A stretch of 9,315 nucleotides of DNA from JBFJWU01 sp041623475 [NCBI: bacterium]. GTDB taxonomy: Bacteria > J088. This document shows positions 1 through 9,315 of the stretch, in pieces. A program made the position numbers and the translations under genes. Location: NCBI GenBank assembly GCA_041623475.1, contig JBFJWU010000114.1, positions 1 through 9,315 on the forward strand, written 5' to 3'. Under the pieces are notes generated by a model. It searched no databases, was not told the origin of the DNA, and saw nothing but the letters and a program-made list of their open reading frames with translations. Every line of letters begins with the position of its first letter. Position 1 is the stretch's first letter.

Positions 1-2
1 AC

Positions 3-434
3 TGGCGCGCGCGCGCCGACGACGGTGCCAGCGTTGGTGTCTGGTCGGAAACGGTGAACTTCAGGCTGCACGTCGTTGACACTGACACGGACGGTGACGG
101 GATCATTGACGATGATGAGCTGGAGTTGGGTACCGATCCGAATAACCCCGACACGGATGGCGATGGCCTGACCGATTTCGAGGAACTTGAATTGGGTACC
201 GATCCGACCGATCCGGACACGGATGGTGACGGCATCCCGGATGGCGACGAGGTTGACCTTGGCCTGGATCCAACAAAAGTCGATGATCTCAGAGTTGGTG
301 GAGGCGGGTGGAATTGCAGTGCGCACAACGCCGGTTCGGATGCCAGTGGGATCCCGCTGATGCTGGTCCTGATTGTTGGCGGCGTTGCAATTCGCGGCCG
401 TTCAGTGTTCTTCCGCCGCAATGCGGACGGCTGA
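3..434 (+). CDS. C-terminal part of a large exported protein with thrombospondin type 3 repeats and a sorting-like tail (5' end outside window)
   Basis: The reading frame is open at the left edge, so the gene starts upstream; the GTG at 54 is internal. The first visible residues ([16 protein letters not shown], then VNFRL) look like the last strands of a fibronectin-III/Ig-like domain. Three 22-residue repeats with DTDGDG loops, ending in LGTDP-type turns, follow; these are thrombospondin type 3 calcium-binding repeats, found on extracellular proteins. A Gly-rich linker with a single Cys (GGGGWNCSA), a short hydrophobic stretch ([15 protein letters not shown]) and an Arg-rich end (RGRSVFFRR) form a tripartite tail like the CTERM signals processed and anchored at the cell surface. 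Which CTERM family it belongs to is uncertain. The barrel gene starts 18 bases after the stop, so the two are probably co-transcribed. A surface adhesin-like or structural role is inferred; no catalytic domain is visible. Confidence 0.8.
84..281 (+). repeat. Three tandem 66-bp units encoding thrombospondin type 3 calcium-binding repeats
   Basis: DTDGDG-coding motifs begin at 84, 150 and 216, an exact 66-base (22-residue) period. A 15-base stretch, TTGGGTACCGATCCG, is identical at 126 and 192, and a diverged copy sits at 258. Near-identity at the DNA level between the first two units suggests fairly recent duplication or gene conversion. The alternating Asp residues are the calcium ligands in this repeat family. 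Confidence 0.85.
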
Positions 435-452
435 GCCTGGTATTTCTGGAGG

Positions 453-1727
453 ATGCGGGATACGCTAGTGGGCCTACTTAACAGGGCGATCTTGATCTGT
501 GCCGTTCTGGTGGTTGGGCCTGGTACGGCACTGTACGCCGACTCGACTGATTTCGAGCTGGCACAACCAACACCAGCGGGCGAGGGCGGTATCCTTGTGC
601 GCGGTGCCCGGGTTCCCAACGGTACCTGGACGGTCGGAGGGATCCTGCAGGCCGAATCCTTGCCGGTCTCCGGGTCACTGGGGCAGACATCGCGGCTCGA
701 ACCACCTGAAGTCGGCCTGAGAACGCAAGGGCGGCTGTTAGTTGGTCGTTCAGTCGTCGAGCGCGCGTACTTGTATCTGGATGCCCCAGTTGTACTGTAC
801 GAGGATCAGAATCTGTTTGCGGGCCAGACTGCCGGTTTCAATGACCTGTCGGTCGGCGTCCGCACAACTTTGTTTGATTCCGAAGTTTTCGCGTTGGCCG
901 TTGATTTGGTTGGGACATTTCCTACCGGTCGATCAGACGTTCTTGGTGGCACAGACCTGCGGGCTGTGCAGTCGACGTCGTTGTTATTGCTGGAGACGAA
1001 TGTTGCCGGGTTCTACGGACGGCTGAATGGCGGCTACCAGGAACGGCAGCGAACAAGGATTGATCGACTTAATGTCGTCGTCGATGATCGGATCGTTGGT
1101 CGTGCTGCGGCGGGATGGTCATTTTCAGAACAGCGGTTAGATGTTTTTGGCGAGTTTTCAGCCGCATACCAGGTCGATGTATTGCCCAGTCAGGATGTAT
1201 TGATGGCAGACGCAGGGGTCGGACTGCAGCACGAGATTGCCGGCTATCGACTGACAGCAGGGTTTACAATTGGAGTCGGTGATGGTTATGGCGTGCCAAC
1301 TTATCGGATGATTGCAGGTGTCTACCACGAACTGCGCCAGCGCGCGGAAAATCAGGTGATTGAGGCTCCACCGGAAACCGGTGAACTGACAATTCGTTTT
1401 GTGGACCAGGACGGCAAATCTGTATCCGGCGTAAGGGTCGATGTGCTGCGGGACAGCTTGATAATTGAATCCGATTCAACTGGTCGGGGCGGTGATGTCG
1501 AATTTGAGTTTACGTCTGGTACCATCCTGATCCAGGCATCCCACCACGATTTTGAACCTGCAATGCAGGAGTATGTGATTGTGCCGGGCACGGACACTGA
1601 AACGTCGCTGTCGCTGACCCGAAAACCGCCGCCGGATCCCGGCGAACCAACTATTGAAGAACAGTGCGGTGACGATGCAAATTGCAAGTTGCGGCTTTGG
1701 AAAGAAAAAGTCGAGGCCCAGAACTGA
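453..1727 (+). CDS. Outer-membrane beta-barrel protein with C-terminal carboxypeptidase-regulatory-like domain
   Basis: The protein starts with a signal peptide: a basic residue, hydrophobic ILICAVLVVGPGTA, then a cleavage site after ALYA (residue 29). Residues about 35-300 alternate hydrophobic and polar residues with aromatic-rich strands and Gly turns, as in transmembrane barrels. The stretch FNDLSVGVRTTLF through LVGTFPTGRSD resembles barrels that precede OmpA domains in some proteobacterial and myxobacterial outer-membrane proteins. No OmpA peptidoglycan-binding domain follows. Residues about 310-390 (GELTIRFVDQDGKSVSGVRV onwards) look instead like a CarboxypepD-regulatory/Ig-like beta sandwich. 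A Pro-rich linker then leads to a charged tail with two Cys (QCGDDANC) that could form a disulfide. Start choice is open: GGAGG at 448-452 touches the ATG at 453, while GTG at 468 has CGGGA seven bases upstream and gives a neater 24-residue signal peptide. The gene overlaps the following kinase. The transported substrate or ligand is unknown. Confidence 0.75.
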   Translation: MRDTLVGLLNRAILICAVLVVGPGTALYADSTDFELAQPTPAGEGGILVRGARVPNGTWTVGGILQAESLPVSGSLGQTSRLEPPEVGLRTQGRLLVGRSVVERAYLYLDAPVVLYEDQNLFAGQTAGFNDLSVGVRTTLFDSEVFALAVDLVGTFPTGRSDVLGGTDLRAVQSTSLLLLETNVAGFYGRLNGGYQERQRTRIDRLNVVVDDRIVGRAAAGWSFSEQRLDVFGEFSAAYQVDVLPSQDVLMADAGVGLQHEIAGYRLTAGFTIGVGDGYGVPTYRMIAGVYHELRQRAENQVIEAPPETGELTIRFVDQDGKSVSGVRVDVLRDSLIIESDSTGRGGDVEFEFTSGTILIQASHHDFEPAMQEYVIVPGTDTETSLSLTRKPPPDPGEPTIEEQCGDDANCKLRLWKEKVEAQN

Positions 1728-2878
1728 CGTCGCCGGGTCCGGGCCTGGCCGGGGTTCTCGTTTGGACGGCCGATGAGTCATTCGCTGGAAAACTGCGGCC
1801 GTTGTCAGATCAGGCCCGCTGGCGGTTGGATGTGCGATCGGATCACGACGAAATCGTCCAAGCGGTGCGAACTGGCCACGATGAATTGCTGGTGTTGGGG
1901 GCTGATCATTCCGGTGATGCAGCGATAGCGATTGTTCGCAATGTGCGCCGCATCAAGGGACATGGACAGTTGCCCATTGTTGCGGCGACAACGGATTACG
2001 ACTTTGACGTTGATCTCTTGCGAGCCGGGGTGGATCGCGTCGTACAGTGTCACCGTTCAGAAGACGTCTGGCAGGCGGCCATTCGTGATGAACTGCGTAA
2101 CAAGGCACTTGCCCGGGCATACGCATCTGCACAAACCGCCTCGATCGAGCTTGAAATGCGCAAGCGTCTGGAGACCGCACTCGAGGCGTCCAACGAGGAG
2201 CTCGAATCTGCTGTTCGCGAACGGACCGGTCAGTTGCGACAATTGGTTACCTATCTCGAAAATCACAGGGAACGTGAACAGGAGCGGGTGGCGCGGGAAA
2301 TTCACGACGAATTTGGCCAGCTACTGTCGTGCCTGAGACTGGAATTGGACCTGCTGCAGGCCAACGAAGCACGTGAAGCTGTCCAGATTGATTCCGGACT
2401 GGAGAACGCCCAGGCTTTGCTGGATGATATTCTCGACAGCGTCAGACGCATCGTTTCCGGTCTGCGGCCAAGAATCCTGGACGAACTGGGAATAATTGAT
2501 GCGATTCGTTCAATGATTTCGGATCTGGCCGGTCGCCACCGTCTGGATTTCCGATTGAAGATTCCGGACAAGATCGTACAGATGGATTCGGATACTGCGA
2601 CCGGGCTGTTCCGGATCGTTCAGGAAGCGGTAAACAACGTCGTCCGGCATTCGGGGGCGTCGGAGTTGAATGTGACGATCGAGGCCGAAGCGGGATCGAT
2701 TACAGTGATGATTGAGGACAACGGATCCGGAATACCCGACAATCTGGAAAGTCCCGGGTTCGGACTGATCAATATGCGTGAAAGGGCGACGGCATTGGGC
2801 GGGAAATGCGTGATCCGGAATCGAGCTGTTGGCGGTACGGCGCTGACCGTATCCCTGCCGACCGGTATCGGATACTAG
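1682..2878 (+). CDS. Cytoplasmic NarL-type sensor histidine kinase with degenerate receiver-like N-terminal domain
   Basis: This soluble kinase has no membrane segment. Numbering is from the TTG at 1682. Residues about 23-140 have the alternating strand/helix pattern of a receiver domain (GVLVWTADES, DELLVLGAD, GVDRVV), but Gly73 sits where the phospho-Asp would be and the conserved Lys position reads C/H. Residues about 145-198 form a coiled-coil linker. A HisKA_3 dimerisation domain carries the phosphorylated His208 (REIHDEFGQ). The HATPase_c domain shows the N box (EAVNNVVRHSG, Asn318/319), G1 (DNGSGI, Asp346) and GFGLINMRERA. This combination is typical of NarX/UhpB/DegS-type kinases that phosphorylate LuxR-type regulators; the next gene encodes such a regulator. 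The start is uncertain. TTG at 1682 or 1697 lacks a good ribosome-binding site, whereas CTG at 1724 overlaps the upstream stop as CTGA and has GAGG seven bases upstream. Overlap with the barrel gene implies translational coupling. The input signal is unknown; a protein partner at the pseudo-receiver is an inference. Confidence 0.88.
   Translation: MQVAALERKSRGPELTSPGPGLAGVLVWTADESFAGKLRPLSDQARWRLDVRSDHDEIVQAVRTGHDELLVLGADHSGDAAIAIVRNVRRIKGHGQLPIVAATTDYDFDVDLLRAGVDRVVQCHRSEDVWQAAIRDELRNKALARAYASAQTASIELEMRKRLETALEASNEELESAVRERTGQLRQLVTYLENHREREQERVAREIHDEFGQLLSCLRLELDLLQANEAREAVQIDSGLENAQALLDDILDSVRRIVSGLRPRILDELGIIDAIRSMISDLAGRHRLDFRLKIPDKIVQMDSDTATGLFRIVQEAVNNVVRHSGASELNVTIEAEAGSITVMIEDNGSGIPDNLESPGFGLINMRERATALGGKCVIRNRAVGGTALTVSLPTGIGY
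1713..1716 (+). promoter_or_regulatory. Candidate ribosome-binding site for a CTG start of the kinase
   Basis: GAGG at 1713-1716 lies seven bases before CTG at 1724-1726, which is in frame with the kinase and overlaps the barrel gene's TGA stop (1725-1727). The spacing is ideal and better than that of the upstream TTG candidates. CTG starts are rare, so this is tentative. Confidence 0.4.
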
Positions 2879-2895
2879 CCATATGTTCGTATCCG
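2869..2895 (+). other. Stem-loop spanning the kinase stop codon and the kinase-regulator gap
   Basis: CGGATAC (2869-2875) pairs perfectly with GTATCCG (2889-2895) around a 13-base loop that contains the kinase TAG stop; a G-U pair can extend it by one. There is no U tract, so it is not an intrinsic terminator. It lies 19 bases before the GTG start of the regulator and could set the kinase-to-regulator expression ratio through mRNA processing or ribosome access. Confidence 0.45.
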
Positions 2896-2914
2896 GAAAA
2901 GGCTGTTGGGCCAG

Positions 2915-3544
2915 GTGATTCGTATTTTTATTGCCGATGACCACGCGATGTTCCGCGACGGGGTCAGGAGGATTCTGTCGATGCAGTCCGGGATGCATTT
3001 TTCCGGTGAAGCCGAAAACGGCGGTGAACTGTTGCGCCGGGCCAGGCAGGAACGCTGGGATGTCCTGTTGCTTGACCTTGGTCTGCAGGACATCCACGGT
3101 CTGGAAGTCATAAAACAGATTCGGCCGATACAGCCCGACCTGAATATTCTGGTCCTGACTATGTATCCGGAAGAACAGTATGCCGCCCGGGTTTTTCGCG
3201 CCGGCGGGAATGGTTATATCAACAAGGGCAGTCGTGGAAAAGAACTGGTTGACGCAATTCAGCAGGTATATGCAAACGGCTTCTATGGCAGCGCTGATGC
3301 CCAGAAGTTGTTTGCGGAGATGGACAACTCCCCGGACAGTCCAATGCACGAACAGCTGTCGGACCGGGAGTACGAGGTGTTTATGTTAACTGCGGAAGGA
3401 AAGTCGACCAGCGAAATCGCGTCAGAGTTGAAGCTGGTCGCGAGCACGGTCAGTACCTATCGGAAACGAATCATTGAGAAACTGGGTCTCCGGAATGCCC
3501 GTGACATCGTAAAATATGCGATAGAGAATGACTTGTTGGCCTGA
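2915..3544 (+). CDS. NarL/FixJ-family response regulator (receiver plus LuxR-type HTH)
   Basis: This is a 209-residue transcription factor, normal for the family. Numbering is from GTG at 2915. The receiver domain (about 1-120) has the acidic pair in IADDH (Asp8/Asp9), phospho-acceptor Asp54 in LLLDLGL, Thr82 in LTMY and Lys104 in YINKGS, so it should be phosphorylated normally. A short linker leads to a LuxR-type helix-turn-helix (about 145-205), with LSDREYEVF and the recognition region STVSTYRKRIIEKLGL. That pattern is close to the GacA/UvrY and RcsB-like branch. I chose GTG at 2915 because it puts the usual hydrophobic-first strand (IRIFIADDH) directly at the N terminus. TTG at 2906 would add three residues and has a poorly spaced AAAAGG. 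The gene lies 36 bases after the HisKA_3 kinase, its probable partner. Target genes are unknown; the surface-protein genes upstream are candidates. Confidence 0.92.
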   Translation: MIRIFIADDHAMFRDGVRRILSMQSGMHFSGEAENGGELLRRARQERWDVLLLDLGLQDIHGLEVIKQIRPIQPDLNILVLTMYPEEQYAARVFRAGGNGYINKGSRGKELVDAIQQVYANGFYGSADAQKLFAEMDNSPDSPMHEQLSDREYEVFMLTAEGKSTSEIASELKLVASTVSTYRKRIIEKLGLRNARDIVKYAIENDLLA

Positions 3545-3547
3545 GTC

Positions 3548-3588
3548 AATTATTGCGAACCGATCGCGTATCGGACAGCAATGTAATT
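3548..3588 (+). other. Long imperfect hairpin just after the response regulator stop
   Basis: Nested arms pair as AATT (3548-3551/3585-3588), ATTGC/GCAAT (3552-3556/3578-3582) and CCGAT/ATCGG (3560-3564/3570-3574), with a symmetric 3x3 internal loop and a CGCGT apical loop. It begins three bases after the stop. The following bases are not T-rich, so it is better read as an mRNA 3'-end or processing structure than as a classical terminator. A Rho-assisted end is possible. Confidence 0.45.
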
Positions 3589-3599
3589 TAGTCCTCAGG

Positions 3600-3617
3600 G
3601 GGCCGTCGTACCGGCCC
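3600..3617 (+). other. GC-rich inverted repeat upstream of the sigma-54 promoter
   Basis: GGGCCG (3600-3605) and CGGCCC (3612-3617) form a perfect six-pair stem around TCGTAC. There is no U tract. It lies about 60 bases upstream of the -24 element of the promoter at 3677, so it could be an activator site or a second 3'-end structure of the preceding operon. Confidence 0.35.
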
Positions 3618-3676
3618 GAGATGTTGCATCCACGCATCATCACAATTACAAATTTCCGGTAATCGGGCTTGATTTC

Positions 3677-3692
3677 TGGCATAAAGCTTGCT
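3677..3692 (+). promoter_or_regulatory. Sigma-54 (-24/-12) promoter for the NIT-domain kinase
   Basis: TGGCATAAAGCTTGCT fits the consensus TGGCAYR-N4-TTGCW at every fixed position, with GG (3678-3679) and GC (3690-3691) separated by exactly ten bases. The predicted transcript start is near 3703. This falls downstream of the TTG codon at 3669 that would give the longest frame, so translation should begin at ATG 3705 or ATG 3726. Such promoters need an enhancer-binding activator; no clear site for a known one was recognised upstream. Confidence 0.65.
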
Positions 3693-3704
3693 AATTCTGT
3701 GCCA

Positions 3705-5882
3705 ATGGGAACCATAAAAAACAAAATGTCCCGTGCACTCGGCAGCGATGCGCTGCACACGAGTGCGGTGACGGATGCCCGTTTTGTCCGCGGTGCGCTC
3801 TGGCTGCTTGTACTGGGGCCCTGGTTCGGCATTACACTGCTGTCCTACGATGCCTGGCGACACGCGCAGCGTATGTCTTTTGCCGCGGAGGAAGTTCAAA
3901 CACTGACAGATATTGCCAGCGAAATTTCTGGTCTGGTACGATCCGTCGAGCTTGAGCGGGGACTGGTTTTTTCCGGAATCGGTTCCGACCCAGCGGGCGA
4001 GAGGGACATTCAGGACGGTCTGGCTCGACTGGAAGCGTTGGTTGCCCGGTCTATGCCCGATGAAAAGGGACGGGTTGATGAGATCCGAAAGCTTCGTGAA
4101 GTCGCAGTTCAGATTTGCCTGTCTTCGGAGGAGCAACGATTCGGTTGTTTTTCGGCACACTCGAATGTCGTCGGGCAACTGATTTCACTGGCGGAAGCTG
4201 CGCAGTCTGGCACGATGAGCCAGATGGCAGGAGTCTTGTACTTGCGGTACGTTGCCGTTCTGCTGGAAAGAGAGGCCATGGCGACGGTTCGGGGGTTGGG
4301 TGCTCGGTTGCCCGGCGCTGACACCGACGTTGGCAATCTGGTTCGCTACTTTGACATAGCGGTAATCAAACTGCAGGATTCCAGGCGTTTGCGGAAAGTC
4401 CTGGGCGGACATGACATTCCCGAATTTCCCGCAGTTGACTACTCTGAAGAGGCCCAGAGCCTGATTGAAGGCGGTGCTTCGCAGGCAACATCCTGGTTTG
4501 AAAAAATGACAGCAGGTGTCGATGCCCTTTACCGGGTCGAGCAGGAACTGCTGCGGGAACTCGCAGATGAAGCACTGGGCAAAAGCACCGCGGCGCGAAA
4601 GCGATTTCGCAACATAGCGGTTCTTTTTGTGTTGTTCGGGGTCGCCGGGTTGATGGTAGGGGTCGCGACGGTAACACGGGTGAACCGGCAGTATTCAACA
4701 ACGCGGAACCTTCTGTCCGCACGATCGGAACTGCTTGATGAACTGGAACAAACGCAACACGAATTGTCAGGAATCATCAGTATTGCCGACGATGCCATTG
4801 TCAGCGTTGACGATCAGCACCGAATTGTTCGGTACAACCTGGGTGCTGAAAAAATATTCGGATTCGGCTACGACGAGGTAGTTGGGCAGGACCTTTCCGT
4901 ATTGCTTCCCGAAGATGTCCGCAAGGGACATCCGGAACATCTCCGAAAGTTTGCAAAAGCGCCAGAGGTTTCCAGGTTAATGCGAAGCCGGAATGCAGTT
5001 TTCGGTCGTCGCAAGGACGGTAAGCTATTCCCGGCGCGCGCATCGATTTCGAAACTCGAGACCTCACGTGGCATCATTTTTACCGCAATCTTGCGTGATG
5101 AATCTGAAATCGTCGCGGCGATGGACGAGATCGAGTCTTATTCACAACGTCTTGAGGAGATGAACAGCGGCCTGCGTGCCGCGGTAAAAAGCCGTAACCA
5201 ACTGTTGGGTATGGCCGCCCATGACCTGAGGAACCCCCTGACAGTAATAAAGGCATCCGCGGCCTTCCTTTCTTCGCCTGCCTTCGGTACGCGGGAACGG
5301 GATGAGGCGGATTTGCTTGACCGGATCTCGGGTGCTTCAGAGTTTATGCTGAAGCTGATTGAGGACGTTTTGGACATATCCGTCATTGAAAGTGGCGAAT
5401 TGAGACTGGAACGGCAACCAACTGTTTTGAATGATATCGTTCTTGAGGTCGTCGATATCATGGGGCCGGCTGCGGAACTCAAAGGCATTTCAATATCCGT
5501 AGATCTAGATGATCGCCTACCGAAAATTTCTATTGACGGAAGCAAGATTTCCCAGGTCTTGCAGAACCTGATCAGCAACGCGGTCAAGTATTCCGAGCCA
5601 AAAACCCGAGTCATTGTGAAAACAGAAAAAAGCGACCGAGGGGTGATGTTCAGCGTCAAGGACGAGGGGCTGGGGATACCTGAAGTTGAGTTAGGGAATC
5701 TGTTTAAACCATTCGGCAAGCTTTCGCCTCGGCCAACCGGCGGCGAGAGAAGTACCGGGCTTGGCCTTGCGATCGTTCACCGCATCGTGTCCGAACATGG
5801 CGCTGAAGTCGAAGTTGTCAGTAAGGCGGGGCAGGGATCGACATTCTCAATCAGATTTCCAGTAGATTCCACGAAGGATTGA
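3705..5882 (+). CDS. Membrane sensor histidine kinase with NIT, PAS, HisKA and HATPase domains
   Basis: Numbering is from ATG 3705 (725 residues). TM1 (about 30-51, GALWLLVLGPWFGITLL) and TM2 (about 300-325) enclose a helical extracytoplasmic domain of roughly 245 residues. That domain carries NIT (nitrate/nitrite-sensing) hallmarks: VELERGLVF near 82-90, LLEREAMATVRG near 186-197 and, before TM2, the ATSWFEKMTAGVDALYRVE helix. A short helical linker precedes a PAS domain (about 353-470, ending GRRKDGKLFPARAS and ILRDESE). The HisKA domain has His506 in MAAHDLRNPL. The ATPase domain shows the N box (NLISNAVKY, Asn625), G1 (DEGLGIP, Asp653), the F box (FKPFGKL) and G2 (STGLGLAIV). All catalytic motifs are intact. 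No regulator lies immediately beside it of the kind HisKA kinases usually use, so it appears orphan. The start follows from the sigma-54 promoter; ATG 3726 is the alternative. Nitrate or nitrite as ligand is inferred from the family. Confidence 0.88.
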   Translation: MGTIKNKMSRALGSDALHTSAVTDARFVRGALWLLVLGPWFGITLLSYDAWRHAQRMSFAAEEVQTLTDIASEISGLVRSVELERGLVFSGIGSDPAGERDIQDGLARLEALVARSMPDEKGRVDEIRKLREVAVQICLSSEEQRFGCFSAHSNVVGQLISLAEAAQSGTMSQMAGVLYLRYVAVLLEREAMATVRGLGARLPGADTDVGNLVRYFDIAVIKLQDSRRLRKVLGGHDIPEFPAVDYSEEAQSLIEGGASQATSWFEKMTAGVDALYRVEQELLRELADEALGKSTAARKRFRNIAVLFVLFGVAGLMVGVATVTRVNRQYSTTRNLLSARSELLDELEQTQHELSGIISIADDAIVSVDDQHRIVRYNLGAEKIFGFGYDEVVGQDLSVLLPEDVRKGHPEHLRKFAKAPEVSRLMRSRNAVFGRRKDGKLFPARASISKLETSRGIIFTAILRDESEIVAAMDEIESYSQRLEEMNSGLRAAVKSRNQLLGMAAHDLRNPLTVIKASAAFLSSPAFGTRERDEADLLDRISGASEFMLKLIEDVLDISVIESGELRLERQPTVLNDIVLEVVDIMGPAAELKGISISVDLDDRLPKISIDGSKISQVLQNLISNAVKYSEPKTRVIVKTEKSDRGVMFSVKDEGLGIPEVELGNLFKPFGKLSPRPTGGERSTGLGLAIVHRIVSEHGAEVEVVSKAGQGSTFSIRFPVDSTKD

Positions 5883-5889
5883 TTTGCAA

Positions 5890-5912
5890 GGCAGCAACTA
5901 TCAGTTGATGCC
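5890..5912. terminator. Hairpin between convergent genes, possible bidirectional terminator
   Basis: GGCA-G-CAACT, loop ATC, AGTTG-A-TGCC gives nine pairs with one internal G-A mismatch. It lies between the stop of the NIT kinase (5882) and the stop of the convergent cNMP-binding gene (5921). The downstream T tract is weak on both strands (AATCCTCTTT on +, TTGCAAATC on -), so its efficiency is uncertain. Confidence 0.55.
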
Positions 5913-5920
5913 AATCCTCT

Positions 5921-7282
5921 TTACAACAACCCTTTCTCCACCATTTCTTCCCGCACGTGCAGGTACTCCTCTGACCGCTTCAAACGATCGGCACCCGTTT
6001 CAACGGCGACCTTCACCATTCTTGGATATCTGGCCGAGATCTTCTCGAACGCCTCCATATCCAGTTGAAACAGGGTAACTTCGCGACTGGCGATACAGCT
6101 CGCTGTGGCCGGACTGTTTGATATCAAACTGATCTCGCCAAAGAAATCACCCGCTCCCAGATGGTTGATGATTACCTCGCGGCCAGCGTCTTCGGATTTT
6201 GTAACGACGACATCGCCGGTGTCAATTACGTACAACCCCGACGGGCTGTCTCCCTCACGAATAATAAATTCGCCGAATGACACAGTCCTGGGACTGAATT
6301 CCTTGATCAGCCCAAGTTGTTCGCCTTCGTCCAATGTTGAAAACAGCGGACTGATTCGGAGAACCGCGCCGATCAGCCGTTTCTTGTAATAATCGTGCAG
6401 GACCTGGGACACTTCTGGATAACGTGCAGCGATTACGGCCAGGTCATCACGATTGATCGACAGGGTTTCGACCCGCGTCCGGGCACCAACACTGGCAGTC
6501 CGGCGAGCACCCGAGAAGAATGCCATTTCGCCAAAAAATTCAGACTCGCCCATTCGTGCAACTTCAGCATCAACACCGTCCGGACCTTTGCGTGTGACTG
6601 AAACTTCGCCGGAAATAATGATGTAAAGGACGTCACCTTTTTCACCCTCACGGACAATGGATTTGCCCGGCGAAAACGTTTCAAAGCTCAATCGGTCAAT
6701 TAACTGCTCCAGGTGTTCCGGCATCAGCGCAGACAGCAGGGGGAGTTCAGGAAGCTTGTCAACGATCGCCTCTATACTTTCAGGGCGGTCTGTAACGCTG
6801 GCATGGATTGCCATCTGGTCGACAAAGTATTCAACGGAATCCAGTTCATCAGCTTCCAGATGCCGGGCGAGGGTTTTCCGCGTCACCTGGATTGACTCTT
6901 CGTCGGGCACAATTTCGCCAAAAACCGACCTGAAATTCCGAGCAGAGTCCGGGTCTACCCTGCTCGCCAATCTGGACAAGGCCTGTTTGGTTTCCTGCTG
7001 ATTCGGATCAATTGCGAGGATGCGCTTGTTAATGCCAATAGCATTCAAAAGGTTGCCATCCATGGCTGCGCGATAGGCGGCGACTCGAAATATTTCCAAG
7101 GCCGCTTTTTTGCGACCGCTTAGAAGCGTTGACTCGCCGAGACGGACCATCAGGCTGACATTGTCGGGGTCATATCGCAACGCCTGTGAGTACAGCTTGG
7201 CGGCGCCTTCATGATTGCCGCTGCCAGTAAGGACATCGGCTTCGCCAAGTATTTTCTCGACATTTTGAGAGGATTTGTCCAA
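5921..7282 (-). CDS. TPR protein with two cyclic-nucleotide-binding domains
   Basis: The protein has 453 residues numbered from TTG 7282. Residues about 8-105 form TPR-like helical pairs (NHEGAAKLYSQALRYDPDN, later NKRILAIDPN), which usually bind proteins. After a helical linker come two CAP-type cNMP-binding domains at about 183-295 and 310-425. The first has a complete phosphate-binding cassette (FFGEMAFFSGARRTASV, with Gly251, Glu252 and Arg261). The second has FFGEISLISNSPATASC with Gly382 and Glu383, but Ala392 replaces the usual Arg. No helix-turn-helix, kinase, channel or membrane segment is present, so it is probably a cytoplasmic cNMP-responsive adaptor. TTG 7282 is preferred because AGGAG lies seven bases upstream. 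The ATG at 7300 has no ribosome-binding site and sits just two bases after TATAAT, so it is likely upstream of the transcript start. The gene diverges from the LysM-FecR gene. Partner and nucleotide (cAMP, cGMP or other) are unknown. Confidence 0.85.
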   Translation of the reverse strand: MDKSSQNVEKILGEADVLTGSGNHEGAAKLYSQALRYDPDNVSLMVRLGESTLLSGRKKAALEIFRVAAYRAAMDGNLLNAIGINKRILAIDPNQQETKQALSRLASRVDPDSARNFRSVFGEIVPDEESIQVTRKTLARHLEADELDSVEYFVDQMAIHASVTDRPESIEAIVDKLPELPLLSALMPEHLEQLIDRLSFETFSPGKSIVREGEKGDVLYIIISGEVSVTRKGPDGVDAEVARMGESEFFGEMAFFSGARRTASVGARTRVETLSINRDDLAVIAARYPEVSQVLHDYYKKRLIGAVLRISPLFSTLDEGEQLGLIKEFSPRTVSFGEFIIREGDSPSGLYVIDTGDVVVTKSEDAGREVIINHLGAGDFFGEISLISNSPATASCIASREVTLFQLDMEAFEKISARYPRMVKVAVETGADRLKRSEEYLHVREEMVEKGLL

Positions 7283-7289
7283 TTTGGTG

Positions 7290-7294
7290 CTCCT
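7290..7294 (-). promoter_or_regulatory. Ribosome-binding site that sets the TTG start of the cNMP-binding gene
   Basis: On the - strand AGGAG (7294 to 7290) is followed by CACCAAA and then TTG at 7282. Spacing is seven bases. The in-frame ATG at 7300 lies upstream of this site, which argues against that ATG as the start. Confidence 0.65.
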
Positions 7295-7302
7295 GTGCAT
7301 AA

Positions 7303-7308
7303 ATTATA
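7303..7308 (-). promoter_or_regulatory. Perfect -10 box (TATAAT) for the cNMP-binding gene
   Basis: TATAAT on the - strand lies two bases before the in-frame ATG at 7300 and about 20 bases before the TTG start. No recognisable TTGACA sits 16-18 bases upstream (the hexamer there is CCGTTT), so the promoter may depend on an activator. An inverted repeat overlaps the -35 position. Confidence 0.5.
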
Positions 7309-7315
7309 GTCGATC

Positions 7316-7334
7316 AAACCGGGCAAAACGGTTT
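7316..7334. promoter_or_regulatory. Palindromic operator candidate in the divergent intergenic region
   Basis: AAACCG-N7-CGGTTT is a perfect 6-bp inverted repeat covering 19 bases between the divergent cNMP-binding and LysM-FecR genes. It covers the expected -35 position of the - strand promoter, and lies about 70 bases upstream of the LysM-FecR start. It does not resemble a CRP site (TGTGA-N6-TCACA). The regulator is unknown. Confidence 0.4.
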
Positions 7335-7406
7335 CAAGTTTTTTCTACGCCCACGACAGCGCAACGATATTAGGCTAAGTTAATCTCTACTGACGGGAGG
7401 TGGCAA

Positions 7407-8438
7407 ATGTTTAAATTTCTTCGGTTGGCGGTAATCGGTGTAATGCTGGCAAATGGCACGACGTACGCGGAGCCAGACGGTCAAGTCACTGAGAAATCTA
7501 TTGAAGTCAAGCCCGGGGATACATTGTCGAAAATCGCCGAAACGCACCTCGGTGATGCCGCGAAATGGTACATTCTGCTGCGATTCAACGATATTCGAGA
7601 TCCAAACCTGATCTATCCGGGCATGAAGCTGAAATATTCGGAGAAAATCAAGTCAGGTGAGATTGTCGAGGCAGAGATCTTTTATGCAACTGAGGGTCAG
7701 GCGATGTACAAGTGGAAGACCCTGGAGCAAGTATTGAAGACCGGTGACCGGGTGCCGGCCAAGGGCGAAATCTCTGTAAAAAAGGGCACAGTTACGCTGC
7801 TGTTGCCGGACAAGTCCAAAATTATCATGGGCGAGAATTCTGTCCTGAAGATCAAGGACGTGTTTGCCAACACCGAAGAAAATGTCTTCATGTCGTTTTT
7901 CGAGAATGTCCGCGGGCGGATTCGCTACAAGATTACGGAGCTGTTTGGCGAAAGTCGTTTTGAAGTTGAAACAAGATCTGCGGTGGCAGGGGTACGAGGT
8001 ACAGAGTTCGAAATTTTTGTTGTTGACGGCCAGGATGTCAAGATTGCGACACTTGAGGGTGCTGTGGCTGTCCGCGGCAACAATGAAGAAAAATCGACTC
8101 TGGTTGAGGCTGGCGAAGGGGTGGTCGTAGACACTTCGGCGGAAAAGATTTCAAGAAAAACCCGGTTGCTGGGCGCGCCCCAGAACCTTGGGTACCGCAA
8201 TAATCCAAACGGAACAATTACCTTTTTCTGGGAGCCCGTGCAAGGGGCAACCGACTATGCCCTGTATATTGCCGAAGATCGTGATTTTGCAACCGGTGTC
8301 TTGATCGGCGAAATCAAAGGTAATGATATTACGATCCGGCAGGTGCCGGAAGGCCGTTATTACCTGAAATGTGATGCGATCGATCCCGAGGGGATGTCCA
8401 GTGTCCCGGGCAAGGTTGTCCTGTTGATGATTGATTGA
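7407..8438 (+). CDS. Exported LysM and FecR domain protein
   Basis: This is a 343-residue periplasmic protein. ATG 7407 has a strong GGGAGG site six bases upstream. A signal peptide (MFKFLRLAVIGVMLANG) is probably cleaved after TYA at residue 21. A LysM domain at about 32-77 (VKPGDTLSKIAETHLGD, ending NLIYPGMKLKY) should bind peptidoglycan. The FecR domain spans about 115-222: a GEISVKKGTVTLLLPD strand region, then FEVETRSAVAGVRGTEF (185-201), the family's most conserved stretch, and ATLEGAVAV. The C-terminal part (about 258-340, FFWEPVQGATDYALYIAED) resembles a fibronectin-III-like fold. There is no TonB box, membrane segment or neighbouring ECF sigma factor, so it is not a classical FecR anti-sigma regulator. 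LysM-FecR proteins of this type are known beside CHASE2-type cyclases or kinases in other bacteria; none is inside this window. Divergence from a cNMP-binding gene makes a link to nucleotide signalling possible. Confidence 0.88.
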   Translation: MFKFLRLAVIGVMLANGTTYAEPDGQVTEKSIEVKPGDTLSKIAETHLGDAAKWYILLRFNDIRDPNLIYPGMKLKYSEKIKSGEIVEAEIFYATEGQAMYKWKTLEQVLKTGDRVPAKGEISVKKGTVTLLLPDKSKIIMGENSVLKIKDVFANTEENVFMSFFENVRGRIRYKITELFGESRFEVETRSAVAGVRGTEFEIFVVDGQDVKIATLEGAVAVRGNNEEKSTLVEAGEGVVVDTSAEKISRKTRLLGAPQNLGYRNNPNGTITFFWEPVQGATDYALYIAEDRDFATGVLIGEIKGNDITIRQVPEGRYYLKCDAIDPEGMSSVPGKVVLLMID

Positions 8439-8688
8439 GCGCCTGTCGTTCAATAATGTCTGTGAGCTGACAAACCGGAAACGCCCGCACTTCCGTCGGT
8501 GCGCAGGCCTGTATGGGACAAGTAAGTCGTTGTAGTTAAAGACTTTTCCGGGCGCGGGGCGGGTTTGGGTTGATGCCGCCCGACTGTGGCGGGACAGGTT
8601 GCATCATCTCGTGCAGGCCCGTTTCATGTACAATCGAAAATGATTCAGTGTGGTTCGAATTGTATTGCAGATCAAAGGCAGTTGCGAC
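8439..8688 (+). other. 250-base spacer with no gene: weak hairpins and a possible promoter for the esterase
   Basis: No credible coding frame was found. A five-pair hairpin, CGCAC/GTGCG (8486-8490/8499-8503), follows the LysM-FecR gene without a T tract, so no clear intrinsic terminator is present. TACAAT at 8629-8634 could be a -10 box for the esterase, but no good -35 lies 17 bases upstream. The GC-rich structure at 8557-8593 is listed separately. Confidence 0.4.
8557..8593 (+). other. Mutually exclusive GC-rich hairpins upstream of the esterase
   Basis: GGGCGG (8557-8562) can pair with CCGCCC (8576-8581) around a 13-base loop. Alternatively CCGCC (8576-8580) can pair with GGCGG (8588-8592) around CGACTGT. 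The two stems share the same central arm and cannot form together, an arrangement seen in attenuators. If the promoter is the TACAAT at 8629, this element would not be transcribed in the esterase leader. Confidence 0.35.
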
Positions 8689-9315
8689 TTGGGACGGCTG
8701 GTATATGTTGCGGGATTGATTGCGATGTTTGTGCCCGGGGTCGGCGTTGCCGAGGATGCGAAATTGACCAAAGTCCTGTTTCTTGGCGATTCGCTGACGG
8801 AAGGGTATGGGGTTCGACCGGAACAGGCGTTTCCGGAACGGATCAAGCAACTCGCGTCCACGCGTTTGGGGAAAGACATTGAAATTCTCAACGCCGGAGT
8901 CAGCGGATCGACTACCGCCAGTGGGCTGGACCGTCTCAGGTGGTATCTGAAACAGGAACCGGACATCCTCGTCCTGGCCCTGGGCGCGAATGACGGGTTG
9001 CGGGGGGTGCCGCCGGAGTCCAGCAGGAAGAATCTGGAGCAGATTGTTGTCGCCGCGAAACAGGCCGGGCTGACGATTGTCCTGGCAGGGATGATGCTGC
9101 CTCCGAATTACGGGCCAAAGCATACGTCGGAATTCCGGGAAATGTTTGCTGCAATCGCCCGGAAACATGAACTGATCCTGATTCCGTTCCTGCTAGAAGG
9201 GGTCGCTGGTGACCACCGCTATAACCTGCCTGACGGGATCCATCCGAACGGGATGTTCGGCCTAGAGATCAAGTGTCCATCGGCAAAAGTTCATGCGGGC
9301 TATGTGCGCGACCCC
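8689..9315 (+). CDS. tesA: TesA-like SGNH hydrolase (arylesterase / acyl-CoA thioesterase / lysophospholipase), 3' end outside window
   Basis: The frame is open at the right edge; 209 codons are visible, numbered from TTG 8689. The signal peptide GRLVYVAGLIAMFVPGVGVA is cleaved after residue 21, giving a periplasmic enzyme. SGNH blocks are clear: I, FLGDSLTEGYG with nucleophile Ser35; II, NAGVSGST with oxyanion Gly70; III, ALGANDGLRG with Asn101; V, DGIHPN with Asp182 and His185. The MMLPPNYGPKHTSEF stretch also matches E. coli TesA. The family hydrolyses acyl thioesters, aryl esters and lysophospholipids. TTG 8689 was chosen because it yields a compact signal peptide and has AAAGG ten bases upstream; an in-frame GTG at 8650 is the alternative. 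After DGIHPN the sequence reads GMFGLEIKCPSAKVH rather than the usual amphipathic closing helix, so the C terminus is divergent, frameshifted or rearranged. The catalytic core is intact. Confidence 0.85.
   Translation, partial: MGRLVYVAGLIAMFVPGVGVAEDAKLTKVLFLGDSLTEGYGVRPEQAFPERIKQLASTRLGKDIEILNAGVSGSTTASGLDRLRWYLKQEPDILVLALGANDGLRGVPPESSRKNLEQIVVAAKQAGLTIVLAGMMLPPNYGPKHTSEFREMFAAIARKHELILIPFLLEGVAGDHRYNLPDGIHPNGMFGLEIKCPSAKVHAGYVRDP

What the first reader, a model, noticed from the sequence alone, without database searches (positions are those of the whole stretch)
3677..5882. Sigma-54 promoter driving an orphan NIT-PAS histidine kinase
The 16-base element matches the -24/-12 consensus at all fixed positions with correct spacing and sits directly before a kinase whose extracytoplasmic domain carries NIT-family motifs. 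Sigma-54 control of a nitrate/nitrite-type sensor would form a nitrogen-linked input unit. The kinase has no adjacent partner of the expected regulator type, so its output is unknown.
Basis: partly seen in the sequence, partly recalled or inferred. Interest (0 to 1): 0.6.

Follow-up and report, generated by a model that had tools for sequence, protein, structure and literature searches.

The report
NIT and FixL-type PAS sensor kinase
The window encodes a bacterial membrane sensor kinase with an outer domain of the nitrate-sensor (NIT) family and an inner domain that looks like the heme oxygen sensors FixL and DosP, preceded by a plausible but unproven sigma-54 promoter; it is an ordinary kind of signalling protein whose two inputs can be tested.

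Summary
The -24/-12 element is real as sequence: TGGCATAAAGCTTGCT at 3677-3692 holds the window's only exact TGGC-N7-TTGC. Over a third of shuffled windows (730 of 2,000) hold one by chance, but only 223 of 50,000 shuffles of the 160-base sense-strand gap where it lies. Against a matrix from 34 ChIP-mapped RpoN sites it scores 13.0 bits (23 of 34 reach that). I put a working sigma-54 promoter at about 0.5; rpoN could not be tested (no genome held) and no close relative was found.

The NIT call holds, weakly: just above Pfam's cut-off on the isolated domain (25.6 vs 24.9 bits), below it on the whole protein (21.8); the nitrate regulator NasR is the best structural match to a low-confidence model. 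Nitrate binding is not shown.

Best reading: a dual-input kinase (periplasmic NIT, cytoplasmic heme-PAS) with its partner encoded elsewhere. The nitrogen link is inference. New member of a known kind.

The parts
3676..3693 (+). -24/-12 (sigma-54-like) element CTGGCATAAAGCTTGCTA; predicted transcript start near 3703
   Evidence: exact TGGC-N7-TTGC; 13.0 bits on a matrix of 34 ChIP-mapped RpoN sites
3688..3705 (-). overlapping opposite-strand sigma-54-like sequence TTGGCACAGAATTAGCAA sharing the GC at 3690-3691; with the + element forms TGGCA-N18-TGCCA
   Evidence: second-best matrix hit of the window, 12.2 bits; 0.00045 chance of such an overlap given the + site (post hoc)
3705..5882 (+). sensor histidine kinase, 725 aa from ATG 3705 (718 aa from ATG 3726, the start that fits the promoter better)
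3786..3842 (+). hydrophobic (membrane) segment 1, residues 28-46
   Evidence: Kyte-Doolittle window 1.61
3936..4562 (+). NIT domain, residues 78-286, presumably periplasmic
   Evidence: PF08376 25.6/25.1 bits on isolated stretches; NasR best structural match
4614..4670 (+). hydrophobic (membrane) segment 2, residues 304-322
   Evidence: Kyte-Doolittle window 2.52
4791..5108 (+). PAS domain (PAS_9, residues 363-468), FixL/DosP-like
4929..4931 (+). His409, aligned with the heme-ligand histidine of FixL and DosP
4989..4991 (+). Arg429, aligned with the distal-side arginine of FixL/DosP if one residue is taken as an insertion
   Evidence: shifted by one column
5190..5396 (+). HisKA domain, phospho-acceptor His506 in HDLRNP
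5535..5867 (+). HATPase_c catalytic domain
2906..3544 (+). neighbour: NarL/LuxR-type response regulator (receiver + GerE)
1682..2878 (+). neighbour: HisKA_3-type histidine kinase (start codon uncertain), likely partner of that regulator

Best explanation
A membrane-anchored, dual-input sensor histidine kinase. A periplasmic NIT domain, held between two membrane helices, binds a small anion or another ligand (nitrate/nitrite possible, not shown). The signal passes by helix movement through the second membrane helix and a linker to a cytoplasmic PAS domain of the FixL/DosP type, which probably holds heme on His409 and reports O2, NO or redox state. Together they set autophosphorylation of His506 and phosphotransfer to a response regulator encoded elsewhere. 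Transcription is possibly from a sigma-54 promoter at 3676-3693 (about even odds), with translation then from ATG 3726, so that the sensor would be made only when some enhancer-binding activator is on. Shown: domain order, motif residues, the element and its spacing. Inferred: topology, heme, ligand, partner, promoter use.
For: HisKA, HATPase_c and PAS over Pfam cut-offs. NIT over cut-off on the isolated region, the only family reported there at E up to 10 (on the longer 352-aa piece DUF3040 also appears, E 0.031). NasR ranks first by Foldseek (prob 0.99, E 0.022, TM 0.43 on the query) and by VIA-align (Z 9.6, rmsd 6.7, 232 residues; the next longest alignment of the 50 rows listed is 182). 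PAS: of 15 solved sequences at E<=0.01, 7 are FixL and 6 E. coli DosP (two of these under other names, identified from memory); best NCBIfam equivalogs are FixL (2.6e-16) and DosP (2.9e-14), with the general S-box model between them; [quoted passage not shown] Promoter: 13.0 bits, reached by 23 of 34 mapped sites in leave-one-out; chance of such a best score in 160 bases 0.004.
Against: NIT score below cut-off on the full protein (21.8 and 21.6 bits); phmmer of the domain finds no NasR in the PDB at E up to 10; a profile of 11 other NIT domains finds only the C-terminal motif at 5.7 bits, equalled by the best of 1,000 shuffles, and hhalign gives probability 3.8%. Both models are low confidence (pLDDT 47.8 and 56.8), no Foldseek match has E<=0.001, and Z 9.6 is within the range the tool calls noise for helical bundles. 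NIT pocket: Q-x-x-R of NasR is E-x-x-R here and G-x-E-R aligns with A-T-V-R. About 40% of FixL-cluster PAS domains lack the histidine, and having it does not prove heme; FixL and DosP whole-protein cut-offs are not met. Promoter: no relative to test conservation; start codon almost on the predicted start; one sigma-70-like match (9 of 12) at 3501-3529 (0.5 expected); none of 11 NIT genes from other genomes with readable upstream has a site as good.
Confidence: 0.55

Rival explanations
1. The -24/-12 match is a chance sequence. The kinase is read from another promoter or by read-through from the upstream kinase-regulator pair, which ends 160 bases before.
For: 730 of 2,000 shuffled windows hold such a match somewhere; 0.41 background hits of equal score per window; start codon 3705 lies 2 bases past the predicted start; a sigma-70-like match at 3501-3529 (9 of 12; 0.5 expected) and only one weak terminator-like stem in the gap (5 pairs, 3655-3667; 0.5 expected).
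Against: It lies in the sense-strand gap where it could work (about 0.004 by chance), and scores like mapped sites.
Confidence: 0.45
2. The 28-base inverted repeat TGGCA-N18-TGCCA (3677-3704), not the -24/-12 pair, is the functional unit: a dimeric regulator's operator over the kinase start.
For: A second sigma-54-like sequence on the other strand shares the same GC; probability 0.00045 given the first.
Against: Noticed after the fact; as a plain dyad it scores 4.0, below the best dyad of the gap (5.0), which itself 201 of 300 shuffles reach. I recall no regulator with this operator.
Confidence: 0.08
3. The PAS domain has no heme and serves only as a dimerisation and signal-relay element; NIT alone is the sensor.
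For: PAS domains can relay without a cofactor (general knowledge); the FixL Arg200 position is Lys415 here and the F-G region carries one extra residue.
Against: Heme histidine kept, and 13 of 15 matching solved sequences are FixL or DosP.
Confidence: 0.35
4. The kinase feeds the adjacent NarL-type regulator (2906-3544).
For: Adjacency, same strand.
Against: That regulator has a HisKA_3 kinase, the usual partner type, 27 bases upstream; HisKA (PF00512) kinases usually pair with OmpR- or NtrC-type regulators (general knowledge).
Confidence: 0.12

Closest known systems
FixL / DosP heme-PAS sensors
   Same: PAS sequence, heme-ligand histidine, a possible distal-side arginine; FixL too is a PAS-HisKA kinase
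   Different: No NIT domain there and FixL works with FixJ (recalled); S. meliloti FixL Arg200 is Lys here; one extra residue in the F-G region; far below the FixL equivalog cut-off
NasR (NIT-ANTAR nitrate regulator) and NIT-containing kinases and chemoreceptors (PF08376)
   Same: NIT profile match, motifs, best structural match; both pocket arginines aligned
   Different: NasR has an RNA-binding ANTAR output (PMC7496416, passages); pocket Gln/Gly/Glu positions are Glu/Ala/Val here
NarX / NarQ
   Same: membrane kinases for nitrate/nitrite
   Different: another sensor domain (four-helix bundle with P-box), HAMP, HisKA_3 kinases paired with NarL/NarP (mostly recalled; review PMC8199190 seen in passages)
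sigma-54 promoters, consensus TGGCACG-N4-TTGC (PMC3224663, passages)
   Same: both blocks, GG-N10-GC spacing, 9 of 11 consensus bases
   Different: sixth and seventh bases are T and A instead of C and G; very close to the start codon

Membership tests
sigma-54 promoter | GG and GC at -24/-12 with ten bases between, in TGGC and TTGC blocks | tested here: met
   13.0 bits against 34 mapped sites
sigma-54 promoter | rpoN in the same genome | not testable with these tools
   no whole genome held for the window
sigma-54 promoter | conserved before orthologues | not testable with these tools
   no close relative found: genome contigs gave one locus matching only residues 611-666, viral contigs none
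sigma-54 promoter | transcript start near 3703, lost without rpoN | not testable with these tools
   no expression data
sigma-54 promoter | enhancer (activator) site upstream | tested here: inconclusive
   best dyads of the gap are not above shuffles (201 of 300 as good)
NIT domain (PF08376) | score over Pfam cut-off | tested here: inconclusive
   25.6 and 25.1 bits on isolated stretches, 21.8 and 21.6 on the whole protein, cut-off 24.9
NIT domain (PF08376) | fold like NasR | tested here: inconclusive
   NasR rank 1, but the model has pLDDT 56.8 and Z 9.6 is in the stated noise range for helical bundles
NIT domain (PF08376) | nitrate/nitrite binding | not testable with these tools
   arginines kept, other pocket positions changed; register of the second motif uncertain
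FixL/DosP-type heme PAS | heme-ligand histidine in the F helix | tested here: met
   His409 in alignments with FixL of two species and E. coli DosP
FixL/DosP-type heme PAS | nearest solved relatives are heme PAS domains | tested here: met
   13 of 15 solved sequences at E<=0.01 are FixL or DosP
FixL/DosP-type heme PAS | bound heme | not testable with these tools
   needs protein
FixL equivalog (NF041777) | score over the equivalog cut-off | tested here: not met
   111.8 bits against 850: it is not FixL itself
HisKA histidine kinase | HisKA and HATPase_c with H, N, F, G boxes | tested here: met

The most novel reading that the evidence does not exclude
One kinase reads nitrate outside (NIT) and oxygen or NO inside (heme-PAS) and is itself made only under sigma-54 control, giving a three-way AND gate of nitrogen or stress state, electron acceptor and oxygen for switching to nitrate respiration or denitrification.
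Probability: 0.12. Interest if true: 0.6.

Novelty: new member of a known kind. Interest (0 to 1): 0.3.

Why it matters
NIT ligands are an open question: NasR responds to nitrate and nitrite (PMC7496416, passages), yet the NIT domain of PA4520 bound neither (PMC6381276, passages). A NIT domain joined to a FixL-type PAS would be a natural object in which to test nitrate and oxygen on one molecule. If the promoter is real, it adds an enhancer-dependent switch over the sensor's own supply. As the evidence stands it is a sensible annotation with testable parts, not a new kind of system.

Tried and rejected
So no orthologue could be compared, and the host's taxon was not determined.

Own genome and rpoN: not held. 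A sigma-54 domain in 39 of 41 genomes around the Bacteroidales genome G001 says nothing about this host.

Upstream enhancer: a 31-base interrupted palindrome at 3552-3582 looked like an activator site, but 201 of 300 shuffles of the gap give a dyad as good, and the RNA fold there is ordinary (z -1.3). Dropped.

NIT kinase genes in general having such promoters: one search found 14 NIT matches in 8 of 395 genomes and gave loci for 12; best upstream scores for 11 of these 12 were -5.8 to 10.5 bits, none at 13.0; the twelfth had no readable start. One of the 11 had only 35 bases of upstream and start codons were chosen by rule, in another phylum as far as L001's title tells, so this is a weak test. 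phmmer with the PAS domain found nothing in 11 of those proteins, three of them cut by the locus end.

Foldseek on the longer first model gave no match at E<=0.001; NarQ fragments ranked 3 and 5 at E 0.20 and 0.24. phmmer of the sensor region against the PDB gave one chance hit and none for the domain alone.

Papers: searches for NIT with kinase (15 of 19 listed, 15 of 7,498 listed), sigma-54 kinases (3 of 3), NIT with heme or FixL (12 of 199), nitrate with heme-PAS (none), nitrate and oxygen kinases (10 of 28) listed nothing that I recognised from title and abstract start as a NIT plus heme-PAS kinase. Most of these were seen as listing only, so this is no proof of absence.

Full report
The element. 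TGGC-N7-TTGC stands at 3677-3691 on the + strand without mismatch and nowhere else in the window. How surprising that is depends on the question: 730 of 2,000 dinucleotide shuffles of the whole window hold one somewhere on either strand; 84 of 2,000 hold the longer TGGCA-N6-TTGCW, 22 of 2,000 YTGGCAY-N5-TTGCW; 223 of 50,000 shuffles of the 160-base gap (3545-3704) hold TGGC-N7-TTGC on the sense strand. Against the published consensus TGGCACG-N4-TTGC it matches 9 of 11 bases, as does the validated glnA site of Xylella (PMC3224663, passages). I built a matrix from the 34 intergenic sense sites listed for RpoN ChIP-seq in Yersinia pseudotuberculosis (PMC7657599; part 1 of 3 of the section with Table 1 read; its 3 intergenic antisense rows and the intragenic sites of Table 2 were not used). 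The element scores 13.0 bits, rank 24 of 35 beside the leave-one-out scores of the 34, 23 of which reach 13.0. A Markov background gives 0.41 equal or better hits per window on both strands and about 0.004 for the gap. With a prior of 1-3% that an operon has a sigma-54 promoter (my estimate) and uncertainty about rpoN, I arrive at about one half.

Geometry. Counting 12 bases on from the C of the -12 GC (3691) puts the transcript start at 3703, two bases before ATG 3705, which has no ribosome-binding site (-0.1 kcal/mol). ATG 3726, in frame, has a weak one (-4.2), lying rather far upstream (about 15 bases), and would leave a 23-base leader. If the promoter is used, 3726 is the better start; the protein loses seven residues before the first membrane helix. 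A sigma-70-like match (9 of 12 bases; 0.5 expected) lies further up at 3501-3529, inside the regulator gene.

An oddity at the same place. The second-best matrix hit of the window lies on the other strand at 3688-3705 (12.2 bits) and shares the GC at 3690-3691. Given the first site, chance makes such an overlap at 0.00045, but I tested it after seeing it, and as a dyad it is not above shuffles. Antisense to it lies only the regulator gene, read the other way. I leave it unexplained.

The sensor domain. Two hydrophobic segments (residues 28-46 and 304-322) enclose 257 residues. Pfam NIT matches nearly end to end: 21.8 bits in the whole protein, 25.6 and 25.1 on isolated stretches, cut-off 24.9; it is the only family reported for the 248-aa domain at E up to 10. 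A single-sequence model of residues 48-300 has low confidence (pLDDT 56.8), yet its best match in a library of 350,542 chains is NasR, the NIT protein of known structure (Foldseek probability 0.99, E 0.022, rmsd 10.6; VIA-align Z 9.6 over 232 residues, rmsd 6.7, against at most 182 residues in the other 49 rows listed). Z of this size can be noise for helical bundles; rank and coverage are what speak for it. Eleven NIT domains taken from a search of 395 genomes, of which 8 had NIT (14 matches), align with it at 12-17% identity. Against this, a profile made from those 11 recovers only the C-terminal W-F-x-x-x-T stretch at 5.7 bits, which the best of 1,000 shuffles equals, hhalign gives 3.8%, and phmmer does not find NasR at all, while the same 11-domain profile does (5.7e-12). 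I accept NIT as a distant member, at about 0.85.

Nitrate. NasR carries L-Q-C-E-R-G and A-G-Q-E-R-A; E175 and R176 are named as predicted pocket residues in PMC7496416 (passages), and PMC8199190 describes two arginines with a G-x-x-R motif in which one glycine is glutamine in NasR (passages). Here the first motif is E82-L-E-R85 and the second aligns with A193-T-V-R196; the register of the second is uncertain, as L-L-E-R lies one heptad before. Arginines kept, neighbours changed: nitrate is possible, not shown. [quoted passage not shown]

The PAS domain. It matches PAS_9 at 48.8 bits. Fifteen distinct solved sequences match at E<=0.01: seven named FixL, four named DosP, two more that I know as E. 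coli DosP under the names 'heme pas sensor protein' and yddU, one multi-sensor kinase, and one weak sensory-box protein. Among NCBIfam models the best are FixL 2.6e-16, the general S-box 2.3e-15 and DosP 2.9e-14; FixL and DosP are far below their whole-protein cut-offs. His409 in R-K-G-H-P-E-H aligns with the heme histidine of both FixL proteins and of DosP (R-P-A-H-P-E-Y), and a histidine stands there in two cyanobacterial relatives, whose cofactor I do not know. [quoted passage not shown] DosP uses H77 as proximal ligand (PMC4263535, passages); it is residue 69 of the 799-aa E. coli annotation, eight residues shorter than the 807-aa chain. Arg429 falls on the distal-side arginine in one alignment and one column off in another. 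S. meliloti FixL Arg200 (number from PMC10765370, passages; its place is my count from a recalled His194) is Lys415 here. I put heme binding at about 0.6.

The rest. HisKA with His506 in HDLRNP, N, G and F boxes and HATPase_c are intact. The neighbours upstream are a HisKA_3 kinase and a NarL-type regulator, a natural pair; downstream, on the other strand, lies a TPR plus twin cyclic-nucleotide-domain protein. So the kinase is an orphan within this window.

Verdict. The ordinary description is a NIT-PAS-HisKA kinase, a new member of a known kind.

Noticed in passing
window 3677-3704: Two sigma-54-like sequences on opposite strands share one GC, giving TGGCA-N18-TGCCA; no gene is oriented to be read from the antisense one.
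   Followed up: partly
window 3552-3582: Interrupted palindrome ATTGC-N3-CCGAT-N5-ATCGG-N3-GCAAT just after the regulator's stop; not above shuffles.
   Followed up: yes
window 1682-2878: The HisKA_3 kinase begins with about 150 residues that look like a degenerate receiver domain (only weak hits: PDE8A_N E 0.073; PhoB 0.0034 and NblR 0.0053); its start codon is unclear and its frame overlaps the previous gene.
   Followed up: no
window 5921-7300 (-): TPR repeats followed by two cyclic-nucleotide-binding domains, no DNA-binding domain reported by Pfam.
   Followed up: no
window 7407-8438: LysM plus FecR-domain protein, probably secreted; beyond it (8650-9315) a GDSL lipase resembling TesA, cut by the window end.
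   Followed up: no
window 3-434: TSP3-type repeats (three stretches) at the end of a protein that begins outside the window.
   Followed up: no
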